A stretch of 64,000 nt of DNA. Source: Spirochaetales bacterium (GTDB lineage Bacteria; Spirochaetota; Spirochaetia; JABEVK01). The position numbers were made by a program, and so were the translations under genes. Shown one piece after another: positions 1-64,000 of this stretch (positions within the stretch are counted from its first letter, which is position 1; the number at the start of each line of letters is the position of its first letter). The notes below the pieces were generated by a model. It had not been told where the DNA came from. It saw nothing but the letters and a program-made list of their open reading frames with translations, and ran no database searches. The stretch covers positions 64,491 to 128,490 of the forward strand of contig CANJXC010000006.1 in NCBI GenBank assembly GCA_947478845.1, given 5' to 3'.

Positions 1-1914
1 AAGTACCGTCAATTGTTCCGAGGTAAAGCGCTTGATGGTGAAGGAGCATCTGCATATCAGTATGCCAAGAGGCAGGATGGTACGATTCGCCGCCTGACAG
101 CAAAGGAAATCACTGATCCGGGCACGATTGCGGCAGAATGGAATCCATTTCGGATGGGCGACCTCACTAAGCCAGGTCCAGGGGCAAAGTACGAACTGCT
201 CTTTCAAGGGGTCAAGTACACAAGCAAGAGCCGATGGTGGGGTATGCCGAACGAAAGTCTCAATCGGGCAGCAAAGGCAGATCGATTGTACGGTTCAGCG
301 AGTACCGTAAGCTACCAGAGGTTGCTGTCCGACTGGGCCGCCTTTCCACTGACAAATGTATGGTCCGATACGGGCACGGGAAGCGGCCTGAATAAGGTCT
401 ATGTAGTTCAGACCGATGAAAAGATAGTTCAGCGATGTCTCCTAATGGCAAGTGATCCGGGTGATCTGGTGCTTGATCCTACATGTGGCTCGGGAACGAC
501 CGCATATGTCGCTGAACAATGGGGCCGTCGCTGGATAACGATCGACACCTCGCGGGTTGCCTTGGCGTTGGCACGTGCCAGAATCATGGGTGCCCGCTAT
601 CCCTTCTATTTGCTCGCGGATTCAGCGCTAGGACAACAGAAGGAAGCCGAAGTCACTCGTTCAGTCACAAAGACTACTCCCACGCATCGCAACCTCAAGC
701 ACGGCTTCGTCTACGAACGAGTTCCCCACGTCACTCTGAAGTCCATCGCCAATAACACCGAAATCGACACGGTCTGGGACAAGTGGCAACAAACGCTGGA
801 ACCACTCCGCAACCAACTTAACCAACTCTTGGGCAAAACTTGGGAAGAGTGGGAAGTTCCGCGCGAATTGCAAGTAACCTGGCCCGACGTGGCCAAGAAA
901 CTTCATGCCGACTGGTGGCGGGCCCGGATCGCTCGCCAAAAGGAAATCGACGCCAGCATTGCGGCGAAAGCAGAGTTCGAGTACCTCTACGACAAGCCCT
1001 ACGAGGACAAGAACAAAGTGCGCGTCGCAGGACCGTTCACGGTCGAAAGCCTGTCGCCTCACCGCACCCTCGTCGTCGATGAGAACAACGAATTGGTGTA
1101 CCCGAAGTCCCTCGAGCCCGAAGCCCTCGGCGAAGACACCTTTACCAAGATGATCCTCGAGAACCTCAAGACCTCGGGTGTGCAGCAGGCCCACAAGCAG
1201 GACAAACTGGAGTTCACGTCGCTCACGCCTTGGCCAGGACGCTGGCTGTGCGCTGAAGGGCGCTATCAGGAAGGCGCAGCCGAAAAGCGGGCAGCGATCT
1301 TCCTCGGCCCCGAGTTCGGCACCGTCAACCGGCCCGACCTGGTCGAAGCTGCCAAGGAGGCAGCCGAAGCCGGCTTCGACGTGCTTGTGTCGTGTGCCTT
1401 CAACTACGATGCTCACTCGTCGGAGTTCAGCCAGCTCGGGCGCATTCCCGTGCTCAAGGCCCGCATGAATGCCGACCTTCATATGGCCGACGACCTGCGC
1501 AACAACGGTAAGGGCAACCTCTTCGTCATCTTCGGTGAACCGGACCTGGAACTGGAAACGCTCCCCAACGGCCAATACCGGGTGGAAGTGAAGGGCGTCG
1601 ACGTTTTCGACCCCTCCAGTGGTGAAGTCCGCTCCGACGGCCCCGAAGGCATCGCCTGCTGGTTCCTTGACACCGACTACAACGAAGAGTCGTTCTTCGT
1701 CCGCCACGCGTATTTCCTCGGTGCCAACGATCCGTACACTGCCCTCAAAACAACCCTCAAGGCCGAGATTAACCAGGAAGCCTGGGAATCGCTTCATAGC
1801 GCCGTCTCGCGTCCGTTCGACAAGCCAAAAAGCGGACGGGTGGCCGTCAAGGTGATCAACCACCTCGGCGACGAAGTGATGAAGGTGTTCCGTGTGGGTG
1901 AGGGGAGGCGCTAG
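1..1914 (+). CDS. Large beta-class DNA amino-methyltransferase, 5' end outside the window
   Basis: The frame is open from base 1 (it begins KYRQ before the first possible start at 13), so the gene is cut by the window edge. The visible 637 codons contain the AdoMet-binding motif I as DPTCGSGTT near visible residue 159, followed by WGRRWITIDTS. The catalytic DPPY-type motif IV is not in the visible part. Motif IV before motif I is the order of the beta class, as in type III Mod subunits and related N6-adenine/N4-cytosine enzymes. About 450 residues follow motif I and include the segment VRVAGPFTVESL, which I recall from large type III-like methylases. The stop codon abuts the rmuC start directly, so the gene heads or joins the operon that runs to 10393. 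Family call is firm. Target base, sequence and any restriction partner cannot be read here. Confidence 0.85.
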   Translation, partial: KYRQLFRGKALDGEGASAYQYAKRQDGTIRRLTAKEITDPGTIAAEWNPFRMGDLTKPGPGAKYELLFQGVKYTSKSRWWGMPNESLNRAAKADRLYGSASTVSYQRLLSDWAAFPLTNVWSDTGTGSGLNKVYVVQTDEKIVQRCLLMASDPGDLVLDPTCGSGTTAYVAEQWGRRWITIDTSRVALALARARIMGARYPFYLLADSALGQQKEAEVTRSVTKTTPTHRNLKHGFVYERVPHVTLKSIANNTEIDTVWDKWQQTLEPLRNQLNQLLGKTWEEWEVPRELQVTWPDVAKKLHADWWRARIARQKEIDASIAAKAEFEYLYDKPYEDKNKVRVAGPFTVESLSPHRTLVVDENNELVYPKSLEPEALGEDTFTKMILENLKTSGVQQAHKQDKLEFTSLTPWPGRWLCAEGRYQEGAAEKRAAIFLGPEFGTVNRPDLVEAAKEAAEAGFDVLVSCAFNYDAHSSEFSQLGRIPVLKARMNADLHMADDLRNNGKGNLFVIFGEPDLELETLPNGQYRVEVKGVDVFDPSSGEVRSDGPEGIACWFLDTDYNEESFFVRHAYFLGANDPYTALKTTLKAEINQEAWESLHSAVSRPFDKPKSGRVAVKVINHLGDEVMKVFRVGEGRR

Positions 1915-3381
1915 GTGGAACTAATCTCCCTAGCCCTTGTTGCTCTGTCGCTTCTCGTCCTCACCGTTCTTCTTGGTGTCGCGCTACTTCGCTCCCGCTC
2001 AAAGGTCGCATTGGTTGACCAGCAGGCCAAGGAACTAACAAGTCTACGAGACGAGCTCAAGGCGGCTCAGACAAGAGTTTCCGCCGCCGACGGCGAGAAG
2101 ATTCGTTTGCAGGAACGCCTCGACGGCGTCGAGAAAGCTGCTGCAACGGCGGCCCAACAAGCTAAGGAGTCCCTCGACGCTCTCAAAGTCCTGGCCGACG
2201 ACCTGACCCGTAGGCTTGAAGCCGAACAGACGATCAGCCGCACCTTGACAATCAAGGTTGCTACGGCCGCCGCCGAAGTCGAAGGCGCGAAGGAAGAACT
2301 TCGCCGCTACAAAGAGACGGAGGCACAGCGAAATGTCTCCCTCAAGGCGGAGATTGAAAACCTGACCCAGAAGATCTTTGACGAGAAGACCGGCAAGTTC
2401 AAGGAACTAGGAACGGCCGCTATCGCTGAGCTCGTCAAGCCGATTGGAGAGAACCTCGCTAAGCTCCAAAAGGCCCTCGTGGACTCAGAAACGGCTGATC
2501 AAGTGCGGGAACAGCGATTGGTCAGTTCACTTGAGAACCTCAACAAGCTGAATACTCAGTTGGGAGTGCAAGCCGAGGGTCTTGCAAAGGCGCTTCAGGG
2601 CAACAACAAGACCATGGGCGACTTCGGAGAGGTCCTGCTTGAACGGCTCCTGGAGTTTTCCGGCCTCACGAAGGACGTCCACTACATTGAGCAGGGCGAG
2701 GACCTCAAGCTCCGCTCGGAAGACGGGGGGCATCTCAAGCCTGACTTACTCATCCTTCTCCCGGAGAATCGCTGCTTGGTTGTCGACTCCAAGATGAGTC
2801 TCAAGTCATGGGTTGCCGCGCAGACCGACGAGGAGGTTGCTCGGCTCGCAGCCCTCACCGACTTTCGTTCCTCAATTCGAAAGCACGTCACGAACCTCGC
2901 GTCGAAGCCCTACACCGAGGCGGTACAAAAATCGGGTCGAATTACTGTGGACTTCAAGCTCCTTTTCGTCCCGATCGAGGCCGCCTTCCACGCTTCCCTT
3001 GAGAACGACCGGGCCCTCTACCAGGATGCGTTCAACCAACGGGTCATCTTGGTCAGTCCGACAACCTTGCTCGCGGTCCTTTCCACCGTTGAGCTGACCT
3101 GGAAGCAGTTTGACTTGAGTCGCAACGCCCGCCTAATCAGTGACCGGGCGTCGTTGCTCCTCGACAAACTGATGGACTTTCTTGGGTCGATGGACAAGAT
3201 AGGAGATCAGCTGGAACGGACTCAGAAGGTCTACGAGGAGGCCAAGGGCCGCCTGATTTCCGGCAAAGGCAGTCTCGTTATCCAAGCGACCAAACTGCAA
3301 AAGCTGGGCGTTAAGTCCGACAAGGCGCTGCCAGCCGATTTTGCTGCCCTGGTCAGCGATAGCGACGAGGCCGACTCTTGA
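1915..3381 (+). CDS. rmuC: RmuC family protein
   Basis: RmuC proteins are membrane-anchored and carry a PD-(D/E)xK-like nuclease core; in E. coli RmuC limits recombination at inverted repeats. Residues 3-24 form a membrane anchor, residues about 25-165 are a long Glu/Ala/Lys coiled coil, and the RmuC domain follows. The domain shows MGDFGEVLLERLLEFSGL and a nuclease-like KPDLLILLP...CLVVDSK stretch. At 488 residues it is of normal family length. The GTG start follows the upstream stop with no gap, and GAGGGGAGG just before it is a good ribosome binding site. The 3' end overlaps the helicase gene by four bases. Its place between a methyltransferase and a helicase suggests a role in the module's DNA processing rather than housekeeping, which is inference. 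Confidence 0.9.
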   Translation: MELISLALVALSLLVLTVLLGVALLRSRSKVALVDQQAKELTSLRDELKAAQTRVSAADGEKIRLQERLDGVEKAAATAAQQAKESLDALKVLADDLTRRLEAEQTISRTLTIKVATAAAEVEGAKEELRRYKETEAQRNVSLKAEIENLTQKIFDEKTGKFKELGTAAIAELVKPIGENLAKLQKALVDSETADQVREQRLVSSLENLNKLNTQLGVQAEGLAKALQGNNKTMGDFGEVLLERLLEFSGLTKDVHYIEQGEDLKLRSEDGGHLKPDLLILLPENRCLVVDSKMSLKSWVAAQTDEEVARLAALTDFRSSIRKHVTNLASKPYTEAVQKSGRITVDFKLLFVPIEAAFHASLENDRALYQDAFNQRVILVSPTTLLAVLSTVELTWKQFDLSRNARLISDRASLLLDKLMDFLGSMDKIGDQLERTQKVYEEAKGRLISGKGSLVIQATKLQKLGVKSDKALPADFAALVSDSDEADS

Positions 3382-5456
3382 ACATTATCCTCGCCAATAC
3401 CTTTGCCAGCAGTCTGACCAAGTTAACGGCCGACGAGCAAAAAGCCGCCAAGACCACGGCCCTGGACCTCCAGCTCAACCCCGAGTTGCCCGGCCTTCGC
3501 CTTCATCGGGTTGAGAAGGTCGCCGATGCGGGGTTCTGGTCGGCTCGGGTGACCGATGGCTTGCGCCTCATTCTTCACCGCACGAACGACAGCATGATGC
3601 TTTGCCATGTTGGTACGCACGACAGCGCCTACCGCTGGGCAGAACGTCGCCGCATCGAGGCGCATCCGGTGACCGGGGTTGTCCAAATCGTCGAGATCCG
3701 CGAGCGAGTTCAGGAAATCGTCGTTCCGAGGTATGTTGACGTCGAAACGGCAAAGCCCGTGAAACGCCCCTTCGCCAAGTACTCGCCAGCGGAGGTCTTG
3801 GCTTGGGGCGTACCCCAAGACTGGGTCGAGGAGGTGCGCCAAGTTGCCGAAGACGACATTCTCGACCTAGGGAATCACCTTCCGCACGAAGCGGTGGAAC
3901 TCCTTGTGGATATTGCGTTCGGAAAGCAGCCTGCTCCCGCTCACCCCCCCGTGAAGCCTGACGATCCCTTCGAGCATCCGGACGCTCAGCGCAGGTTCCG
4001 GCTGATTGCTACGTCCGAGGCCCTTCAGGAGGCTCTCGAGGCCACTTGGGATCAGTGGGTGATCTACCTGCATCCCGACCAGCGTTCGCTCGTTACCAAG
4101 GACTTCAACGGTCCAGCCCGCGTCTCCGGTTCCGCAGGAACTGGAAAGACCATCGTGGCCCTGCACCGGGCGGTTCACTTAGCTCGCTCAAACCCAGGAG
4201 CCCGCGTCCTACTTACGACGTTCTCTGATGCATTAGCGGGGTCCCTGAAAGACAAGCTTCAGCGGTTGGCAGCCGGAGAACCAAAGCTACTTGAACGCCT
4301 CGAGGTGCTCTCGGTCAAAGCCGTAGGTCGGCGCCTTTGGCGCGCCAACGGTGAACAGGATCACCTGGTGACCCAAGAGGAACTGGAACAAGAACTCGGG
4401 AAAGCTGCCAAGGTGGTTCCCGGCCACAAGTTCACGTTGCCTTTCCTTCGAAGTGAGTGGGAGGAAGTGGTCGAAGGCTGGAATCTAGCCACTTGGGAAG
4501 GCTATCGCGAAGTCCCCCGGCTGGGCCGAAAGGTCCGGCTACCGGAGGCTCTTCGCAAGACCCTCTGGTCGATCTTCAGCCTCGTTCTTGAGTCCCTCGA
4601 GTCCCGAGGTCTGACGACCGAAGGCGGGTTGTTCAACAAACTGGAGCCGAAACTGTTGGGTCGCACCGAACCGCCCTTCGACTTCGTGGTCGTTGACGAG
4701 GCCCAGGACCTGAGCCGTCCCCAGCTGAGGTTCTTCGCCGCCTTCGGGGCCGAAGCCACGAACCGTCTGTTCTTTGCCGGCGACCTCGCGCAGCGGATTT
4801 TCCGCTCGCCGTTCTCCTGGAAGGCTGCGGGCATTGACCTTCGTGGCCGTTCACGAACGCTTCGGGTAAACTACAGGACCTCCCAGCAGATCCGAAAGCA
4901 CGCGGACCGGCTGTTAGCCACCGACGTTTCAGATGTCGACGGTCTTGCCGAGAAGCGCAATACGACCATTTCGGTCTTTAACGGGCCAGAGCCCAAAGTG
5001 CTCACGCTATCGTCGCCCGAGGAGGAGACGCTCGCTGTTGTCGGTTGGCTCAAGGAACTCCTCGCTCAAGGCATCAAGCCCTACGAAATTGCTCTTGTTG
5101 TGCGCTCCCCAGAGCAGTTCCCTCGAGCCCATGCCGCCTCCCTACAGGCACAACTACCGTTTGTCGTCTTGGACGAAACCTCCAAACCTAAGGTCGGCTC
5201 AATCTGCTTGGCGACAATGCACTTCGTGAAGGGGCTCGAGTTCAGGGCCGTGGCAATCCTCGCTTGCGATTTTGAGGTGCTTCCTTCGCCCGAGCGCCTT
5301 GAGGCCGTCGCCGACGAAAGTGAACTGGAAGAGGTCTTCAATACCGAACGAAATCTACTTTACGTTGCTTGCACTCGAGCACGGGACTACTTGCTTTTGA
5401 CCGCCGCCGGCGAGCCGTCGGAGTTCTTGGCGGACCTCCAGCCGGCGCCCCAATGA
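3378..5456 (+). CDS. RelE/ParE-like domain fused to UvrD/Rep-type superfamily 1 helicase
   Basis: The first ~100 residues read like a RelE/ParE-fold toxin: GFWSARVTDGLRLILHR, then MLCHVGTHDSAYRWAERR. After a linker, a superfamily 1 helicase follows: Walker A GSAGTGKT at 251-258, motif II VDEAQD at about 439-444, VNYRTSQQI (motif IV region), MHFVKGLEF (motif V) and NLLYVACTRAR (motif VI, about 657-667). All core helicase motifs are intact, so ATP-driven DNA translocation or unwinding is likely. The TTG start overlaps the rmuC stop by four bases and the stop overlaps the next ATG, showing translational coupling. No antitoxin is encoded beside it. Whether the RelE-like part still cuts RNA or merely binds nucleic acid or ribosomes cannot be told from sequence. 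The fusion itself is clear. Confidence 0.85.
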   Translation: MNIILANTFASSLTKLTADEQKAAKTTALDLQLNPELPGLRLHRVEKVADAGFWSARVTDGLRLILHRTNDSMMLCHVGTHDSAYRWAERRRIEAHPVTGVVQIVEIRERVQEIVVPRYVDVETAKPVKRPFAKYSPAEVLAWGVPQDWVEEVRQVAEDDILDLGNHLPHEAVELLVDIAFGKQPAPAHPPVKPDDPFEHPDAQRRFRLIATSEALQEALEATWDQWVIYLHPDQRSLVTKDFNGPARVSGSAGTGKTIVALHRAVHLARSNPGARVLLTTFSDALAGSLKDKLQRLAAGEPKLLERLEVLSVKAVGRRLWRANGEQDHLVTQEELEQELGKAAKVVPGHKFTLPFLRSEWEEVVEGWNLATWEGYREVPRLGRKVRLPEALRKTLWSIFSLVLESLESRGLTTEGGLFNKLEPKLLGRTEPPFDFVVVDEAQDLSRPQLRFFAAFGAEATNRLFFAGDLAQRIFRSPFSWKAAGIDLRGRSRTLRVNYRTSQQIRKHADRLLATDVSDVDGLAEKRNTTISVFNGPEPKVLTLSSPEEETLAVVGWLKELLAQGIKPYEIALVVRSPEQFPRAHAASLQAQLPFVVLDETSKPKVGSICLATMHFVKGLEFRAVAILACDFEVLPSPERLEAVADESELEEVFNTERNLLYVACTRARDYLLLTAAGEPSEFLADLQPAPQ

Positions 5457-6139
5457 GCTTTTTGCCGACCCCAACGAAGCTGGTTCGCGGGCACTTTGTC
5501 AGCGAAGGAAAGACCCGGTTTAAGGCGACCGTGCGCGTCAACGGCAGGGAGCGGCCTTGCTATGTTCCCTTTTCGTCGAAGCTCAGCAGTCATGTTGAAC
5601 TAGGCGCGAATCCCGTTCGGCTTTCGCGGCGTCTGACGAGTGAGGGTGAAGTACTGGATCTTGCTTGGCTGAAACTTGGAAGCAAATGGAGCTTCGTCGA
5701 CCTCAGGCAGGTTAACGCTTTGGTTGCAGATTGTTTGTTCGGGCACCTTAGTGTTGAGGCGCGGCCCGGAGCGGAAGTAAAGGTCGGGGACGTCTATCGT
5801 GCTGACTTCGCCGACCCAGCGACCCGAGAACTCTGGGAAGTTAAGGCGCTTTTGAGCGCTACTTCGAGGGTCTCTTTTCCGGCGATGGCTCTAGAGCGAG
5901 CCGGGCGTCAGCTGGCAACTCTGGTGGAGCTCCAAGCTCAAGGGTGGAAAGTAAATCTCATCCTGGTCTGTCTCAACCCTGGTCTTCGCAGCTATCAGCT
6001 GAATCCCAAATACCAGGAGTTCTCCGCGCACTTTGAGCAGCTACTACGCGGCGGAACTACAGTGACGGGCCTGGCTGTCCATCGCCGTATAGGGTCTGAC
6101 TTGCCGAGGCTCAAGTGGGCGAAATTGGACAGAGTATGA
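5453..6139 (+). CDS. SfsA-like nuclease / DNA-binding protein
   Basis: The 228-residue protein matches the pattern of SfsA, a family with an N-terminal OB-like part and a PD-(D/E)xK-like nuclease core. Visible matches are FKATVRVNGRERPCYVP near the start, WSFVDLRQVNALVADCL in the middle, the acidic pair YRADFAD and ELWEVKAL (an ExK core), FPAMALERAGRQLATLVEL, and a final LNPKYQEFSAHFEQLL. Length is close to the ~235 residues of E. coli SfsA. The ATG at 5453 overlaps the helicase stop (ATGA), so I prefer it to the longer reading. The stop is 58 bases before the next gene. SfsA is usually a lone chromosomal gene. Here it sits in a helicase/RmuC operon, so a nuclease job in that system is a reasonable inference. 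The assignment is by pattern memory, not by alignment. Confidence 0.7.
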   Translation: MSFLPTPTKLVRGHFVSEGKTRFKATVRVNGRERPCYVPFSSKLSSHVELGANPVRLSRRLTSEGEVLDLAWLKLGSKWSFVDLRQVNALVADCLFGHLSVEARPGAEVKVGDVYRADFADPATRELWEVKALLSATSRVSFPAMALERAGRQLATLVELQAQGWKVNLILVCLNPGLRSYQLNPKYQEFSAHFEQLLRGGTTVTGLAVHRRIGSDLPRLKWAKLDRV

Positions 6140-6197
6140 AGGGCGAATATCCGTCGACTACGAGAGGTCAAAGGCAACTCAGGTTCGGGGGTATTGC

Positions 6198-8123
6198 GTG
6201 ATCAGCAAAGTAACCATTGAGAACTTCAAGTCAATCAAGGACCGGGCCGAGCTGAATCTAGGGCGTCTCACAGTCTTTGCTGGGACGAACAGCAGCGGGA
6301 AGAGTTCGGTTTTCCAGGCTATTCTGCTGTTGGCTCAGTCGGTCCAGAAGGGGACCAACGAGACTCCGGTCGTCTTGAACGGTCACCGGGTTCGGCTGGG
6401 TGAGTTTGACGACATTCGGTCAAGGTACAGCCAAGAAATAACCGATCCGGAAAAGCTTAAGGAAAGGCGAGCGGTCTTTGAAGAATACGAAATTGACGAC
6501 GAAGGCCATACCCCCATGGGAACGGTCGAGGCGGATTTGCTTACACTTGGTCTCCAGTTCCGAGTTAATGGATTGCAGTATGATCCCAAGGGTGAGCTAG
6601 CTGATCCGCTTGACTCGGAACTGTTGATCGATTTTCAAGTTCAATTTCAAGGAGACCGAACCTATACCACGGCATTGAACAGACGGGTTGCGGGTGAAGT
6701 CTACGTAGTTGATACTCGACTTAGCGTACAAGGTCTTGGTTCGACATCGTTTACCGAGGTTGGCCGCTCACCCTTGGACAGTGGCCAGGCTGAACTCACA
6801 ACTTCCTCGGATGCCACAGGCTATATTAGTGCCTCAGCGTTGGATGAACTACTCTCAGCCGAAGGCGAACGTGACTCAAAGTTCACCGTCGAGTCTGTGG
6901 GCTTCGATGGACTGATGGTCCGAAACATCCAGCTATTCTTCCACTTTGAGCCAGAGGCCCTAAGAATTCATTCTCGGCTATCCAGGAAAGGAGGAATCCC
7001 CCTGCGTATCCGCGGGCCGAGAACAAACCTCGACGATGTGAATAACCTAAGGATTGATATTCAGCTACTCGCAGAAGTTTGGAAAGATCCAAGTACCGCC
7101 CAAGAACTGCTCGTCGAAGCTGGTTTGGCGGACCGGGACTTCGTATCCTTTGCCGAGCTTAACCAGATTCTCCGTGAACTTCCTGACAGCCTTTGGCCAC
7201 AGGTGTCGGATTCGCTACGTCCGCCCGAGATTGTTCAAGAGCTACTGGCACAGAATCTTGAAAGGTCGAACCAAGCGCAATCGAGGACGAGACCTACTCA
7301 GGATTTCGGGCTACCAGCGTCCCTGAAACTTGCGAATGATTTGATTCTTAGGGAAACCAGCGCGCAAATAAAGCATCTCGGGCCACTTCGTGACAGTCCA
7401 AAGGCCGTCTATCAGCGGGACTTTCGCGAAAGTGACTCCGAGCTCGGGCAAAGCGGCGAGAACCTTGCAGCAGTCTTTGAGCACTACCATGACATGAACA
7501 TAGCCTACATTTCCCCAAGCATGATGGGACGAGCTTTTGACTGGGCAATGTCGAAGAGCGGAACTCTCAATGAAGCCTTGGTGGAGTGGCTCGCCTATTT
7601 GGGCATCGGGGACCATTTGGATGTGAAAAACTTGGGACGGAGCGGGTACGAGTTGCGAATGGGCGTCCATGACCTCACCCAGGTGGGTACCGGTGTTAGT
7701 CAGGTACTCCCGATCCTCGTTCTCGGCTTACTGGCCGAGCCCGACTCGACGCTGCTCATTGAACAGCCCGAACTTCACCTCCACCCGAAGGTACAGTCGC
7801 TACTCGGAGACTTCTTCCTATCGCTAGCCTTCCTCGGGAAGCAGTGCCTGATTGAGACTCACAGCGAGCACATTTTGGATCGTCTTCGCTACCGTGTTGC
7901 CTTGGAGCATGGAACCGAGAATCCCGTCCTTGGGCACCTCAAGTTTTACTTCTCCAACAAGAAGGACGGACTTTCGACCTTTCGGGAAGTCGAAGTGAAT
8001 GAGTACGGGGCGATCGAAGACTGGCCCGAGGGTTTCTTTGATGACTCCCTCAAGGTTTCGGAGCTCATCATGCGAGCGGCGATCCGAAAGCGAAAGCGAG
8101 CTCAGGAAGGTCCGGAAGCGTGA
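6198..8123 (+). CDS. AAA family ATPase with C-terminal DUF3696
   Basis: An SMC/RecF/OLD-like ABC-fold ATPase of 641 residues. It opens with ISKVTIENFKSIKD, the usual start of this group, then Walker A GTNSSGKSS at 29-37. Late in the chain come Walker B STLLIEQPELHLHP (about 516-529) and the conserved THSEHIL (about 553-559). The end, YGAIEDWPEGFFDDS, is the hallmark of DUF3696. No TOPRIM nuclease domain is visible, so any nuclease must come from another subunit. Such ATPases are common sensors or motors in anti-phage systems. The GTG start is preceded by a GGGGG stretch, and the stop overlaps the next start by four bases. ATPase family is firm; its role in this operon is inferred. Confidence 0.85.
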   Translation: MISKVTIENFKSIKDRAELNLGRLTVFAGTNSSGKSSVFQAILLLAQSVQKGTNETPVVLNGHRVRLGEFDDIRSRYSQEITDPEKLKERRAVFEEYEIDDEGHTPMGTVEADLLTLGLQFRVNGLQYDPKGELADPLDSELLIDFQVQFQGDRTYTTALNRRVAGEVYVVDTRLSVQGLGSTSFTEVGRSPLDSGQAELTTSSDATGYISASALDELLSAEGERDSKFTVESVGFDGLMVRNIQLFFHFEPEALRIHSRLSRKGGIPLRIRGPRTNLDDVNNLRIDIQLLAEVWKDPSTAQELLVEAGLADRDFVSFAELNQILRELPDSLWPQVSDSLRPPEIVQELLAQNLERSNQAQSRTRPTQDFGLPASLKLANDLILRETSAQIKHLGPLRDSPKAVYQRDFRESDSELGQSGENLAAVFEHYHDMNIAYISPSMMGRAFDWAMSKSGTLNEALVEWLAYLGIGDHLDVKNLGRSGYELRMGVHDLTQVGTGVSQVLPILVLGLLAEPDSTLLIEQPELHLHPKVQSLLGDFFLSLAFLGKQCLIETHSEHILDRLRYRVALEHGTENPVLGHLKFYFSNKKDGLSTFREVEVNEYGAIEDWPEGFFDDSLKVSELIMRAAIRKRKRAQEGPEA

Positions 8124-9166
8124 CGATCGAGGTCCTGATCGACAGTCTCTATCTCAAGGTCACTAGGGAAGAGCAAGCGACCGATCAATTGAAAAATTTC
8201 GTTCAGAAGGTTCTGGATCTCTTGGAATTGACCGAGAATCCCGACTACTGTGTCTACCGGAGCAATTCGATGGAAACGCTTCTGTGGGAACTCGGTGTGT
8301 TTCCTGACCTCGAGAGCCTTCGGCAACTTGTCGACAGGTCCGGCTGTCGCGAGTACTCCCTTGCAGAGCTCTCTCGGCTCGTAGAACTTACCTTGCGCAA
8401 GACCAAGTCGCTGGATTCTGCCTTTGGCATGGGGTATGTGCTGGCCGAAAATTTCAAATGGCGTGAAGGTGGACCTGAGAGCCTCATGGAGCACCATGTC
8501 CGCGAGGACCTGGAACAGTTTCTCGATCAGGTTGCGGTCCTCGACCTCGCCAACGCCACCTCAGGGTTTGAACACATTCTCGTATGTGATGGTGTGACGC
8601 GTGGTAGGAACGGTTTTGTGACCAGTTTGCTGGAGATCGATCCGCCGGCCCGGCCCCCGTGGGACAAACTCAAGCTTCCGCGAACGACAAGCAAAACTTC
8701 AATCCTAGGTTTTCGCTCGGTGGAGGAACTTTACTCGTCGTTCGACCCTGCAGTGCTCTTTGCTTCCGCGACGACTGCGGAACAGTTCGAGCGGGCAATC
8801 GGCATTGCATTGTCCCGCGCCTCAGTTCAGGATGGGCCCTACGAAACGAAAGATTCTGCCGCGTCACCAAGGCTCAGCACGGAGTTTGTGCCTTCGGTTT
8901 TGCGATGGCGTAGCGGGGCCCACAAAGACCTCAGCAATGCACTGCTCGACGTTATCCTTGACGCAGTCCTTGGGCGAAAGTTGCCCCAGGTCCACGCACT
9001 CCGAACAAGCAAGGGAGGCGATTCAGCCGGCAGAACTCGTGGTAGCGACAAAGCAATGCGACGCGACGTTGATGCCGGGATGCGGCTCCACTATTGGGAA
9101 CTTCCCGGCCGTCGCGTTGAGTTGGCGAAGATTGTCAGCCACGATGACTTCACAATTCCAAGTTAG
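8120..9166 (+). CDS. Unrecognised protein coupled to the DUF3696 ATPase
   Basis: I do not recognise this 348-residue protein. Its GTG start overlaps the ATPase stop by four bases, which suggests the two work as a pair. The N-terminal 100 residues are rich in Leu, Glu and Arg and look helical (EVLIDSLYLKV, then VQKVLDLLELT). The middle contains FEHILVCDGVTRGRNGF. The C-terminal part is polar and ends in SHDDFTIPS. No signal peptide or membrane segment is seen. The AAA/DUF3696 proteins of defence islands often have such a second subunit carrying a nuclease or effector fold, but I see no certain catalytic motif. Six bases separate it from the next gene. Coding is secure from length, coupling and codon usage; function is unknown. 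Confidence 0.75.
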   Translation: MTIEVLIDSLYLKVTREEQATDQLKNFVQKVLDLLELTENPDYCVYRSNSMETLLWELGVFPDLESLRQLVDRSGCREYSLAELSRLVELTLRKTKSLDSAFGMGYVLAENFKWREGGPESLMEHHVREDLEQFLDQVAVLDLANATSGFEHILVCDGVTRGRNGFVTSLLEIDPPARPPWDKLKLPRTTSKTSILGFRSVEELYSSFDPAVLFASATTAEQFERAIGIALSRASVQDGPYETKDSAASPRLSTEFVPSVLRWRSGAHKDLSNALLDVILDAVLGRKLPQVHALRTSKGGDSAGRTRGSDKAMRRDVDAGMRLHYWELPGRRVELAKIVSHDDFTIPS

Positions 9167-9172
9167 GTCTGA

Positions 9173-10393
9173 ATGGCAAACATGAAGCGCACGACTGCCA
9201 AGGACTGGAACCTCCACAACTTGCCCGCTATCTGCAGTGATTTGACGTTCGACCGAAGCTTCGGGACCGCGGACCGAAAGAAGCTCGTTTTCGGACACTT
9301 GCCCGAGGTGATGGAGGACAAGTGGTTCATCTACTACGACCAAGGTGTGCTCAACTTTCACCGCAGTTGGACAGGGTTTTGTGTCTACAGGGCCCTCTGT
9401 GATGATGACGGTTCCAGCCTATTATTCAAGCGTGTACTGATCAATCGAGATCCAACCCAGTACACTGAGACCGATGACACTTATGACCTCAGGGTTCTGA
9501 ACTTTCTGGTCGATGCGGTTCTCTTGGAAAGGCCGGTCGCGTTTCCGTACAAGTCGGAGGGCGAGGATGGGGCGTTGCAGGCGTGGTCACTGGTCGGCAA
9601 AGCTATGTTCTCGGCACCGCCCAGGTCGACCGAACTTGTACGAATTGTTCCGCTGGCCCGATACCTAGGAACACCCACTTCCCGACATCGCCCCTATGCT
9701 TTCTACGCAGACCTGAACTCGCTGCGAGGCAAATCCGTGGCTGAAGCCTACGCGACTGTTCGGGGGCTGAAGTGGCCAGAGTTGACTCCACTCCGAAAGT
9801 GGCACACGCCCTTCCGGAATCTTGGTCCAGCGTGGAATGATCCCGATGATGCCCCACTGACACCCCCCGCCGTTCTTGGTTCTTCGGATGAACCTGCCGC
9901 GCTATCCGTGGAGTATCGTGAAGCCATGGAGTACGTTGTACTTCGGGTCGAGGAAGTTGACGCCCTTACATCATTCGACGCGTTTCCAGCCACCTGGACG
10001 GCGTTGTCTTACCTTCTGTCCGACAAGGAAAGAATGTCCGTAGGGGGTCTGAATAGTCTTGCCTTTCACCTTCACGAGCAGTTTGCCCGTTTGCATCAGA
10101 CCTCGGGCCTTGGACTTTTAGCTGAGCGGGAGACCAAGAGTAGTCTCGGTCTCGACGGACTTCAGTCAACCAGAACTCAGGGCGAGGAACTCGACGCATA
10201 CCACTATCTTTCGGTCGACTCCCTGTCAACGAATGATTTCGTTGACCTGTTTGGCCTGTCCTGCCGCTGTTGGTACGGCTGCGGAGTTCTGGGAGAGCTG
10301 GAGGACCCTATTTGTCGGTTCTACCTTTTGAGGAACGAGATCAGTGGCAGGATTAGGAGCGAAGTGCTTGCTGGTTCGGACTTCCTCACCTGA
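9173..10393 (+). CDS. Unrecognised protein with a Trp/Tyr-rich N-terminal segment
   Basis: The last gene of the first operon, 406 residues, starts six bases after its neighbour. Residues about 50-75 read DKWFIYYDQGVLNFHRSWTG, followed by FCVY. From memory this resembles a small domain found beside ADP-ribosylglycohydrolase or macrodomain proteins, but the match is uncertain and no catalytic residues of those enzymes are visible. The remainder shows no motif I know. A late cluster CRCWYGCG holds several Cys residues and could bind metal or form part of a core. No membrane segment or signal peptide is seen. An inverted repeat (CTTGCTGG at 10367-10374, CCAGCAAG at 10404-10411) spans its stop codon, without a T-run that would make it a clear terminator. 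Real gene; function unknown. Confidence 0.7.
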   Translation: MANMKRTTAKDWNLHNLPAICSDLTFDRSFGTADRKKLVFGHLPEVMEDKWFIYYDQGVLNFHRSWTGFCVYRALCDDDGSSLLFKRVLINRDPTQYTETDDTYDLRVLNFLVDAVLLERPVAFPYKSEGEDGALQAWSLVGKAMFSAPPRSTELVRIVPLARYLGTPTSRHRPYAFYADLNSLRGKSVAEAYATVRGLKWPELTPLRKWHTPFRNLGPAWNDPDDAPLTPPAVLGSSDEPAALSVEYREAMEYVVLRVEEVDALTSFDAFPATWTALSYLLSDKERMSVGGLNSLAFHLHEQFARLHQTSGLGLLAERETKSSLGLDGLQSTRTQGEELDAYHYLSVDSLSTNDFVDLFGLSCRCWYGCGVLGELEDPICRFYLLRNEISGRIRSEVLAGSDFLT

Positions 10394-10506
10394 TGCTGAG
10401 ACGCCAGCAAGGGGGCAATCGACGAGATGGGGGGCAGTCTTTGAGGAGTTTCCCAGTATTCCTAAGTGGATGCACCATCGGCGCACTGCCTTGTGTTATC
10501 ATTTCC

Positions 10507-10536
10507 CTTGTAGGAATCACTCCTGCAAGCTAGAAT
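10507..10536 (+). promoter_or_regulatory. Predicted promoter and overlapping operator for the retron RNA
   Basis: A -10-like TAGAAT lies at 10531-10536, with TTGTAG at 10508-10513 as a weak -35 at a 17-base spacing. This places the transcription start near 10543, just before the a1 repeat of the predicted retron RNA at 10545. An interrupted inverted repeat fills the space between: CTTGTAGGA at 10507-10515 and TCCTGCAAG at 10521-10529, with eight of nine bases complementary around ATCAC. A repressor bound there would cover the -35 and spacer. No regulator gene is adjacent. The stretch from 10394 to 10506 holds no gene that I can see. Confidence 0.55.
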
Positions 10537-10544
10537 GTATTTCC

Positions 10545-10734
10545 GTCGGCTCCACCTAGATTATTCCCTGATGTCTCGTCAGGGGTGATCCATGCGGACG
10601 AGATGATCGAAGTCGCCGTACGAGGGTTGCGCACCATCCCCGGACGTGACGGTCGAGCCCATCCCGCCCGTTGACGGCGAGCAACCCTCGTAGGGCGCTC
10701 CGATAGGCCAAAGGTTTCAGTGGGTGGAGCCGAC
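10545..10734 (+). ncRNA. Retron msr-msd non-coding RNA (template-primer RNA)
   Basis: The region ahead of the reverse transcriptase has the layout of a retron RNA. A 12-base sequence GTCGGCTCCACC at 10545-10556 (a1) is perfectly complementary to GGTGGAGCCGAC at 10723-10734 (a2), and T10557/A10558 can extend the pairing. The G at 10559, directly after a1, is in the place of the branching guanosine. A small msr stem follows (CCCTGA 10566-10571 with TCAGGG 10579-10584). The msd part has a 12-base perfect stem, TACGAGGGTTGC at 10619-10630 with GCAACCCTCGTA at 10681-10692. Retron RTs use such an RNA as template and primer to make msDNA. Exact ends, the branch G and the msr/msd border are predictions. 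Confidence 0.85.
10619..10692 (+). repeat. Long msd stem-loop (reverse-transcribed hairpin)
   Basis: The arms at 10619-10630 and 10681-10692 are perfect reverse complements. The 50-base loop between them can fold further: CGT and CGG near 10644-10651 can pair with the CCG and ACG near 10667-10675. TCGCCG at 10613-10618 is also complementary to CGGCGA at 10675-10680. That pairing would cross the main stem, so it offers an alternative fold or a pseudoknot. In msDNA this stem would appear as the DNA hairpin. Confidence 0.75.
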
Positions 10735-10752
10735 TTTTTTGAGGAGTTTGGT

Positions 10753-13671
10753 GTGGAAGTCAGCCAGCAAAGCCTCTCCCGGGTACTTCAAGACTTCATG
10801 GATGCCGTCCGTGCCGGAATCCAGCAGTTGGACTGGGCCCAAGGTCTGGGGCACGAGGCCCTGCTTTTGGTGCTGGCACAGGCGTCCTCGGCGGCCCGGG
10901 AGCGTTTGGCGGCGTTGTTGGCGGCGGCAGGTGAGCGCTCCCCAGCGGCTTTCGGCCAGGCGTTGCTGGGGTCTTCCAGGCAGCAACTCGCCCAGTGGCA
11001 CTACCTCTTCCGTGTCTTCGCTCAGAAACCAGAGGCGGCGCTAACCGCGGTGACCAACCCGCTTCTCCACTACCTGGACGAACGGATTCCGTCGCGGAAG
11101 TCCCTAGCCGGCCTGTTGGACCCCAGGGTGGGCTCGGCGCGACGCTGGGCCAAGCAGCTGCTTGGTGCCGAGTGGTATGCGAGTCCCGAGGTCTACCTCA
11201 ATATTGAACCCATCTCAGCGCAAGCTGCGCTGGAGCTTTTCCGCCTTTGCGTGTTTGAGAGCAAGAGCACGTCGTTCGAGCGTGCTCGGGAGGCGGTGCC
11301 GGCCGTGGCGGAGCGATGCCGCCGGTTAGGGATCCCCGGACTGACGGCCCGTCAGTTCGGGGCCCTGCCCCAGAGCTACCGGAACGCGGTTGGCGAGGCC
11401 ACGGAGCGCAAGGTTCTACTCAGTCCCCGCTTCGCCGCCAGGGTTGAACGGTCGCCATTAAGCTATCCTTTCACCGGGGAATACCGGGGGTTGGTCGAGG
11501 CCTACGAGGCCTTCCAGAGGGATTGGAAGGACACGGAGGCGGCCAGACAGACGCTGCAGCGGATCCTCGAGTGGGCTGTTCCGGGCAAGGAACCCTCGGA
11601 CTTCGTCGACAACCTCCGGGCCTTGCTGAACCAACACTTCGGCGGGTTTGCCGCCGTTACCATTTTTGCGCAGGCGCTCGAACCTGTGGACTACGGTCGC
11701 CTCCTGTCCCTTCTGGACGATAACGAGCTGGCAACCTTGCTTGCGGGGCTAACCTGGGAACGCGACCGGGCTGTCCTGGAGCAATCCCGTCGCGTCGATG
11801 GGCTCTACTTCCGGCTGCTCGGCCTGGCTCCCGACAGCCTGCGCGAGGCCGTCGTACGGACTCAGCTGGGCCTTGCCGTCAAGGATGACAAGCTCGTGGA
11901 ACTGGTGATGGCGCAGCCGCCAAAACGCTGGGAGCCGTTTCTCCCGGCCGATTTGCTGCCCTACCTGCCACGGCAGAGTTACAGCGGCAAGATCCGCTGG
12001 ACGACCTCGTTGGAAGAAGCGATCCTGAAATACAAGGGCCCCTTGGCGGATCTGCTGCCCGACACCGCCGAAGTGTTCACTGACTTGTCCAGCGCCGTGG
12101 ACAATTGGCTGGGTAGCAACGAGTCACCCCGCCGCCTGTCGCGTAACTGGTTGTTCCAGAATCGGCCCGGCTACCTGACTTCGCTCAACGACAAGGCCAT
12201 CCTAGCCCTGCTTCGGAAGCAGTTGGATGCTCAATCCACGTGGAACCAGACGGAATGGTTCTGGAACCTGCTTTCCGCCGATCGGGCTCCGGACAGCAGC
12301 CGACTCCTGGCGGCCTGCACCCAGCTTCCACGCGCAGTCAGACGGCTGGCCGCCGAACCAAACCGCGCCCAGTTGCTACTGGCCGGCCACCTAGGAAGGA
12401 ATCCGTCCTGCCGTCAGGACGTTCTGTCTCTGCTGGAGGTGTGGCTTCGGTGGCAGCCGACGGTGGCTCTGGATCCCGCGCTGCTCAGGGTGCTCGGAGT
12501 CGTGCCTTACGCCCCCGGCAACCTCCGCCTTGGCACCACCCTGAGCCTGATTGGCCCGCTGAAGGAACTGGCCGCCGGGCAGACTCCGCTGGCCCAACTT
12601 CCCCGGGCCGAGAGTGTGTTTCATTCGCTTCTCCGGCTCACAGGCTGGGCCGACGGGGAGAAGCCGACGACGATTGAGCCAGCCTCAACCGCTGTGGCCC
12701 TTTTGCCGGTGCTGGCAAACCTGACCGGCTTGGGCCTTGCCCGACAGACCTCGCTGGAAGTGGCCCTGCACGTCGGCCTTGCGTGGTGGCCGATCCTTGA
12801 GGGACACCTGCTGTCGACACTGGAAGCCACGCAGCCCGGAACCGCGCTGACAGCGTCCTACCGCATCTACACCATCGCCAAGAAGAACGGCAAACGGCGC
12901 ATCATCCAGGCGCCAAACCGTCCTCTCAAGACCCTCCAGCGGGCGTTGCTCGACCGGGGCTTCGCCCAGCTGTTGCCGCACGATTGCGCCACCGGGTTCC
13001 GCCCCGGCTACTCCACCCTCGACAACGCAAGGCCTCACGAGCGCAAGCGAATCGTGGCCAAGGTCGATGTAGAGTCCTTCTTCCCGTCCACCCGGTATGC
13101 CTCGGTGTTGCGGGTGTGCGGCCAACTGTGGGGTGCCACTCTCTCCCCGCGGGCGGTCCACCTGGTGGCCGAGCTCTGCACGGTCGACGGGGGTCTGCCC
13201 ACGGGCGCTCCCACCAGCCCGGCCATCGCCAATCTGGTGCTCAAACCCGCCGATGCTGCCCTGGCCACCGTGTGCCAACGCAAGGGGGTCACCTACACCC
13301 GCTTTGCCGACGATCTGACGTTCTCCTCCGATTCAGAGGCGGCAGTCCGCGTGTTGCCCTTTGTTTCGGAAGTCCTGCGGACGCACGGGTACCGGTTGGC
13401 GCACCAGAAGACAGGGGTCTTCCGGCGCGGACGCCGCCAGACCGTCACGGGGTTGGTCGTGAACGAGAAGGCGACCCTGAGCCGGCCCGAGCGGCGGTTG
13501 CTGAGGGCCATGGTGGAACACCGCGTTCATGGAAAGGCCGTGACCCGGGATGGACTGGAGCAGAGCGACGCGGTCTTGAGGGGACACCTGTCGTATTTGG
13601 CCCTCTCCCGGCCCGACGAGGCCCGCGGGCTGTTGGCGCAGCTGGGCCCCCATGGCACCGCCAATGCCTGA
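10753..13671 (+). CDS. Retron reverse transcriptase with ~690-residue N-terminal extension
   Basis: The C-terminal part is a retron-type reverse transcriptase. It has KKNGKRRIIQAPN (RT1/2), the retron NAxxH motif as NARPH at about 758-762, VDVESFFPS (RT3), PTGAPTSPAIANL (RT4), the polymerase site YTRFADDLTFS with FADD at about 851-854, and the retron VTG motif in TVTGLVVN at about 898-900. Retron RTs normally span only ~300-400 residues. Here about 690 residues of Leu/Ala/Arg-rich, probably helical-repeat sequence come first, which I cannot assign. A GTG at 10720 would lie inside the a2 repeat. I prefer GTG 10753 because GAGGAG sits six bases before it, giving 972 residues. The stop overlaps the methyltransferase start. 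No group II maturase or endonuclease domain is present. Confidence 0.9.
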   Translation: MEVSQQSLSRVLQDFMDAVRAGIQQLDWAQGLGHEALLLVLAQASSAARERLAALLAAAGERSPAAFGQALLGSSRQQLAQWHYLFRVFAQKPEAALTAVTNPLLHYLDERIPSRKSLAGLLDPRVGSARRWAKQLLGAEWYASPEVYLNIEPISAQAALELFRLCVFESKSTSFERAREAVPAVAERCRRLGIPGLTARQFGALPQSYRNAVGEATERKVLLSPRFAARVERSPLSYPFTGEYRGLVEAYEAFQRDWKDTEAARQTLQRILEWAVPGKEPSDFVDNLRALLNQHFGGFAAVTIFAQALEPVDYGRLLSLLDDNELATLLAGLTWERDRAVLEQSRRVDGLYFRLLGLAPDSLREAVVRTQLGLAVKDDKLVELVMAQPPKRWEPFLPADLLPYLPRQSYSGKIRWTTSLEEAILKYKGPLADLLPDTAEVFTDLSSAVDNWLGSNESPRRLSRNWLFQNRPGYLTSLNDKAILALLRKQLDAQSTWNQTEWFWNLLSADRAPDSSRLLAACTQLPRAVRRLAAEPNRAQLLLAGHLGRNPSCRQDVLSLLEVWLRWQPTVALDPALLRVLGVVPYAPGNLRLGTTLSLIGPLKELAAGQTPLAQLPRAESVFHSLLRLTGWADGEKPTTIEPASTAVALLPVLANLTGLGLARQTSLEVALHVGLAWWPILEGHLLSTLEATQPGTALTASYRIYTIAKKNGKRRIIQAPNRPLKTLQRALLDRGFAQLLPHDCATGFRPGYSTLDNARPHERKRIVAKVDVESFFPSTRYASVLRVCGQLWGATLSPRAVHLVAELCTVDGGLPTGAPTSPAIANLVLKPADAALATVCQRKGVTYTRFADDLTFSSDSEAAVRVLPFVSEVLRTHGYRLAHQKTGVFRRGRRQTVTGLVVNEKATLSRPERRLLRAMVEHRVHGKAVTRDGLEQSDAVLRGHLSYLALSRPDEARGLLAQLGPHGTANA

Positions 13672-14422
13672 GACCCGCCTCCACTGGGGGACCGGCGCCG
13701 ACCTGAGCACTCTGGGCGACCACGAGGCCGACTTGGTGTTCACCAGCCCCCCGTATTACCCTGCCGACCTGGCCGACGACCTGCTCCAACCCCGGCGGCT
13801 GCAGGCCGACTTCGCGCGGGTGCAAGCCCGTGCCCTCGCGTACGCTCACACCTTCTCGGGCGTCTACCGTGAGGTGGCGAGGGTGCTCAAAGCTCAGCGG
13901 GCCCTCATCCTGCAGATCCGCGACCTGCGCTACGGCGGGTTTCTCATCCCCTTGGCCGAAACCCACCGTCAACTGTTGGCCGCCCAGGGCCTGCGGCTGG
14001 TCACTCGGCTCGGCTGGTGTCAGCCTTACGGCAACTTCCAGCGGCGGCCCACCTTTCTGCGGGCACCTCGGGTGGGCGGTTTCGTCGCCGACGACCCTGA
14101 GGAGTTCCTGGTGTTCGCGGGCGAAAAAGGCCTTCCTGCCCGGGACCTGCCCGTCGATCTGGAACTGCCCGGTCCCGAGCTCGTGCGGCCGCTGTGGACG
14201 TTCTCGTCGCCGCACCGCGCCGAGGACCACCCATGGGCCATGCCACGCGAGGCCGCCCGGCGTCTGGTGGCGTTGTTCAGTGCCCCCGGCGACCTGGTGG
14301 TCGACCCCATGATGGGCTACGGGACGGTGCTCGAAGAGGCGCAAAAACTGGGGCGCGCCGTCGCGGGGTGGGAGCTCGACGAGGCTAGCTTCCGGGCCGC
14401 AACAGGGAGGCTTGTCCGGTGA
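13664..14422 (+). CDS. Small beta-class DNA amino-methyltransferase in the retron operon
   Basis: Motif IV appears early as TSPPYY (about residues 26-31) and motif I late as LVVDPMMGYGTV (about 212-223), followed by AVAGWELDE. This is the order and wording of compact N4-cytosine/N6-adenine methyltransferases; an SPPY core is most common in N4-cytosine enzymes. The 252-residue length fits a stand-alone enzyme with a short target-recognition region. ATG 13664 overlaps the RT stop by eight bases; ATG 13652 is in frame and also possible. The stop overlaps the next GTG by four bases. No restriction endonuclease lies beside it. It could mark host DNA or msDNA so that the system spares it, which is inference. 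Confidence 0.85.
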   Translation: MPETRLHWGTGADLSTLGDHEADLVFTSPPYYPADLADDLLQPRRLQADFARVQARALAYAHTFSGVYREVARVLKAQRALILQIRDLRYGGFLIPLAETHRQLLAAQGLRLVTRLGWCQPYGNFQRRPTFLRAPRVGGFVADDPEEFLVFAGEKGLPARDLPVDLELPGPELVRPLWTFSSPHRAEDHPWAMPREAARRLVALFSAPGDLVVDPMMGYGTVLEEAQKLGRAVAGWELDEASFRAATGRLVR

Positions 14423-15303
14423 GGTTCCGCGCCGAACTCCAGTCTTATCTGGTGCCGACGCTGATTGAGGCCTCGGTGGACCCAGACCACCCGGCCCAAG
14501 CTCAGGCCCGAAAGTGGGTGGAACGCTGGGCCGGTTCCAAGCTTCCAGCGAAGAGCGCGCTGGTCGCCCTGAGGCAGCGACTCCAGCAGGAGGCGGGAAC
14601 TCTGGTGGAACCGTTTTCCCTGACACCGGCGCAGATCGAGGTTGCCTTGGTGCTGGCCCGGGCCTTCTTCCGGCACAGCGGTCCCGGCGAACGCTTCCGC
14701 GTCGTGTCGAACTCGTCCGCCTCGCTCAGTGGCGGGCTGGAGTTCAGTGCTGACGGTGGCTTCCAATACCGCGAGCGGTTGGTCTACGGGCTTCAGACCA
14801 ACAAGGGCGAGTCCCCATACTTCTACGCACCCGCCTACCGCCCCGCCGCCTTGGGCGCCTGTGACCTGACCCGCCCGACCACGAACGCTTGGCTGTCGTT
14901 TTCGGACCGGGGCATGGAGCTCCGGATTGCGGGAGCAGGCCGCCTGTTGACGCGTTCATCCCAGTCTGTCATTCGTCTAGGGCCGGACCGCGACGTCAGA
15001 AAGTACGGCCTGGAACTGCACACCCAGGAGCGTAACCTTGTGCTGACGGCGACGACGGCTGAGGCTCTGATCCGGCTCGAGGCTGCTTGCGCCGAGGGCT
15101 TGCTGGTGTCCCTGCCCGACAACACGTCTGCCGTCGTCCTTCGGCCCTTGGAGAGTGACGAGCCCGCGGTGCTCGACTCGCTGATTTTCCCTTCTCCAGT
15201 ACCAGACAGGTGGCTCGAGTTTCCGTGGGCCCGTTGCCGCGTTCCCGAACTCGACGAGTCCTGGCTCCCACATGAGCCCCGCCTGTTCCAAGCCCTCACC
15301 TAA
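14419..15303 (+). CDS. Unrecognised 294-residue protein of the retron operon
   Basis: I do not recognise this protein. Residues 1-90 are rich in Ala, Leu and Arg and probably helical. Residues about 95-230 look strand-rich (RFRVVSNSSASLSGGLEF, YGLQTNKGESPYFYAPAY), and the tail is acidic and Trp/Pro-containing. There is no signal peptide, membrane segment or clear catalytic motif. The GTG start overlaps the methyltransferase stop (GTGA), so it is translated in step with it. It ends ten bases before the MoxR start. In MoxR/VWA operons a third variable protein often acts as adaptor or target, and this gene occupies that place, but the role is not shown by sequence. Confidence 0.75.
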   Translation: MRFRAELQSYLVPTLIEASVDPDHPAQAQARKWVERWAGSKLPAKSALVALRQRLQQEAGTLVEPFSLTPAQIEVALVLARAFFRHSGPGERFRVVSNSSASLSGGLEFSADGGFQYRERLVYGLQTNKGESPYFYAPAYRPAALGACDLTRPTTNAWLSFSDRGMELRIAGAGRLLTRSSQSVIRLGPDRDVRKYGLELHTQERNLVLTATTAEALIRLEAACAEGLLVSLPDNTSAVVLRPLESDEPAVLDSLIFPSPVPDRWLEFPWARCRVPELDESWLPHEPRLFQALT

Positions 15304-15313
15304 GGAGTTCCCT

Positions 15314-16294
15314 TTGAAACCAACCCGCATCCGACACGTGTTGACCGAACTGCTCACCGATCGTTGGCCGGTGTTCCTGTGGGGCCCCCCGGGCGTCGGC
15401 AAGAGCTCAGTGGTCCGGTCCGTGGCTGCCGAAAAGGGTCTCGAGCTGATCGACATCCGGGCCTCGCTGCTTGACCCCACCGACCTACGTGGCCTGCCCA
15501 CGGTTGCGGGGGGCCGGGCCGTCTGGGTTCCCCCGTCCTTTCTTCCCTCGGACCCGGTTTCGTTGGGCGTGCTGTTCTTCGATGAACTGAACGCGGCACC
15601 GCCCTTGGTCCAAGCCAGCCTGTACCAGCTGACGCTGGACCGTCGGGTAGGAGAGTACCGCCTGCCGGACGGCTGGAGGATTGTCGCGGCGGGCAACCGG
15701 GCCGAGGACTCGTCCATCGTCTTCCGCATGCCCTCCGCCCTGGCCAACCGCTTCATCCACCTCGACTTCGAGGCCGACTGGGAAGACTGGCGCAAGTGGG
15801 CCCTCGAGGCTAAGCTCCACCCCCTTGTCCTCAGCTTCCTGGCGCTCCGACCCTCCCTGCTGCTGGACCTCAAAGGGGCCGTCAAGGCGTTTCCAACACC
15901 GCGCTCGTGGGAAATGCTGTCCGACGTGCTCAAGCGCTTCGGCCCCGAGGGCCTCGTCGATGTCGCCAAGGGGGTGGTCGGCGAGGGGCCCGCCCTGGAG
16001 TTCGACGGGTTCGTGAAGCGGACCCTGAGCGAGGAGAAGATCCTCCGGTTGCTCGCCAATCCCGGCGAAGCTGCCTTGCCCACCGACCTCGGCGAACTTT
16101 ACACCTTGGTCACGTACCTGTCCTCGTGGGCTCATCGGGAAGGCATGCCCAAGGCGGCCGGTACGCTTCTGGGGCGGCTGAACCCCGAACTGGCGGTCCT
16201 CCTGGCCCGCGACATGCTTCAGGCCAGTCCAGCCTTCGCCCGTCAGCCCGGGTACCGGGCCTTTGTGGCCGAGCACCGGAACCTGCTGCTGTGA
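15314..16294 (+). CDS. MoxR-type AAA+ ATPase
   Basis: A 326-residue AAA+ ATPase of the MoxR group. It has Walker A GPPGVGKSS about 24 residues from the start, DLRGLPTV, Walker B VLFFDELNAAPPLVQASLYQL (a MoxR-style extension of DE), sensor 1 IVAAGNRAED, and PSALANRFIHLDFE (arginine-finger region). MoxR ATPases work with VWA-domain partners to remodel protein complexes. The VWA partner here is the next gene, whose GTG overlaps this stop by four bases. The TTG start at 15314 is chosen because AAGGAG (15302-15307) sits six bases before it. A longer reading from 15272 would run inside the upstream gene. Cytoplasmic. Family call is firm, and action on the downstream protein is well supported by general MoxR/VWA pairing. 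Confidence 0.9.
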   Translation: MKPTRIRHVLTELLTDRWPVFLWGPPGVGKSSVVRSVAAEKGLELIDIRASLLDPTDLRGLPTVAGGRAVWVPPSFLPSDPVSLGVLFFDELNAAPPLVQASLYQLTLDRRVGEYRLPDGWRIVAAGNRAEDSSIVFRMPSALANRFIHLDFEADWEDWRKWALEAKLHPLVLSFLALRPSLLLDLKGAVKAFPTPRSWEMLSDVLKRFGPEGLVDVAKGVVGEGPALEFDGFVKRTLSEEKILRLLANPGEAALPTDLGELYTLVTYLSSWAHREGMPKAAGTLLGRLNPELAVLLARDMLQASPAFARQPGYRAFVAEHRNLLL

Positions 16295-17433
16295 GCGAGC
16301 TCGCCCCCGAGGTACAGCGGGCCCGTTTTCGCCTCATGCTGGACCACCCTTTCCTGGCCTCGGCCGTCGCAAGGTTGCCGCTTCGAGAGGCCGACTCGAC
16401 CGACGTGCCCACCATGGCCACTGATGGCTACCGCATCCTCTACTCGCTGGAGTTTGCCCGCAGCCTGACGCCTGACGAGTGCGTTGGCGTACTGGCCCAC
16501 GAAGTGCTCCACTGTGTGTTCGGGCACTTGGAACGCCGCCAGAGCCGGGACCCCGTTCTTTGGAACGTAGCCATTGACTACGCCACCAATGAGTGCCTAG
16601 TGGCCTGTGGCTTCACGCTTCCCTCAAGCCGCCTGTGGGACGCGAAGTATGCCAATTTGACGGCCGAAGAGATCTACGAGCTGTTGTACCAGACCGTACC
16701 TCCCAAACGGCTGAAGGGCTTCGATCTTCACCTCAGTCCCGACCTGGGCATCGCGCGGGCCTATCGTGACGTGTCCGACCCTAGCCCCGGCGAGTTGGGC
16801 GACCTGCGGCAGCAACTGGCCCGTGAGGTGATATCGAAACTGCCCGGGCGGTTACCTGCCCTGTGGAAGCAAGAACTCGAGCGACTTGAGTCGCGGCGTG
16901 TACCATGGCAGGAACTGCTGGCCCGCTTCTTCACGGCCACCCTACAAAGTGACTTCCGCCTGTTCCCCCCGAACAAGCGTCACCTTTGGCAGGGGCTTTA
17001 CCTTCCGTCGGTCGGCGGTCTGGGGCCCCGGCAGGTGGTCGTCGCCATCGATACCTCAGGTTCCATGCGGACCTCAGACCTGCAACTCATCCTTGCCGAA
17101 GTCGACGCCTTCCGTGCCGTCGCCGCATGCGAACTGAGGCTGATTCAGGCCGATGCGGCCATTGCCTCCGACCGCCACTTTGACCCCTGGGACCTGGCCC
17201 ATCCCGACCCGGGCCCGTCCACCGTGGTCGGCCGCGGTGGAACTAGTTTTCGGCCCGTTTTCGAGGCCATCGAGCAACAGGCTGGTCAAAGCGGCTACCT
17301 GCCAGACTGCCTGGTGTACTTCACTGACGGTTACGGTGAGTTCCCCGTCAAAGCGCCCGCTTACCCCGTGCTGTGGGTGGCCGTGGAGTCGAGCAAGGCG
17401 ACGTTCCCTTTTGGAGAGGTGTTGAGATTCTAG
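16291..17433 (+). CDS. DUF2201-type protein: HExxH metallopeptidase-like plus VWA-like domain
   Basis: The 380-residue protein joins two recognisable parts. The N-terminal part has LAHEVLHCVFGHLERR with the zinc-binding HEVLH at about 70-74 and WNVAIDYATNECL after it, as in the putative metallopeptidases of DUF2201. The C-terminal VWA-like part has the MIDAS motif VVAIDTSGSM (D254, S256, S258) and LVYFTDGYGEF. Both metal sites look intact. The GTG start overlaps the MoxR stop, so I use it rather than the longer open frame from 15907. MoxR/VWA pairs are established conflict-system components, and the protease-like part makes this the likeliest effector of the retron operon. No signal peptide. 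Proteolytic activity is inferred from the motif. Confidence 0.87.
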   Translation: MSELAPEVQRARFRLMLDHPFLASAVARLPLREADSTDVPTMATDGYRILYSLEFARSLTPDECVGVLAHEVLHCVFGHLERRQSRDPVLWNVAIDYATNECLVACGFTLPSSRLWDAKYANLTAEEIYELLYQTVPPKRLKGFDLHLSPDLGIARAYRDVSDPSPGELGDLRQQLAREVISKLPGRLPALWKQELERLESRRVPWQELLARFFTATLQSDFRLFPPNKRHLWQGLYLPSVGGLGPRQVVVAIDTSGSMRTSDLQLILAEVDAFRAVAACELRLIQADAAIASDRHFDPWDLAHPDPGPSTVVGRGGTSFRPVFEAIEQQAGQSGYLPDCLVYFTDGYGEFPVKAPAYPVLWVAVESSKATFPFGEVLRF

Positions 17434-17708
17434 GGGGGATAGGTAGGTATACAGCACGTGTAGTAGCCAAATCCTTTTCGCCGCAAACCCCACACAGCAA
17501 TCCCCTTTAACTTTGGGATTGACAGACGACATAGTTCGCACCGACACTTAACAATCTCGGCGTCGCTGGGGTTTTCGGAACCGATTCAGTTCAAGCGGGT
17601 GTCAGTTCTTCCGACGTCAGTGGCAAAATCGCTCCGGTCGGGACGAAAGCCATCCCTCGCACCACAATCGAAGTTCCTATTAGATACTGAAACACGAGGA
17701 GAATGACC
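17434..17708. other. Intergenic stretch after the retron operon
   Basis: These 275 bases carry no gene that I can support. An interrupted inverted repeat CAATCCC (17498-17504) / GGGATTG (17515-17521) could form a seven-base stem behind the operon, but no T-run follows, so it is not a clear terminator. GAGGAG at 17696-17701 is the ribosome binding site of the next gene. No tRNA or repeat that would mark an island boundary was seen. Confidence 0.5.
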
Positions 17709-18188
17709 ATGGAAAGTCTGGATTCTATGATCTCAAATGCCGGGATAGCCGGGGTTGCCGCGGGCTTATTGGTGCTCCATATCGGACTTGCCGTCTTTGC
17801 TTCCTATTTGATCACGCTGCAAAATGGAGTGAACGCTCTTCCTGCGCACAAGAGACCTTTCGTCGGCAACTTGGTTTGGCTGGCGATCGTTCCTCTGTTT
17901 TCCCTGTGGTACCTCTTGGGGATTATTCTGATCTCTCACGCCCTCAGGGACGAGATCAAGGATCACAACCTGGAAGGAGACGGCGGATTTCTCATCGCGA
18001 TTCTCATCGTCATCGTGGACTCCCTCTGGGTTCTTCTTGGAATTGGCTACCTAGCAACTCAGGCCCTGTTTTTCGCTATCTCGGGAGGCTTGCTCTTCGT
18101 CGCCGGAGTTGTCTTGTGGGCCCTCCATTGGTCACAGGTACACACCGCAATAGCCGAGCTGCGGCCACGTTCCAAGGCTCACGCTTAG
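17709..18188 (+). CDS. Small four-segment membrane protein, function unknown
   Basis: A 159-residue protein with four hydrophobic segments: AGVAAGLLVLHIGLAVFASYLI, then WLAIVPLFSLWYLLGIILI, FLIAILIVIVDSLWVLLGIGY and a last one around GGLLFVAGVVLWALHW. Loops are short and polar. I know no family for it. ATG 17709 is chosen over ATG 17703 because GAGGAG at 17696-17701 is seven bases before the former and only one base before the latter. It stands alone between the retron operon and an SDR gene. Confidence 0.7.
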   Translation: MESLDSMISNAGIAGVAAGLLVLHIGLAVFASYLITLQNGVNALPAHKRPFVGNLVWLAIVPLFSLWYLLGIILISHALRDEIKDHNLEGDGGFLIAILIVIVDSLWVLLGIGYLATQALFFAISGGLLFVAGVVLWALHWSQVHTAIAELRPRSKAHA

Positions 18189-18239
18189 CCATCGAGCTCA
18201 CTGCGACACGAACAAAGTGAGGTTCCTATCTCGCGCAAG

Positions 18240-18956
18240 GTGATCATCTATGGTGGATCTGGTGGCATAGGCTTCGCTACGGGCAAAATTCTTGCCTCAC
18301 GCGGTTATGACCTCCATCTAGTGGGGCGCAGTGAAGACAAGTTAGCGGCCAGCGCCGCCGAACTCGGAGCGAGCTTCACCGTGGGCGATGTTACAGATAG
18401 CGATCTCTTTGCCCGCGTAGAAAAAGACGCCGGTGAAGCCGTAGATGGCCTTGTCTATGCGGTTGGTACCATCAATTTGCGCAGTTTTCAGCGCCTCACC
18501 GACGTTGATTTCTTGAATGATTTCCGGGTCAACGCGGTGGGCGCTGCGCTTGCCGTTCAGGCATGTCTGGCCGCGTTGAAGCGGAGCTCTGGGGTCGCGT
18601 CGGTGGTGCTGTTCTCGAGTGTCGCGGCGGTGCAGGGTTTTTCCTTGCATGCCTCCATGGGTATGGCCAAGGGCGCCGTCAGTGGACTCACCTTGTCGCT
18701 GGCGGCAGAACTGGCTCCAAAAGTACGCGTCAATGCCATAGCTCCTTCCCTCACGCGCACCCCGCTGGCCCAGAGCCTGCTTTCCAGTGAACAAATGGCT
18801 GGGGCCATAGCCGGCTTGCACGCCCTGCAAAGGCTAGGCACTGCCGAGGACATTGCGTCGTTGACCGCCTTTCTGTTGTCAGAAGAGGCAGACTGGATCA
18901 CGGGGCAAATCCTTAGCGTCGATGGGGGACGTTCTACGCTTCGCACGAAGAATTAA
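18240..18956 (+). CDS. SDR-family protein lacking the usual catalytic tyrosine
   Basis: A 238-residue Rossmann protein of the short-chain dehydrogenase/reductase superfamily. It has the dinucleotide motif YGGSGGIGFATG at the N-terminus, VVLFSSVAA (catalytic Ser region), RVNAIAPSLTRTPL and a final DWITGQILSVDGG. The usual YxxxK is replaced: the conserved Lys is in SMGMAKGAV and Met stands four residues before it where Tyr is expected. It may be a non-classical or inactive member, though I recall a subgroup with this change. The start is uncertain. GTG 18240 begins the conserved fold, but GTGAGG at 18217-18222 is too far upstream for it and would suit an ATC codon at 18228. Confidence 0.8.
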   Translation: MIIYGGSGGIGFATGKILASRGYDLHLVGRSEDKLAASAAELGASFTVGDVTDSDLFARVEKDAGEAVDGLVYAVGTINLRSFQRLTDVDFLNDFRVNAVGAALAVQACLAALKRSSGVASVVLFSSVAAVQGFSLHASMGMAKGAVSGLTLSLAAELAPKVRVNAIAPSLTRTPLAQSLLSSEQMAGAIAGLHALQRLGTAEDIASLTAFLLSEEADWITGQILSVDGGRSTLRTKN

Positions 18957-18992
18957 GAGCCTAGGAAGGCTTCGTGCTTGCGTGGCATAACC

Positions 18993-19679
18993 TTACACCA
19001 GCCAATTGTAGTGATAAAAGCGCTCCAAACACCACCAGGTGCCGCAGGCCGCAATGCCATACCCCGACCATCGGACGAGCAGGTTTCTTTTGCGCTCAGG
19101 TTGTTTTGCCAGCCAGAACAACAGCGGCAGGGCCGTCAGGATGACCAGAATCTGCACCGTCTCCAGCCCCAAATTGAAGCCCAAAAGTGCGGTCAACAAC
19201 GTACCCGGAGCTACCCCGAGTTCCTCGAGGGCACTGGCGAAACCCATACCGTGAACCAAACCAAAACCCAAGGCCCATTCAAACCGGTGATCGAAGCGCG
19301 GCCTCAGTTTGTCGTGGTTTTTCGCAGCGTCGAGAGCGACAAAGACGATAGAGGCAGCAATGAGGGGCTCGAGCCACCAGCGTTCGACGTAGATCAAACC
19401 ATTGGCCACCAGGCCCAGCGTCAGGCTATGAGACAAGGTGAACCCCAAAGTTACTTTTGCCAGGCGGCCCAAACGGCCGCCGGGCAAAAGAAGGCTGGCG
19501 AGAAACGCCAAGTGGTCAAAGCCACCTACCAGGTGTTCCATCCCCCAGAAGTAGAAATTGGTTCCCACTTCCAGGACTGGCGGCATCACAGGGTGTGCCG
19601 CCAGAGGCCAGCCCAGAGGGGTCAAGACCAACACCACTAAGAGGGGGCGTAAGGTGATCAGAGCCTTATCTCTTGCCAA
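18993..19679 (-). CDS. HupE/UreJ-family membrane protein, copy 1
   Basis: A membrane protein of about 228 residues with the HupE/UreJ pattern: FWGMEHLVGGFDHLAFL, then GFTLSHSLTL and FGLVHGMGFASAL. These His/Asp motifs in membrane segments are those of the nickel/cobalt-transport-related HupE/UreJ family. Six or seven hydrophobic segments are visible. It is the last gene of a minus-strand operon behind CIA30 and YHYH genes and overlaps the YHYH gene by 14 bases. The TTG start is not well supported by a ribosome binding site, so the true start may be a few codons later. It converges with the SDR gene. A near paralogue sits at 34470-35135, also beside a YHYH gene. Metal or peroxide-linked roles are guesses. 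Confidence 0.8.
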   Translation of the reverse strand: MARDKALITLRPLLVVLVLTPLGWPLAAHPVMPPVLEVGTNFYFWGMEHLVGGFDHLAFLASLLLPGGRLGRLAKVTLGFTLSHSLTLGLVANGLIYVERWWLEPLIAASIVFVALDAAKNHDKLRPRFDHRFEWALGFGLVHGMGFASALEELGVAPGTLLTALLGFNLGLETVQILVILTALPLLFWLAKQPERKRNLLVRWSGYGIAACGTWWCLERFYHYNWLV

Positions 19680-21618
19680 CCCAAACCGTTCGCTGGTTCA
19701 TCGCGTGCGCAGGCCCATTGCGTTTGGGTTCCCAGAAATCGGGAATCGCGTTGATTTTACCTTTCCAGGCCCCTTTAATGAGCACAAAGTTGGTGTAAGG
19801 AGTTCCCCGCGAGGAAACAGAGGCAACCGTATGAGCATGGTAATGGTAACCGTACACGCCGTGGCTATGACCTCCAAAGGAATCGAGGGGAACGCCAATG
19901 CCCTCCTGATTGGGGAAAGCCGCCTCATAGGTGCCGTAGAGCGCCAGACCATCGAGTCCGAAGCCAATGAGGGGGGGATGAGGTTGCCCCGGATAGTCGG
20001 CCATGTTGTACAGGTTAAAATCGTTGGCCACGGCCGTATGGCCGTCTGAGTGCCAGTGCAAGCCCATACCCTGGCCCACGTGGATTCCACTTGAAGTGAT
20101 TTCCCCGTTCTCTTGGCACGACACAAGCATGTTACTAAAGAGCGGATAAATGCTTACACCGTCGAGGCCTACGCCAAGCCCAGAAACCGAGGAGATGTTG
20201 TACGCATCGGCTGGCCCTGTGTACTTTTCATCGCTTCGGATAGAGGCGACCATGGTGTTTTCGGCCAAAGAAGACACCAGCCCGTAGTCTTTCATGGGAA
20301 TCTTGAACTCGTAAAGGTTCAAAGTTGCATTGCGGGTGTTGTTCTGTTGCCCATAGCTGGCGCCGCCACTTCCTCCCGGCGGACGGGTCACGTCCATGAG
20401 GCGCACCGGCTTGTCGGTAATCGAATAGGCTGGAATCACCATGAAAGGGTGGTGGATTCCTTTGCTGTCTGCTGCATTGGTAAAAAAGACGTAAGGGGAA
20501 GTGTTCATTCCCAGAGTGCCGTTGGCGATATCGTCGGACTGCAGGGTATACCTCAGGAAACCGTCGCGAGCCGCCATGTAGAACTCGGGCGAATAGCGGA
20601 GTTTGCTCCCTTCGGCAGCCATGGTTTTGACAATGGTATTGAGCATTTCCTGAGCAGCGGCACGGGTTTTGGGATTGAGACCCACGGCAGACAATTGGGG
20701 CAGATACACGGGATTCAAGTCTTGGAGAACCTTGCTGCGGTCACTTTCGACGTCGGCTCTCGTGATTTTGACAAACTCCTTGATGGATACCGGCAGGTTT
20801 GCCTGATAAGGTATGTCATCGGCGTTGAAGTCCTTTGGCATCTCAACATTGAGGGGCGATTTCAACAGGCTCAGGGGCGTCGCTTTGGCAGCCGACTGGA
20901 CGAGGGAGAAATCCTTGCCGTCAAAGCGTACATACCATCCCTTGGCGGAAAAGGCCGGATCGGGAACATGGCTGTAGTCGGAAAGGTTGTAGAGTTTACG
21001 CGCTACGGCCTTGAGAAACTTGGTCGCTGGCTCATATTGAAAAGTCACGTAACCCCGGCCGGTGGGTTGGGGAGCGATCCCCCCGTTGTTGCGCCATAGG
21101 AGTTTGTATCCCGAGGTGGGGTCGGCGTCGAGCGAGTAAAGGGCATGAAGCTCCGATTCAAACCGAAACTCGGTTGCCTCAGAGGTCTCGGGAAGAGCCT
21201 CAACAATCTTCGAAAGGATATCTTGGTAGCTCTTCAGCTCCGTGGTGGTCGAGGTAGCTCCCCCGGCACCGATAGTCAGGTATTTTTGGTTGGGAGCGGC
21301 GAGCAGATACCGCGTGCGCACGGCCAGCGATGAGGCCTCGGCCAGGGGAGGTGGCGTATACCCATAACTCAGAATCTCGGCGAAAGTCGCCGGAAGCGAA
21401 TAGACCGCCGCGGGGAGGATGGGTGCCGCCGCAGGACTGGGCGTCGTGTGGGCCACCATTTGGTCTTTCCATTCGGCTGTGTTATCAGGTTGGGGCTTCG
21501 AAGGCGCACCGCCGCCAGGACCACCGCCAGCGCCATCCCCTCCAGGGCCACCAACTTGGGCGTAAGCGAAAACACCACCAAGCAATACCAAGGAGAAAAA
21601 GCGGATCAAAACGTTCAT
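19666..21618 (-). CDS. Exported YHYH-domain protein, copy 1
   Basis: A 650-residue exported protein. The signal peptide is MNVLIRFFSLVLLGGVFAYA, followed by a Gly/Pro-rich linker (GGPGGDGAGGGPGGGAP). The C-terminal third is the YHYH domain: GMGLHWHSDGHTAVANDFN, PPLIGFGLDGLALYG, and FGGHSHGVYGYHYHAH. The many His residues suggest metal binding; function of the family is not established. Residues 50-420 show no domain I know but are shared with the second copy at 32545-34473 (for example the DVTRPPG / DVRRPPG and YVFFTNAAD / YGFFTNAAD segments). It follows the CIA30 gene by 33 bases and overlaps the HupE gene. Probably periplasmic or surface-located. Confidence 0.85.
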   Translation of the reverse strand: MNVLIRFFSLVLLGGVFAYAQVGGPGGDGAGGGPGGGAPSKPQPDNTAEWKDQMVAHTTPSPAAAPILPAAVYSLPATFAEILSYGYTPPPLAEASSLAVRTRYLLAAPNQKYLTIGAGGATSTTTELKSYQDILSKIVEALPETSEATEFRFESELHALYSLDADPTSGYKLLWRNNGGIAPQPTGRGYVTFQYEPATKFLKAVARKLYNLSDYSHVPDPAFSAKGWYVRFDGKDFSLVQSAAKATPLSLLKSPLNVEMPKDFNADDIPYQANLPVSIKEFVKITRADVESDRSKVLQDLNPVYLPQLSAVGLNPKTRAAAQEMLNTIVKTMAAEGSKLRYSPEFYMAARDGFLRYTLQSDDIANGTLGMNTSPYVFFTNAADSKGIHHPFMVIPAYSITDKPVRLMDVTRPPGGSGGASYGQQNNTRNATLNLYEFKIPMKDYGLVSSLAENTMVASIRSDEKYTGPADAYNISSVSGLGVGLDGVSIYPLFSNMLVSCQENGEITSSGIHVGQGMGLHWHSDGHTAVANDFNLYNMADYPGQPHPPLIGFGLDGLALYGTYEAAFPNQEGIGVPLDSFGGHSHGVYGYHYHAHTVASVSSRGTPYTNFVLIKGAWKGKINAIPDFWEPKRNGPAHAMNQRTVWVGKR

Positions 21619-21651
21619 CGAGGCACTCTCCGTTTGGGGTTTTACAAACCC

Positions 21652-22263
21652 TCAATAAAATCCAATCTCGCGAACGTCTATCTTAGCAGAGAACTCACGC
21701 TTGTACGCTACCACCGCCACGCTGGCCAGTTCGGCCAAATCCAGTGAGAAAAACGCGCCGAAATCTCCTTTGGTGAACCTGCTGAAGGGCACGCGGACCT
21801 CTTGCCATTCGCCAGTGACAGCTAAGGGGGCCATGTAAAACGACCAGGGAAAAAAGTTCTTGGAGGTTCGCAGGAACAGGTAGTAACCTTCGCTTTCAGC
21901 CCGCGCCAAAAGGCGCACTCCCTTGTAGTTGCGGGCGTCAAACGAACTTTTGCCGTCTTGAGCAAGACGAAGCTCGGCCTGGATGAAACCCCCATTGTTC
22001 TTCAAACTGACTTCTCCCGCAAGGGCGAGGTGGGGAATGCCACCCTCGGACTCGCGGGCCATCGTCATATCTGACAGCCCTCCCATCACCCTGTCGGTGT
22101 AGCCTTGCCAGGAGTTGCCCAGCTTTGACCTTGAAGAGGTAAAATCGTCGAGAAGAAATGATGACATAGGAGCCTCCGAGTTGGGAGAGAAGGTGACGCA
22201 AGTGGTGCCAAGGATGGCCACCGCCACCAGGCCGATCATCAGGGTTTTTGGGTAGGTCGACAT
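21652..22263 (-). CDS. CIA30-family protein
   Basis: A 203-residue protein matching the CIA30 family (NADH:ubiquinone oxidoreductase intermediate-associated protein 30, a jelly-roll fold found in many bacteria). Typical segments are LLDDFTSSRSKLGNSWQGYTDRVMGGLSD, given here by position 36-64 and key words W-x-x-x-x-D-x-V-M-G-G, then NNGGFIQAEL, FDARNYKGVRL and WQEVRVPFSRF. A hydrophobic N-terminus (about 8-22) suggests export or membrane anchoring. A Cys at 22 lacks a classical lipobox. It is the first gene of the CIA30-YHYH-HupE operon and appears leaderless. A carbohydrate- or cofactor-binding role is possible; none is shown. Confidence 0.8.
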   Translation of the reverse strand: MSTYPKTLMIGLVAVAILGTTCVTFSPNSEAPMSSFLLDDFTSSRSKLGNSWQGYTDRVMGGLSDMTMARESEGGIPHLALAGEVSLKNNGGFIQAELRLAQDGKSSFDARNYKGVRLLARAESEGYYLFLRTSKNFFPWSFYMAPLAVTGEWQEVRVPFSRFTKGDFGAFFSLDLAELASVAVVAYKREFSAKIDVREIGFY

Positions 22264-22298
22264 ATCCGAAAGTTAGCGGTTGTGTCGAGCAAAGTCCA
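22264..22298 (-). promoter_or_regulatory. Leaderless promoter of the CIA30 operon
   Basis: Read on the minus strand: TGGACT (22293-22298), 17 bases, TAACTT (22270-22275), six bases, then the ATG. The -35 matches TTGACA at four of six positions. The short distance puts the transcription start at or next to the A of the start codon, and no ribosome binding site is present. Confidence 0.6.
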
Positions 22299-22324
22299 CC
22301 GTGGTTGTTCGTCTTCAGAAAGCG

Positions 22325-22336
22325 TATCATGGTAGT
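22325..22336 (+). promoter_or_regulatory. Leaderless -10 element before the 139-residue protein
   Basis: TATCAT at 22325-22330 is followed by exactly six bases and an ATG at 22337. No good -35 and no ribosome binding site are visible. The gene is divergent from the CIA30 operon, whose promoter has the same spacing. Confidence 0.45.
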
Positions 22337-22756
22337 ATGAAAGCGAATGTAGAGCTCGTGAGTGAGTCCGAGATTCAAAATACGTGGGTCGATCGCGAAG
22401 GTTCGCGGGTGTGGCGGGTGCTTGACTATTCGCTTTTCATGTACGGGTTGGTCCGGGGTGACATCTTTGTGTCCCACACCGAGGGAGTTCCCGTTTACTC
22501 CGGGCTCGGGGTTTGGGAACTCGGCGGCGCCCACCGCCTAGGGTTACCCGTTTTTGAACGCACGAACTTCCTTACCAGGCTCTCTGGCCTCGTGACGGCA
22601 AGCCGGGTCGAGTTCACCGTGGATCCTGTTGATCAGCAGAGGTTGCTCAATCTGGGCTTGGTGATTGGGGTTGTTCAAACGGCCTTGTACTTTTCGCGCA
22701 GGACGCCCTTTCATCAGCAACTCCAGGCTACCAAAACCCCGTCCGAAACCCCGTGA
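22337..22756 (+). CDS. Hypothetical protein, 139 residues
   Basis: I do not recognise this protein. It starts MKANVELVSESEIQNTWVD, has a mixed helix/strand composition with hydrophobic patches (YSLFMYGLVRGDIFV, LNLGLVIGVVQTALYF) but no clear membrane span, and ends in a polar tail. The ATG at 22337 is preferred over an earlier in-frame codon because of the leaderless -10 element six bases before it. It lies divergently from the CIA30 operon and 84 bases before the PfkB-HAD gene. An opposite-strand open frame overlaps it but looks like a shadow. Probably real, moderate confidence. Confidence 0.55.
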   Translation: MKANVELVSESEIQNTWVDREGSRVWRVLDYSLFMYGLVRGDIFVSHTEGVPVYSGLGVWELGGAHRLGLPVFERTNFLTRLSGLVTASRVEFTVDPVDQQRLLNLGLVIGVVQTALYFSRRTPFHQQLQATKTPSETP

Positions 22757-22793
22757 CAAACGCCTTAGTTTGCTTCAAGCTTGATTGGTAGAA

Positions 22794-22826
22794 AGCAAAA
22801 CGCCACTTGCCGAAGTGGCTTGTGCT
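22794..22826 (+). promoter_or_regulatory. Stem-loop ahead of the PfkB-HAD gene
   Basis: GCCACTT at 22802-22808 pairs perfectly with AAGTGGC at 22813-22819 around a GCCG tetraloop. AGC at 22794-22796 can pair with GCT at 22824-22826 outside an internal loop. No T-run follows, so it looks more like a 5' leader hairpin or operator than a terminator. It ends four bases before the ribosome binding site of the next gene. Confidence 0.4.
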
Positions 22827-22840
22827 GTCAAGGGAGCGCT

Positions 22841-24736
22841 GTGGTCAAAAAAAGCGATTTGGGCGAAAGAATCTCGCAATTGTCAGCCGCAGTGGTGGGC
22901 GATGTCTGCCTGGACGCCTATTACTTCCTCAGCGAGAACTTAGGCCCGATTTCCATCGAAACTGGAAAGGCGACCAGAGCGGTGGAAAGGCACACCTTTG
23001 ATGGCGGGGGAGCAGCCAACGTTGCCCTGAATCTTAAGAGTCTTGGCGTTGGAACGGTCGATCTTTACGGGGTGGTCGGGGATGATGCGTTCGCCTTGGT
23101 GCTGGCCTCGGTTCTGGGTAAGGGCGGTGTTTCCAATTGCACGGTTACCCAGCGCGCCAATTGGGCCACGAACGTCTACAACAAGTTTTATTGTGGTGGC
23201 GTCGAGGAACCGCGGGTCGACCTAGGCAATTTCAACCTGCCGCACCCCGAGGCTATCAACGAGCTCCTAACCCGCTTCCAGAGCCGGTTGAGCGGTTATG
23301 ATTTTGTCATTCTGAACCAACAGGTGATAGGTAGCTACCAGACTGAGGTTTTTCAGCACCAGATCAACGCCCTGATGGAGACGACGCGGGGTAGGACCCA
23401 ATGGTACTGCGATTGCCGAGACCTCAACGAGGTGTATTTCTCAACCGTACATAAACTTAACCGAGAAGAGGGTTTGCGCATCTACCTGGCACATCATAAG
23501 GAGGGGTCCGGCACCTCCTTGTCGGATTCTCAGCTCGTGCGTTGGCTCAGCGCGCATTGGAACGACACCGTGGTGCTCACCAACGGCGAGGACGGAGCGC
23601 TGGTTGCCGAGGGAAAAGAGCACTTCGAGGTTCCAGGCGTGCACATCATTCACCAAGTAGACACCGTGGGGGCCGGCGATGCGTTTCTTGCCGCGTTTGC
23701 TTCGGCGCATCGCGTGGGAGTGGGCCCGCAGGTGGCTGCCAACCTAGGCAACGTGGCCGCCTCGGTCGCCGTACAGAAATTGTTCCAAACCGGGCACCCG
23801 ACGTGGGAAGAAGTTCAAACGGGGCTAATCTCCACCGACTACCGCTACAACCCGGTTTTGGCGGCCAATCCGTTGCTTGCCACTTACCTGCCTGGTACCG
23901 ACATCGAAGGAATCGCTAAAGTGTCTTCCCCAACTCCGAACATTGCGATTTTCGACCACGACGGTACGATTTCCACTCTTCGGATCGGCTGGGAAACCGT
24001 GATGGAGAGCATGATGATTGGGGCAGTTTTTGGCGAAGATTCTGCCTCGGCTACCAAGCACCTTTCCACGGTGCGAGCTGCTGTGACGGGGCTCATCGCC
24101 CGTACCACCGGCGTACAGACACTTTTGCAAATGCAAGCGTTGGTCAAACTCGTCGAGGATTTTGGCTTTGTCGGTGCCGATCAGATTCTTTCTGCACAAG
24201 AATATAAAGAGCAGTTCAACACCAAACTTCTCAAGCTCATCCACACTCGCACCGCCAGAGTCAAAGATGGTAGCCTCTCCGTAGGCGAAGTGACGATAAA
24301 AGGAGCCTTAGAGTTCCTTCAAAGGCTCGCCGACGGGGGAGTGACGCTCTACCTGGCCAGCGGAACCGATGAGCAGGACGTGGTGGCGGAAGCTACCTTG
24401 CTCGGTTATGCCCATCTTTTCCAAGGTCGTATTTATGGTTCTGTGGGCAACCTCGACAAGGACCCAAAACGGTTGGTCTTTGAGCAGATTTTTGGAGAGC
24501 TGTCCCGGTCTCAAGGTGGGTCGGTCGCTTGCGTGGTGTTTGGCGATGGCCCGGTGGAACTGCGTGAAGGTAAGAAGTTCGGGGCTACAGCAGTGGGGCT
24601 GGTGAGCGACGAGCGTCAGCGCTACGGCCTCAATCCGGCCAAACGAAACCGTCTCGTGCTTGCCGGTGCCGACCTCCTGATTCCCGATTTTTCGTGGGGC
24701 GAGAAACTACTTCAGCACCTTGGCTGGAAACTCTAG
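22841..24736 (+). CDS. PfkB-type sugar kinase fused to a HAD phosphatase domain
   Basis: A 631-residue two-domain enzyme. Residues 1 to about 340 are a PfkB/ribokinase-type kinase with VVGDVCLDAY at the start, FDGGGAANVALNL, and the catalytic DTVGAGDAFLAAF near residue 275; the wording is close to heptose-7-phosphate kinases (HldE/HldA type). From about 365 a HAD domain follows: nucleophile motif IAIFDHDGT, a long helical cap, motif II LYLASGT and motif IV CVVFGDGPVE. HldE is instead fused to a nucleotidyltransferase, and GmhB phosphatases are capless, so this pairing is different. With the GmhA-like gene downstream it fits making a phosphorylated heptose or similar sugar. GTG 22841 follows AGGGAG by four bases. 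Confidence 0.85.
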   Translation: MVKKSDLGERISQLSAAVVGDVCLDAYYFLSENLGPISIETGKATRAVERHTFDGGGAANVALNLKSLGVGTVDLYGVVGDDAFALVLASVLGKGGVSNCTVTQRANWATNVYNKFYCGGVEEPRVDLGNFNLPHPEAINELLTRFQSRLSGYDFVILNQQVIGSYQTEVFQHQINALMETTRGRTQWYCDCRDLNEVYFSTVHKLNREEGLRIYLAHHKEGSGTSLSDSQLVRWLSAHWNDTVVLTNGEDGALVAEGKEHFEVPGVHIIHQVDTVGAGDAFLAAFASAHRVGVGPQVAANLGNVAASVAVQKLFQTGHPTWEEVQTGLISTDYRYNPVLAANPLLATYLPGTDIEGIAKVSSPTPNIAIFDHDGTISTLRIGWETVMESMMIGAVFGEDSASATKHLSTVRAAVTGLIARTTGVQTLLQMQALVKLVEDFGFVGADQILSAQEYKEQFNTKLLKLIHTRTARVKDGSLSVGEVTIKGALEFLQRLADGGVTLYLASGTDEQDVVAEATLLGYAHLFQGRIYGSVGNLDKDPKRLVFEQIFGELSRSQGGSVACVVFGDGPVELREGKKFGATAVGLVSDERQRYGLNPAKRNRLVLAGADLLIPDFSWGEKLLQHLGWKL

Positions 24737-24745
24737 GAGACCTCC

Positions 24746-25864
24746 ATGAAACTTTTTGACCGCTCCGAAATGCAGTTTTTCTCTTTGGCCTCGCGCAGGA
24801 GCAAAGTAGAGATTGTCTCGTCCTCGAGCGCACTTCAAAACGACACTACCCCCATTTCGGCTGAACTTCAGGCTCGAACCTTCCAGATTGCCAAGGAAAT
24901 TCTGCAAGCCCGTGAGTCCCATGCTAGCATTATCCTGGCCTTTGGCGCCCACACCATCAAAAACTCGCTCGGAGTGCTGCTCATCGAGTTCATCAAACGG
25001 GGATGGCTCACTCACCTGGCCACCAATGGAGCTGGGGTGATCCACGACTGGGAGTTCGCCTTTCAGGGTACCAGCAGCGAAGATGTGAGGGAGAACGTCG
25101 ATAAGGGGCGCTTTGGCACCTGGCAGGAAACCTTGCTCAACCTCAATCTTGCCTTGGCCGTTGGGTCCTATCAAGGCCTCGGCTACGGAGCGGCGGTGGG
25201 ATCCCTGATCGCCCACGACGGGCTACAAATCCCATCCCGCGCAGAATTGACGGCAAAGATGACTGACCCCGTGGCCGACCTCGCGCCGCAGGCTCTAGCC
25301 CTTCGTGCGGCCGCGGCCGACCTTTTGTCGCTCCTGCACGATTTGGAACTTCCCTCGGGCTGGTACCCTGTTGCCCATCCGTTTTCGCCCTACAGTGTTC
25401 AGGCGGCCGCTTTTACAGCAGGCGTTCCCTTCACCAGCCACCCGATGTTCGGCTGCGACATCATCTACCAACATCCGGCCAACCGCGGTGCCGTCATTGG
25501 CCGCACCGCAGAGAGGGACTTCCTTTCCTACGCCCAAAGCGTGTCGGGGCTAGAAGGCGGGGTCTACTTGAGCGTGGGCTCGGCCGTGATGTCGCCAATG
25601 ATTTTTGAAAAGTCGCTCTCCATGGCCCGCAATGTAGCCCAGCAGCGGGGAAAAGACATCCGCGACTGCCACATCCACGTGGTCGACCTCGATCCTGGTT
25701 CGTGGGACTGGAGTCAGGGTGAGCCACCCGTGGATAACCCGGCCTACTACCACCGCTTTATGAAGACCTTTCACCGAATGGGATGCGCTCTGGACTATAC
25801 AGCTACCGACAACCGCCTGTTTTTCCTAGCTTTGTACCGAAACTTGCTGAAACTTGACCCTTAA
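24746..25864 (+). CDS. Unrecognised conserved protein of the sugar cluster (deoxyhypusine-synthase-like wording)
   Basis: A 372-residue cytoplasmic protein I cannot name firmly. The segment ILAFGAHTIKNSLG, LTHLATNGAGVIHDWEFAF and SEDVRENVDKGRFGTWQET recalls deoxyhypusine-synthase-like NAD-binding proteins, but that is from memory and the substrate may differ. Later segments include FTSHPMFGCDIIYQHP and GGVYLSVGSAVMSP. No membrane span or signal peptide. It starts ten bases after the PfkB-HAD gene, with AGGAG near 24733, and is followed by the isomerase gene, so it is probably an enzyme of the same sugar pathway. Coding is secure. Confidence 0.7.
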   Translation: MKLFDRSEMQFFSLASRRSKVEIVSSSSALQNDTTPISAELQARTFQIAKEILQARESHASIILAFGAHTIKNSLGVLLIEFIKRGWLTHLATNGAGVIHDWEFAFQGTSSEDVRENVDKGRFGTWQETLLNLNLALAVGSYQGLGYGAAVGSLIAHDGLQIPSRAELTAKMTDPVADLAPQALALRAAAADLLSLLHDLELPSGWYPVAHPFSPYSVQAAAFTAGVPFTSHPMFGCDIIYQHPANRGAVIGRTAERDFLSYAQSVSGLEGGVYLSVGSAVMSPMIFEKSLSMARNVAQQRGKDIRDCHIHVVDLDPGSWDWSQGEPPVDNPAYYHRFMKTFHRMGCALDYTATDNRLFFLALYRNLLKLDP

Positions 25865-25917
25865 GGAAGTTTTCCTTGGACCAGCGAGTGAAATCCGAAC
25901 GAAACGAGGGTATACCG

Positions 25918-26997
25918 ATGCATTCAAAGTCTTCCGAGTTGGCCAGCCGTCCGGTTTTTTTTGAGCAGAACCGCGTCTTCCGGGTCTACGAAGGAGGGGC
26001 ACTTTTTGCTGATTTCTTCGGCGACGAATCCACCGACGGCAACCAACCCGAGGAATGGATTGCCTCGAGCGTCAAGGCCTTGAACCGGGACTCCACCGAT
26101 CCCAACGAAGGGCTGAGCACTATCAGGGGCGAGGAACTAAAGTTTGCCGAGCTTCTGAAACTGGAGCCCGAGCTTATGCTGGGCAAAGGGGGCAATTTCG
26201 AGGTCCTCGTGAAAATCCTCGACAGCGCTATCCGCCTGCCGATTCAAGCCCATCCCGACAAAGCCTTCTCTCAGAAGCACTTCCACAGCGAACATGGAAA
26301 AACCGAAATGTGGTTGGTGCTGGCAACCCGGCCCGATGCCCGGATTTATTTTGGTTTCGATCGAAAGCTCACCAAAGAGCAGTTTTCGAAGTCGATTGAA
26401 CTCACATTGACCGATAAACAGGCGCTCACTGGCTACCTGAACGAAGTCAAAGTGAAGCCGGGTGAGGTCTACCTTATTCCAGCGAAAACCGTGCACGCCA
26501 TCGGTTACGGGTGCCTTATTCTCGAGGTTCAGGAACCAACCGACTTCACAATTCAGCCCGAGTACTGGTGCGGAGACTACCAGTTAAATCATTACGAAAT
26601 GTACCTAGGCCTCCCCAAGGAAACTGCCTTGGACGTTTTTGATTTTTCCATCTTCGGAGCAGACTGTATCTCGCTCTCCCGCAGGACCCCTAAGGTGAAA
26701 CGCTCCGAAGCGGGAGTTGTTCTCGAAGACCTGATCGATCACGCCGACACACCGTGCTTTTCGGTGAAAAGGGTCACGTTGGAGAAGGCAAGCCATGTCA
26801 TCGAGGAAGGACGCTGTGTTTGCATCGTGGTATCGGGGCAAGGAGAGCTGCGGGAACACAGCGGCACAAAGAGCGGCCAAACGCTCCGCAAGGGTGATTA
26901 TTTCTTTATGCCCGACTCCACAAAAGGCATTTACCAACTCGCGACAGGTCACAGCCTTCAGGTTGTGCAGTGCTTTCCGCCAGCCAACCACAGCTAG
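25918..26997 (+). CDS. Class I mannose-6-phosphate isomerase-like enzyme
   Basis: A 359-residue cupin metalloenzyme of the type I phosphomannose isomerase family, which interconverts mannose-6-phosphate and fructose-6-phosphate. Zinc-site segments are visible: LPIQAHPDK, HSEHGKTEMWLVL and PAKTVHAIGYG followed by LEVQEPTDFT. A second cupin part ends in RKGDYFFMPDS. The ATG at 25918 is preferred because GAGGG (25906-25910) lies seven bases before it; a TTG at 25876 would add 14 residues. It follows the sugar-cluster genes closely. In this setting it may act on a related sugar phosphate. Family call is firm, exact substrate is not. Confidence 0.85.
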   Translation: MHSKSSELASRPVFFEQNRVFRVYEGGALFADFFGDESTDGNQPEEWIASSVKALNRDSTDPNEGLSTIRGEELKFAELLKLEPELMLGKGGNFEVLVKILDSAIRLPIQAHPDKAFSQKHFHSEHGKTEMWLVLATRPDARIYFGFDRKLTKEQFSKSIELTLTDKQALTGYLNEVKVKPGEVYLIPAKTVHAIGYGCLILEVQEPTDFTIQPEYWCGDYQLNHYEMYLGLPKETALDVFDFSIFGADCISLSRRTPKVKRSEAGVVLEDLIDHADTPCFSVKRVTLEKASHVIEEGRCVCIVVSGQGELREHSGTKSGQTLRKGDYFFMPDSTKGIYQLATGHSLQVVQCFPPANHS

Positions 26998-27017
26998 AAC
27001 TTGCTATAACTACAAGA

Positions 27018-27029
27018 ATGTAATTACAT
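27018..27029. promoter_or_regulatory. 12-base palindrome, candidate operator of the BrnA-like gene
   Basis: ATGTAATTACAT is a perfect palindrome lying 29 bases before the ATG of a ribbon-helix-helix protein gene. TATAAC at 27005-27010 is a possible -10 element just upstream of it. Antitoxins of this fold often repress their own gene through such sites. Confidence 0.45.
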
Positions 27030-27058
27030 GTGGAGTGGTAACAAACGGGGGGGTGCAG

Positions 27059-27298
27059 ATGACAGAAACAATGAAGGCAGAACTCGAAGCCTTGGTCAGG
27101 CTGGCAGATAAGAAAGTGGACTCAGAGGCTCGAATGCCGTCTTCGAGCCTCTACAAGCCACGTAAGGAACAGATTACGGCCCGCCTCGACGCTGACGTTT
27201 TGGAGTGGCTGAAGTCGCAAGGCAAAGGGTATCAGACGCTGATGAACCGCCTGCTGCGCACTCAAATGTTGGAAGACCTGCAAAAACGCAAGGGGTGA
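27059..27298 (+). CDS. BrnA-like antitoxin, no visible BrnT partner
   Basis: A 79-residue protein whose C-terminal half, KEQITARLDADVLEWLKSQG followed by KGYQTLMNRLLRTQM, is the pattern of the BrnA antitoxin family: a ribbon-helix-helix DNA-binding domain. BrnA normally follows a brnT toxin gene. Here the upstream neighbour is the isomerase gene and no BrnT-like frame is seen within a kilobase. It may be an orphan antitoxin or a simple regulator of the surrounding sugar genes. ATG 27059 is used; the ribosome binding site is only a G-run. A longer frame from 26795 overlaps the isomerase gene and is not used. Confidence 0.75.
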   Translation: MTETMKAELEALVRLADKKVDSEARMPSSSLYKPRKEQITARLDADVLEWLKSQGKGYQTLMNRLLRTQMLEDLQKRKG

Positions 27299-27317
27299 GC
27301 CCCAAAGGAGCGCAGCT

Positions 27318-27974
27318 ATGAACTACTTGACCGACCTGTGCCAAAGGCGACCGGAATACGACAACCTGTTGCTGGCCCTCGAGCAGGCAGCTGAGCTTTT
27401 GGTGGCCTGCCATCGCGGAGGTGGCACCATTTTGGTCTGCGGAAACGGCGGAAGCGCTGCCGATGCGGGCCACCTTACCGGCGAACTGATGAAGGGCTTC
27501 CTCCTGCCTCGGCCCCTGCCTTCGGAAGTGGCGCAACGGTTTGCCGAAAGCTGGCCCGAAGGTGGCCTAGCCTTGGCCTCGAGGCTTCAGCAGGGCATAC
27601 GTACCATTGCGCTCACCGAGCAGTCAGCCCTTCTCAGCGCCTCGGGAAACGACCAAGGTTTCGACCTCATGTTTGCCCAGCAAGTAATGGGCTACGGGCG
27701 CAAGGGCGATGTGCTCATAGGCATCAGTACTTCGGGCAAAGCGGCAAATGTGCTGGCGGCGGTGCGGACAGCCAGGGCGCTCGAGCTCCGAGTGGTCTCT
27801 TTCTCGGGCCCGACAGGGGGTGAGCTGGCCAAGTTGTCGGATGTGTCCGTCCTGGTGCAGGCCCAGAGTACCGCAGAAATCCAACTCGGCCACCTAGCCG
27901 CCTACCACGCCCTGTGCGCCGAGGTGGAACACCGGCTGTATTTCCAACCTTCCAACGTTGCCTACGGCCCTTAG
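27318..27974 (+). CDS. gmhA: GmhA-like phosphoheptose isomerase (SIS domain)
   Basis: A 218-residue SIS-domain isomerase. ILVCGNGGSAADAGHLTGEL is the signature of GmhA, which turns sedoheptulose-7-phosphate into D-glycero-D-manno-heptose-7-phosphate. DVLIGISTSGKAANVLAA is the second phosphosugar-binding loop, and IQLGHLAAYHALCAEVEHRL closes the active site. An insert of about 30 residues (FLLPRPLPSEVAQRFAESWP) after the first motif is longer than in E. coli GmhA. AAAGGAG lies seven bases before the ATG. It fits with the PfkB-HAD kinase/phosphatase upstream as steps of heptose activation. The 3' end overlaps the convergent oxidoreductase gene by four bases. Confidence 0.85.
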   Translation: MNYLTDLCQRRPEYDNLLLALEQAAELLVACHRGGGTILVCGNGGSAADAGHLTGELMKGFLLPRPLPSEVAQRFAESWPEGGLALASRLQQGIRTIALTEQSALLSASGNDQGFDLMFAQQVMGYGRKGDVLIGISTSGKAANVLAAVRTARALELRVVSFSGPTGGELAKLSDVSVLVQAQSTAEIQLGHLAAYHALCAEVEHRLYFQPSNVAYGP

Positions 27975-29080
27975 GCTTTGGACAATTGATCCCACCAGTC
28001 ATGGAGTTCCACAACTCGAGATTCCCTGCGGGCCTGGTCGAGCGCGATTCCGACCAAAGTGCTGACTAAGCCCTCCTCGATGCCGGTGGCTGGTGGAGCA
28101 CCATGAACCATAGTGGCCACCAGTTCCCGCATCATCACGTCATCGCCGCCGCCGTGGCCATCGGCCCAGCCTTGCTCGGCCCAGGTGAGCGAGGCTTGGT
28201 CAAAGAGGGTACGCAGCCGAATCTCTCCGGTAACCAGGTCGAGCACCAAGTTACCTTCGCTGCCTGAAATGTACATGCGCCGCTCGGGGATGGCGTTGCT
28301 GCTGGTGAGCTGAAATTGAGCCCGCATCCCGTTTTGGTACTCCAAAATCCCCACCAGGTTGTCTTCGATGCTTTTTTCTACCGTGAAAGGGTTCAACCCG
28401 GTGGCGACGGTTTGCCCTTTGTCTTTGAACCTCGCACTCCGGTCCCACAAACCAGCGTTCTCGGGGATGAAAAGGTTGGTACCTCCAAAGGCGGCGACCC
28501 GGCTGGGTACCGAGCCGGTAAACCAGTTGAGGAGGTCGAGGTCGTGGACGCACTTCTCCAACACGTTTGAGCCGGCGATGGCGTAGTCCCGGCGCCAGTT
28601 CGTCATGATGTAGGCCCCGTGTCCAGCCTGCAAGTTCTCGCTCGCGTTGATACTGATGATGGTGCCGATGCGGCCCTCGCTCAGCAGGGCCTTCACCTTC
28701 CGGTAAAGGCCCGAATAGCGCAAGGTGAATCCGGTCATGAGGGTGCTGTCGCTCTGCCGCGCTGCTTTGGCCAGAGCCAAACAATCGGCTCGGGTCGTCG
28801 CCAGCGGCTTTTCGGCAAACACGTGTTTGCCTGCTACCAGCGCGGCTACAATTTGTTCGCGGTGGTACACGTTCGGCGAAGCCACCAGAATCCAATCCAA
28901 CGACGGGTCGTTCGCCAACTCCTCCCAGGAAACCTTGGGCCCCCTCCACAGGGATTGAAGGTTTTTAGAGTCGGGGTCGTAGGCGCCAGCGAGCTCGATT
29001 TCTGGGTACTGAGACAGCCGAAGGCTCAAGGAACGCATCCGGTGACCACAACCAATTATGCCGTAGCGAATCGCTTTCAT
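27971..29080 (-). CDS. Gfo/Idh/MocA-family oxidoreductase
   Basis: A 369-residue NAD(P)-dependent sugar oxidoreductase. The N-terminal Rossmann motif is YGIIGCGHRMRSL, then VASPNVYHREQIVAALVAGK and the family's EKPLATT catalytic motif, with a C-terminal beta-sheet domain. AAAGGA on the minus strand lies about ten bases before the ATG. It lies 84 bases behind the LacI-type regulator on the same strand, so the pair are probably one regulated unit for a sugar or polyol. Substrate unknown. Confidence 0.9.
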   Translation of the reverse strand: MKAIRYGIIGCGHRMRSLSLRLSQYPEIELAGAYDPDSKNLQSLWRGPKVSWEELANDPSLDWILVASPNVYHREQIVAALVAGKHVFAEKPLATTRADCLALAKAARQSDSTLMTGFTLRYSGLYRKVKALLSEGRIGTIISINASENLQAGHGAYIMTNWRRDYAIAGSNVLEKCVHDLDLLNWFTGSVPSRVAAFGGTNLFIPENAGLWDRSARFKDKGQTVATGLNPFTVEKSIEDNLVGILEYQNGMRAQFQLTSSNAIPERRMYISGSEGNLVLDLVTGEIRLRTLFDQASLTWAEQGWADGHGGGDDVMMRELVATMVHGAPPATGIEEGLVSTLVGIALDQARRESRVVELHDWWDQLSKA

Positions 29081-29164
29081 AATTTGACGAAATCCTTTCG
29101 AGAACCTTACCAGCGAATCGCCTTCAACGGGAAGCCTGGTAACGCCTTTGAGGCGCCTAGGCCT

Positions 29165-30172
29165 TTAGGGCTTAAGCGTTTGGGTTTTGGTGATTTCCTT
29201 GTGACTTTCTCGGGCTACAAACGTGGGCCGGAAACTCTCGTAGTGGTCTTTGGGCAAATTGGCCCCCGCCATCCATTGCGACAATTGATGATGAGCCCGC
29301 TCACCTAAGCGGTGAAAGCCGAGGTCCCAGGTACTCAGGGCCGGCAACGTCTGTTCCGAAAAGGGAAAATTATCAAAGCCGATTACTTCTAGGTCGTCTG
29401 GCACTCTGACGCCTTGCTGGCGCAGGAAGTTCAGCGCGGGTATGGCCACTTCGTCGGTGCGGAAAAACATGGCATCGAAACCTTTCCAAGAGCCATCGGC
29501 TGCACGGCTCAGGAAGTCGTTTGCGAGGTGAATACCACTCCAAAAAGTGATCCGTGGGTCGCCCCAGTATTGGAAGGCGGGGCGCATGTCCCAGTCGTAC
29601 TCATAAACGACTAAAATTTTGGTGTGGCCGCGGGCGAAAAACTGTTCCATGCTCGCCTCCACTGCATAACCCCGGTAAATATCAAGGCTGGGAACTACAC
29701 CCCTCAGCCGAGAGCCGATACCCAAAATCTTAACCGGCGATTTTTCCACGGCTTGCCTGAGTTTGTGTTGGCCCTCCTCGTGACCAAACAAATCGGTGAA
29801 CAGCACAATACCCTCTTTGTACCGTTCAGCAAAGCTCTCGAGTGAGGCCACGGCTCGGTCGGGTTCATTGTGGTGTTCAGCAAGAGCGACCTCGAATCCT
29901 TGGCTCGAAAACTTCTCCACGAAGGGCACCAAAAAATCCTGGCGGGTGTAGGTGTTAATCCCGTCGAGGATGAGGCCGACGCTACGGGTCTTGCGGGTGC
30001 GCAGGCTCAACGAAAGGTAGTTCTTCTTGTAGCCCAGCCTCTTCGCGGTGTCGTGCACTCGTGCCCTTACTTCTGCCGAGGCAAACGAGGTGGGATTGTT
30101 ATTGAGGATGTTGCTCACTGTACTCACAGCCAGAGCGCACTCGCGTGCGATGTCTTTTAAGGTGACAGCCAT
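29165..30172 (-). CDS. LacI-family transcriptional regulator
   Basis: A 335-residue regulator. The N-terminal helix-turn-helix reads VTLKDIARECALAVSTVSNIL, stopping at residue 24, with RVHDTAKRLGYKKN as the hinge region; the rest is a periplasmic-binding-protein fold that would bind a sugar-like effector (SVGLILDGINTYTRQDF, VIGFDNFPFSEQTLPALST). It probably represses the downstream oxidoreductase gene and perhaps itself. The upstream region is shared with a divergent hydrolase gene. Confidence 0.9.
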   Translation of the reverse strand: MAVTLKDIARECALAVSTVSNILNNNPTSFASAEVRARVHDTAKRLGYKKNYLSLSLRTRKTRSVGLILDGINTYTRQDFLVPFVEKFSSQGFEVALAEHHNEPDRAVASLESFAERYKEGIVLFTDLFGHEEGQHKLRQAVEKSPVKILGIGSRLRGVVPSLDIYRGYAVEASMEQFFARGHTKILVVYEYDWDMRPAFQYWGDPRITFWSGIHLANDFLSRAADGSWKGFDAMFFRTDEVAIPALNFLRQQGVRVPDDLEVIGFDNFPFSEQTLPALSTWDLGFHRLGERAHHQLSQWMAGANLPKDHYESFRPTFVARESHKEITKTQTLKP

Positions 30173-30386
30173 TGCTCGACCTGCAAGAACGGGATAAACA
30201 TAGTTTTTTGAGCCTAAACCGCTCCCAAAAGGCCGTCAAGGCCCGAAATAGACCGCTCTCGTTTAGGTTAGGTGTATTATGGTTTCAAGAAAGACTTAAA
30301 GTTAGGAAACTTTAGCTGGAAGCTGGGGTTGGAAACCAAGGGAGAAGCAAAAATCGTTGAGAAGTTGACCTGACCGGGGGATAGGC
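30173..30386. promoter_or_regulatory. Divergent control region between the LacI regulator and hydrolase genes
   Basis: The direct repeat ACCGCTC occurs at 30218-30224 and 30252-30258. CCTAAAC (30213-30219) and GTTTAGG (30261-30267) form an inverted repeat around them. TATTAT at 30275-30280 preceded by TG is a possible extended -10 for the hydrolase. AAAGTT (30298-30303) and AACTTT (30308-30313) can form a small stem downstream. These are candidate regulator sites, not proven ones. Confidence 0.35.
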
Positions 30387-31190
30387 ATGCTAGACACTGA
30401 ACTTGAGAAGTTTGCGGCCCACGGGTTGAGGCATACTAGGGTGCCAAACCAAGACGGATATTTCACCTCCTTTGACGCACGGCTCTATTTCGCCAGTTTC
30501 GGTAAGGGAATTACCGTGATCCTACTGCATGGGGGCATGGGCAACGGGACCAATTGGGCACACCAGGTCGAAGCCTTGGTCTCCGCGGGCTACAACCCCA
30601 TCGTGGTGGACACCAGAGGACACGGACGCAGCACCTCCGGATCCATGGCGTTCTCCTACGGCCTGTTCAGTCAAGATGTGACAAATCTTATGGACCAACA
30701 GGAAATCCCGAGGGCTATCCTCGTTGGTTGGAGTGATGGGGCCTGCACAGCACTCGAATTGGCCCGTACGAATCCCTCTCGAGTGATGGGAGTGATTTAT
30801 TTCGCTTGCAACGTTGATCCCAGCGGAAACAAAGAGTTTGTGATGACCAAGGCCATCGAAAATTGCGTCACCCGGCACCGACTTGACTTCGAGAGCATGA
30901 GTCCCACCCACGAAAGGTTTGAGGAACTTCAACCGAAACTCGACCCTATGCAAAAGAATCAACCTAACTACACCAGTTCTGACCTCAGGAGCATCGAAGT
31001 ACCGGTTGCCGTGCTGCATGCCAAAAAAGATGAGTTCATCAAGGAAACTCATTCCCAGTACATTGCTTCAACGCTTCCGGTGTCGTATTACGAGGTCATA
31101 GACGACGTCAGCCACTTCGCACCGCTTCAAAATACCACCGTTTTCAACAGCCTGATTTTGAAATACGCGGGAGTTTTTGCAAACAACTAA
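30387..31190 (+). CDS. Alpha/beta-hydrolase
   Basis: A 267-residue hydrolase of the alpha/beta fold. The oxyanion segment is ILLHGGMGNGTNW, the strand VVDTRGHGRS is typical, and the nucleophile elbow is GWSDG with Ser near 116. A late Asp in AKKDEF and the His in DVSHFAP complete a plausible triad. No signal peptide, so cytoplasmic. The ATG follows a GGGGGAT stretch. It is divergent from the LacI gene. Substrate cannot be read from sequence. Confidence 0.85.
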   Translation: MLDTELEKFAAHGLRHTRVPNQDGYFTSFDARLYFASFGKGITVILLHGGMGNGTNWAHQVEALVSAGYNPIVVDTRGHGRSTSGSMAFSYGLFSQDVTNLMDQQEIPRAILVGWSDGACTALELARTNPSRVMGVIYFACNVDPSGNKEFVMTKAIENCVTRHRLDFESMSPTHERFEELQPKLDPMQKNQPNYTSSDLRSIEVPVAVLHAKKDEFIKETHSQYIASTLPVSYYEVIDDVSHFAPLQNTTVFNSLILKYAGVFANN

Positions 31191-31213
31191 CTGGCATCGA
31201 TTTCCCGTTTATC

Positions 31214-31242
31214 TTGACAAGACTCCGAGCGCCTATGACACT
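31214..31242 (+). promoter_or_regulatory. Possible promoter of the PEGA-type lipoprotein gene
   Basis: A perfect TTGACA stands at 31214-31219. Seventeen bases later is GACACT (31237-31242), a weak -10 with three of six matches. The gene's GGGAGG ribosome binding site and ATG at 31289 follow. Confidence 0.35.
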
Positions 31243-31288
31243 ACCCTAGTGCAAAGTGCAGTGAACACGTTTTTTGGGAGGTAATGAG

Positions 31289-31621
31289 ATGAAAGTATCG
31301 TGTTCAGTATTGTCCGTGCTGGTGTTGTTTTCCCTCATGGGTTGCACAACACTTGTAACCATAAAGACGAGCGTTCCCGGGGCCAACGTCGAATTGAATA
31401 GCCGCAGCATCGGAGAAACTCCGGTTTCAGCGGTGATGTCGAATGCGCTGTGGGACCGCCAGTTGGTCGTGATTACTAAAAAAGGTTACCAGCCTGTCAT
31501 GGCAGAATTGGAGCAGGAGTTTAAGGTTCGTGCGGTGATCGCCGGGCTTTTTGTGTGGCCCTTATGGTTCTGGGCCTACGGGCCGGCACCCGACCAGTAT
31601 TTTGTTCTAGAACCGAATTAG
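31289..31621 (+). CDS. Small lipoprotein with a PEGA-like domain
   Basis: A 110-residue lipoprotein. The signal peptide ends in LFSLMGC, a usable lipobox with Cys near residue 18. VTIKTSVPGANVELNSRSIG followed by ETP resembles the PEGA domain of surface proteins. A late hydrophobic stretch (AVIAGLFVWPLWFWAYG) could insert in the membrane. GGGAGG at 31276-31281 lies seven bases before ATG 31289; the earlier GTG at 31274 is not used. Function unknown. Confidence 0.75.
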   Translation: MKVSCSVLSVLVLFSLMGCTTLVTIKTSVPGANVELNSRSIGETPVSAVMSNALWDRQLVVITKKGYQPVMAELEQEFKVRAVIAGLFVWPLWFWAYGPAPDQYFVLEPN

Positions 31622-31693
31622 ACCCCGCCACGGTACTTAGGTCCTTGGTGCGTGGTTTCCTTAGTTTAATAAACAGTGCAATGGAGCTTTCTC

Positions 31694-32476
31694 GTGCTGA
31701 ATACCTTAATCATTTTTGCCTTGAGTATTGGTTTCCCCTTTATTTTAACTGTTGTTTTTGGCCTACTTATCAAGCGACGTAACAGTACCCTCGACGCTGA
31801 CGAGAACGCGGTGATCAACGTTTCTATGACGGTTCTGACTGGCGCCTATACCTTTCTCGTTGCTTTCTTGATCGTCAATGTTTGGACAGGGCAAGTAGAG
31901 CGCGTGGGCACCCTTGGAGCGGAGCTGAACAAGCTTAACAGCCTCTACAACCAACGCAAGTCAGTACCCCTTGAAAGGGAACCGGAACTGAAGCAGTTGG
32001 TTGTAGATTACTTGCACAAGGTGAGCGAAAGCGAGATTCAAAAAGAGGGCCCCCCGGATGGCGACAGGGAAGCCAACTTGATCAGGGCAAAAATCCTGAA
32101 GCTCGTCGCCGATGCACGACCCGGTATGCCACAGCAAGGGGTGGAAGCCAAGCAAGCGGAACAGTTTGTTATTTCTGCCCAGGATTGGTCCGACGCCCGA
32201 CTCGAACGCTTGACCAAGACTTACCCGCAGGTCAATTGGATCTACATTGGTGTTGTTCTGTTACTGGGCGTGTCAGTGCTGTTTGTGTCGGCAATTCTGA
32301 CCTCCGGCAAGGAGTTTTTGATCATTATGGCCAAGCTCGTTGGCGTGGACCTCATGGTAGGTCTCCTGCTTGGCTTGCTGTTCTTCACCGGGTCCCGCGA
32401 TTTCATCATGGGCGACGAGGTGAAGAAACTGCAGCTGATGGAGACGGTCATCCAAACCGAGCGTCCGACCCCCTAA
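31694..32476 (+). CDS. DUF4239-like (bestrophin-like) membrane protein
   Basis: A 260-residue membrane protein with two N-terminal membrane segments (LIIFALSIGFPFILTVVFGLL and VSMTVLTGAYTFLVAFLIV), a soluble helical middle (about 75-175), and two C-terminal segments (IYIGVVLLLGVSVLFVSAIL and MVGLLLGLLFF). This layout matches DUF4239, a bestrophin-like group. GTG 31694 is preferred over GTG 31676 because GGAG lies seven bases before it. Role unknown; an ion-channel role is only suggested by the family name. Confidence 0.65.
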   Translation: MLNTLIIFALSIGFPFILTVVFGLLIKRRNSTLDADENAVINVSMTVLTGAYTFLVAFLIVNVWTGQVERVGTLGAELNKLNSLYNQRKSVPLEREPELKQLVVDYLHKVSESEIQKEGPPDGDREANLIRAKILKLVADARPGMPQQGVEAKQAEQFVISAQDWSDARLERLTKTYPQVNWIYIGVVLLLGVSVLFVSAILTSGKEFLIIMAKLVGVDLMVGLLLGLLFFTGSRDFIMGDEVKKLQLMETVIQTERPTP

Positions 32477-32497
32477 AGAAGGTGAAATCGTAAGGCA

Positions 32498-32524
32498 AAG
32501 CAAGCCGGAGCCTCCGGCTTGCTT
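32498..32524. terminator. Bidirectional stem-loop terminator between convergent genes
   Basis: AAGCAAGCCGG (32498-32508) pairs perfectly with CCGGCTTGCTT (32514-32524) around AGCCT. The stem is 11 bases. It lies between the convergent DUF4239-like gene and the YHYH gene. T-rich tails are short on both sides, so strength is uncertain. Confidence 0.7.
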
Positions 32525-32544
32525 CAAACTCCTAGGCGCTTCAA

Positions 32545-34473
32545 TTACCGCTTGCCAACGTAAGGGCTTCGTTGGGCCATGGAGACCGCCGGATCGCCGC
32601 CTCTCTCGCCCCAGAACTCAGGGATCTCGTTGATCCGGCCCTTCCACGCTCCTTTCATGAACACGTCGAGAACGTACCCCGACTGCCCGTTCTCCGCGGG
32701 AACTTGCACCTGATGCGAGTGATAATGGTACCCGAAGGCTCCATGGGAGTGCCCTCCGAACGAGTCGAGGGCAACATCGTTTCCCTCCATCGAATAGGCT
32801 TCCTCGTAGACCCCGTAAAGGGCGATGCCATCATAGCCAAACCCAATCAGGGGGGGATGGTTGTGGCCGGGGTAATCGTTGATGTTGTACAGCTGAACGT
32901 CATTGTTCAAAGCGATGTGTCCGTCCGCATGGTAATGGAGACCCATGCCTTGTCCCACGTGGTTGCCAACGCTGGTGATCTCGGCGTTTTGCTGCGTGGT
33001 TGCGAGGGTGTTGTTCAGTACAGGGTAGATCTCCGAACCGTCGACGGCAATTCCCACACCCGAAACACTAGCCAAACTGTAAACCGAGTCGGTAACTGCG
33101 CCACGGCCATCCGATTTGAGACTTTTCATCATTTTGTTTTCGGTAACCTTGGTCACCAGACCGTAGTCCTTGAGGGGGATCTTGATCAGGTCGAGCTGGA
33201 GTGTGGCATCTCGGGTCACCATGCCGGAGGGATAATCTTTGGAGCCGTCTCCCGGTGGACGCCGGACGTCCACAAGTCGGTTGGGACTCTGGGTGATGGA
33301 GTAGGTGGCGATGCATAGGAAAGGGTGGTAAGTGCCCGAAGCATCGGCGGCGTTGGTAAAAAACCCATACGGGGCAACAAGCATGCCCAATTTGCCGTTG
33401 GCAATGTTGTCACTGGCCAAGGTTGCCCGCAGCACTCCCTTCCGGAACGCGAGGTACACTTCTTTAGGATAGCGGAGCTTGCTGGTTTTCAGAATCTGGT
33501 CGAGCATGGCCGAAGCCGCGGCTTGGGTGCCAGCGTCGTCTCCCGGTTGGGCCAACTGGGGCAAATAGGCTTGAGCCATGTCCTGAGTGGTCTTGCTTCG
33601 CGGCCCTATCATATCCGAAACAGTGGTCTGCAGCATCCGGGCGGTGAGCGATACCCGTTGATTGGAAACATAGGGTATGGAGCGGGGGTTGAAGTTGGCG
33701 GGAATGCTCACATCGATGGGCGATTCCAGAAAAGTCAGGGGTGTGGCCTCCGAAGCCGAGGCGACTAGCGAAGCGGAACTCGATCCGATTTTGACGTACC
33801 AGTCTTTTTGGGAAAAGTTCGCCACCAACAACCGACTATATTTGGACGGGTCGTAGGCGTAGCGCCCTCTCGCTCGGAGCAGTTTTGTGCCTCCATCGTA
33901 AGTAAAAACGAGGTATCCGCGGGCAGAAGGTTGCGCTGCCGAACCCCAAGCGTTGTGGGCCACCAGGGTAGCACCGTCGGGAGCAAAATCCACCGAATAC
34001 AGGGAATGAAGCTCCGAGTCGAGGCGGAAGCCTCCGGGAACCAGGGGCTCAGAAATGGCTTCAAAAAGCTGTGTGAGTAAGGAGCCTAGCGTGGAGGGTA
34101 GCCCTGTCATCGACAACGAAGTCGGAGCGGTTGTCGAAGGTATTCCCATCGTCAGGTACGAGTCGGAGGCCGAGATGAGGTAGCGCACCAAAGGCGTAAC
34201 CGCGGAAGCGGCCTTGAGGGCAGGAGTTTGGTAAGATTGCTCGAGGATGGAGGCAAAGGTCAAAGGGGTGTAATAGGGAGCAAAATCGCTGGTTTGCACT
34301 TTTGATCCCGCCAGGGTGGAAGCGGCGCTGTGCGCCACCATCACGTCAGACCATAATTCGGTGTTCGGTGGTGCGCCCGGGCCACCACCGGGGGGAGGGG
34401 CTGCCGATGCAAACAGCACCGCTAGCGCTACCACTAGCCCCATTGTCAGGACAATGCCTGTGTTCTTTTTCAT
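32545..34473 (-). CDS. Exported YHYH-domain protein, copy 2
   Basis: A 642-residue paralogue of the protein at 19666-21618. The N-terminus is a signal peptide (GIVLTMGLVVALAVLFASA) followed by APPPGGGPGAPP. The C-terminal YHYH domain has GMGLHYHADGHIALNNDVQ, PPLIGFGYDGIALYG and FGGHSHGAFGYHYHSH. The last residues (RSPYVGKR) parallel those of copy 1 (RTVWVGKR). The gene overlaps the HupE-type gene by four bases, and here HupE comes first, the reverse of copy 1. Probably periplasmic or surface-located and metal-binding through its His clusters. Confidence 0.85.
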   Translation of the reverse strand: MKKNTGIVLTMGLVVALAVLFASAAPPPGGGPGAPPNTELWSDVMVAHSAASTLAGSKVQTSDFAPYYTPLTFASILEQSYQTPALKAASAVTPLVRYLISASDSYLTMGIPSTTAPTSLSMTGLPSTLGSLLTQLFEAISEPLVPGGFRLDSELHSLYSVDFAPDGATLVAHNAWGSAAQPSARGYLVFTYDGGTKLLRARGRYAYDPSKYSRLLVANFSQKDWYVKIGSSSASLVASASEATPLTFLESPIDVSIPANFNPRSIPYVSNQRVSLTARMLQTTVSDMIGPRSKTTQDMAQAYLPQLAQPGDDAGTQAAASAMLDQILKTSKLRYPKEVYLAFRKGVLRATLASDNIANGKLGMLVAPYGFFTNAADASGTYHPFLCIATYSITQSPNRLVDVRRPPGDGSKDYPSGMVTRDATLQLDLIKIPLKDYGLVTKVTENKMMKSLKSDGRGAVTDSVYSLASVSGVGIAVDGSEIYPVLNNTLATTQQNAEITSVGNHVGQGMGLHYHADGHIALNNDVQLYNINDYPGHNHPPLIGFGYDGIALYGVYEEAYSMEGNDVALDSFGGHSHGAFGYHYHSHQVQVPAENGQSGYVLDVFMKGAWKGRINEIPEFWGERGGDPAVSMAQRSPYVGKR

Positions 34474-35135
34474 AAAACGCCTCCAGAAACTCTTTCAAGA
34501 AACCAAACTGAACCTAGGATTGCAAGGGCCGAAGAGCCCAAGCGCACCAACTGCCCCCGCAACCGGGACGAGTGTTCTCCCAGCCACAACAAGACCGGAA
34601 GTGCCAAGAGCACCAACAGGATTTGAGCACCTTCTAGGCCCACATTGAAGCCCAGCAGGGCCGGTACCATCCGGGAAGGGGGAATGCCGGCCTGCAGCAG
34701 GTCACCACCAAAGGCCATACCGTGCAAAAGCCCAAAACCGAGGGCCCATTCAAAACGGAAGTCACGCTCCATCCACGGACGTTTCGGTGGTTGCAGAGCT
34801 TCGAAGGCAACCACAACAATGGTGAGTGCAATCAGTGGTTCAATCCACGAACCGACAACCACCAGGCGACCCGTTGCCGCCAGTGCCAAAGTGATGCTGT
34901 GCGAGAGGGTGAAGCCCGTGACGATTTGTACCAGTTGCGCTAACGTGCCACCTCTGAGCAAAAGCGCCGCCAAAAAGGCGAGATGATCCCAACCCGCCCA
35001 AAGGTGACCAAAACCGAGAAACAGAAAGTCGGTGCCGACAGTCAGTTCGGAAGGCGTGAGGTTGTGAGCGTGCAGAGGCACAACACACACAAAGAGGATA
35101 AAAACACTGGCCCACCGAAACTTGATGCCCAACAA
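34470..35135 (-). CDS. HupE/UreJ-family membrane protein, copy 2
   Basis: A 221-residue membrane protein with a cleavable-looking N-terminus (FILFVCVVPLHAH), then FGHLWAGWDHLAFLAALLL, GFTLSHSITLALA and FGLLHGMAFGGDLL, the His/Asp motifs of HupE/UreJ. It starts at TTG 35135. TAATAT lies eight bases before that codon on the minus strand, so the mRNA has almost no leader. It overlaps the YHYH gene downstream by four bases. The pairing of the two families at both loci says they act together, possibly in metal handling at the envelope. Confidence 0.8.
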   Translation of the reverse strand: MLGIKFRWASVFILFVCVVPLHAHNLTPSELTVGTDFLFLGFGHLWAGWDHLAFLAALLLRGGTLAQLVQIVTGFTLSHSITLALAATGRLVVVGSWIEPLIALTIVVVAFEALQPPKRPWMERDFRFEWALGFGLLHGMAFGGDLLQAGIPPSRMVPALLGFNVGLEGAQILLVLLALPVLLWLGEHSSRLRGQLVRLGSSALAILGSVWFLERVSGGVL

Positions 35136-35247
35136 AGTACCCTATATTAGGGTCACGGCCGAAATTGGGCAACCCCTAGAAAAGCTAAAAAGGGGCTTCC
35201 CGCGCAGGAGTTCGGTACCAAGTTCATCCAGCGTCGAGACTTGCTAA

Positions 35248-38200
35248 TTAGTTTGGCGGTTGTCCGGTCATCAGCTCACTCTCTTCCCCAAGAGTCTTCT
35301 TGGTTTCAGGTGAGGCAAGATTGAGAAGCGGATCCGGGTGCCGTTTTCTCTCGAAGAGCCAGAAAGCCGCCGGGACCACAAAAAAGGTCAGAATCGCCGA
35401 GGACAGAATACCACCGAGCATCACGATGCCCATTTTCTGCCCGAACTCCGAGCCCTGACCGCCGTTGAAGATCAGGGGAAAGCTGATCACGAGCACGGTG
35501 AGCGTGGTCATGACGATGGGCCGGAACCTCAGGCGAGCCGATTCGACTAAAGCGTCCTTGAGCGGCATGAGATCCAACCGCTCTACAACAAAATCGAGGT
35601 AGATGATGGCGTTTTTTGCCGAAAGACCGATGAGCATGAGCATTCCCAGCACCCCGAAAATATCCAGTCCTGAACCGCTTAGGTACGCAAACCACAAGGC
35701 ACCCACCAGCGCCAGTGGTACCGGAAGAAGCAGGTACACGGGGTATCGCCACGAGTTGAACTGGGCACCCATCACCAGGTAAGCAAGGAAGATGGCCAGA
35801 ACAAAAGCGATGGGGCCCTGCGTGGCCAACTGGCCAGAAAGCGCTGCCACACCGGAGCGACTGTCGTCGCCGATTCCCACAGTGCCACCAAGAATCCCCG
35901 CCTGGGTGAGTTCCGCTTTGATCTTGGTCTGGAAGGCCAAGGCGGCGGGAGCCCCGGGCTTCAAGCTGACGTTGAACGAGGCCGAATACACGCGGTTGGT
36001 GCGGCTAATCGTGTTGGGTGTTGGGGTGAGAACAAAATCGCCCAACTGCCCGGCGGTGAGGGTGGTTTGAAGGGTGGGAGAATACACGGGAAGGTTGAGC
36101 AGAGACTGCATGTCGCGCAGGTTTGCCGGGTTGATGCTGACCTGGATAGGGTAACTTTTGCCACCGATTTGAACGTTGGCCGCCTGGGCCCCCGAAGCAT
36201 AGGTTTGCAACACCGTGGCCACCGTACCAGGGCTCAGTCCGGTTCCCTTGAGCTTGTCTGGGTCGGGTACGAAGTCGTTCTCGAGGTTGGGGTTTGAGAG
36301 GCTCGAGGTGACATCGGCGACCAAGGGATTTGCCTGCAGCGCGCTGATCACCTTGTTGTTGGTTTCGGTGAGGGCGACAAAGTCCGAAGAAACGAGCTGG
36401 AAACTGACCGCTGACCCTGCGCCCCCAAAGCCACCACCACCGAACCCTCCCGCATTAACCTGAACCCGTGCCGATGGGAGGTCGGCAACCAGCGGCGTCA
36501 AGGCTGTGCGCCAAACTTGCGCCAGCACGAACGACGAACGTCGTTTCTCGACAGGGACCAGCTGAATCGTGATGCTCGAATTGCCCGCAAATCCGCTGGC
36601 ACCACCGGCAGAGACGGTTGTCTGTAGGGTTAGGACCTCCGGCTGCTGGAGCAACCAAGCTTCCAGCCTGCCTGTGGCTTGGTTGGTTACCGAGGCTGGT
36701 GTTCCCTGCGGCATGCGCAGGCCCGCATTTAAAGTTCCACCATCCGACTGTGGCACGAAATTGAACGGAATCTTGGGGCCGATGAAAAACAGGGTAGCCA
36801 CAAAAAAGATCAGTGCTCCGCCCAAGACAAAAATCCCAAAACGAAGCACTCCGGTGAGGGAACGCACATAGCCCTCGCGCACCCAGGTGAGGCCTGCCTC
36901 GGTGAGATTGTGGAGGCTCATGGTGAGAGCCTGCAAAAACGACAAAATGATCCGCCCCACATAAAGCAAAAGCGCCCATGCCACCGGCCAGGCCAACACG
37001 GCCGGCATCCACCAGTAAAACTTGAACCACCCCAGCACTCCGGCACCTGCGAGGAGAATCACGACAACCAACGGTAGCCTCAAGGTGCGAAATCCGGTCT
37101 TAAGGTCAGCCCCAAGGTGGCTCCAACTTTTCAAGAAGTCTTTCCAGTCCAAAGTTTTGGTTTCGGGCGTGTAGGCGAGGCGAACAGTAAGGAACAAAAT
37201 GGCCTCGACCAAAGAGAAAAATACGGCGGCCGCAAGCCCCAGCGAGAACTGCATCACATAGCGGCCGATGATGCCGCCGATGAAGCTCACGGGTAGGAGC
37301 ACCGAGAGCAAACTCAGAGAGGCCGCTACCACCGCGCCGAAGACTTCGCTTGCACCTTTGAGTACGGATTCTTTCAACGAGTAGCCCATAGCGCGGTAGC
37401 GCTCCACGTTTTCGGAGACCACGATAGAATCGTCGACAACAATGCCTATGGCGACAATCATGGCCAGAAGTGACACCAAATTGAACGAAAATCCGAGAAG
37501 CGCGTACAAGATGGGCGCTGCCGACAACGCAATCGGAATGGCCAGCACCACAGAGAGAGTGGTGTTTAGTTTGCCCAGGAACAGCAGACAGATTAGCCCG
37601 ACCACCAGCGCAGTCAGCCCGAGTTCTTTGAACGTCGAGTCAATGGAGGCCGTGATCGGGCCGGTGGTGTCGTTGGAAATGGTGAGAGAATATCCACGGG
37701 GGAGAGGATGGGTCTTGAGAAAAGCCCTGACCGCGTTTGCGACGGCCACGGAGTTGCCGTCGGAACTCTTCTGTATCGAAACCAGCACCGAAGGTTGGCC
37801 GTTGACTCGCACAAAGCTCGAAGGCACGGGGATCATCCGTACCGAGGATAGGTCGGCTACCGTGATACCTTTGGTCGAATCTACGAGGATTTGGGAAATG
37901 GAGTCGACACCAGTGGGTTGGCTCTTTGTGCTGAAGCTCAGGGTGCTCGAGTCAGAGATTATGGTACCGATGGGCTGATTGAGCGCGGAGCCGGTAATGG
38001 CTTGGCTCACCTGCTGGGGATTGAGCTTGTAGTATTGCAGACGGTTGGGATCGAGGTAGACTTGGTACTGACGGCTTGGAGATCCTTCGATGGTGACGTT
38101 GGCGACTCCTGGAACCCGCTCGAGTTGCGGTGCAAAATCGTTCTGCACCCAGTCGCCCACACTCTCCATCGGGATCGCCTTGGCGGAAACACCAAATTGC

Positions 38201-38664
38201 AGAATGGGCTGGGAGTTCGGGTCGAAGGATTGCACCGAAGGAGCCCCGACTCCCGCAGGAAACCTACGCACCAACGCGTTCACCCGGGCGGCAATCTGAT
38301 TCATCGCCGCATTTTTGTCCGTGTTGGCGTCCAGATTTACCGTGACCCGGCTGGAGCCCGAAGAACTGCTGGAGGAAATGTCGGTGACGCCGGCAAGGGT
38401 CGAGACGCTGCCCTCGATGAGCTGAGTGATTTGTGTGTCGATCACGGAAGGATTGGCGCCCGGGTAGCTGACCTGGATGGCAACCACCGGAATATTCACC
38501 GAGGGAAGTAGGTCGACCCCCAAATTGAAAGTCGACACCAAGCCGAAAAGCATCATGGCCACGAAGAACCCCACAGCGAGTACGTAGCGGCTCACGGAAA
38601 ACTTCACGGCCGGATTCACCCGGTCAAAGATGCGGGCCTGCAGCTCCCTGACCGAAGGCATCAC
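35248..38664 (-). CDS. RND-family efflux permease, enlarged
   Basis: An inner-membrane RND transporter (AcrB/MexB type) of 1138 residues. Visible features are LGVDLLPSVNIPVVAIQVSY at the first periplasmic loop, the proton-relay VAIGIVVDDSIVVSENVER in TM4, and GMLMLIGLSAKNAIIYLDF in TM10. The usual length is about 1030-1050. The excess lies between TM6 and TM7, where an insert of about 60-80 residues adds hydrophobic segments (LPLVVVILLAGAGVLGWF and AVLAWPVAWALLLYVG). It overlaps the adaptor gene by four bases and closes the eight-gene efflux operon. Substrates unknown. Confidence 0.92.
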   Translation of the reverse strand: MMPSVRELQARIFDRVNPAVKFSVSRYVLAVGFFVAMMLFGLVSTFNLGVDLLPSVNIPVVAIQVSYPGANPSVIDTQITQLIEGSVSTLAGVTDISSSSSSGSSRVTVNLDANTDKNAAMNQIAARVNALVRRFPAGVGAPSVQSFDPNSQPILQFGVSAKAIPMESVGDWVQNDFAPQLERVPGVANVTIEGSPSRQYQVYLDPNRLQYYKLNPQQVSQAITGSALNQPIGTIISDSSTLSFSTKSQPTGVDSISQILVDSTKGITVADLSSVRMIPVPSSFVRVNGQPSVLVSIQKSSDGNSVAVANAVRAFLKTHPLPRGYSLTISNDTTGPITASIDSTFKELGLTALVVGLICLLFLGKLNTTLSVVLAIPIALSAAPILYALLGFSFNLVSLLAMIVAIGIVVDDSIVVSENVERYRAMGYSLKESVLKGASEVFGAVVAASLSLLSVLLPVSFIGGIIGRYVMQFSLGLAAAVFFSLVEAILFLTVRLAYTPETKTLDWKDFLKSWSHLGADLKTGFRTLRLPLVVVILLAGAGVLGWFKFYWWMPAVLAWPVAWALLLYVGRIILSFLQALTMSLHNLTEAGLTWVREGYVRSLTGVLRFGIFVLGGALIFFVATLFFIGPKIPFNFVPQSDGGTLNAGLRMPQGTPASVTNQATGRLEAWLLQQPEVLTLQTTVSAGGASGFAGNSSITIQLVPVEKRRSSFVLAQVWRTALTPLVADLPSARVQVNAGGFGGGGFGGAGSAVSFQLVSSDFVALTETNNKVISALQANPLVADVTSSLSNPNLENDFVPDPDKLKGTGLSPGTVATVLQTYASGAQAANVQIGGKSYPIQVSINPANLRDMQSLLNLPVYSPTLQTTLTAGQLGDFVLTPTPNTISRTNRVYSASFNVSLKPGAPAALAFQTKIKAELTQAGILGGTVGIGDDSRSGVAALSGQLATQGPIAFVLAIFLAYLVMGAQFNSWRYPVYLLLPVPLALVGALWFAYLSGSGLDIFGVLGMLMLIGLSAKNAIIYLDFVVERLDLMPLKDALVESARLRFRPIVMTTLTVLVISFPLIFNGGQGSEFGQKMGIVMLGGILSSAILTFFVVPAAFWLFERKRHPDPLLNLASPETKKTLGEESELMTGQPPN

Positions 38665-40271
38665 TGGCCCCCTTTGCTGGTCGCGGAGTTAGGTTCTACT
38701 GGAGGCTGGGCCCCCGCACCCGAGGCGCCGCCTGAACCCTTCCCCCATTGACGCTTGCCGCTGGCAGCGGCATCACCGCCGACTGCTCCACCATTTCCCG
38801 CCCCTGGCGCGCCACCCGCACCCGCCTGATTCCATTGGCGCTGTCCGCCAGCGGGAGTTACCGCCGGCACCGACCCATTGCCGCCTACCCTCGAGCCCAC
38901 ACCTGCACTGGCTACGGCCTGAATGGTAGCCCCGACCAAAAGGCCTGGGGGTGGATTCAGGATGACTGACGCTTTGGGATTGAGCCCGCTAATGGCCACT
39001 TCGGTGCCCGATGCATCGAGAACCTGCACCTCATAGCGCGCGGCTTTGTTGTTTTCATTGGTGTACACAAAAGTTTTGTTCTCGGCGCTTTGCAGGGCCG
39101 TCAGCGGAACGATAGTGCCATTAGCCAGAACCACCCTGTAGGAAATCGTCCCCACCGTTCCCAAGGACGCCTTCACCGAGGCCGGCAAGGCAGCGGTGAG
39201 CGCCACCAGCCCATTCAAGGGTGCGCCGGGGGTCTGGGCGACCTGCGTATTTGCGGTGGCCCCGTTAATGGTGAACTTCAGCAATGTGCCGGCAGGTAGG
39301 CCCGGGGCGTCGCTCGGCGAAACACTGAAACTGATCACTTTCGAGCGGCTGACCAGTCCAAACACGGGAGTGCTTTGACCCACAAACTCCCCGGGATGAA
39401 CGTTGATCACGGAAATCTGACCGGCATAGGGCGCCTTGATCAACGCGTTGGCCAAGTTAAGCTGAGCCTGCTCGAGCTGAATAGAGGCAGTTTCCACCAG
39501 CAGGATGTTTTGTTGAACGGCCATTTTGGCCGATTCCAGGTTGGCTTGAGAGGTTTGGAGCTGAACCTGCGCGTTGTCATAGTCCGACCCGGAAATTCCG
39601 CCGATCTTTTGGAGGGCCTGGGCGGAGGCCCAGTTTTTCTCTGCAGAACTGACCGACGATTGTGCCGACTGAAGTTGGAGGCCCAGTTTTGAGGTGGCTC
39701 CGGTTGCTCCGCCTGCCGTGCTCGTTCCCGCGTTAATCTTGGCATTCTCCAGGGTCGCTTTGGCCAGACGCACGGAGAGTTTGAGTGCCGCGTCGTCGAG
39801 CTGAATCACCGGCGTGCCGCTGTCTACCCAGTCGCCAGCTTGCTTGAGCAGAGCTTTCACGCTGCCGCTCGCGCCGGCGGCAACAGAACTTTGTGTTTCG
39901 GGCATTACTGCGCCGGCGGCGGTATTTTCTACGGTTAAGGCGCCTGTACGGGCCGCCTGAACCTCGACGGTGACCACCGCCGAGCGACGGTTGCCGGCCT
40001 GACCACCATTCTGGCCACCTTGCCTGGCGGCACCACCCTGCGGTTGTGCTGCAGCGCCTCCAGAAGCTCCTACCCCTCCCCATTGGCGGTTAGATTCTCC
40101 TGGTCCGGAAGCTGGGGTGCCACTTTGGGCCTGCGGGGCACCTTGAGTTTGGGCACCGGGCGCTACGGAGGCAGGGCCCCCAACGTTGTCGCCGGAAGCT
40201 GTACAGCCGGCGAGGAGTATGAGGAAAGCCGAGGCTGTAAAGACAGCTCGGAAACGCGAGTTTCGCTTCAT
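38661..40271 (-). CDS. RND periplasmic adaptor lipoprotein
   Basis: A 536-residue membrane-fusion (HlyD/AcrA-type) adaptor. The lipobox LLAGC anchors it. A Gly/Gln/Ala-rich linker follows (residues about 30-95), then lipoyl half-motifs (AGDWVDSGTPVIQLDD and ALIKAPYAGQISVINVHPGE) flanking a coiled-coil hairpin, then beta-barrel and membrane-proximal domains. The C-terminal tail is again Gly/Ala-rich. It would link the RND pump to a TolC channel. It lies ten bases after the TolC gene and overlaps the pump gene. Confidence 0.9.
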   Translation of the reverse strand: MKRNSRFRAVFTASAFLILLAGCTASGDNVGGPASVAPGAQTQGAPQAQSGTPASGPGESNRQWGGVGASGGAAAQPQGGAARQGGQNGGQAGNRRSAVVTVEVQAARTGALTVENTAAGAVMPETQSSVAAGASGSVKALLKQAGDWVDSGTPVIQLDDAALKLSVRLAKATLENAKINAGTSTAGGATGATSKLGLQLQSAQSSVSSAEKNWASAQALQKIGGISGSDYDNAQVQLQTSQANLESAKMAVQQNILLVETASIQLEQAQLNLANALIKAPYAGQISVINVHPGEFVGQSTPVFGLVSRSKVISFSVSPSDAPGLPAGTLLKFTINGATANTQVAQTPGAPLNGLVALTAALPASVKASLGTVGTISYRVVLANGTIVPLTALQSAENKTFVYTNENNKAARYEVQVLDASGTEVAISGLNPKASVILNPPPGLLVGATIQAVASAGVGSRVGGNGSVPAVTPAGGQRQWNQAGAGGAPGAGNGGAVGGDAAASGKRQWGKGSGGASGAGAQPPVEPNSATSKGGQ

Positions 40272-40281
40272 GGTCTTCCTT

Positions 40282-41754
40282 CTAGAGTCCCAAAAGGCTC
40301 TGGAGCTGGAGTGCGGCCAGTTGGGCCGCGATTTTGGCTTTCACGAGGTTGAGCCCGGCGGTGCTGAGGGCGACTTCAGCGGTCTGCAGGTCGGAGAGGT
40401 TTTTTAGGCCGTTGTCGAACTGGGCCTGAACAACCTGCTTCTGCCCCTCTGCGAGCTCTTGGGAAAGTACTGCAAGGTCGTGGCGTTGCTGGCTGACTTT
40501 CCAGGCGTTCCAGGCTTCGCTCACATCGACGGGAACAGAGCGTTGTAACTGCATCTCTTGAGTTTGGGCCACCGACCGCGCGGCTCCGGCCTGGAGACCC
40601 AGGCTCACGGCGGCTCCAGCGTCTGTTACGGGCAGCCCGAGGCTAACCCCGAGGACGACCACAGCGCTAGAAACCTTTGACTGCCAATCGTAGGACCCGT
40701 TGACACTGCCCGTGAGGTTCACGCTGGGGTTCATGGCCGTGAGTGCTACAGCGGCATCTACGGCAGCCGAGGCGGCGTTGGCCTTGGCCACCTTGGGCTC
40801 GACTCGGTTCTGCAGGGCAAGTTGGATTGCCTCTTCGAGGGAGGCGGCCTGCACAGCGGGGTCGGGTTCGAGGGCGGCAGTGAAACCCTGCGCAACCGGG
40901 CGACCCATAAGGTTGGCCAGGCGCTTGCGGGCCACTTCCAAACTGCTCTGTCCAGCGATTTGGTCGAGTTCTGCCGAGCGGAGGTTGATTTGGGCGGTTT
41001 TCAGGTCTAGTCCTGTTGCTTGTCCCAAGTTGGCCTTGGCCGAGGTGAATCGAAGAGCTTCCCGACGCTGCGAGAGGGCGACTTCCAATTGCGCCATGGT
41101 TTCTTGAGCCGAAAGAAGCGTGTAAAACGCTTGCTTCACCGAAAGCACGAGTTTATTGCGGTTTGACTGCGCGTTGAGGGCGGCGACCTCGGCTGCGAGA
41201 AGAGCTTTGTCGAGCGCGGCCTGCAGGCTTCCTCCGGGGTAGCCGGAGTAGAGCACCTGACTGACGCTGGCAGTTCCGGTGGTGGCGTGGTTGAAACTAC
41301 CGTCGGGGGCAATCTGGAACCCCTCTGTACTGCGCAGGGTCAGGCTGGTCTGCGGTGTCGCGAGGGTCACGCTCGCCTGGGCATTTTGTGGAATCACACC
41401 GTCTTTGGAGATGGAGCCCACAGACATGACCAAAGGGTCAACGGTCGGCGTGGTTTTGGTGGCCACGGTGACCAGTTCGCGGGCCGGATTATTGAAGGCT
41501 TCGCTGGCATTGTACGAGGCCGCCGCAGTGACGGTAAGGCCTACACGGGCTTGAGCAAGCGACAGAACAGCCTGCGCCGAGGCAAGGTTTGCTTCGAGAA
41601 TGGTATGGTCGGCCCCCGAGGCTAAGGCAGCCTCAACCGCCTGGTTCAAGGAAAGTGCCTGCGACCAAAGGGAACTGGTCACACCTACGACAAACACGGC
41701 GAGCAACCAGAGCCTCATAAGGGTTAGACCACGGAAGCGCTGCAAGGTTACCAA
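40282..41754 (-). CDS. TolC-family outer-membrane channel protein
   Basis: A 490-residue exported protein of the TolC/outer membrane efflux protein family. It has a signal peptide (residues about 14-31), two copies of the long Ala/Leu/Gln helical repeat (for example LARARQ-like SLAQARVGLTVTAAASYN and GQATGLDLKTAQINLRSAEL), and the closing segment LSDLQTAEVALSTAGLNLVK. It overlaps the other TolC gene by seven bases and precedes the RND adaptor. Likely the outer-membrane exit for the RND pump. Confidence 0.87.
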   Translation of the reverse strand: MVTLQRFRGLTLMRLWLLAVFVVGVTSSLWSQALSLNQAVEAALASGADHTILEANLASAQAVLSLAQARVGLTVTAAASYNASEAFNNPARELVTVATKTTPTVDPLVMSVGSISKDGVIPQNAQASVTLATPQTSLTLRSTEGFQIAPDGSFNHATTGTASVSQVLYSGYPGGSLQAALDKALLAAEVAALNAQSNRNKLVLSVKQAFYTLLSAQETMAQLEVALSQRREALRFTSAKANLGQATGLDLKTAQINLRSAELDQIAGQSSLEVARKRLANLMGRPVAQGFTAALEPDPAVQAASLEEAIQLALQNRVEPKVAKANAASAAVDAAVALTAMNPSVNLTGSVNGSYDWQSKVSSAVVVLGVSLGLPVTDAGAAVSLGLQAGAARSVAQTQEMQLQRSVPVDVSEAWNAWKVSQQRHDLAVLSQELAEGQKQVVQAQFDNGLKNLSDLQTAEVALSTAGLNLVKAKIAAQLAALQLQSLLGL

Positions 41755-43016
41755 CCTACCAACAAGGCTTCGAGATCGGCTTGGGCCGAAACCACCGACT
41801 CTTGTGCCTTGAGCAGGTTGATTTGCAGGTCGTGCAATTTCTGTACCGAGCCGGAACCTGAGCTGGAACGGATCAATTGGGCGTCAAGGGCCGCTTGGGC
41901 AGGCTGAACCTGTTTCTGGCTCAATTCGAGTTGCGAGACGGCACCTTGAAGGTTCCAAAGTGCCGCTTTGGCGTCCGAGCGGGCCTGCAACTCAGTAGTT
42001 TTCAGAGACCTCTTGGCTTCACTCACCGCCTGCGCCAGCGTTGATTCCTGCGGGGAAACCAAAGTGGAAAAACTCAGGCTGTAATTGACGCCCGCCGCCC
42101 AAGTTCCTGTGGTGGCGTAGGAGCCACTGGCGGCCAGCCCGGCTAGCAGACTCGGCCAGCCTGACGCAGAATTCTGGGCCTGCTCTAGTTTGAGCCTGGC
42201 AGTTACCAGCTCGAAGCTTTCCCTAACTGCAGTCTTCGCTTCTAGGATTGATTTGGCTTTGGTCAAGAGGTCTTCCGCATTTCCGAGCACCGGCTGGGCA
42301 AGGTTTTGGGTGCCAAAGTCGTCTTCTGTGTAGCCAATAGCCAAAAACAGAGCGTCGCGGGCGGAGCTTTCTGAGGCCCGAGCACTCCAGAGAGCCTTGT
42401 CACTGCCGAGCAGAGCGATACGGGCGTCGCCGATTGCCGAATCACTGGACTTTCCAGCGTCGTACCTGATCTGCTCTGCCTCGAGACTATCACTCTTGCT
42501 CGTGCGGTCTTGGGAAGCGATGTCGAGGTTGAGTTGTGCTCGCACCCATTGATAATAGGAGGTAAGGATAGTTTTCACCAAGCCCGAGCGGCTGTTTTCA
42601 AACTTCAGTTGTTCCAACTCCAGAGCCTGCTGCGCTGAAGTCACCGCAGTGCTGTTGGCGAAAGGGTGCAAGCTCGCCGAGGTCTTGAGACTCTGGAGGT
42701 CTACGCTGACCTCCACGCTCAGCTGATCCAGTGGTTTCCAACTGCTCGAAAAGCTTGTTGTGGGGCTCAAGGTGCCATTCTCACCGGCTACGAGCTGCGC
42801 ACTGGCCCCCACCGAACTTTGCCAGAACGGTGAGGAAGTATTGACTTTGTCTTTCGCATTCTGCAAAGCGATCTTCGCGTTGATCAGACTCGAAGCATGG
42901 TCTTGGGCGTAAGTCAGCAGGGCGTCTTTGGTCCAGGCAACAGGTTGGGCCAACACCGGCACCTCGAGCAGGCAGGCGAGGGCCAGCATGGCGGCCAGAG
43001 GCCGGGTTGGTTGCAT
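41748..43016 (-). CDS. TolC-family protein, second copy
   Basis: A 422-residue protein of the TolC family with a signal peptide (LAAMLALACLLEVPVLAQ). The helical regions YAQDHASSLINAKIALQNAK and DLQINLLKAQESVVSAQADL match the family's paired coiled coils. It differs well from its neighbour, so it is not a recent duplicate. It abuts the ABC permease gene with no gap, so it may serve the MacAB-like part of the operon. Confidence 0.85.
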   Translation of the reverse strand: MQPTRPLAAMLALACLLEVPVLAQPVAWTKDALLTYAQDHASSLINAKIALQNAKDKVNTSSPFWQSSVGASAQLVAGENGTLSPTTSFSSSWKPLDQLSVEVSVDLQSLKTSASLHPFANSTAVTSAQQALELEQLKFENSRSGLVKTILTSYYQWVRAQLNLDIASQDRTSKSDSLEAEQIRYDAGKSSDSAIGDARIALLGSDKALWSARASESSARDALFLAIGYTEDDFGTQNLAQPVLGNAEDLLTKAKSILEAKTAVRESFELVTARLKLEQAQNSASGWPSLLAGLAASGSYATTGTWAAGVNYSLSFSTLVSPQESTLAQAVSEAKRSLKTTELQARSDAKAALWNLQGAVSQLELSQKQVQPAQAALDAQLIRSSSGSGSVQKLHDLQINLLKAQESVVSAQADLEALLVGW

Positions 43017-44405
43017 TTAGGTGGCATCCTCGCGCAACAGGGCAATTGGTTCTGTCTTGCGTAAGCGCAAAGCGGGCAGCACTCCAAAGACGCCGGAAGC
43101 GACAAGAAGGGCTACCAGAGCCTCGAGGTAAGGAAGCGGATTAAAACCAATGAGGGAAAGCGTTTCGGCACGAAGCCCGACCAGCTTGAACCACGGAGTG
43201 AGCTGGCCTAGGAGCAACCCCGACAGCAGGGCCGCGAGCACAATTCCTATCACCGAACCGAACGCGGCCAGACTTACAGACTGCTTGGCGACAAGCCCAA
43301 AAATCTGAGCGACAGAAGTTCCCAAAGCGCGTCGAATGCCGTATTGCCTGCTGCGACCGGCAACTTCCACCGTCATGATGCCGTACATTCCAACACCACT
43401 GACGAGCACCAGAATCAGGCCGAGGGCTGTTATCATGGCCACCAGAGACCTCAGGGCCTTGGCGGTGTCTTCGCCTTTAACGTCCGGGTTCTGCGGGTTT
43501 CCCTGCCAGACGGCGATTTTGACGTCGGCACCTTTTTGCGCCAAAAAAGCTGATGCCAACGCCGCTCGGACGCTCTCCAGACTCGATCCCTTCACGTTGA
43601 ACACCACGCTGCCCCAGAAGAAGTTCTCGGGTATTTGAAAGCCACCGGGCTGGGCCGCCGTATAGGCCAAAACGGCGTCGGGGAGCCCAAGTTTTTGCCG
43701 CACAGTGTTGTCGGGAGTTTGATACACGCCGCTGATGGTGTATTTCTGTTTCGAGGTTTCTAGGTTTTGTAAGCCCGAGGCTGCGGTGCCTTGGTTGCGA
43801 GTTGCACTGCGCTCGCCCACCACCGCAGCACCAGCTCCTCCTTGAATGCGCACGGCAAAGCGGGCCGGGGTCACCATGTCGAGGGACTTACCAACGGCCT
43901 CTTGGGACGAACCATAGAGGGCCTTGGCCACTTCCTCGGTGACCAGAACCACGGGATGGCGACCGGCAATGTCTTCGGCCCCGAGGCCCGACCCCGCGAC
44001 AAATTTTAGGCCCATGGTGTCGAGGTAGGTTTCGCCCACGCCGAGCACCCGGCGGATCCGGTATTGCTGGGCGCCTACTTCTACCGTATTGAAGGGAACA
44101 TTTTCCACTGGAGAAGGGTTGCTGCTTTGCGGTAGGGCAGCTTTGATGATTTCACCCACGTTCTTGTCAAACTGAGGTGGAAAAGTCCTCTCGTAGGAGC
44201 CATCGGCGGCCAAGGTTCCATTCGAAAGAGTGATCACCAGTCCCTGATTGCCATTTTGTGCATCCACGAGGCGGCTGATTCCGTCAGAGATTCCCCACGA
44301 GGTGGCCAGAAGAAAACTCCCGGCGATGAGGGCAAACAGGCTCAGGAAGCCCCGGAGCGGGTTTTCACGGAACAACGAAAAAGCGTTCTTGAAAAAGCTA
44401 TTCAT
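43017..44405 (-). CDS. MacB-type ABC transporter permease (FtsX domain), copy A
   Basis: A 462-residue permease. One N-terminal membrane segment (FLSLFALIAGSFLLATSWG) is followed by a MacB-type periplasmic domain and three C-terminal segments of the FtsX domain (ALRSLVAMITALGLILVLVS, then GSVIGIVLAALLSGLLLG and ALVALLVASGVFGVLP), with GRSRQYGIRRALGTSVAQI as coupling region. It partners with the ATPase at 45941-46645 and the second permease. Starts ten bases behind that permease. Confidence 0.88.
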   Translation of the reverse strand: MNSFFKNAFSLFRENPLRGFLSLFALIAGSFLLATSWGISDGISRLVDAQNGNQGLVITLSNGTLAADGSYERTFPPQFDKNVGEIIKAALPQSSNPSPVENVPFNTVEVGAQQYRIRRVLGVGETYLDTMGLKFVAGSGLGAEDIAGRHPVVLVTEEVAKALYGSSQEAVGKSLDMVTPARFAVRIQGGAGAAVVGERSATRNQGTAASGLQNLETSKQKYTISGVYQTPDNTVRQKLGLPDAVLAYTAAQPGGFQIPENFFWGSVVFNVKGSSLESVRAALASAFLAQKGADVKIAVWQGNPQNPDVKGEDTAKALRSLVAMITALGLILVLVSGVGMYGIMTVEVAGRSRQYGIRRALGTSVAQIFGLVAKQSVSLAAFGSVIGIVLAALLSGLLLGQLTPWFKLVGLRAETLSLIGFNPLPYLEALVALLVASGVFGVLPALRLRKTEPIALLREDAT

Positions 44406-44415
44406 GAAGGGTTCC

Positions 44416-45951
44416 TTACTCCGCCCTCAGGGCGGTGGTGATTTCGATGCGCGAGGTTTGCCATGCCGGTAGAAAAGCCAACAGGAGTGTTATGATCAGC
44501 AGGCCCGGGGTGACCATCGAGAGCGCCGCCCAGTCAAAACTGGCCTTGGTCTGGAGGTTGAAAAGGTTTCTGCCTGCCTGGTAGAGCAGTTCGTACAACG
44601 GAATGGCCAAGACAACACCGATTACGGTGCCGGCCAGCGCCATTAGGCCCCCTTCCACGCCCTGCAAAGCGGCAAGAGTCTGCCGGTTGGCTCCCATCGC
44701 GGCCAAGATTCCCATGGCAGTCTGCCGACGCAAAGCGCGGGTGAGCATCATGTTCATTAGGTTGATCAGAGCCATCACCAGGGTGCCCACGCCGAAAGCC
44801 ACGATGATCCACAACAGGCGCTCAAAGCCACTCTGGCTCAGTTGGGCGGCTTCAAACGGAACCGTTATGGTCACCTTGCCTTCTCCATATTTGGCGTCGA
44901 AAAACTTGGTGAGGGCAGCTGAGGCTTCTTTCAGATCGGCCACTTTGGCCACGGCAAAACGAAGGTTACGGGTCTGGCCGAAGTTTCCTCCGAAGCCGCC
45001 ACCTTCAGCTGGCGCACCTGGGGCAAAGCCAAAGTTTTGTTGGCGGATAGGTGCAAAGGCTAGATCCGCTAACGAGTTTCCGTTGGCCAGGCTCAAGCCT
45101 GCCGAGGAGTTTTCAAGAACTCCCACAATGGTGTAAATACGGCCGTTGAGCTGGGTTTTCTGGCCCACCAGTTTCTCGGCCGTCAGGTCGGGGTAGAGCT
45201 TCTTTGCCAGATTCGGACCGAGCACCAGCACGGCGGCGTTGTTGACGGCGTCGTCGTCGGTAAACAAGCTTCCCTGGCCGGCAGAGACCCCATACGCGAG
45301 GAAGAAGGACGGATTGGTATTTACGCCGTTGAAGTCGGTTGCCGTCGGCTTTATCAGAGTCACTCCCTCGGGAATCGCTTCCGGTTGAAAACCGAAGGCG
45401 CCGGCAGGGCCACCACCTCCGGGACCACCTGGGCCAACCTGAACGGGCATTTGACCCTCGGCCACGGCCACAACCACCCCCTCTGGGGGCACAACAGCGC
45501 CGGTAGCAACTTGAGCAGCAGTGGGAGCAGGAGCATCGCCACCGTTCGTCACTCGAACGGCGAAGTTACCGCCACCTCCTCTACCACCAAAATTGCCAGC
45601 CCGGAAACGGGTGTTATCCGCCCGGTAACCGAAGGCCAACTGCGGTACCTTGGAACCGGCAGCCGAGAGGTCAGAGGCGCTGAGCTGAAAGCTTTGGGCC
45701 GCCTGCTGGTTCACCAAAGTGATACCGGAACGGGCGTTTTGACCGGAATCGGAGGCCGAAGAGACAAGGATTTCGCGGTAGGCAGGGCCTTGCAGAATCT
45801 TGTCGCTCTGGGCTTTTTGGCTGAGCAAGAGCAACAGGCTCGCAGCCGCCACACAACTTGCCAGTGTGATGCCTAAAATGATCAGGCCAGTTTCCAACGG
45901 GCGCTCTTTGAGCGAACGCAATCCCATTGCAAAGGTATCACTACTTTGCAT
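44416..45951 (-). CDS. MacB-type ABC transporter permease (FtsX domain), copy B
   Basis: A 511-residue permease with the same plan as its neighbour: one N-terminal membrane segment (LIILGITLASCVAAASLLLLL), a large periplasmic domain, and three FtsX-domain segments near the C-terminus with RRQTAMGILAAMGANRQTL as the cytoplasmic coupling loop. The periplasmic domain contains unusual Gly/Pro-rich inserts (GNFGGRGGGGNFAV, GPGGPGGGGPAG). With copy A it probably forms a heterodimeric membrane part. It overlaps the ATPase gene by 11 bases. Confidence 0.88.
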   Translation of the reverse strand: MQSSDTFAMGLRSLKERPLETGLIILGITLASCVAAASLLLLLSQKAQSDKILQGPAYREILVSSASDSGQNARSGITLVNQQAAQSFQLSASDLSAAGSKVPQLAFGYRADNTRFRAGNFGGRGGGGNFAVRVTNGGDAPAPTAAQVATGAVVPPEGVVVAVAEGQMPVQVGPGGPGGGGPAGAFGFQPEAIPEGVTLIKPTATDFNGVNTNPSFFLAYGVSAGQGSLFTDDDAVNNAAVLVLGPNLAKKLYPDLTAEKLVGQKTQLNGRIYTIVGVLENSSAGLSLANGNSLADLAFAPIRQQNFGFAPGAPAEGGGFGGNFGQTRNLRFAVAKVADLKEASAALTKFFDAKYGEGKVTITVPFEAAQLSQSGFERLLWIIVAFGVGTLVMALINLMNMMLTRALRRQTAMGILAAMGANRQTLAALQGVEGGLMALAGTVIGVVLAIPLYELLYQAGRNLFNLQTKASFDWAALSMVTPGLLIITLLLAFLPAWQTSRIEITTALRAE

Positions 45952-46645
45952 GATGGGGTCCCTCCGTTACCAAAGTTTCACCCATCACCCGGCCGTCCTG
46001 CACACGGACGACCCGGCTGGCACGTTCGGCCAAACGCTCGTCGTGGGTAACCATCACCACGCTAACGCCTTGCTTGTTCAGGTCGGTGAGGATGTCGAGG
46101 ATTTCTTCTCCCATGGCCAAAGGAAGGTTGCCGGTCGGTTCGTCGGCAAAAATCACGGTAGGATTGTTGGCCAGCGCCCGGGCAATGGCCACACGCTGCT
46201 GTTGCCCCCCCGAGAGCATCGAAGGGTAGAAATTGACGCGGTGAGACAGGCCCACCTTCACCAGCAACTCTCCAGCCTTCTGGCGACGCTCTTTAAGCGG
46301 CATTCCTGCCAGGCTCAAGGGGAGCATCACGTTTTCGAGGGCCGAGTATTCGGGCAACAGATAAAAGCTTTGGAAGATAAAGCCGAAGTGCTGATTTCGC
46401 AGGCGGGCTTTCTCTTTGTCGCTGAGGCCCTGCACGGGATGGTCCTCGAGGGTATATTCGCCCTCTGAAAAGCTGTCGAGCAACCCGAGGATGTGGAGCA
46501 GAGTTGACTTTCCCGAGCCCGAAGGGCCCATGATGGCCACAAAGTCGCCCTTGGCAATCTTGAGGTCGACGCCTTGCAGCGCCGAGATCTTTTCTCCGCC
46601 GGCATCATAAATCTTGTTGATTCCCTTCAGTGTGATCATGTTCAT
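45941..46645 (-). CDS. ABC transporter ATPase of MacB/LolD type
   Basis: A 234-residue ATPase with Walker A GPSGSGKST, the signature LSGGQQQRVAIARAL and Walker B TVIFADEPTGNLP. The length and the phrase LLDSFSEGEYTLEDHPVQGL fit the MacB/LolD/FtsE subgroup. It drives the two permeases downstream. ATG overlaps the adaptor gene by four bases. This is the separate-subunit form of MacB. Confidence 0.92.
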   Translation of the reverse strand: MNMITLKGINKIYDAGGEKISALQGVDLKIAKGDFVAIMGPSGSGKSTLLHILGLLDSFSEGEYTLEDHPVQGLSDKEKARLRNQHFGFIFQSFYLLPEYSALENVMLPLSLAGMPLKERRQKAGELLVKVGLSHRVNFYPSMLSGGQQQRVAIARALANNPTVIFADEPTGNLPLAMGEEILDILTDLNKQGVSVVMVTHDERLAERASRVVRVQDGRVMGETLVTEGPHHAK

Positions 46646-47967
46646 TCCTTTCCTTTCAAAGTGATATCATTGAAACTGCTGAAAGCTTGGGTACTGGTGG
46701 CGATGATTTTGTCGCCTTCTTGGAGACCGGACTTGATTTCTACCGCGGTGGGTCCCACGCTCCCGAGAGCCACGGGGGTCTTCACCGCGGTGGATCCACG
46801 CACGAGGTACACCGAAGTCTGGGTGCTCCCCGAGTACCAAGGGCCACGAGCCACCCTAAGGACATTTTCACGGCTTCCTAGCTGAAGGGTGATGCTCACC
46901 GAGGCTCCAATGTTCAGCTCGACGGAACCGACGACAGGGCGCACATACAGGTCAACGTAAGTGCCCAGGGTGCTCGTGTCGGTGCGCACCAGGGTTCCAA
47001 GGCGTTCCACTTTTCCCTGAAACTGCCCCACATCACCGGTGAGGGCCACCACCATATTTTTGGTAACCAGTGAGGCATTGGAATCGGGAAGTTTGGCCTT
47101 GACCAGCGGGCTACGGGTATCGGCCACGCTCATCAGGTTGGTGTACTGGCTCATGAGCCGACCCTTTTCGCGGGCCCCGGAGTCAATTTCAATCACCTTT
47201 CCCTCGATGGGACTCTTGATCGTGGCCGAAGCAATCCGGGTTTTCAAATCGCTCACCGTGCGGTTGGAGTTCGCCACATCGGCGGTGGCGGCCTGCAAAT
47301 CCAGCTTGTACAGCGCAGCGTCCTGGCTTGATTGGAGGTCGGCTGCATCGAGCTTGTCTTGGGTATTTTGAAGGGCAACCTGCGCCGTGGTCACGTCATC
47401 GGGGCTCACGGTGCCCACCTTCATCAGTTGCTGTTGAAGGGTCAGGTTTTTCTGGGCGTCGCTAATGTCACGAACTAGCGTTTTTCGGGTCTGTAAGGCT
47501 TTTTGCGAGGCAAACTGGTAGTTGGTGGTTACTTTGTCGAGGTTGCGCTGGCGTGTCTCCAAGTCCTGATTGGCCGTAGTGAGCGACTTCTCGAGGTCGG
47601 AAGGGTCAATGCGTGCCAAAACCTGGCCGGCTTTCACCCAGTCGCCTTCTTCCACAGCCAGCCCCAGCATCAGGCCGGTTTCCGGGGTGGAGACCGCGCG
47701 GGTGTCTTCCACCTCGACCACCCCGCTGAGTTGAACTTCGTCCTTCCAGGCCGCTTTGGTTACCGGGGCCAGGGAAAACCCCTCCAAGGTGTAGCTTTCC
47801 ACGGGGCGGGTCATGTACCAGATGGCAACTCCCACTCCGGCGGCGAGGACCAACAGAATGACCATCAGCATCCGGGCCTGGGTCTTCACTCCGGCGCGTC
47901 GGATCTTAGAGTTTGGTTTGTCAGCGAACAGCGAACTGGCGGCCGGCGGGGTCTGCGGTTGTTCCAT
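46642..47967 (-). CDS. MacA-like periplasmic adaptor
   Basis: A 441-residue HlyD/MacA-type adaptor. After MEQPQTPPAASSLFADKP and a membrane anchor (MLMVILLVLAAGVGVAIWY), lipoyl half-motifs (EEGDWVKAGQVLARIDPSD and ATIKSPIEGKVIEIDSGARE) flank a coiled-coil hairpin, followed by barrel domains. First gene of the eight-gene efflux operon. ATG 47967 is chosen because TACATT lies exactly six bases before it, the leaderless arrangement seen elsewhere in the window. A frame from 48021 would add 18 residues and run through the promoter. Confidence 0.88.
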   Translation of the reverse strand: MEQPQTPPAASSLFADKPNSKIRRAGVKTQARMLMVILLVLAAGVGVAIWYMTRPVESYTLEGFSLAPVTKAAWKDEVQLSGVVEVEDTRAVSTPETGLMLGLAVEEGDWVKAGQVLARIDPSDLEKSLTTANQDLETRQRNLDKVTTNYQFASQKALQTRKTLVRDISDAQKNLTLQQQLMKVGTVSPDDVTTAQVALQNTQDKLDAADLQSSQDAALYKLDLQAATADVANSNRTVSDLKTRIASATIKSPIEGKVIEIDSGAREKGRLMSQYTNLMSVADTRSPLVKAKLPDSNASLVTKNMVVALTGDVGQFQGKVERLGTLVRTDTSTLGTYVDLYVRPVVGSVELNIGASVSITLQLGSRENVLRVARGPWYSGSTQTSVYLVRGSTAVKTPVALGSVGPTAVEIKSGLQEGDKIIATSTQAFSSFNDITLKGKE

Positions 47968-47973
47968 CTTGCT

Positions 47974-48012
47974 AATGTACGCAGGGCAAACCGGGCAATG
48001 GTTAAGCCATTG
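47974..48012 (-). promoter_or_regulatory. Leaderless promoter and candidate operator of the efflux operon
   Basis: On the minus strand TACATT (47974-47979) is the -10 element, six bases before the ATG. No good -35 is present. Its place is taken by the inverted repeat CAATGG (47996-48001) / CCATTG (48007-48012). GGGCAA also occurs twice nine bases apart on the plus strand (47984-47989 and 47993-47998), a direct-repeat layout as used by OmpR/PhoB-type regulators. A missing -35 with a binding site over it suggests activation, probably by the divergently encoded response regulator. Confidence 0.5.
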
Positions 48013-48065
48013 TAAAATCACGCTCCTAACCCTTGGATTCGACCGGAACGCTAGAATCCTTTGGT

Positions 48066-48077
48066 TATAATGAGTTT
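48066..48077 (+). promoter_or_regulatory. Leaderless -10 element of the kinase gene
   Basis: A perfect TATAAT at 48066-48071 is followed by six bases and GTG at 48078. There is no ribosome binding site and no clear -35. This supports a start at 48078 rather than at TTG 48033. Confidence 0.6.
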
Positions 48078-49742
48078 GTGAGAATCCCCAAGCCTACGTC
48101 CGACGGCCGCCGCGTTCCCCGGCTGGTCACTGCCATCCTGGTGCTGCTCCTCGTCCTGGTTCCAGTGTTGGCGTGGCTGCAATACGAGTGGACCGGCGAT
48201 GCCAGCCGAGCCGAAGTGTTTCGTATGCGCTCCAACCTACGCTCCGCTTTGGCGCAATGGATGAGCGATTTCCAGAACCTGATCACCTTAGACGCCGAAA
48301 GTGGTCCGTTGCCCGAACTTCGCGCCGCATCGTTAACCGACGAACAGGCTCTAGACCGCGCAAGTCAGCTTCTCAATGCCTGGAATCAACGCAATTCCAT
48401 GCCTGGTTTAGTCTCGAGGGTGTCGGTTGTTTCCGATACCCAGGCTTGGTCGCTTTTGCCCGACGGCACCCATTGGAGCGACCCCTTTGAGCTGGCCATG
48501 GTGCCGGTTTACCCGTTTCGCTCGTCGGTAAGTTTGGCCCGCGGACCGGGGCGAAGGATGCTTATCGATCTAAATCCCAATGTTGTAACCCAGATTGCCG
48601 TACCCATTTTGGTTGACCGCTATTTCACGGGGCCGGATGGCTTGCCCGGTTACCGCCTCACCCTGCGCGAGCTGGGAACCGGTGGCGAGCCCGGCACCAT
48701 CCTTTGGTCGTCGGTTCCCGGCAGCGACGAAGCCAGCATACCGGCAGAAGCCTCACTACCGCTAATCCTTTCGGGAGCACGTTTTGGCCCGGTACCGGTT
48801 AATGCCGCCGTGCGTGACCTGCCGGGAAACGACGCTGGCGGAGTTCAGTTTCTGCGCCTGCGCAATACTGCGCCTCCCTGGGTGCTCGAAGCCCGCCATT
48901 TGGACGGTTCCGTGGAGGCTTTTGCCCAAAAGGTTCGCTGGCTCAATCTTTCGGGTACCTTTACCCTCCTTTCGGTGCTTACGTTTGGGTTTTTATTTCT
49001 CTACCGCCTGTATAACCGCAACCGACTCGCCGTCCGTGCCCAACAAGACTTTGTTTCCTCGGTGAGCCATGAGCTTAAATCGCCTTTGGCCGTACTCCGA
49101 GCCGCAGCGGAAAACCTGAAGGAGGGGGTGGTGAGCGAACCCGATCAGGCCCGAAGGTATGGCGAGCGCATGCTCAGCGAAGCCGATCGTCTTCTTTTTC
49201 TGACCGAAAACATCCTCCGGTACGCTGGTTTAGATTCTGGGCCCTGGAGCCTGGAGTCTGAGAACCCTGTGGACCTTTCTGCCCTGCTTCGGGAAAAGCT
49301 GGCAACTTGGACCGACGATTACCGGCAGAGGGGTGTGGAGCTCCACGTCGCGGCTGCTGACGAAAAGTTGCTGGTTAGAGGACGTACGGCCGATCTAGGC
49401 GCGATTGCCGACAATCTTTTGTCGAACGCGCTCAAGCACGGAACTACCGGGAAACAGCCCCAAGTGACCCTCGGCTGGGGAACCCGCCAGGGCAAGAAAG
49501 GGAAGGAGGCCTGGCTTTCGGTGCAAGATAACGGCAAAGGGCTGGCCGTGAAAGAACAAAAGAAAGTGTTCGAACCGTTTTACCGCCCGTCAGGAACTAC
49601 AGTCGCAGGGGTGGGACTTGGGCTGAGTCTGGTTGCCCGCCTTACCGCAGCCCATGGCGGCCACGTGGAACTGATCAGCAGTCCTGGTGCTGGTGCCCGC
49701 TTCACCGTGGCACTGCAGGTCGCGGTGAGGGAGCCTGTGTGA
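48078..49742 (+). CDS. Sensor histidine kinase
   Basis: A 554-residue membrane sensor kinase. Membrane segments are near residues 16-34 (VTAILVLLLVLVPVLAWLQ) and about 290-310 (FTLLSVLTFGFLFLYRLY). About 250 residues between them form the periplasmic sensor. The phosphorylated His lies in VSHELKSPL (His331), the ATP-binding N box is NLLSNALKHG, and VGLGLSLVARL closes the lid. It overlaps the response regulator gene by four bases. Divergent from the efflux operon, so it may sense an envelope stress or pump substrate. Confidence 0.9.
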   Translation: MRIPKPTSDGRRVPRLVTAILVLLLVLVPVLAWLQYEWTGDASRAEVFRMRSNLRSALAQWMSDFQNLITLDAESGPLPELRAASLTDEQALDRASQLLNAWNQRNSMPGLVSRVSVVSDTQAWSLLPDGTHWSDPFELAMVPVYPFRSSVSLARGPGRRMLIDLNPNVVTQIAVPILVDRYFTGPDGLPGYRLTLRELGTGGEPGTILWSSVPGSDEASIPAEASLPLILSGARFGPVPVNAAVRDLPGNDAGGVQFLRLRNTAPPWVLEARHLDGSVEAFAQKVRWLNLSGTFTLLSVLTFGFLFLYRLYNRNRLAVRAQQDFVSSVSHELKSPLAVLRAAAENLKEGVVSEPDQARRYGERMLSEADRLLFLTENILRYAGLDSGPWSLESENPVDLSALLREKLATWTDDYRQRGVELHVAAADEKLLVRGRTADLGAIADNLLSNALKHGTTGKQPQVTLGWGTRQGKKGKEAWLSVQDNGKGLAVKEQKKVFEPFYRPSGTTVAGVGLGLSLVARLTAAHGGHVELISSPGAGARFTVALQVAVREPV

Positions 49743-50485
49743 GCCACAAGTCAAAAATCCTGCTGATCGAAGACGAACCAGGCCTGGTGATGACCATCAC
49801 AGACCGCCTTTTGGCCACTGGTTGTCTTTGCGATTCGGCAATGGACGGAGCGAGCGCTTGGCGTTTGCTCGAGGATGAGGCCTACGACTTGATCCTGTTA
49901 GACATCATGCTTCCTGACACCGATGGTTTTACGTTATGCCGGCAGTTGCGTTCGCGCAACATTCGCATCCCTGTGCTCATGCTCACCGCCCGCTCGGCCG
50001 TTGACGACCGGGTGCGGGGCCTGCGCAGTGGCGCCGACGACTACCTAGGAAAGCCGTTTTCGATGAGCGAACTCCTGGCCCGGATCGAGGCCCAACTGCG
50101 GCGCACACGCCTGACGCCGGTCGCGGATCCAGTAGGCCTCGGGACCCTGGAAGCCGGTTCTTCCGCCAGCGAGTCTACCGTTCTGGCCTTCGATCGCTTT
50201 TCGCTGGATCTCGGTTCGCGGGTTCTCACCGTAACCGAGCCGAACGGGCCGCGGGAAGTTGCCCTTGGCGCCACCGAGTTTCGCCTCCTTGCCTACCTGG
50301 CCCATCACCCCGGAAAGGTCTTGACTCGTGATGAAATCCTCGATGCTGTATGGGGTTACAACAACGAGGTTGCTTCACGAACCGTGGACGTCCACATCGC
50401 GTGGCTTCGCAAAAAACTCGGGGAACTTGAAGCTCCGCGCCACATTCTGACCATCCGGCGGGGTGGGTACAAGTTCCTGCTGTGA
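49739..50485 (+). CDS. OmpR/PhoB-family response regulator
   Basis: A 248-residue regulator. The receiver domain has IEDEPG, the phosphorylated Asp near residue 55 in LILLDIMLPD, MLTARS and LGKPFS. The C-terminal winged-helix domain reads VALGATEFRLLAYLAHHPGK then SRTVDVHIAWLRKKLGE and TIRRGGYKFLL. The start GTG overlaps the kinase stop. Likely target: the efflux operon promoter at 47974-48012. Confidence 0.92.
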   Translation: MSHKSKILLIEDEPGLVMTITDRLLATGCLCDSAMDGASAWRLLEDEAYDLILLDIMLPDTDGFTLCRQLRSRNIRIPVLMLTARSAVDDRVRGLRSGADDYLGKPFSMSELLARIEAQLRRTRLTPVADPVGLGTLEAGSSASESTVLAFDRFSLDLGSRVLTVTEPNGPREVALGATEFRLLAYLAHHPGKVLTRDEILDAVWGYNNEVASRTVDVHIAWLRKKLGELEAPRHILTIRRGGYKFLL

Positions 50486-50497
50486 TATACTCGGGGA
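50486..50497 (+). promoter_or_regulatory. Leaderless -10 element of engB
   Basis: TATACT at 50486-50491 directly follows the response regulator stop codon and stands six bases before the engB GTG. No properly spaced ribosome binding site is seen. Confidence 0.5.
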
Positions 50498-51079
50498 GTG
50501 AAAATCACCGGAGCCCGCTTCCTTCAAAGTGCCCACCAACCAAGCCAGTACCCTAATCCGGGCCTCCCCGAGTTTGCTTTTTACGGCAAGTCAAATACCG
50601 GTAAATCGTCGCTCATCAACTGTCTGGTCCAGCGCAAAACCTTGGTCAAAACCGGTGGTCGCCCTGGGGTCACCACCGAGGTCAACTGGTTTGTCGTCAA
50701 CGAGTCCTTTTGCCTTGTCGACCTCCCGGGAACCGGCTACGCCAAACTTCCGGGCAGCCAGAAGGCTTCGCTGGAACCCATGGTCACTGAATATTGCGCG
50801 GGGCGGGAAAAGCTTCGGGCGGTGTTCTACCTCATGGACCTGCGCAGGGAACCCGGCGACTCTGAAATGGCTGTGGTGGAATGGTTTCAGAGTCTCGAGC
50901 GACCAGTAGCTCTGGTCGGTACCAAGGCCGACAAGCTGTCTAAGAACCAGTTGCAGAAGGCCTTGAGTCACTGGTCAGAGGTCTTCGGGCTCGAGCGCGA
51001 CAGCTTGTTTCCCACTTCATCCGAAACTGGTCTCGGTCGGGATGCACTGCTGTCGGTGATTGGAGGATTGCTTCGGTGA
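50498..51079 (+). CDS. engB: Ribosome biogenesis GTP-binding protein EngB/YsxC
   Basis: A 193-residue GTPase of the TrmE-Era-EngA-EngB group, which helps assemble the large ribosomal subunit. It starts with KITGARFLQSAHQPSQYP, normal for the family, then G1 GKSNTGKSSLI, G3 LVDLPGTGYAK and G4 VGTKADKL. Length is normal. The stop overlaps the lipoprotein gene. Confidence 0.95.
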   Translation: MKITGARFLQSAHQPSQYPNPGLPEFAFYGKSNTGKSSLINCLVQRKTLVKTGGRPGVTTEVNWFVVNESFCLVDLPGTGYAKLPGSQKASLEPMVTEYCAGREKLRAVFYLMDLRREPGDSEMAVVEWFQSLERPVALVGTKADKLSKNQLQKALSHWSEVFGLERDSLFPTSSETGLGRDALLSVIGGLLR

Positions 51080-51750
51080 AATGGCTGGCTTTGGCTCTGC
51101 TGGCAACCTTGGCGGGGGCCTGCTCCAACTCCCAGCCGCAGATTCCCCAGCTCACAACCCAGGTGAATCAGGTTTGGAGCCCATCGGCCTCGGCCTGGGA
51201 GGAACGCCTCACCGTTTTTGTCCAGGTGACCAACGGCGATGGCCTGGAAGTCCTCGACAGGATTCAGATTGTCAACGACGAGGACCGGTTAGTTTTCACC
51301 TTGGATAAGTCCAATTGGACCAAGGTGGAACGGACGGGGGAAACCTGGTTTGGAGCGAACAACCTGAGGGTTCCCGATGGCTATGTGTCGTCAGGGGACT
51401 GGCGCGTTTTAGTCAGCACCAGGGCGGGTTTGCAGGTCGAAGCGCCCTTCGTGATTCCACCCTTGGCTCCGAACACCTCAAGCTCTGCCCGCTCTGCCTT
51501 ACAGTTCAACAAGCCCGCTGACCTGGAAAAGCCGTTTACCTTTACCGGTTTCCCGAAGGACGTGCTGATCTGGGCTTTAGGCGAACAAGGGGAGGTTCTC
51601 GGTCAGTTCAAGACGGCAAACAACTCGTTTCTGCTGGCCCAGGTTGTCCCTTTTCGAACTCTCCAAGGGCGTGTGAAGAGCTTGGTGCTTTACTCCTACG
51701 ACAAAACTCGCGGTCAAGGTGTGGAAGCGGGCCCCTTTGAGGTGAAGTAA
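51076..51750 (+). CDS. Putative lipoprotein, function unknown
   Basis: A 224-residue exported protein. The N-terminus KWLALALLATLAGACSN has a permissive lipobox (AGAC), acceptable in some diderms such as spirochaetes. The mature part is strand-rich (LTVFVQVTNGDGLEVLDRIQ, FTFTGFPKDVLIWALGEQGE) without a known domain. GTG overlaps the engB stop by four bases, so the two are co-translated. Function unknown. Confidence 0.75.
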   Translation: MKWLALALLATLAGACSNSQPQIPQLTTQVNQVWSPSASAWEERLTVFVQVTNGDGLEVLDRIQIVNDEDRLVFTLDKSNWTKVERTGETWFGANNLRVPDGYVSSGDWRVLVSTRAGLQVEAPFVIPPLAPNTSSSARSALQFNKPADLEKPFTFTGFPKDVLIWALGEQGEVLGQFKTANNSFLLAQVVPFRTLQGRVKSLVLYSYDKTRGQGVEAGPFEVK

Positions 51751-51788
51751 TCCTCACCCTTTTCCGATAATCTGTTCGGAGGAACATC

Positions 51789-53276
51789 ATGAAGCAGTTG
51801 TTCGGGGCTGTGCTTATTCTGACCGTGTCTCTGGCCGGTCTGACGGCCCAATCCACCTGGCGGGGCCAGGCCGAAGTGTGGCAAGGAGCCGGGGCACCAA
51901 CGGGGGGGTATGTCGCCGCCGCAAATGAGTTCACCAAGAACTCTCTTGTCACCATCGAAAACTACAAAACGAAAAAGACCGTTCAGGTGCGCATCGTATC
52001 CACCCTTCCTCAGGGCTCTTCGTCTTTCATCTTGATCTCGGCAAAGGCTGCCGCCGCCTTGGACATCGCCTTGACCGACACCCCTTTGGTGGGAGTTCAG
52101 ATCGATACGACAATAGGCGGGTCAAAGGGTATTGTCGAGGACGACACCGCACAGAATCCTGACCCCGACGTGAATCCGCTGGCCACCGCCAAACCTAAAG
52201 TCGCTGCCGGGACCCCTGTCGCGAGCACTCCTGTTCCCTTGCCCGCCACAGCAGAAACCCCGACTCCCGCCTTGACGAACACACCGGCAACTCCAACTCC
52301 GGTGGATGCACCTTCTGAAAGCCCGATTATGACACCCGCCCCAGTTGTTGCGGCGGTGTCTCCAGCCTCGAAACCGGCATCCGCTTCCGAAGAGATCCCC
52401 GTGGTTCTCCTGCCTCAGGCCCCTGTGGCTCCTACCTTGGCCCGTACCGGTGCTGCAACAACAAACCCAGCTGAACTGACCAAGGCCAGCTCTTCTGTCG
52501 ATCCGGAGCTGACACCCCTGCCGCCCCTCGAGGCTCCACCGCCGGTGGCTCCTCCCAGCCTCGCCGTAGCAGACATGTCGGAAGAAACGGCCCCTGTTAC
52601 CCCCGGCCGGAGGGTTTTCCTGCCTACCACCGGCACCGATATCGTAGCCGACGAAACTCCTGTAGTAGAGGAAACTCCCGGGAAAAAAACCACCCCTGAA
52701 GCCGAGTCTAAAACTGCCGTTGAGCCGGTAGCACCGGCACCCGAGACCGTTGCAGAAACTCCGACCCCCGCACCGGTTGTCACCCCCGCACCGGTTGCCA
52801 CCCCCGCCGTGGCAGAAACTCCTAAGGCGACCGAGACTCCTCCTGCTGTCGTGGAAGCGCCCAAGTCAGTCACGAATCCGCCAGTCGTAGAAACGCTGAA
52901 AGCGGACGTGACCAGCCCCGCGGTTTCGGCGACGACCAAGCCCGCGACCGTTACCTCAGCCCCGCCCGCTGCGGCCAAAGCCTGGGTAAGCACACCGGGC
53001 AAGTTGTCGGGACCCGTTCTGGGAACCATCGGAGTCCTGACTCAGTTGGAAAAAGGGAAGTCGTACGTTCAAGTTGCCGCCTACGCGACACAGGCCGAGG
53101 TCTTGAAGGTTCTTGAGTCGATGAGTTCTTACGTGCCAGTTTCTGTTTATCAGGCCACCGGTGAAAAGAATCCTTGGCGAATCCTCATTGACTCAGCTCC
53201 CAAGGCCCAAATGGGAGTGCTCTTGAATCAGTTCCGCAACCAGGGCTTTCGCACAGCGTCCATCATCAAGGGCTAA
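51789..53276 (+). CDS. Exported SPOR-domain protein with RlpA-like N-terminal part
   Basis: A 495-residue envelope protein. The signal peptide is MKQLFGAVLILTVSLAGLTA. The next ~90 residues (TKNSLVTIENYKTKKTVQVR, then ISAKAAAALDI) resemble the double-psi barrel of RlpA-type proteins. A Pro/Thr/Ala-rich linker of about 280 residues (repeated AETPTPAP-like units) follows. The C-terminal ~75 residues (SYVQVAAYATQAEVLKVLES ... GVLLNQFRNQGFRTA) form a SPOR domain, which binds denuded septal peptidoglycan. GGAGG lies six bases before the ATG. The 3' end overlaps the convergent oppF gene by four bases. Confidence 0.8.
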   Translation: MKQLFGAVLILTVSLAGLTAQSTWRGQAEVWQGAGAPTGGYVAAANEFTKNSLVTIENYKTKKTVQVRIVSTLPQGSSSFILISAKAAAALDIALTDTPLVGVQIDTTIGGSKGIVEDDTAQNPDPDVNPLATAKPKVAAGTPVASTPVPLPATAETPTPALTNTPATPTPVDAPSESPIMTPAPVVAAVSPASKPASASEEIPVVLLPQAPVAPTLARTGAATTNPAELTKASSSVDPELTPLPPLEAPPPVAPPSLAVADMSEETAPVTPGRRVFLPTTGTDIVADETPVVEETPGKKTTPEAESKTAVEPVAPAPETVAETPTPAPVVTPAPVATPAVAETPKATETPPAVVEAPKSVTNPPVVETLKADVTSPAVSATTKPATVTSAPPAAAKAWVSTPGKLSGPVLGTIGVLTQLEKGKSYVQVAAYATQAEVLKVLESMSSYVPVSVYQATGEKNPWRILIDSAPKAQMGVLLNQFRNQGFRTASIIKG

Positions 53277-54268
53277 TCGAGGATACAAGCCGAGTGGTGG
53301 CCGTTTCCCAGATCTCGCATGGGGGGGCGGGCTACTTGGCATTGGGCGGTGGCCAGCGGGCATCTCGGGTGAAAATGGCAACCCGAAGGCGGGAACACCG
53401 CTGACGGTATTTCCCCTCGGGGGAGTTCGTGCAGGCGCCTCCGCTTAGGGTCGGGAACAGGTACCGCATTCAACAACGCCTTGGTGTAAGGGTGGTGGGG
53501 GCGCCGAAAAATCTCGTCTTTCGGGCCTATCTCAACGATGCGCCCCAAATACATCACCGCCACGCGGTCGCAAAGGTACTTTGCCGTGGCAAGATCATGG
53601 GTGATGAACAGATAGGTCAGGTCGTGCTGGTCTTTGAGCTTCTTGAGAAGTTCCATGATGAGGGCCCGTACCGAAACATCCGCCATCGCAATTGGTTCGT
53701 CGGCAACGATAAAATCGGGATTCAGAGCAAGGGCACGGGCAATAACCACTCGCTGCGCTTGCCCGCCAGAGATCTGGTGCGGGTACTTCTTGAACAGAAA
53801 ATCTGCCGGGGTGAGGCCCACGTTTTCCATCTGTTGACGCACCGCCTCATCGCGACCTTCGGGTGCACCCACGTTGTGAATATCCAGCCCGTGGCGTATG
53901 GCCGCACCAATGCTCATGCGAGGCGAAAGCGAACTCAACGGGTCCTGGAAAACCATTTGCATGCGAGGGCGCAGCGTCCTTAGGGCTTCCGGCTTGAGGC
54001 TCGTCAGGTCGGTTCCTTCAAACTGAACCGAACCGGAGGTGGGATTGATCAATCGCAAGGCCAACCGCCCGGTTGTGGATTTGCCTGAACCCGATTCGCC
54101 CGCGAGTCCGAGGACTTCGCCCTTGCGCAGCGAGAAAGAGACCCCATCGACGGCGTGTACTTTGAGGTTTCGCGCCGAAAGCGCTTTGTCGAAGGGATTG
54201 CGCCGGACCGGAAACTCCTTCACAAGGTTGGTCACTTCCAGCAGCGCAGGCTCTACGGGTTCACTCAT
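53273..54268 (-). CDS. oppF: Oligopeptide ABC transporter ATPase OppF-type
   Basis: A 331-residue ATPase with Walker [30 protein letters not shown], the signature [15 protein letters not shown] and Walker [16 protein letters not shown]. The C-terminal extension ([20 protein letters not shown] and a Cys-containing [10 protein letters not shown]) is that of oligopeptide/dipeptide transporters. The usual DEPTSALD is here DEPIAMADV, a departure near the D-loop. Last gene of the opp operon; overlaps oppD by eight bases. Confidence 0.92.
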
Positions 54269-55229
54269 TGTTGATCCTCCAGCAGGCGGCCCAATGCCCA
54301 GGACGGTGCTCTAGCAGAGGAGGTTCCTGCTCGCGGCACCGACCCATGGCCAGCGGGCACCGCGGCGCGAAAGAACACCCCGGTGGAGGGTCCACGAGGC
54401 CTGGTGGGCTGCCGTCCATGGTGGTGAGCGTTTCTTGCTCTACATCGATGTTGGGCACACAGGCGATGAGTCCCTGAGTGTAGGGGTGAAGTGGCTGGTG
54501 AAAAACCGCTTCGGCAGGGGCGTTTTCCACAATTTGGCCTGCATACATGACGGCAATTCGGTCGGCCAGTTCGGCAACCAAACCCAGGTTGTGAGTAATC
54601 ACCACGATGGTGAGAGCAAACTCTTTTTGCAGGCGCTTCAAGAGGTCGATGAAACCAGCTTCCACGATCACGTCCAACGCCGTGGTCGGTTCGTCGCAGA
54701 TCACCAACTTGGGCCTGAGAACCAAACCCAGACCAATCATGATGCGTTGGCGCATGCCGCCGGAGAGTTGGTGTGGGTAGGCTCCCATCCGATTTTCTTC
54801 GATTCCCAGGTCGGTGAGGATCTCGCGGACCAACTTCAAGGCCTCGGGTTTCTTGAGCTCGGGCTTATGGGTCCTCAGCACCTCAAGGAAATGCCGGTCG
54901 ATGCGCATCAGGGGGTTTAGGCTGGTGAGCGGGTTCTGAAACACCATCGCGATGTCTTTGCCGCGCACCTCGCGCATCTGGTCTTCCGGGACAGAAGCGA
55001 GGTCTTTCCCTTCAAAGAGCACGCGGCCAGCAGTGATGCGACCCGGGGCACGCACCAGCCTGAGAATCGCCAGCCCCAAGGTCGACTTGCCCGAACCTGA
55101 TTCGCCCACGATGCCCAGAGTTTCTCCGCCTTGCACCTCCAGACTCACGCCCCTTACGGCGCGCACGGTACCCAAGGCAATCGGGTAGTCGATGCAAAGT
55201 TCGTCGATCTTCAGCAGCGGTTCGCTCAT
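54261..55229 (-). CDS. oppD: Oligopeptide ABC transporter ATPase OppD-type
   Basis: A 322-residue ATPase with Walker [11 protein letters not shown]-loop [14 protein letters not shown], signature [15 protein letters not shown], Walker [14 protein letters not shown] and the C-terminal [14 protein letters not shown] segment of the peptide-transport group. ATG 55229 is preferred because it lies one base behind the oppC stop; a TTG at 55268 would overlap that gene. Pairs with OppF. Confidence 0.92.
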
Positions 55230-55230
55230 C

Positions 55231-56139
55231 TCAGCGTTCCAACAATTTGGGGTTGAGGATTTCGGCAAGCCCTTCGCCCAATAAAGTGAAGCCTAGTGCC
55301 AGCGTCATGATCATCATGCCGGGAAAGGTGATCAGCCACCAACTTCCCGAGGGCAGAAACTTCTTGCCCATGGAGAGGTCCATGCCCCAGTCGGGCATTC
55401 CGGCCGGGAGTCCCAAGCCGATGTAGCTGAGCGCCGCCTCGGTCATGATGGCGTCGGCGATGTTGACACTGAACACCACCACAGTGGTAGCAATGACGTT
55501 GGGGAAAATGTAGCGGCCCAGAATAGTCCAGCGTTTAGCGCCGAGCACCTGCGCGGCCTCCACATAGAGTTCCTCGCGGATGCTGATGGTCTGCCCCCGG
55601 ACGAGGCGGTAGTAGGTTGGAATATAAATTACAGCTACGGCCAGAGTTATATTTACAACCCCAGGCCCCATCATCGCGGCGAACGCAATGGCGAGGATGA
55701 GCCCCGGAAAACTGTACACCGAGTCCATGGTGAGCGAGAGCACCCTGTCGAGCGGACCGCCCACAAAGCCGGAGAGCAGACCCAGCGGGATGCCAATGAG
55801 GCTGGAAATCAGGGCCGCCGCGAAAGCGACCCCCAAGATTGTCTGGGCTCCCCATACCATGCGGGCCCAGATGTCGCGTCCTAGGTTATCGGTGCCCATG
55901 AGGTGGATTCCTCCGGGGGCTGCCAATTGGGGCCCTGCATCCTGGTCGGAGGGGTTGAAGCTGGTGAATAACCACGGGAAGGCGGTCATGAAAATCATGA
56001 ACACCACGATGAATAAACCGACCAGCAGGATGTACCATTCGGCACCGTAGGTCTTTCCGGCGGTGGAGAACGCATGGAGGGCGCGATTCAGCAAGCCACC
56101 CGGACTTGGTGGCAGTTGGGAAACTCGGGTGTTTTTCAA
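55231..56139 (-). CDS. oppC: Oligopeptide ABC transporter permease OppC-type
   Basis: A 302-residue permease with an N-terminal membrane segment (YILLVGLFIVVFMIFMTAFPW), the conserved GTDNLGRDIWARMVWGAQ, and the coupling-loop region YVEAAQVLGAKRWTILGRYI followed by EAALSYIGLGLPAGMPDWG, typical of OppC/DppC. It overlaps oppB by four bases. Confidence 0.92.
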   Translation of the reverse strand: MKNTRVSQLPPSPGGLLNRALHAFSTAGKTYGAEWYILLVGLFIVVFMIFMTAFPWLFTSFNPSDQDAGPQLAAPGGIHLMGTDNLGRDIWARMVWGAQTILGVAFAAALISSLIGIPLGLLSGFVGGPLDRVLSLTMDSVYSFPGLILAIAFAAMMGPGVVNITLAVAVIYIPTYYRLVRGQTISIREELYVEAAQVLGAKRWTILGRYIFPNVIATTVVVFSVNIADAIMTEAALSYIGLGLPAGMPDWGMDLSMGKKFLPSGSWWLITFPGMMIMTLALGFTLLGEGLAEILNPKLLER

Positions 56140-57152
56140 TATTTTACCCTCGGGTCGATGAGCGCATGGATGATGTCGACAAGAAGAGAAATGACCGACA
56201 CAAACAGCGCGAAGATGACGATGATGCCCTGCACGGTGGGGTAATCGCGAAGATAAATGCGCTCCAGCAAAAGCCGCCCCATTCCCGGCCAGCTGAAGGT
56301 GGTTTCTGTCAGGATGGCCCCCGAAAGAAGCACGGCAAATTGCAGGCCGAGCATTGTCAGCACGGGAACAAACGCATTGCCCAAAGCGTGACCATACACC
56401 ACTTTGCCTTCCGGAAGTCCCCGGGCGCGAGCAGCCAGAACAAAATCACTCTTGAGGTTGTCGAGCATGTTTGCCCGCGTTAGCCGCAGGAAGATTCCCG
56501 ATAGTGTGATTCCCAGCGTTAAAGCCGGAAGAATGAGGTGGATGGCCACGTCGGTAAAGGCCTTGAGGTCTGCCTTCAACAAAGTATCGACGAGGTAGAA
56601 GCCTGTCTGTTCGAAATCGCTCGACATCACCCTCGAACCCACGCGCCCGGCGATGGGAAGCCAATCGAAGGCCACCCCAAAAATCATTTGCAGGATGAGC
56701 CCCATCCAGAAGACCGGTATACAATAAACAATGTTGCCGTACAAACGCGCGGTGAAATCGCCCACGCTACGCCGGTTCTTGGCGGCCCAGGCCCCTAAGG
56801 GGATGCCAATGCCCAGCGCTACCAACAGGCCGGTGAGGGTAAGTTCTATGGTGGCAGGGAGCTTTTCGAGGATGGGCGCCGTTACCGCTTCCTGCAAGAT
56901 CATCGAGCGGCCTAGGTCAAAGCGTGACAACTGGGCCAGATAGTCTATATACTGTTCCCAAATGGGTTTATCGAGACCAAGCTCGTGCTTCTTTTCGGCC
57001 ACAAACTTGACCGGCGCGTGGTCGCCAAGCATGGCGGAAACCGGATCACCGGGAATAACCCGCATCACAATGAACACCACTGTGAGAAGGATGAGGAGCA
57101 TCGGTATCGTCAGCAAGAGGCGCATCGAGAGATAGCGCATCAGGTTCTTCAT
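56136..57152 (-). CDS. oppB: Oligopeptide ABC transporter permease OppB-type
   Basis: A 338-residue permease with about six membrane segments. MLLILLTVVFIVMRVIPGDP is the usual first part, and LAARARGLPEGKVVYGHALG is the coupling loop. ATG 57152 is used, with GGGGA about five bases upstream. An 18-codon longer frame would run through the terminator hairpin and is rejected. It is separated from oppA by an intrinsic terminator, so it is probably transcribed by read-through. Confidence 0.92.
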   Translation of the reverse strand: MKNLMRYLSMRLLLTIPMLLILLTVVFIVMRVIPGDPVSAMLGDHAPVKFVAEKKHELGLDKPIWEQYIDYLAQLSRFDLGRSMILQEAVTAPILEKLPATIELTLTGLLVALGIGIPLGAWAAKNRRSVGDFTARLYGNIVYCIPVFWMGLILQMIFGVAFDWLPIAGRVGSRVMSSDFEQTGFYLVDTLLKADLKAFTDVAIHLILPALTLGITLSGIFLRLTRANMLDNLKSDFVLAARARGLPEGKVVYGHALGNAFVPVLTMLGLQFAVLLSGAILTETTFSWPGMGRLLLERIYLRDYPTVQGIIVIFALFVSVISLLVDIIHALIDPRVKY

Positions 57153-57168
57153 GGTGTTCCCCAAAGGC

Positions 57169-57203
57169 AAAAAAAAGGAGGAACACCTTGGTGTTCCTCC
57201 TTT
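57169..57203 (-). terminator. Intrinsic terminator between oppA and oppB
   Basis: On the minus strand a perfect 14-base stem (57190-57203 with 57174-57187, arms AAAGGAGGAACACC and its complement, two-base gap) is followed by a run of eight T (57169-57176). This is a textbook Rho-independent terminator. Its place suggests that most transcripts stop after oppA, giving more binding protein than permease. Confidence 0.85.
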
Positions 57204-57239
57204 CACTTTACCAGATTCCGATGGCTTCGGAAAGCCGGA

Positions 57240-58778
57240 TTATTTAATCGTCAGCTGATTGTAATTGAAGATCAGCGTCGGGCCGATTTTAACTCCGCCC
57301 ACATTCTTTTGGGTAAAGACGTACAAGTCGCCCTGCCACAGAGGAATGGTCGGGTTTTCCTTGGCCCAAAGTGCCTGGATTTGCTTGAACGCAGCGGTAC
57401 GAACCGCTATGTCGCTGGAAGCACCTTCTTTGGCGAACAGAGCATCCATTTCCTTGCTGGAGTAGTTGATTCCCATGCCAACCGAGTCTTCGGTGCGGGC
57501 AAACACGGCAGTGTAGTCGTCCGGATCGATGTAGTCGGGGTACCAACCGAGCAGGTACACAGCCATCTGTTTGTTCTTCCACTGTGTCTTGTAGGTGGCC
57601 CATTCGGCGCTCTTGAGGGTGACCTTGATGAGGGTCGATTTTTCGAGCTGCGCCTTGAGCACTTCGGCCTGGTTCACTTCCGCATCGCCGTAGTGACTGG
57701 TGGTGTACCAGAGGTCAAAAGCAAAGGGCTTGGCTGCCGTGAAACCCGCGGCCTTGAGCAGGGCATCGGCCTTGCCAACCTGAGCGTCTCCCAAAGCCTT
57801 GTAAGGACCAGTGTCTTGTCCCCACATGCCGTTGGGAATCATGGAGTACAGGGGCTTGTTCTGACCCAAATACACTTTTTGCAGGAGTTCCTGGCGGTTC
57901 ACGAGGTAGGCCAAGGCCAAGCGCAGGTTTTTGTCCTTAAACACGCTTTGGCTGTTCTCAAACGCGAGGTAACGGATCTGGGCTCCGTCTAGCTTGATGG
58001 TGTTCACCTTGGCATTCTTCTGCTCGTCAACAATGTCGGCGGGGTTGAGCGACTTGTAAGCCAGGTCGATTTCGCCCTTATCGAGGGCGAGGCGTAAGGT
58101 GGTGGAGTCGGCGTAGTAGCGGATGGTCACGCGGTCTACTTTGCCGGCTTCGCCATGGAAGTTAGGGTTCTTTTCGAACACCGCTTCCTGGTCGCGCTTG
58201 TAACTGACGAGCTTGTAAGCGCCAACGCCGACGTAGGCACCGCCTGTCAGCTCGGTGGGATCATGCACGAGCTTGTCGGCAGGATAAACCTTCGGATTGG
58301 TGGGGAAGTAGGGGGGAGTGGCCAGCAGGGCCGGGAAGTAACCGGCGGGAAGCTTGAGCTTGAACACTAGAGTCTGAGCATCCTTCACGGTGACGCTGTC
58401 GACATAGCTCGAAATCAGCGACTCGGGGTCGCCCTTGAGGGCCACGACGCGGTCGATAGACCACTTCATGACGTTGGCATCCAAGACGTCGCCGTTGGAG
58501 AACTTCAGTCCTTTGCGCAGGACAACCGTGTATTCATCGCCCTTGGCGTTGGCGGTGAGCTTTTCTGCCAAACCGGGCACCAGGTTGGTGGTTCCGGGGG
58601 TATAGGTCATCAGGCCTTCGGAAATGTTTTGGAAGAACTCCCAGGTATGGAAGTCCCACGAACTACCGGTGTCGAGGTCGGTCAGTTTTTCCGTGGTGCC
58701 GTAGACCAGGGTCGAGGGCGCGGCGAAGGCGGCCAAAGGCAGCAACGCGGCGAGTAGAATCGCTGCAATTTTCTTCAT
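57240..58778 (-). CDS. oppA: Peptide ABC transporter substrate-binding protein
   Basis: A 512-residue periplasmic binding protein of family 5 (OppA/DppA). The signal peptide is KKIAAILLAALLPLAAFA. The mature part has LDTGSSWDFHTWEFFQNISE, then VVLRKGLKFSNGDVLDANVM and LGWYPDYIDPDDYTAVF, typical of the family. ATG 58778 is chosen because AAGGAG lies five bases before it. It heads the opp operon with its own promoter and hairpin leader. No lipobox is seen. Confidence 0.92.
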   Translation of the reverse strand: MKKIAAILLAALLPLAAFAAPSTLVYGTTEKLTDLDTGSSWDFHTWEFFQNISEGLMTYTPGTTNLVPGLAEKLTANAKGDEYTVVLRKGLKFSNGDVLDANVMKWSIDRVVALKGDPESLISSYVDSVTVKDAQTLVFKLKLPAGYFPALLATPPYFPTNPKVYPADKLVHDPTELTGGAYVGVGAYKLVSYKRDQEAVFEKNPNFHGEAGKVDRVTIRYYADSTTLRLALDKGEIDLAYKSLNPADIVDEQKNAKVNTIKLDGAQIRYLAFENSQSVFKDKNLRLALAYLVNRQELLQKVYLGQNKPLYSMIPNGMWGQDTGPYKALGDAQVGKADALLKAAGFTAAKPFAFDLWYTTSHYGDAEVNQAEVLKAQLEKSTLIKVTLKSAEWATYKTQWKNKQMAVYLLGWYPDYIDPDDYTAVFARTEDSVGMGINYSSKEMDALFAKEGASSDIAVRTAAFKQIQALWAKENPTIPLWQGDLYVFTQKNVGGVKIGPTLIFNYNQLTIK

Positions 58779-58798
58779 GCAAACTCCTTGTGATTTCA

Positions 58799-58814
58799 CC
58801 TTCTCAAGAGAAGG
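58799..58814 (-). promoter_or_regulatory. Short leader hairpin or operator before oppA
   Basis: CCTTCTC (58799-58805) and GAGAAGG (58808-58814) are perfect complements around AA. It lies between the promoter and the AAGGAG ribosome binding site of oppA and could be an operator or a stem in the 5' leader. Confidence 0.4.
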
Positions 58815-58822
58815 CTAGAACC

Positions 58823-58850
58823 AATATAAAACGAATATCGAGTCTGTCAA
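58823..58850 (-). promoter_or_regulatory. Promoter of the opp operon
   Basis: On the minus strand a perfect TTGACA (58845-58850) is followed after 16 bases by TATATT (58823-58828). The transcription start would be near 58816, leaving a leader of about 38 bases before the ATG. Confidence 0.75.
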
Positions 58851-58888
58851 TCAAGTTGGGAGCGATGAACGAAATTTCACCTGTGTGC

Positions 58889-58900
58889 TAAACTCCTTCG
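58889..58900 (+). promoter_or_regulatory. Leaderless -10 element of the MATE gene
   Basis: TAAACT at 58889-58894, then six bases, then ATG 58901. No ribosome binding site or clear -35 is visible. Confidence 0.45.
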
Positions 58901-60271
58901 ATGACCTCTGTTTTTCAGGTTTACCGCACCCTTTTGGCCGACAAACGGTTTTTCCGACTGTTTCTGCCCGTTGCTATCCCTATTGCGCTTCAGAATCTCG
59001 TGAGTTCTCTCACTTCGCTCGGTTCGGGCCTTTTGGTGGGTCAACTCGGCGATTCGGCCATCGCTGGGGTCTCGCTGGCGGGGCAGGTGCAATTTGTGAT
59101 GATTCTGGCCAGCTTCGGCATCGGCTCGGGGGCCGCTATTTTTACCAGCCAGTACTGGGGACGCAGCAATTCGGAGGGTGTGGGTAAAACCCAAGGCGTG
59201 GGCCTGATTCTCAGTGTCGGGGTCGGGTTGCTGTTTGGAGTGCTGGCCGCTTTTGTGCCCGAAGGGCTTTTGGGCCTGTTTACTCCCGATCAAACCGTGA
59301 TCCGGGAAGGGTCAGCGTTTCTTCGCGCGTCCGCCTGGAGCTTCCCGCTTTCGGCCGTTGGCATGAGCTATTCCCTGGTGCTCCGGTCGGTGGGAGATAC
59401 CAAAACGCCCCTTCAGTGGGCACTGATCGGTTTCGCGGTGCAGTTAGTGACCGCACTGCTTCTCATCTTCGGTTGGGGACCGTTACCCGCAATGGGCACC
59501 GAAGGCGCCGGACTGGCGCTGGTGCTGGCCAAGCTGGTGGAGACCACCGGCATCGTCGTCGCCACGCAAGTGCAAAAACGCCCCAATGCCGGCTGGCGGC
59601 GACTTTTTCACTTCGACCGGATTTTTTTCCTACGCTACCTTAAGGTGGCCCTTCCGGTGGTTGTCAATGAGCTCCTCTGGGCCTTGGGCATCAGCGGTAT
59701 CAAGGCCATCTACGGGTGGATGGGCAGCCAGGAATTGGCCGCTCTCAGCGTGGTGGAAATGTTCAGCCAGCTGGTGTTCATCTTTTTCTTTGGCACCGGC
59801 AACGGCGCCTCGGTGATCATCGGTAACGCCATTGGACGGGGCGACCTGAAGGAGGCTCAGCACTTGGCAAAGAACGTGGCCCTATTCGCGCCGCTCATGG
59901 GGGCTGTGCTGGCCCTTCCCTTGGCTCTTGCCGCACCCTTTGTCCCGCTCCTGTTTCAGCTTACCCCGGAGGTGCGGACCCTGGCCACCGAGTTGTTCTG
60001 GGTTGGCTGCGTTTTTCTTCCCGGACGAGCCTTCTACCACGACATGATTGTCGGTGTCCTGCGCAGTGGGGGCGATACGAACTTCAGCCTCTGGATGGAC
60101 CAATCGGGCATTTGGCTTTGGGCGCTTCCGCTGGGCAGCCTGATGGCTTTTGTTCTCCACTGGCCGTTCCTTTTAGTTTACTTTCTTATCAGTTTGGAAG
60201 AACCCTTGAAGTCGCTGCTAGCCCTTTGGCGCCTGCAGAACGGCCGATGGATTCGGGAGGTGACAAGATGA
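58901..60271 (+). CDS. MATE-family multidrug/metabolite exporter
   Basis: A 456-residue membrane protein with twelve hydrophobic segments in the MATE pattern: FLPVAIPIALQNLVSSLTSL, VGQLGDSAIAGVSLAGQVQF and GSGAAIFTSQYWGR near the start, then ALPVVVNELLWALGISGIKA for the second half. MATE proteins export cationic compounds in exchange for Na+ or H+. The gene overlaps the following exported-protein gene by four bases. Confidence 0.92.
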   Translation: MTSVFQVYRTLLADKRFFRLFLPVAIPIALQNLVSSLTSLGSGLLVGQLGDSAIAGVSLAGQVQFVMILASFGIGSGAAIFTSQYWGRSNSEGVGKTQGVGLILSVGVGLLFGVLAAFVPEGLLGLFTPDQTVIREGSAFLRASAWSFPLSAVGMSYSLVLRSVGDTKTPLQWALIGFAVQLVTALLLIFGWGPLPAMGTEGAGLALVLAKLVETTGIVVATQVQKRPNAGWRRLFHFDRIFFLRYLKVALPVVVNELLWALGISGIKAIYGWMGSQELAALSVVEMFSQLVFIFFFGTGNGASVIIGNAIGRGDLKEAQHLAKNVALFAPLMGAVLALPLALAAPFVPLLFQLTPEVRTLATELFWVGCVFLPGRAFYHDMIVGVLRSGGDTNFSLWMDQSGIWLWALPLGSLMAFVLHWPFLLVYFLISLEEPLKSLLALWRLQNGRWIREVTR

Positions 60272-61011
60272 CAGCAAGACTTGCTACGGCAGTTGTGGTG
60301 CTGCTCGCGTTCTCTGTGTCCGCAGGGGCGGAGCCAAGCCCTTGGCAGAAGTTCCGCACGCAGGAAGGTGTAACGGTGTCTTGGCGCTGGGAACTTCGTG
60401 AAGGCGGGGTTTACCGAGGCGAACTCCAGTTTGTGAATACCACAGAGCAACCCCTGAAAGTCTCTTACCGGCCGTGGTTTGAAACCGCCGAGGGACACAA
60501 CTGGACCGAAGGCGGCCAGGTCATTTCCCTCGAGCCCCGCCAGACCAAAGCCGGTGAGGGTGTCGCGATGTTCAATTTGCCGGGTCAGTTCAAGGCGGCT
60601 CCTCGTTCTGGTGGTTTCCAGTCGATGGCCGTCCGGGTAATGGCCGAGTCTGTTCCACCCACGAAATGGTTCATCGACCAAGAGACCGAGGCCCTTCGTG
60701 TGGAATGGTCGCCGGTTCGGGAGCATAAGCGCTACATCGCAGCTATCCGGTTGACCAACCTGCTCAACAAGCCCCAGATTCTCACCTTCCAGGCGCAATT
60801 TACGAATCCGAAGGGGCAGGTATGGAAGGCACCCCAACAAACCCTCACCGTGCCAGAAAGGTCAACTTTGGAGGGAGAGGAGTACGATTTGGTCTACCAA
60901 CCCGTGTACCACACGATAGATCCTTTGAGTAGCCACGATTTATGGCTCGCCCCTGAATCGCCCCCACGGTTGGGAGGCATCCGTATCCTTTCGCCGAAAA
61001 ACACAGATTGA
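60268..61011 (+). CDS. Exported protein, function unknown
   Basis: A 247-residue secreted protein. The signal peptide is TARLATAVVVLLAFSVSAGA. The remainder is strand-rich with Trp-containing repeats (VSWRWELREGGVYRGELQFV, YIAAIRLTNLLNKPQ) and may be two immunoglobulin-like halves; no named domain. ATG 60268 follows GGGAGG by seven bases and overlaps the MATE stop. The longer frame from 60112 lies inside the MATE gene and is not used. Confidence 0.75.
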   Translation: MTARLATAVVVLLAFSVSAGAEPSPWQKFRTQEGVTVSWRWELREGGVYRGELQFVNTTEQPLKVSYRPWFETAEGHNWTEGGQVISLEPRQTKAGEGVAMFNLPGQFKAAPRSGGFQSMAVRVMAESVPPTKWFIDQETEALRVEWSPVREHKRYIAAIRLTNLLNKPQILTFQAQFTNPKGQVWKAPQQTLTVPERSTLEGEEYDLVYQPVYHTIDPLSSHDLWLAPESPPRLGGIRILSPKNTD

Positions 61012-61042
61012 TGCTCGCGGGGCTTGGGTTTAAAATCATCCC
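61008..61042 (+). promoter_or_regulatory. Leaderless promoter of ligA
   Basis: TTGATG (61008-61013), 17 bases, TAAAAT (61031-61036), six bases, then ATG 61043. The -35 overlaps the stop region of the preceding gene. No ribosome binding site is present. Confidence 0.65.
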
Positions 61043-63025
61043 ATGCCTGAATTGACCCCTGATGAAGTTCACTCCCTTGCACGGACCCTGCTAGACCAGC
61101 AGGTTGCCTATGCCCAAGGCCGCCCTCTCGTGTCCGACCTCGAATACGACCGGCTCTTTGACAGGCTCAAAGCCCACGAGGAGGCCCATCCAGAACAGAA
61201 ATTGACCTGGAGCCCGACTCAGCGCGTGGGCAGCGACCTCAGCGCCGACTTCCCGGAGTTTAGCCACACGGTACCGGTGCTGAGCCTCGACAAGGCCTAT
61301 TCGCCTGCCGAGGTTTTCACCTGGCTCGCCAAGACGGCCAAGCTGACCAGCCGATCGCTGACGGTTACTGCGGAACAGAAAATGGATGGACTGTCGCTGG
61401 TGCTCTACTACAAAGAAGGCGTCTTGGAGCGGGCGGTGACCCGGGGTGATGGAACCAAAGGCAACGACGTTACCGGAAACGTAAAAACTCTCGCCACAGT
61501 TCCTCTTCGTCTCAACCTTCCGCTCACCATGGCGGTGCGGGGAGAGGTCTTTCTGCCTAAGAGCGACTTCGCCCACCTAAATGCCCAACTCGAGGAGCCG
61601 TATGCGAATCCCCGCAATCTTGCAGCCGGCACTCTGCGGCGGGTCAAGAGCGCCGAAGTCGCCAAGGTTCCCCTCAAAATGTTCGTCTACGAGGCTTTTG
61701 TTTCCTCTCCCGAGGCGCAAATCCCCCAGAGCCACCGCGCCGCTCTCGATTTGCTGGCTTCGCAGGGCTTCCCTCTCAACCCTCATCTAGGCCTTTTTGA
61801 GCCCGAACACAACCTCGAGTTAGAAGCCTTCGTGGCCGAACAGACGGTTCTTCGCCCAGGTTTGGAATGGGAAATCGACGGCTTGGTGTTCAAGGTGGAC
61901 GACTTGGCGCTGAGGGACGAACTCGGTGCTACCGGCCATCACCCTCGCTGGGCACTGGCTTACAAGTTTGAGTCGCCCCAGGCCCGTACTTTTGTCGAGG
62001 AAATTTTTATTCAGGTGGGCCGTACGGGTCGCGTCACGCCCGTCGCCAGAGTCAAACCAGCTCAGGTGGGGGGCACCACGGTCACCTTCATCACCCTGCA
62101 TAACAATGCCAACATCGAAACCCTGGGCCTCGGGATCGGCGACGAGGTGGCCATTAGCCGCCGTGGCGATGTGATTCCGGCAGTAGAGGAAGTGCTCGAG
62201 CATCAGGGCACCGTGTGGAGTTTCCCACCGCTGTGCCCCGACTGCTCTTGGGAGCTGGAACTTCGCGGTGCTCACCACTTTTGCCCCAACTCTGCTTGCC
62301 CTGCGCAGGTGAAAGGCAAACTGGCTTTCTTTGTCGGTCGCGGACAAATGGATATCGAAAGTCTGGGTCCTGAAACCCTCGAGGTATTGGTTAGCCAGGG
62401 CTTGGTGCGCGATGTGGCCGACCTGTTTACCTGCGACTTTGAAGCCTTGCGTGGAGTGCCGGGTTTCGGCGACAAGAAGATTGCGGCCCTCAAGGAGGGG
62501 GTCGCCCTCGCCCGAACGCGCCCTTTCACGACGCTATTGGCATCCTTGGGAGTCCCCGAACTTGGGAAAAAGCTCGTGGAACTTCTTGTTGGTGCAGGAG
62601 TTCTCTCTTTTAATCAGTTGGTGGAAACGTTGCTACAAAACCCCGAAAGTCTACTTGAGGTGCATGGAATTGGCGCTAAAACCCTCGAAACCCTGAAAAC
62701 GGAGCTACTGGCTCCAGCCGTCCTTGGGCTTGCACAGAGGCTCCAAGCTGCGGGACTGAGCCTTGAAGCTCCGCCACCGACCGCGGCGCAAAGCCAGTCC
62801 CTCTTGGGCACCGTGTGGTGCGTTACAGGAAGCTTTGTGGGTTTCAATCCCCGGTCACTGGCCGAAGAGGAAATAGTACGCCGCTCGGGAAAAGTGGTGT
62901 CGGCGGTTAGTGGCAAAACTACCCACCTTTTGGCAGGAGCAGGGGCAGGAAGTAAGCTTGAGAAAGCTCAGGGCTTGGGGCTCAGAATTGTAAGCGAAGA
63001 CGAGTTCATCACCTTGCTGCAATGA
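61043..63025 (+). CDS. ligA: NAD-dependent DNA ligase
   Basis: A 660-residue LigA. The adenylated Lys is in AEQKMDGLSLV (Lys113). Other marks are YDRLFDRLKAHE (NAD-binding Ia domain), VTRGDGTKGNDVT, NPRNLAAGTLRR, the zinc-finger Cys set in LCPDCSW and FCPNSACPAQ, helix-hairpin-helix repeats (GVPGFGDKKIAALKEG, VHGIGAKTLETL), and a C-terminal BRCT domain (VWCVTGSFVGFNPRSLAEEE). Length is near normal (about 670). It seals nicks in replication and repair. Confidence 0.96.
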   Translation: MPELTPDEVHSLARTLLDQQVAYAQGRPLVSDLEYDRLFDRLKAHEEAHPEQKLTWSPTQRVGSDLSADFPEFSHTVPVLSLDKAYSPAEVFTWLAKTAKLTSRSLTVTAEQKMDGLSLVLYYKEGVLERAVTRGDGTKGNDVTGNVKTLATVPLRLNLPLTMAVRGEVFLPKSDFAHLNAQLEEPYANPRNLAAGTLRRVKSAEVAKVPLKMFVYEAFVSSPEAQIPQSHRAALDLLASQGFPLNPHLGLFEPEHNLELEAFVAEQTVLRPGLEWEIDGLVFKVDDLALRDELGATGHHPRWALAYKFESPQARTFVEEIFIQVGRTGRVTPVARVKPAQVGGTTVTFITLHNNANIETLGLGIGDEVAISRRGDVIPAVEEVLEHQGTVWSFPPLCPDCSWELELRGAHHFCPNSACPAQVKGKLAFFVGRGQMDIESLGPETLEVLVSQGLVRDVADLFTCDFEALRGVPGFGDKKIAALKEGVALARTRPFTTLLASLGVPELGKKLVELLVGAGVLSFNQLVETLLQNPESLLEVHGIGAKTLETLKTELLAPAVLGLAQRLQAAGLSLEAPPPTAAQSQSLLGTVWCVTGSFVGFNPRSLAEEEIVRRSGKVVSAVSGKTTHLLAGAGAGSKLEKAQGLGLRIVSEDEFITLLQ

Positions 63026-63031
63026 GTAGCT

Positions 63032-64000
63032 TCACGAATCGCCGTCTTGAGCGTCGAACAGGCTTGCCACCTCTTTTTTGTAAATTTCTGCGACCACATT
63101 GCGTTTGATGCTCAGTTTCTGAGTCATTTCCACACCAACCTGAAAGGCTCGTGGCAACAAGTGAACCTTGAAAATCCTCTCAAAGCTCTTGAAGCCCGTC
63201 TTCGTATTCACCAGATGCTGAACTTGCTCATGTGCGTATTCGAGAATCTGGGAGTTGTTGAGCAGTTCCTCGCGGTCGATGAAGGTGATTTGCCGCTCTT
63301 TGGCCAGTTGCTCCATCAGCTCGAAGTTGGGCACCACCAGCGCGGCTAGGTACTTCTGGTCTTGGCCAACCACCATTATCTGGTCAATAAACTCCGACTG
63401 CAAAAGCTTTTGCTCGATGGGCTCAGGCTCGATATTTTCGCCGCCCCGAAGCACAATGGTGTCTTTCGAGCGTCCCACAATGCGGATTTCTTTGCGAATC
63501 GTGGCTGTGACGAGGTCGCCGGTATTGAGCCAGCCATCTTTCAAAACTTTCTCCGTGGCTTCGGGGCGCTTGTAATAGCCCAGCATCACCTGCGGCGATT
63601 TTACCCAGAGCTCACCCTTGTGGCCGGTCGTCACCTCGTTGCCTGTTTCTTCGTCTCGGATGCGGAACTCGATATCCTTGAGCAGGGTTCCAACGGTCAT
63701 CGGAATGGGTGATTTTTGGTGGCGGACAGCAAGGACCGGGCCGGTTTCGGTGAGGCCATACCCTTCGAGTACCAAAATGCCTACAGCCCGGAAAAACTTG
63801 TCCACGTGGCCGGGCAAGGCGCCACCGCCGGAAACCCCGGCAATAAACTCTCCGCCTAGTAAAGCATGGATTTTCTTGAACACCAAAGCCTGGCCAATTG
63901 AGTTGAGCACCCCCAAAACCACCAGCGGGAGGGCGGTGACGAGCGTGGTGGGCAGTTGCCAGTGGTGATGGTAGCGCGGCCACCTGCCGAGGAACTGGTC
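63032..64000 (-). CDS. Long-chain acyl-CoA ligase (AMP-forming), 5' end outside the window
   Basis: The frame is open to the window edge (it begins DQFLGRWPRYHHHW), so the gene's N-terminal part is missing. The 322 visible residues include YGLTETGPVLAVR, GELWVKSPQVMLGYYKRPEA, GWLNTGDLV and RIVGRSKDTIVLRGGENIEP, the core of AMP-forming acyl-CoA synthetases. ETGFKSFERIFKV-like wording near the end fits the long-chain subgroup. It activates fatty acids with ATP and CoA. Convergent with ligA, six bases apart. Confidence 0.9.
   Translation of the reverse strand, partial: DQFLGRWPRYHHHWQLPTTLVTALPLVVLGVLNSIGQALVFKKIHALLGGEFIAGVSGGGALPGHVDKFFRAVGILVLEGYGLTETGPVLAVRHQKSPIPMTVGTLLKDIEFRIRDEETGNEVTTGHKGELWVKSPQVMLGYYKRPEATEKVLKDGWLNTGDLVTATIRKEIRIVGRSKDTIVLRGGENIEPEPIEQKLLQSEFIDQIMVVGQDQKYLAALVVPNFELMEQLAKERQITFIDREELLNNSQILEYAHEQVQHLVNTKTGFKSFERIFKVHLLPRAFQVGVEMTQKLSIKRNVVAEIYKKEVASLFDAQDGDS

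Follow-up and report, generated by a model that had tools for sequence, protein, structure and literature searches.

The locus described here raises the question of whether the RNA predicted at positions 10545 to 10734 of the window (the whole 64,000-nucleotide stretch of Spirochaetales DNA that was analyzed) is a genuine retron noncoding RNA (ncRNA; msr-msd) and, if so, which of the genes that follow belong with it. Retrons are bacterial, usually antiphage, reverse-transcription systems. We examined the RNA, the genes downstream, and a second copy of the whole unit found in the same genome (Table 1).

Table 1. Coordinates of the retron features in the window and of the second ncRNA copy
Feature	Position	Strand	Details
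Candidate promoter TTGTAG-N17-TAGAAT	10508-10536	+	Weak consensus; predicted transcript start at about 10543
a1 arm	10545-10556	+	GTCGGCTCCACC; perfect 12-bp inverted repeat with a2
Putative branch (priming) guanosine	10559	+	AG right after a1, kept in both copies; position inferred from known retrons
msr stem-loop CCCTGATG-TCT-CGTCAGGG	10566-10584	+	Stem 10566-10573/10577-10584; predicted fold in both copies
msd hairpin	10614-10697	+	Perfect 12-bp stem 10619-10630/10681-10692 within a longer imperfect hairpin with 39-nt arms
a2 arm	10723-10734	+	GGTGGAGCCGAC; followed by T6 at 10735-10740
Retron RT	10753-13671	+	About 972 aa: N-terminal extension of about 700 aa plus C-terminal RT domain; start picked from GAGGAG at 10741-10746
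N6/N4 DNA methyltransferase	13652-14422	+	PF01555, 2.6e-16; start overlaps RT stop
Orf3	14419-15303	+	294 aa; no family match
MoxR-type AAA+ ATPase	15314-16294	+	AAA_5/AAA_3; Walker A GPPGVGKS, Walker B VLFFDE
DUF2201 protein: putative zincin metallopeptidase plus VWA domain	16291-17433	+	HEVLHCVFGH (HExxH), DTSGS; PF13203 9e-33, PF09967 5e-20
Paralogue ncRNA	L003 6045-5853	-	193-nt element of the same layout, upstream of the paralogue RT

Anatomy of the noncoding RNA

The 12-base a1/a2 repeats claimed in the preliminary description were recovered exactly: the two arms are 100% complementary at a spacing of 166 nt, and repeats of 12 bp or more with 60- to 250-nt spacing arose in only 3 of 2,000 dinucleotide shuffles of the intergenic region. 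The putative branch G, the small msr stem, and the 12-base msd stem, said to occur in the right order, were all located and have the same layout in the paralogue. The a2 arm does end just before the RT ribosome-binding site, with T6 and GAGGAG (10741 to 10746) following it, and the likely RT start is GTG at 10753. The 196-nt RNA of the window copy was predicted to fold at -100.8 kcal/mol (z = -6.2). For the msd region, a single hairpin was also predicted in the complementary DNA (z = -5.0). A run of 6 to 7 T follows a2 in both copies, and the a1/a2 stem could double as a partial terminator between the ncRNA and the RT mRNA.

A covariance-model search against retron RNA families, which had been suggested as a check, came back negative: Rfam gave no match to the RNA of 10545 to 10734 at the gathering level, and a relaxed search of Rfam yielded no retron family, the matches being chance ones of microRNA models to the hairpin and one to a CRISPR repeat. 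The promoter had been predicted to start the RNA within two bases of a1. Its position stood, both in the predicted start and in the paralogue, where an equally weak TTGCAT-17-AATAAT lies in the same register with the same spacing and with AATGTATT conserved; its strength did not, since 8 of 12 consensus matches fall under the threshold of the promoter tool. It is thus a weak candidate, backed mainly by its same-register counterpart in the paralogue.

A paralogue elsewhere in the genome

When the RT domain was used to search the genome from which the window comes, one further match was returned, 66% identical and on a different contig (locus L003). No third copy of the ncRNA was found in the genome with up to 3 mismatches allowed in the msr block. 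The ncRNA region of the paralogue contains a 14-bp inverted repeat (12 bp or more was reached in 1 of 2,000 shuffles). Between the a1/a2 arms of the window and those of the paralogue, three pairs differ (U-A to C-G, C-G to U-A, and C-G to U-A), and all three are compensated; covariation, the check set by the preliminary description, is therefore present in a1/a2, every variable pair having changed on both sides. Sliding the pairing by 1 to 3 columns lowered it from 100% to 30 to 53%. This covariation comes from two sequences, and the shuffle control reached the observed values in 69 of 500 cases, two rows allowing little more. Because that control is not strong with only two sequences, we place the evidential weight on the pattern: changes in the outer stem are compensated throughout, the priming region has stayed fixed, and a different template hairpin has taken the place of the other. 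The 54-nt block that starts at the -10 box and reaches the msr stem is 85% identical in the two copies, and the msr sequence within this block is nearly identical; its stem is invariant and so gives no covariation signal either way. The a2 flank is 81% identical over 32 nt. The msd of the paralogue forms a longer and even stronger hairpin, unrelated in sequence and unalignable to that of the window, in an RNA with a fold z of -10.3. We conclude that 10545 to 10734 is almost certainly a retron ncRNA (msr-msd), and we name the diverged paralogue in the same genome as the decisive evidence for this call.

The two loci are homologous from 10534 to 17430, a span that opens at the -10 box and closes where the final gene ends; the flanks show no homology and carry unrelated genes. 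The paralogue unit is complete, comprising ncRNA, RT, methyltransferase, Orf3, MoxR, and VWA genes (L003 and L023, G000:C1:180500-196500). It adjoins a DUF499 ATPase gene, which is typical of defense regions. Identity between the copies is 66% for the RT domain, 67% for MoxR, 55% for the VWA protein, 49% for the methyltransferase, 28% for Orf3, and 26% for the RT extension. The RT extension, Orf3, and msd diverge fastest, which suggests that they are recognition parts under an arms race; such a profile would be expected if variable recognition parts were mounted on an unchanging machine (conserved RT domain, MoxR, and VWA).

The reverse TRANSCRIPTASE and its extension

The C-terminal 270 residues of the reverse TRANSCRIPTASE (RT) are a retron RT domain with NARPH (NAxxH), FADD, and VTG in both copies. 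RVT_1 matched the protein at 2e-19, and the nearest solved proteins to the domain are retron RTs, Ec86 first (8e-37 over 230 residues). Retron models gave the best matches in both PADLOC and NCBIfam, with DRT models far lower. The RT_X model had the top PADLOC score, 224 bits, about 14 above the next models (Ec107-like, 211; XIII, 210; III-A, 204), and the St85 retron model of NCBIfam scored 214 bits, under its cutoff of 235. For comparison, the RT of Methylobacterium bullatum, a true member of type XIII, reached 584 bits with its own PADLOC model.

The extension of about 700 aa had no homologue in Pfam, PADLOC, or the PDB. It is apparently all-helical in a structure prediction that is poor overall (mean pLDDT of 43) and from which only this helical tendency is quoted. 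Elsewhere in the phylum, retron-like RTs carry only some 25 to 70 residues ahead of the RT domain; most of them are preceded by 11- to 15-bp inverted repeats, a positive control for the anatomy described above. Searches of 7 genomes of the family, 395 of the class, and 393 of the phylum found, as relatives of the RT, only distant retron-like RTs with short N termini. Matches in viral contigs were 27 to 33% identical, and the best plasmid match, at most 38% identical, is a type XIII retron. Scans of GTDB contigs, run both with a single RT and with an alignment of two RTs, returned no relative; they used few peptide patterns, and the absence is accordingly weak.

Genes downstream of the RT

The order RT, methyltransferase, Orf3, MoxR, DUF2201, with overlapping frames, is the same at both loci, and the five-gene unit is thus conserved. 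The DUF2201 protein has HEVLHxxFGH and a VWA domain at both loci, and the paralogue methyltransferase has GPPY in place of SPPY; from these motifs, peptidase and methyltransferase activities are putative. Orf3 matched nothing in Pfam, NCBIfam, PADLOC, or PHROGs, and searches of plasmids, viral contigs, and the 393 phylum genomes recovered it only beside the two retrons of this genome. Its predicted structure is unreliable (mean pLDDT of 39), and no homology was detected with the hypothetical proteins of about 300 aa that stand beside MoxR-VWA pairs on plasmids. We consider it very probable that the RT and the four genes following it form one system, an association seen in two paralogues of one genome.

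Several neighboring observations concern the MoxR-DUF2201/VWA pair and the surroundings of the operon. In PHROGs, phrog_1314 (labeled HNH endonuclease, a label that looks wrong) matched the DUF2201/VWA protein at 3e-76, and phrog_1297 (ATPase) matched MoxR; phages seem to carry the pair too. On a Thermus oshimai plasmid (L086 7042-15145), such a pair occurs together with helicases of the RecQ and UvrD types and with uncharacterized proteins, possibly another defense context for it. Directly upstream of the retron in the window, a defense-like cluster at 3378 to 10393 holds a UvrD-type helicase, an SfsA-like protein, an AAA ATPase (PADLOC NsnB, 233 bits), and proteins of 348 and 406 aa without a family match.

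Comparison with known retrons and MoxR-vWA systems

The RT of Ec86 (Eco1; type II-A), at about 320 aa, lacks a large extension at its N terminus, and its known partner resembles a nucleoside deoxyribosyltransferase. The window's RT shares with it the RT domain, including NAxxH, the YxDD region, and VTG, as well as the ncRNA layout a1-G-msr-msd-a2-RT, but differs in its extension of about 700 aa and in the cassette of methyltransferase, Orf3, MoxR, and DUF2201 genes. PADLOC types X, Ec107-like, and XIII gave the best RT scores, yet these are low and nearly tied. Type XIII offers a further likeness in that its RT is joined with long helical-repeat (HEAT/WGR) and SWIM proteins (M. bullatum, L025), whereas the HEAT-ARM/WGR and SWIM partner models went unmatched here. 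Membership in type XIII was rejected, given 210 bits with RT_XIII against 584 for a true member and a match to none of the partner models; nor was there detectable similarity between the RT extension and the type XIII HEAT protein. The M. bullatum retron (WGR/HEAT, SWIM, and RT; L025 3268-10296 on plasmid NZ_LR743510.1) is itself absent from the plasmid gene table. None of PADLOC's retron partner models matched the window's partner genes, and no PADLOC retron type stands out as a clear fit. As an ncRNA, the element is of the standard retron kind; PADLOC's retron models cover neither the RT architecture nor the gene cassette, and we propose an unclassified retron variant.

MoxR-vWA conflict systems have been described as combining a MoxR ATPase with a vWA protein whose fused peptidase is held inactive and with a sensor that activates it (PMC12839542; Kaur et al. 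2020, PMC7159879). The window likewise has a MoxR ATPase (AAA_5/AAA_3) adjoining a vWA protein with a putative peptidase domain (DUF2201_N HExxH, DTSGS). The third component described for those systems, however, is a regulatory sensor that is not an RT (VMAP, iSTAND, and others), and the RTs reported in them belong to diversity-generating retroelements, not retrons (PMC7159879). As for a sensor of these kinds (VMAP, iSTAND), neither Orf3, whose predicted fold is unreliable, nor the RT extension matched any library. A full-text literature search found no retron with MoxR or vWA genes; an earlier description may nonetheless exist.

Alternative explanations

An ordinary retron, consisting of ncRNA and RT, might by chance lie upstream of an independent methyltransferase-Orf3-MoxR-VWA operon, in which case the four genes would not be its effector. 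MoxR-DUF2201 pairs without retrons or any RT are indeed widespread, both on plasmids and elsewhere in the phylum. Against such a coincidence, the identical unit with overlapping frames occurs in both copies, in unrelated surroundings and despite protein identities of 26 to 67%; the genome has just two DUF2201-VWA genes, one per retron operon; and Orf3 is found nowhere else among the plasmids, viral contigs, and 393 phylum genomes searched. We regard this explanation as improbable.

It is very unlikely that the RT belongs to a nonretron defense class (DRT/UG or Abi type) and that the inverted repeat serves its operon as an attenuator or terminator instead of belonging to an msr-msd. The T-run after a2 in both copies, the terminator-like a1/a2 stem, and the lack of a retron family in the Rfam results would agree with it, but the protein has retron motifs, its best matches are retron RTs, DRT models score far lower, and the branch-G context, the msr hairpin, and a separate msd hairpin in canonical order would be superfluous for a terminator. 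Hardly more credible is a retron that has decayed or been domesticated, having lost msDNA production and kept its RNA only as a regulator of the operon. The weak promoter would agree with it; yet every reading frame is open, the catalytic FADD is intact, and a1/a2 has been maintained through compensatory change, which requires continuing selection and so speaks against decay.

Proposed mechanism and implications

The best explanation overall is probably a genuine retron msr-msd, whose RT-msDNA unit, we propose, would gate a MoxR-VWA peptidase output. In retrons generally, RT, ncRNA, and RT-DNA keep a toxic effector in check, and a phage trigger releases it; phage N6-adenine methyltransferases trigger some retrons, for which methylation of the RT-DNA is the suggested cause, according to PMC12548924. 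By combining this general retron logic with that of MoxR-vWA conflict systems, we infer that RT-msDNA serves as the sensor. The RNA would be transcribed from about 10543, a1 would pair with a2, and the RT would prime at the 2'-OH of G10559 and reverse-transcribe the msd hairpin, yielding msDNA, a branched hybrid of RNA and DNA. RT, msDNA, and the helical RT extension of about 700 aa would then make up the sensor scaffold, and the methyltransferase, Orf3, the MoxR AAA+ ATPase, and the DUF2201/VWA putative metallopeptidase would make up the output, with the RT extension and Orf3 as adaptors, MoxR as the switch, and the VWA-zincin as the effector. In the resting state, the RT-msDNA complex would keep the MoxR-VWA pair inactive; a phage product that disturbs the complex or the msDNA would lead MoxR to remodel the VWA protein, whose freed peptidase would then arrest the infected cell. 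The normal methylation, or self state, of msDNA or the chromosome may be defined by the methyltransferase. Of the separate parts of this scheme, the MoxR-VWA peptidase as the gated effector is a possibility that we hold with some doubt, and action of the methyltransferase on msDNA or self DNA is a tentative suggestion, rather unlikely as it stands. Equally speculative is a new retron type in which RT-msDNA, via the giant helical extension, replaces the sensor of MoxR-vWA systems and gates a metallopeptidase, with the methyltransferase labeling either msDNA or the DNA of the host as self.

The locus presents a retron with a proposed output module, made up of a DNA methyltransferase, Orf3, a MoxR ATPase, and a VWA-zincin, that was found neither among the PADLOC retron types nor in the papers searched. 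It would unite msDNA sensing with MoxR-vWA thresholding, immune logics that have been described apart from each other. Since phage methyltransferases trigger some retrons (PMC12548924), a retron with a methyltransferase of its own makes methylation-based self/nonself reading of msDNA directly testable, and the two paralogues, with their different msd hairpins, constitute a natural swap experiment.
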